NCBI GenBank assembly: GCA_003647765.1 | Contig: QMNM01000115.1 | Coordinates: forward strand, 1 to 5,790 | Direction: 5' to 3' | DNA from: Candidatus Cloacimonadota bacterium | GTDB lineage: Bacteria; Cloacimonadota; Cloacimonadia; JGIOTU-2; B8-G9 | DNA: 5,790 nt | Shown here: in pieces, positions 1 through 5,790 of the stretch | Layout: each line of letters begins with the position of its first letter | How positions within the stretch are numbered: position 1 is the stretch's first letter | Made by a program: the position numbers and the translations under genes | The notes under the pieces: generated by a model | What the model was told of the DNA's origin: nothing | The model's database searches: none | The model's input: the letters and a program-made list of their open reading frames with translations, nothing else

Positions 1-189
1 GACCCTACAATGGGTTCTGGAACAACTATGGTTGCTGCGAAACAGCTTGGTAGAAATGGTATGGCTTGTGAATTGAATGAAGATTTCTTTAAGATTTGTG
101 AAGATAGAATAGAGAATACTATTGCTGGGTCGTCATTAGAAGAAACTCCCACAACTGTGGAAGCTAAAGAAGATAATATACTTTTTTAA
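1..189 (+). CDS. DNA methyltransferase, C-terminal fragment (gene starts before the window)
   Basis: Only the last 62 codons are present, ending in TAA at 187-189. The fragment begins with DPTMGSGTT, which matches methyltransferase motif I (DPFxGSGTT), the loop that binds S-adenosylmethionine. It continues with AAKQLGRNGMACELNEDFF, the usual next strand and helix, where the acidic E of CELN would contact the cofactor ribose. Having motif I so near the C-terminus, with the catalytic DPP[YW] motif expected upstream, is the order seen in beta-class N4-cytosine or N6-adenine methyltransferases. Phages use such enzymes to protect their DNA from host restriction or to mark it. The last 25 or so residues are polar and acidic, probably a loose tail. 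The gene is open at the window edge rather than broken. Target base and site cannot be read from this piece. Confidence 0.88.
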   Translation, partial: DPTMGSGTTMVAAKQLGRNGMACELNEDFFKICEDRIENTIAGSSLEETPTTVEAKEDNILF

Positions 190-1094
190 GATTGAACTAA
201 AAGATATTTAGCAGCTTGTCTCCACATTGGATCAGCATCATAACTTGCATGAACTTTGATAAGCTTCTCAAATGTTCTAAGGTTTAGTTCAACAGCCTCA
301 AATTTATGCTCATCAATAAACTCAAGCACTTCTTGCTTGATTTCTAAACTATACTGTGGTAGAATATCTTTAATGATAGCAGTCATTCGGTCAATTCTAT
401 CTTGGATTGTCATAGTTAAATCTACCGAGATTGTTCTACCTTTAACAGCACCATCAATTTTCTCTAATGGTCTATTACTGATAAAAATTACTTGCCCTTC
501 AAAATCAAATGAAGCTGGAAGTCCATCATCAATAAAACCTTTTGATAACCATGATATAGTTCTTTTCTGGTAACTATCAAGAGCCCCCTTAAGAATGTTC
601 AATGAAGTTGGATCCATTAATACACTATCACAATCATCAAATATAATGAGTTTGTTTTTATGTTCGTAAAGTGTTGCATATAATGCTTTGGGGGTTGAAT
701 AACCTTTAATCACCACATAGTCTGTATCTTCAACTAATTTTTGTGCTTCAATTAAAGCCATAATTGTGTGAGATTTACCAAGACCACTTTGACCACATAC
801 TAATAAAGATGCAGTAACATTAGAAATAACCATACTTGTGAATTTTTCTAAGAAAGTAAATCGTTGATTGATTGAGAATTCAGAAGCAGTTGTCATCGGA
901 GATAAACCATCTGTTTGAATGAGATCCGTTAAGTCAATTGTATTTGTTTCTCTATTAAACTTATATTCACGACCACGATGTTTGATAACTGGACTCTTAG
1001 TAATAATCTTACTATATACTGTCTTTCCAGTTACACCATTAGTGTAATACACTTTATCATTTACTATTTTCTGAACATATAATTCGTTTGCCAT
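186..1094 (-). CDS. AAA+ family ATPase of unknown role
   Basis: A 302-residue P-loop ATPase. Walker A is GQSGLGKS at residues 101-108, and Walker B is LIIFDDCD at about 149-156, with a tandem acidic pair. A sensor-1 asparagine lies in IFISNRP (N207). R220 (AVKGR) is a candidate arginine finger, and LNLRTFEK (R273) resembles an AAA+ sensor-2 region. The first 65 residues look beta-rich and could be a small binding domain. The ATG at 1092-1094 follows an AAGGG ribosome-binding sequence, and a good -10 box lies further upstream. It ends tail to tail with the methyltransferase, sharing four bases. AAA+ proteins of this size in phages include helicase loaders and other DNA-remodelling enzymes, but nothing visible says which this is. 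No helicase, terminase nuclease or protease domain is present. The ATPase call is firm; the role is unknown. Confidence 0.9.
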   Translation of the reverse strand: MANELYVQKIVNDKVYYTNGVTGKTVYSKIITKSPVIKHRGREYKFNRETNTIDLTDLIQTDGLSPMTTASEFSINQRFTFLEKFTSMVISNVTASLLVCGQSGLGKSHTIMALIEAQKLVEDTDYVVIKGYSTPKALYATLYEHKNKLIIFDDCDSVLMDPTSLNILKGALDSYQKRTISWLSKGFIDDGLPASFDFEGQVIFISNRPLEKIDGAVKGRTISVDLTMTIQDRIDRMTAIIKDILPQYSLEIKQEVLEFIDEHKFEAVELNLRTFEKLIKVHASYDADPMWRQAAKYLLVQS

Positions 1095-1124
1095 TTAATA
1101 CCCTTTTTATTTGTTTGTAAAGGT

Positions 1125-1152
1125 ATTATAGCAGTTAATGGCTTAAAGGAGT
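1125..1152 (-). promoter_or_regulatory. Promoter for the AAA+ ATPase gene, possibly T4 middle-type
   Basis: On the minus strand TATAAT is at 1130-1125, preceded by TGC, giving an extended -10 (TGnTATAAT). No TTGACA-like -35 sits at 16-18 bases. Instead ACTCCTTTA (1152-1144) lies exactly 13 bases upstream and matches 7 of 9 positions of the T4 MotA box WWTGCTTYA, which normally sits 11-13 bases from the -10. The promoter lies in the gap between two minus-strand genes and would let the ATPase be transcribed separately from its upstream neighbour. The extended -10 is the solid part; activator dependence is inference. Confidence 0.55.
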
Positions 1153-1158
1153 ATTAAC

Positions 1159-1626
1159 CTAATACATTCTCGATACACGCTTCATAAGCTTTGATCTTAA
1201 TCTATCTTTAATCTTACAAGCATAAGATGAACCGCCTCTCATAGATAATTGAGCAGTTTGATTTTTTCCACAAGTTTTTTGTCTTGCAGCTTTCTTTCTT
1301 CGCTTTGTTTTAACTTCTGGCTTTCTTCTATATTTTCTTTGTTTAATTCTATTTCTAATTCTTTCACCTGCTGGTGATTTTTTGAATGATGCCATTCTTT
1401 TATTTGCTGTATTTGAATGTTGAGTAAGTGTTTTAGCTTCTTCTAACTCTTCATCATCCTCATCTTCCATTTCTTCATCAAGTAGTTCAAACATCTTTGT
1501 GATAATACTCACTTCCTTTGAGTTTAGTTCGTCTTCTTCTAATAAATCAATAAGCATATCTAAGCCATCTGCTATACTCATTTCTCCAAATTCTTCTTCG
1601 CTTTCTAATAAATTACTTAGTCTCAT
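1159..1626 (-). CDS. Acidic/basic bipartite protein, possible prohead core or internal head protein
   Basis: A 155-residue protein of two opposite halves. Residues 1-63 carry 26 Asp/Glu against 3 Lys/Arg and look helical, with leucine-rich segments. Residues 64-155 carry about 32 Lys/Arg against 3 Asp/Glu, including runs such as KTKRRKKAARQK, as expected for nucleic-acid binding. At the junction is LEE-A (residues 61-64), which fits the (L/I)xE-(A/G/S) pattern cut by the T4 prohead protease gp21. This resembles T4 core or internal proteins, whose acidic part is removed during head maturation and whose basic part may stay with the DNA. That function is inferred from composition and this short motif only; a histone-like protein is the alternative. 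The start at 1626 has AAGGG 10 bases upstream and lies behind a late-type promoter, which fits a structural role. Confidence 0.82.
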   Translation of the reverse strand: MRLSNLLESEEEFGEMSIADGLDMLIDLLEEDELNSKEVSIITKMFELLDEEMEDEDDEELEEAKTLTQHSNTANKRMASFKKSPAGERIRNRIKQRKYRRKPEVKTKRRKKAARQKTCGKNQTAQLSMRGGSSYACKIKDRLRSKLMKRVSRMY

Positions 1627-1650
1627 ATTTTTAACCCTTAATTGGTATTT

Positions 1651-1662
1651 TATTTATTTATT
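1651..1662 (-). promoter_or_regulatory. Late-type promoter for the bipartite protein gene
   Basis: The minus strand reads AATAAATAAATA here, two overlapping 7-of-8 matches to the T4 late promoter TATAAATA. With transcription starting about six bases beyond, the leader to the ATG at 1626 would be roughly 20 bases and include the AAGGG ribosome-binding site. In such AT-rich sequence a near-match can occur by chance; the position is the supporting evidence. Confidence 0.4.
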
Positions 1663-1681
1663 CAACTATTACAATTAAAAC

Positions 1682-1689
1682 CATAAATA
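1682..1689 (+). promoter_or_regulatory. Late-type promoter for the 66-residue protein gene
   Basis: CATAAATA differs from the T4 late consensus TATAAATA only at the first base. It lies 24 bases before the ATG at 1714, leaving room for a start near 1695 and the AAGGAG ribosome-binding site at 1701-1706. With the minus-strand late-type box at 1651-1662 it forms a divergent late promoter pair. This is a one-mismatch match in AT-rich sequence, so it is tentative. Confidence 0.45.
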
Positions 1690-1713
1690 AAAGAAAAATA
1701 AAGGAGTTTTTAT

Positions 1714-1914
1714 ATGACACTATCAGAAATGTTCAAAACACCAGAAGAGTTTATCGCATACGCAGAAGCAACAGCAGGAATGGATTTCATTGATGGAAAA
1801 GTTAAGGAATGGTTTGAGGCAAATCAAGACTTTCAATTATCTTATACAGGTATCCAAAAAGTTCTAAATACAATGGTAGTTTCAGAAGAAACTCCTGAAG
1901 AACCAATCGTTTAG
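1714..1914 (+). CDS. Small acidic protein, unknown function
   Basis: A 66-residue protein that I do not recognise. It looks mainly helical: an amphipathic N-terminal part (LSEMFKTPEEFIAYAEA), a middle with WFEANQDFQLSY, and an acidic, proline-containing tail (SEETPEEPIV). There is no signal peptide, membrane segment or cysteine. A strong ribosome-binding site, AAGGAG at 1701-1706, lies seven bases before the ATG, and a late-type promoter box is just upstream, so it is probably well expressed. Its TAG stop overlaps the stop of the opposing gene by four bases. It shares a divergent promoter region with the bipartite head-like protein, which weakly suggests a late role. The gene is convincing; the function is open. 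Confidence 0.85.
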   Translation: MTLSEMFKTPEEFIAYAEATAGMDFIDGKVKEWFEANQDFQLSYTGIQKVLNTMVVSEETPEEPIV

Positions 1915-2459
1915 AAAGGTTTTATCGTAGTTCCTTTCGGAACAAATATTTCCAAGTGGTCTTTACAGATATATCTGTATGGACTCTTGATTGTCTTATC
2001 AAGTTCATTTAGTCTTGGGCTTTCACCATCACAAAAGAAACCATGAGTTTCCATTTCATTTGCTTCAGCAGTCATACGAGCATACTCTTTCTTATACATC
2101 ACAACAAAATCATCAGCATCCATTTTATACCACTCACCTCTTTCATCAGTAACCATATACATAAACTTATTTGCAGGTTTGATATGAGTCCAAATTTCAC
2201 CCTCAACAGAGAACTTCTTATAAGGAACAGCTAATCTATCTCTTTTGTTTTTGAACTCATGTTCATAGTCTTTGGTCTTTGGTTTCATTTTACCAGTATC
2301 TCCACCAAGTAAAAACCAATCAATATGACCAAACATAAAAGCATAAATTCCATATCTTTCTGGAGCACCATGAAAAGTCATTTCTTCATAGTCAGTAGTA
2401 TAGTGTTTTTGTTTTACAGGTGTTAATCCACCATATCTTACTAACTGTAATCTTTTCAT
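1911..2459 (-). CDS. Conserved-looking hypothetical phage protein, 182 residues
   Basis: A soluble protein rich in aromatic residues. The N-terminal third has the distinctive segment FHGAPERYGIYAF followed by GHIDWFLLGG (residues 29-53). The middle has FSVEGEIWTHIK (83-94) and ERGEWYKMDADDF (106-118). The C-terminus contains HGFFCDGESPRL and KDHLEIFVPKGT. I recall similar unannotated proteins in large T4-like phages, but I cannot name the family or a function. The ATG at 2457-2459 overlaps the TGA of the upstream gene in an ATGA arrangement, with AAGGA nearby, so translation is probably coupled. It is the last gene of a three-gene minus-strand operon and meets the 66-residue gene tail to tail. 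No catalytic motif is evident. Confidence 0.88.
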   Translation of the reverse strand: MKRLQLVRYGGLTPVKQKHYTTDYEEMTFHGAPERYGIYAFMFGHIDWFLLGGDTGKMKPKTKDYEHEFKNKRDRLAVPYKKFSVEGEIWTHIKPANKFMYMVTDERGEWYKMDADDFVVMYKKEYARMTAEANEMETHGFFCDGESPRLNELDKTIKSPYRYICKDHLEIFVPKGTTIKPF

Positions 2460-2668
2460 CCTATTTCCTTCAATATCTTATCTCTTAAATCATTCCAACC
2501 TTTAAGGTGTGGAACTGAAAACCGTTCATGTTTTTCTGCATCATAATTTCTTGAAGCTTTTTTGTAGTGTGCTATCTCAATATCTACAAGCTGTAATACA
2601 TGTTCGAGTTGTTGTTTGTTCATTTTCAACAACTTAACACCATCTATTTTTAGTTTATGGATATTCAT
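2456..2668 (-). CDS. Small helical protein, unknown function
   Basis: A 70-residue, mostly charged and helical protein that I do not recognise. Residues 12-40 (KLLKMNKQQLEHVLQLVDIE and onward) form a likely amphipathic helix. A second predicted helix at the end (NDLRDKILKEIG) follows the segment FSVPHLKGW. There is no membrane segment or cysteine. Its ATG shares one base with the TAA of the upstream membrane-protein gene (TAATG), and its TGA overlaps the ATG of the next gene (ATGA), so it is the middle member of a tightly coupled operon. Its own ribosome-binding sequence is weak, which fits dependence on translation of the upstream gene. Confidence 0.83.
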   Translation of the reverse strand: MNIHKLKIDGVKLLKMNKQQLEHVLQLVDIEIAHYKKASRNYDAEKHERFSVPHLKGWNDLRDKILKEIG

Positions 2669-3030
2669 TATTTTATCTCACATTTACCAAGATGGAAAGC
2701 AGATGAATCAGTTGAACCTTGTTTAGTCCAATAAATATTCCACCCATTGACCTCATGTTTGTGTACAGTATATGTATTTGCTTCATATATTCTAAACTGA
2801 CCGTTGCCGGATAAACACATCACAGCTGGGTAATCTTTCTTAACTAAATGCTTCGCTAATGCTTTCCCTGAATCTGATGTTAGCCAACCAAATAATGCTC
2901 CGAACATCCATATAAGTAATCCTACAATTAAGGCAGCCATAAAATATGCTCCAATATCTTCGGCATATTTTTTGAACCATTGTTTTGTTCTATTACACCA
3001 CTTCTTATCTTCTTCGCTCTTTATAGTCAT
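2668..3030 (-). CDS. Small single-pass membrane protein with a probable external domain
   Basis: A 120-residue protein with a basic N-terminal tail of about 26 residues (KK, R, KKY), then one strong transmembrane helix at about 27-50 (IGAYFMAALIVGLLIWMFGALF). A polar C-terminal domain of about 70 residues follows. The positive-inside rule puts the N-terminus in the cytoplasm and the C-terminal domain in the periplasm. C72 and C117 could then form a disulfide around a beta-rich segment (QFRIYEANTYTVHKHEVNGWNIYW). There is no lipobox or cleavable signal peptide. AAAGGA sits just before the ATG at 3028-3030, and this is the first gene of the minus-strand operon. An envelope or superinfection-related role is possible, but no family is recognised. 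Confidence 0.85.
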   Translation of the reverse strand: MTIKSEEDKKWCNRTKQWFKKYAEDIGAYFMAALIVGLLIWMFGALFGWLTSDSGKALAKHLVKKDYPAVMCLSGNGQFRIYEANTYTVHKHEVNGWNIYWTKQGSTDSSAFHLGKCEIK

Positions 3031-3050
3031 AATATTCCTTTTATAGGCAC

Positions 3051-3056
3051 ATTATA
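3051..3056 (-). promoter_or_regulatory. -10 box for the three-gene minus-strand operon
   Basis: The minus strand reads TATAAT here, followed by GTG, about 20 bases ahead of the operon's first start codon at 3030. No clear -35 is seen at the standard spacing. A MotA-like TATGCTTAA lies at 3088-3080 but is 23 bases away, too far to pair with this -10. The box mirrors the TATAATGT of the opposite promoter at 3107. Confidence 0.5.
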
Positions 3057-3084
3057 CTACAATCCACCTTAATTAATGTTTAAG

Positions 3085-3112
3085 CATACTTTAACTTACT
3101 GTCGGTTATAAT
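3085..3112 (+). promoter_or_regulatory. Promoter for the 181-residue protein gene, possibly T4 middle-type
   Basis: TATAAT at 3107-3112 lies 23 bases before the ATG at 3136, with AAGGAGA (3124-3130) between them. CATACTTTA at 3085-3093 matches 7 of 9 positions of the T4 MotA box WWTGCTTYA and sits exactly 13 bases from the -10. This is the same arrangement as in front of the ATPase gene. No TTGACA-like -35 is present. The -10 is good; the activator box is tentative. Confidence 0.55.
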
Positions 3113-3135
3113 GTTGGAAACATAAGGAGAAATAT

Positions 3136-3681
3136 ATGAGAATTTACCACTTTGGGAACTTTTATTTTAGTTCAATACAACAAGGCATACAGGCTTCCCA
3201 CTGCCAGATGGAATTATTTAACAAGTACATTCCACACCCATACAATGGAAATGAAGTCGACGATTGTGATCAAATCAATCAACTTTGGGATTGGTCTAAC
3301 AACCACAAAACAATGATATGTTTGAATGGTGGCATGAATTCAGATTTAATTGCTACTAAAGCATTCTTTGAAGATGAATCAAATCCATACCCATGGTCTA
3401 CTTTCTATGAGAGTGAAGAAGCTATGGGTGGAATGTTAAGTAATGTATGTATTGTATTACCAGAAAAGATATACGAAATGAGTGCTCTATTACGCAAGTT
3501 TAGATTAAGCTTTTCAGATATTGATATTATGGACAATAAATCATTTGCTACTGCTATGGAAGATGCAATAGCTATCTTAAAAGAGAGAAATGCTTTTGAA
3601 CCGATTGAAACATTTGGGGCATACTCAAAAGACGAAATTAAAATGGCACAATTTATGGGCAACTTTGGATTAGCAAAGTAA
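3136..3681 (+). CDS. Phage hypothetical protein, possible peptidyl-tRNA hydrolase 2-like fold
   Basis: A soluble 181-residue protein. SSIQQGIQASH (residues 12-22) resembles the N-terminal helix of PTH2-type proteins, with its QxxxQxxH pattern. WSNNHKTMICLNGG (53-66) looks like the following core strand. NPYPWSTFYESEEAMGGMLSNVCIVLPE (83-110, shown here as its key stretch) resembles the late strand-loop-strand with a PTH2-like acidic residue before a hydrophobic strand. The C-terminal 70 residues are helical. PTH2 enzymes release peptides from peptidyl-tRNA, but phage relatives may not be active and the match is from memory of the pattern only. It has its own promoter and a strong AAGGAGA at 3124-3130, and a stem-loop follows its stop. 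The gene is certain; the fold is a hypothesis. Confidence 0.72.
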   Translation: MRIYHFGNFYFSSIQQGIQASHCQMELFNKYIPHPYNGNEVDDCDQINQLWDWSNNHKTMICLNGGMNSDLIATKAFFEDESNPYPWSTFYESEEAMGGMLSNVCIVLPEKIYEMSALLRKFRLSFSDIDIMDNKSFATAMEDAIAILKERNAFEPIETFGAYSKDEIKMAQFMGNFGLAK

Positions 3682-3685
3682 TATA

Positions 3686-3734
3686 CCTTTCAATAATCAG
3701 GGGCTACCCCTTGATTCTCACACCTTTCGATAAT
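3686..3734 (+). repeat. Direct repeat pair CCTTTCRATAAT
   Basis: CCTTTCAATAAT at 3686-3697 and CCTTTCGATAAT at 3723-3734 match at 11 of 12 bases, or 12 of 13 counting the A before each. The copies start 37 bases apart and flank a stem-loop, just upstream of the late-type promoter of the signalling cassette. They could be a protein-binding site or the trace of a small duplication. Neither is proven. Confidence 0.5.
3695..3716 (+). terminator. Stem-loop after the 181-residue protein gene, terminator-like but without a T-run
   Basis: AATCAGGGG pairs with CCCTTGATT around the loop CTAC, making a nine-pair stem with one G-T wobble. It begins 14 bases after the TAA at 3679-3681. No run of T follows on either strand, so it is not a standard intrinsic terminator. 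It may weaken read-through, protect the 3' end of the message, or contribute to control of the next operon. Confidence 0.4.
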
Positions 3735-3750
3735 AAAAATCATCATTCCT

Positions 3751-3758
3751 TATAAATA
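3751..3758 (+). promoter_or_regulatory. T4-type late promoter (exact consensus) for the signalling cassette
   Basis: TATAAATA matches the T4 late promoter consensus at all eight positions. In T4 this element covers about -13 to -6 and needs no -35, so transcription should begin near 3764. That leaves a leader of about 25 bases to the ATG at 3789. It lies in a gap in front of three closely spaced plus-strand genes and is the only exact match found in the window. Confidence 0.65.
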
Positions 3759-3775
3759 AATAATATAACAAGAAT

Positions 3776-3781
3776 GGGGGG
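3776..3781 (+). promoter_or_regulatory. G-rich ribosome-binding site that decides the next start
   Basis: Six G bases (3776-3781) lie seven bases before the ATG at 3789. The earlier in-frame ATG at 3774 overlaps this run, has no purine-rich site before it, and would leave only about 10 bases of leader from the predicted late transcript start. This favours 3789 as the real start. Confidence 0.5.
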
Positions 3782-3788
3782 TATTATT

Positions 3789-4241
3789 ATGCAGAGATTA
3801 TCAGAAGTAGATAGTTCATTATTAAAATTACGTACTGATTTTAATAAACAATTATCAGCAATTGAAGATGATACTCACTCATTTCATACAGCAATGATTG
3901 ATTTAAGTGCTAGGAACCCAGACAACAAAGAATTAATACAATTTATAGTGTTTGTTAATGATAAATTAGAAACAAAGCATAAAACCCATTCGGAAGTAAT
4001 GATTGAAGCATTCAATGAATTGATTGATGTTAAAAGGTCGTTAATACATGCACTTCAAGAAGTTAAAGATAAAGATGAGCAGGGGTTTTTCAAGAAAATA
4101 TTTAATAGCACAAAGATTTTCGCAGATATAAAAATGACTGTAATTGGTGTAGCTGCGATTGCAATTGCAGTTGTGGTAATGATTTCACCAGATATAGTAT
4201 TATCTGTAATAAAAGCACTTGCAACATTGATTTTAGGATAA
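3789..4241 (+). CDS. Helical protein with C-terminal membrane anchor, first gene of the signalling cassette
   Basis: About 150 residues from the ATG at 3789; starting at 3774 would add five residues (MGGII). Residues 1-95 look wholly helical and charged, with spaced hydrophobics (LSEVDSSLLKLRTDF, NELIDVKRSLIHALQEVKD), suggesting a coiled coil or four-helix bundle. GFFKKIFNSTK at 99-109 resembles an amphipathic segment lying on the membrane. One strong hydrophobic helix follows at about 117-132 (VIGVAAIAIAVVVMI). SPD then breaks it, and a second hydrophobic stretch runs to the end. The protein is probably tail-anchored or hairpin-anchored with its helical part in the cytoplasm. It belongs to no family I recognise. 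It is followed after 11 bases by the receiver-domain gene, so a role as partner, effector or sensor accessory of the two-component pair is likely but inferred. Confidence 0.85.
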   Translation: MQRLSEVDSSLLKLRTDFNKQLSAIEDDTHSFHTAMIDLSARNPDNKELIQFIVFVNDKLETKHKTHSEVMIEAFNELIDVKRSLIHALQEVKDKDEQGFFKKIFNSTKIFADIKMTVIGVAAIAIAVVVMISPDIVLSVIKALATLILG

Positions 4242-4252
4242 AGGAGGATATT

Positions 4253-4942
4253 ATGGGATTTGGTTTTTTTAATATGTTTAATAAAAATGTAGGAGCTGGA
4301 GAAGAACGAACAGCCTCTTCTTTATTTAATTCACCATCGGAAGAAGAAGAAACAACACCTTGTTCTGGAATTTCTGGATGTAAAATATGTTATATTGGTA
4401 AGAACAACACTACACCAATAGATATTGCTCCTAATTGTACCTGGGCACTAGAACTAAAGGATTATGATAGCTCAAAACCATCTATATTGGTAGTCGATGA
4501 TAATCCTGGTATAATTAGTTTTTTGATTGATGATATAGAATCTTTAGATGGTAGTAAAATAAATATAAGTGAATATAATATTTTAACATTTGATACGATT
4601 AATGCTGCATATTATTTTGAAGCCACACAACACAAATATCACGGATTAAATATTAAATATGCCATACTAGACTTAACACTTGGTGGTTCTGTTCCTACTA
4701 ATGACGGACCATCAAAATATACTGGTGTTGATATTTACCAACAAATGTTAATCTACAGTCCAGATGCCAAGGTTTTATTTTACACTGGTAATAACTTAAA
4801 TGAATATATCAAGTCTAATAAAAAGATAATTCAACAATTTAAAGATATTACAAATGGCAAGAAAATTAAAGATTATATTTTATTCAAGACTGCACTTGAT
4901 TTAGAAGGAAGACGAAAATATTTAGGAAACTGGTTTAATTAA
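4253..4942 (+). CDS. Response regulator-like protein: receiver domain with an N-terminal extension
   Basis: A 229-residue protein. From about residue 77 to the end it has every key element of a CheY-like receiver. The acidic pair is D82-D83 in ILVVDDN, the phospho-acceptor is D140 in YAILDLTLGG, the switch threonine is T178 in VLFYTGN, and the conserved lysine is K212 in YILFKTA. It should therefore accept phosphate from a histidine kinase, and one is encoded three bases downstream. The first 75 residues are unusual: a polar, acidic stretch, then Cys37, Cys43, Cys46 and Cys62 (CSGISGCKIC plus one), which could bind metal. No DNA-binding or enzymatic output domain is attached, so it probably acts through protein contacts or as a phosphorelay step. 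AGGAGG at 4242-4247 gives strong translation. Inserts between the core strands make the domain somewhat longer than usual. Confidence 0.92.
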   Translation: MGFGFFNMFNKNVGAGEERTASSLFNSPSEEEETTPCSGISGCKICYIGKNNTTPIDIAPNCTWALELKDYDSSKPSILVVDDNPGIISFLIDDIESLDGSKINISEYNILTFDTINAAYYFEATQHKYHGLNIKYAILDLTLGGSVPTNDGPSKYTGVDIYQQMLIYSPDAKVLFYTGNNLNEYIKSNKKIIQQFKDITNGKKIKDYILFKTALDLEGRRKYLGNWFN

Positions 4943-4945
4943 TAT

Positions 4946-5790
4946 ATGAATTTATTCAAATCTGTAATTATGAGTCATTATAAGAGTATTGTTACTTTTT
5001 TTATAGCAATCAATATCATTATAATGGCTACTTCTGTTGTTGTATACGATAATCAACTAAGATTTATGGAAACAACAGTTAAAACAAATATTGCAGAATA
5101 TGAAGAAGTCGATCGAGAACACTTATGTAAGATTCTTGGGTGTACAATTGTATTTGATTTCGAACACAATAAAAAGTTTATTATGCACAAAAGTAATACA
5201 AGACTGATAAAAACCACATTTAATGAACCTACTATTATTGAATTATGGAGAGATATAGCGACGGTAGATAATAGTATAGCTATATATTTGAAAGAAGCAC
5301 AATCATATTTTCTTCTTTCAAATACAGAATTAATAACACAATTAATGTTTATTTTTACGATTGTAATACCGATTTCATTAGCCATATTTATCTATCCACT
5401 TTTCATTAGTATCCGTAACGAGAAAGAAAATGCTATTAGACAGAATGTAGGTAATGAAGCATTACTTGCCAACAAGTCTATGATTATGATTACTGAAAAC
5501 ATACACCATGAATTGAATACACCATTGGAAATAATTGATAACAAGATTGAGAAGATACATAAAGTCATTGACGATTATCTTGTTGGTGAATATAAGTTCT
5601 TCCAAAAATATAGTAGTTCGATTGATACAAATGGATTGACAAGAGAAGAGTGGGAAAAGATAGAAAAAAGGGGGATTGATGCAAAACTAATAAAACTTAC
5701 TCCAGACTTTGAGTTTATTAGAACTTCATCAGAACAAATCTATAACATATTAGAGAAGATGAAAGGTTTCAAACACATGCGATATAGTAA
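4946..5790 (+). CDS. Membrane sensor histidine kinase, N-terminal part (runs off the window)
   Basis: The first 281 codons are present without a stop. Transmembrane helix 1 is at about residues 14-34 and helix 2 at about 133-156. They enclose a region of about 98 residues, expected to be periplasmic, with Cys61 and Cys66. After helix 2 comes a charged helix (ISIRNEKENAIRQN), then the HisKA H-box ENIHHELNTPLEII, where His188 is the likely phosphorylated residue. A probable second dimerisation helix is SEQIYNILEKMKGFKHMRYS at 262-281. About 60 residues separate the two helices, far more than the short turn in ordinary HisKA domains. The HATPase_c catalytic domain should follow beyond the window. 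The start is three bases after the regulator's stop with only a weak upstream AGGA, so translation is probably coupled. It is the likely kinase for the receiver protein before it. Confidence 0.9.
   Translation, partial: MNLFKSVIMSHYKSIVTFFIAINIIIMATSVVVYDNQLRFMETTVKTNIAEYEEVDREHLCKILGCTIVFDFEHNKKFIMHKSNTRLIKTTFNEPTIIELWRDIATVDNSIAIYLKEAQSYFLLSNTELITQLMFIFTIVIPISLAIFIYPLFISIRNEKENAIRQNVGNEALLANKSMIMITENIHHELNTPLEIIDNKIEKIHKVIDDYLVGEYKFFQKYSSSIDTNGLTREEWEKIEKRGIDAKLIKLTPDFEFIRTSSEQIYNILEKMKGFKHMRYS

Follow-up and report, generated by a model that had tools for sequence, protein, structure and literature searches.

Does the three-gene operon that closes this stretch of DNA belong to a virus, and if so, what would a virus do with a sensor kinase and a receiver of its own? 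The window analyzed here, 5,790 bases long, is an entire contig (C141) belonging to a bacterial MAG of 1.97 Mb in 360 contigs. A first-pass annotation had read its final part as a phage-encoded signaling cassette under a late-type promoter, in which three plus-strand genes separated by gaps of 11 and 3 bases specify a helical protein anchored in the membrane, a receiver whose phosphorylation site is intact, and a sensor kinase with two membrane passes and an HELNTPL H-box. The open reading frames (3774-4241, 4253-4942 and 4946-5788, the last still open at the contig end) and the features of their products described below bear out this description. We refer to the products as HELI, RR and HK, in that order, and to the relatives of the locus by L numbers.

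The DNA around the operon speaks first to the matter of ownership. A second contig of the same MAG, C265, shares 98 identical bases with the left end of the window contig, and because of this overlap we read the two as neighboring pieces of one assembly. The remainder of a DNA methyltransferase lies on C265, where it matches phrog_67 (E 3e-50), together with a helicase gene, whose identity was judged by eye from the sequence. Within the window, an AAA ATPase matches phrog_1250 (2.6e-48), a family that occurs in Bacteroides phages and in T4-like Vibrio phages, and there is a second phage-family match, to phrog_3668 (4.8e-24); no gene of bacterial housekeeping type was seen. Furthermore, when IMG/VR was scanned with the kinase and the receiver, 20 further viral contigs of 10-273 kb emerged, for a total of 21 loci including the window. 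Of 17 records, 8 have the T4-type capsid Gp23 (7 over the cut-off), as against none of 14 control genomes; four of the 17 have a terminase gene, and 11 have one or the other. A gp55-type late sigma (phrog_234) was found only on the L014 and L017 contigs, most of the contigs being fragments.

Searches of cellular genomes gave a complementary picture. Two scans of bacterial and archaeal genomes from 84,980 species did not find the cassette family outside the window's own MAG, and 124 genomes of the window's phylum had no member besides the window itself; these scans, like that of the viral contigs, rely on short peptide patterns and may miss distant relatives. Likewise, tblastn searches of 50,697 catalogued phages, run with three queries from kinases and one from a receiver, yielded no relatives, and no viral contig near-identical to the window was found. 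One could take the locus for a misbinned or freshly host-acquired bacterial operon rather than a phage feature, given that the contig sits in a bacterial bin and that two-component systems are typically bacterial. We consider this highly improbable, as it runs counter to the 20 relatives in viral contigs, many of them with T4-type hallmarks, to the result of the scans of 84,980 species and 124 same-phylum genomes, and to the phage-type neighbors in the window and on C265. The phage origin proposed in the first pass is upheld by these phage-type genes on the overlapping contig and by the presence of relatives in large viral contigs with T4-type hallmarks.

Some other genes of the window deserve mention in their own right. 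Near the cassette, on the minus strand (2668-3030), lies a gene for a protein of 120 residues that combines a single membrane helix with a C-terminal domain; no family was found for it. In addition, several proteins encoded at window positions 1159-1626 and in the flanking genes of L009, L010 and L006 start with M(K/R)xFxxxxxE, which recalls the capsid-targeting sequences of the internal head proteins of T4; TATAAATA, the promoter element discussed below, precedes several of the genes for these proteins.

The membrane helices and H-box of HK (plus strand, 4946..5790, cut by the contig end) identify it as a membrane histidine kinase with two passes, whose periplasmic sensor domain has a C-x4-C motif. 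Its helices span residues 8-26 and 123-141, about 95 residues apart, and the H-box reads ENIHHELNTP, with H188 as the phosphoacceptor. Both helices are present in 16 of the 17 kinases checked, the remaining one having only the second, and H188, E189 and P193 are invariant in 20 of 20 kinases, the window's included; this invariance of the phosphoacceptor and catalytic residues holds although the kinases share as little as 25% identity. The window sequence stops ahead of the ATP-binding domain, and a continuation past the contig end was not found among the contigs of the same MAG. Full-length relatives contain HATPase_c (E 1.2e-13, 2.5e-17 and 1.3e-15), and the N, G1 and G2 motifs can be read in their alignment. 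The earlier claim of a complete kinase-receiver pair is supported by the relatives, which have HATPase_c and invariant catalytic residues; in the window, the HATPase_c of HK itself would lie beyond the contig end. At one locus (L006, 9382-11998) the kinase has no G1 box and the gene for the barrel protein described below is split into two frames. That cassette may be a decaying copy or may contain assembly errors, and some copies of the cassette may be dead.

The partner of this kinase, RR (plus strand, 4253..4942), is identified from AF2 modeling, Foldseek comparison and conserved residues as a receiver-only response regulator with an N-terminal extension of ~70 residues and no output domain. 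Its active site consists of D82/D83, D140, T178 and K212. Across the family D82, D83 and D140 are conserved in 19 of 19 sequences, as is threonine or serine at 178, and K212 is conserved in 18 of 19. The AF2 model, built with 16 relatives, has a mean pLDDT of 80.6, with residues 71-229 mostly above 90, and its top Foldseek matches in the PDB are Spo0F, CheY-like and PorX receivers. When searched with Pfam Response_reg (PF00072), the window RR gives no match and the receiver of L021 gives one of 0.007, under the cut-off. The family is divergent in sequence, though its predicted fold matches that of receivers.

The N-terminus of RR (window 4253-4460 and the same region in relatives) has a short hydrophobic, often cationic start and a TAxxLF motif, with a four-cysteine cluster in some copies. 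We considered sliding-clamp binding through TAxxLF, since motifs that bind the clamp occur in the polymerase and late factors of T4; this is unsupported, the polymerases on these contigs ending in ...DEW without such a motif. Membrane binding by the cationic N-terminus is possible and inconsistent, the amphipathic moment beating 95% of shuffles in 6 of 14 sequences. Separately, in L020 (8174-8978) the kinase is followed by two more receiver-like proteins (PF00072, 2e-9 and 9e-5), the second of which is below the cut-off and may be degenerate.

The first gene of the cassette, HELI, occupies plus-strand positions 3789..4241 (listed as an open reading frame from 3774). Its true start is probably the ATG at 3789 (MQRLSE...), which we prefer because it aligns with the starts of relatives (L005-L007) and has a Shine-Dalgarno sequence ahead of it. 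Alignment and membrane-helix prediction describe a helical protein with one C-terminal membrane anchor, the single membrane helix covering residues 114-132. No family for HELI was found in Pfam, PHROGs or NCBIfam, and the PADLOC defense models gave only a weak partial match (NsnA, E 0.007), which does not place it in a known anti-phage defense system. A four-sequence HMM recognizes HELI out of sample in L013, L014, L016 and L017, and further out-of-sample matches are found in L051, L053 and L054; some of the other HMM E-values in our gene-order survey of the 21 loci are in-sample.

If the cassette belongs to T4-like phages, the next question is when in infection it would be made. The T4-type late promoter element TATAAATA occupies plus-strand positions 3751..3758, ahead of the cassette. 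By itself the motif means little, because its single copy in the window equals the chance expectation (1.05). What lends it weight is position, which the window shares with relatives: 6 of 20 loci have TATAAATA 20-40 bases in front of the leading gene of the cassette, where chance would give 0.225, and none of 5,000 simulations reached 6. The five loci that share this position with the window are L009, L010, L011, L015 and L051. In the L015 phage, 6 of 14 genes, including those for tail fibers, have TATAAATA at -23 to -30; of 7 capsid genes, the 4 gp23-type ones of the L009, L010, L014 and L020 phages carry it at -26 to -37. Because the same element precedes capsid genes of the same phages, the reading of TATAAATA as a late-type promoter in this phage group, already suggested in the first-pass annotation, is now supported. 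The exact element is not at this upstream position in a distant clade (L018-L022), where L021 alone has one, at -103. Between the preceding gene and the cassette, the plus strand can form a hairpin (3695..3716; RNA fold -10.9 kcal/mol, z -2.6), a possible terminator that has no T-run; a terminator scan called none there.

It is informative to examine how the cassette is arranged across its relatives, the same three-gene order having been sought in phage sequences. HELI, RR and HK are contiguous in 15 of the 21 loci: the window, L009, L010, L006, L011, L013, L016, L017, L018, L020, L021, L022, L023, L053 and L054. The six departures are varied, in that the kinase of L014 lies 1 kb further downstream, the L051 contig ends past RR, HELI is not recognized in L015 and L024, RR is missing from L019, and the L012 contig starts inside HK. 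Neighborhoods vary between loci and include ClpX, polymerase, tail, neck and lysis genes; hence the order of the cassette persists in shifting surroundings. In four phages a ClpX with a zinc finger and an AAA domain lies just upstream of the cassette and divergent to it (L009, 7497-8735; L010, 7422-8597; L006, 7039-8217; L011, 5146-6297). Elsewhere, 23 tRNA genes are arrayed downstream of the cassette at the end of the L003 contig (12380-15535), and a DNA polymerase piece in L006 (13095-14258) has an apparent intein-like start (...VHNS before the polymerase part).

In many relatives the cassette exceeds the three genes that the first pass saw. In 9 loci it is followed by the gene for SMALL, a small secreted protein of about 90-135 residues with a signal peptide, and in 7 of those 9 by that for OMP, which is modeled with moderate confidence (mean pLDDT 67.5) as a 16-strand outer-membrane barrel with a signal peptide. 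Foldseek matches of OMP are porins, namely VhChiP (chitoporin), OmpC and MOMP (best E 6.8e-12). The two cysteines of the sensor domain (the C61-C66 pair) are either both present or both absent across the kinases, and SMALL adjoins only kinases that have the pair (9 of 12, versus 0 of 5 without it; Fisher p 0.009, a guide only, as related loci overstate independence). Both SMALL and OMP are absent beside several complete cassettes (L011, L014, L016, L017, L020, L024, L053 and L054).

The porin-like barrel, together with the DUF3373 matches of its distant copies, raises the thought that the whole could be an auxiliary nutrient or transport module, in which a kinase-regulated replacement porin feeds the infected cell or changes its surface permeability. 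However, an RR that has no DNA-binding domain cannot directly regulate porin expression, and the barrel, unlike HELI, is missing from many cassettes; we regard such a module as improbable.

Patterns of sequence change give a further view of which genes belong together. The dN/dS ratios are 0.10-0.29 for HELI, RR and HK and 0.37-0.46 for SMALL and OMP, and evolutionary distances correlate between HK and RR (r 0.85) and between HELI and RR (r 0.81), values reached in none of 5,000 permutations, although these Mantel figures, like the Fisher test above, overstate independence among related loci. Such values indicate that selection keeps the cassette functional, and the faster evolution of SMALL and OMP is as expected of putative surface proteins in an arms race. 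As far as sequences can tell, the cassette is genuine and conserved, a phage two-component system of late type whose output side consists of a receiver alone.

How might it act? We must consider that the phage kinase and receiver rewire host signaling, with RR as a phosphate sink or decoy or with HK driving host regulators, and that the consequence is altered host transcription rather than control of lysis. An RR that has no output domain is like phosphate sinks and like relays of the CheY/Spo0F type, and the two additional receiver-like proteins after the L020 kinase fit as well, but the co-inheritance of HK, RR and HELI is a better fit to an internal circuit than to a decoy, and late promoters come late for reprogramming a host. 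On balance we think host rewiring unlikely, if less so than a porin module. The explanation that we favor, and hold to be probable, is that T4-like phages produce this two-component system in the late phase of infection and use it to monitor the cell envelope.

In this favored explanation, HK would autophosphorylate at H188 by means of an ATP domain encoded beyond the contig end, and the phosphoryl group would pass to D140 of RR, both steps being those expected of the families. SMALL and the barrel would feed the periplasmic Cys-x4-Cys sensor domain of HK; we place SMALL, with OMP, on the input side because SMALL occurs only beside kinases with the Cys pair. Since RR has no DNA-binding domain, its output would have to be a protein contact, and the phosphorylated receiver most likely acts on its inner-membrane operon partner HELI, the likeliest target because it is the most constant partner of RR; a HELI-receiver interaction is thus predicted.

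The most speculative step is the outcome: the phage may use the cassette to time lysis or to respond to superinfection, a purpose that lysis inhibition serves in T4 through other proteins. We offer this role, which the first-pass annotation had raised, tentatively and with rather less than even confidence, on account of holin and endolysin adjacency, late expression, fast-evolving surface proteins, and membrane, secreted and outer-membrane partners. The adjacency, which is the only positional evidence for lysis, comes from one pair of close relatives, L053 and L054, whose kinases have no periplasmic sensor domain. In both, a holin gene (PF11351, 3.5e-12 and 3.2e-14; phrog_3427) lies directly upstream of the cassette on the same strand, with a GH108 endolysin gene beside it on the other strand. 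Among 19 records a GTA-type holin adjoins the cassette only in these two and lies ~95 kb away in the L021 record, and weak spanin-like genes are found near the cassette of L023. Taken furthest, this line of thought leads to signaling across the whole envelope, in which an event at the surface, such as the adsorption of a second phage, would be detected by the barrel and the periplasmic protein and passed on through the kinase and phospho-receiver to the membrane protein, fixing when the cell lyses. That complete circuit is conceivable, though we would not yet favor it; if it is true, it would amount to a phosphorelay version of lysis inhibition.

Bacterial viruses are known to borrow single signaling genes, and in the open-licence papers that we found there is no account of a complete kinase-receiver pair that many phages share and that has not been found in bacterial genomes. 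If the cassette works as proposed, a sensory circuit of viral making would operate in infected cells at a late stage, and the lysis decision and the sensing of competitors in large lytic phages would become testable through mutation of one histidine and one aspartate.

It is also worth placing the cassette beside known systems. Two-component systems of bacteria in which the receiver is a single domain (Spo0F and CheY type) have in common with it a HisKA-like H-box and HATPase_c kinase, and a receiver with the DD, D, T/S and K residues and a CheY/Spo0F-like fold. In contrast to these systems, the cassette resides in large T4-like phages and includes a helical partner with a tail anchor, often joined by SMALL and OMP; its RR in the window escapes Pfam, and its kinase family was not found in the bacterial genomes searched. 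In T4, lysis inhibition through RI, RIII and T links envelope events to lysis timing, and it does so by the binding of antiholin to holin, without a kinase or receiver; the cassette is likened to this module by analogy, no homologue of RI or T having been seen in our family scans. Against the DUF3373 outer-membrane proteins (PF11853; cut-off 26.1), the L018 barrel scores 39.4 bits and the L021 barrel 27.3 bits, whereas the closer OMP copies have no match and the cassette barrel sits in a phage signaling operon. Phages outside the cassette family also carry HATPase or receiver domains (phrog_10912, phrog_5982 and phrog_731), but these matches span only the one domain or the other, in proteins of 970-1,030 residues or in small receivers, and not in a cassette operon. 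Among the open-licence papers that we found on phage-encoded two-component systems, which describe no kinase-receiver system of this kind, the sole relevant case is the agr3 locus of the Clostridioides difficile phage phiCDHM1, which encodes AgrB, AgrD and AgrC and, according to its authors, has no associated response regulator; the authors propose a host origin for these agr genes (PMC3901668). Like the cassette, agr3 is a phage-carried signaling cassette with an HATPase_c sensor kinase (PMC3901668), but the cassette has a receiver as well as a kinase, and both are phage-specific. The anatomy is of a known two-component kind; what is new is that the operon is phage-specific, that its output is a receiver alone paired with a membrane protein, and that secreted and outer-membrane proteins accompany it.
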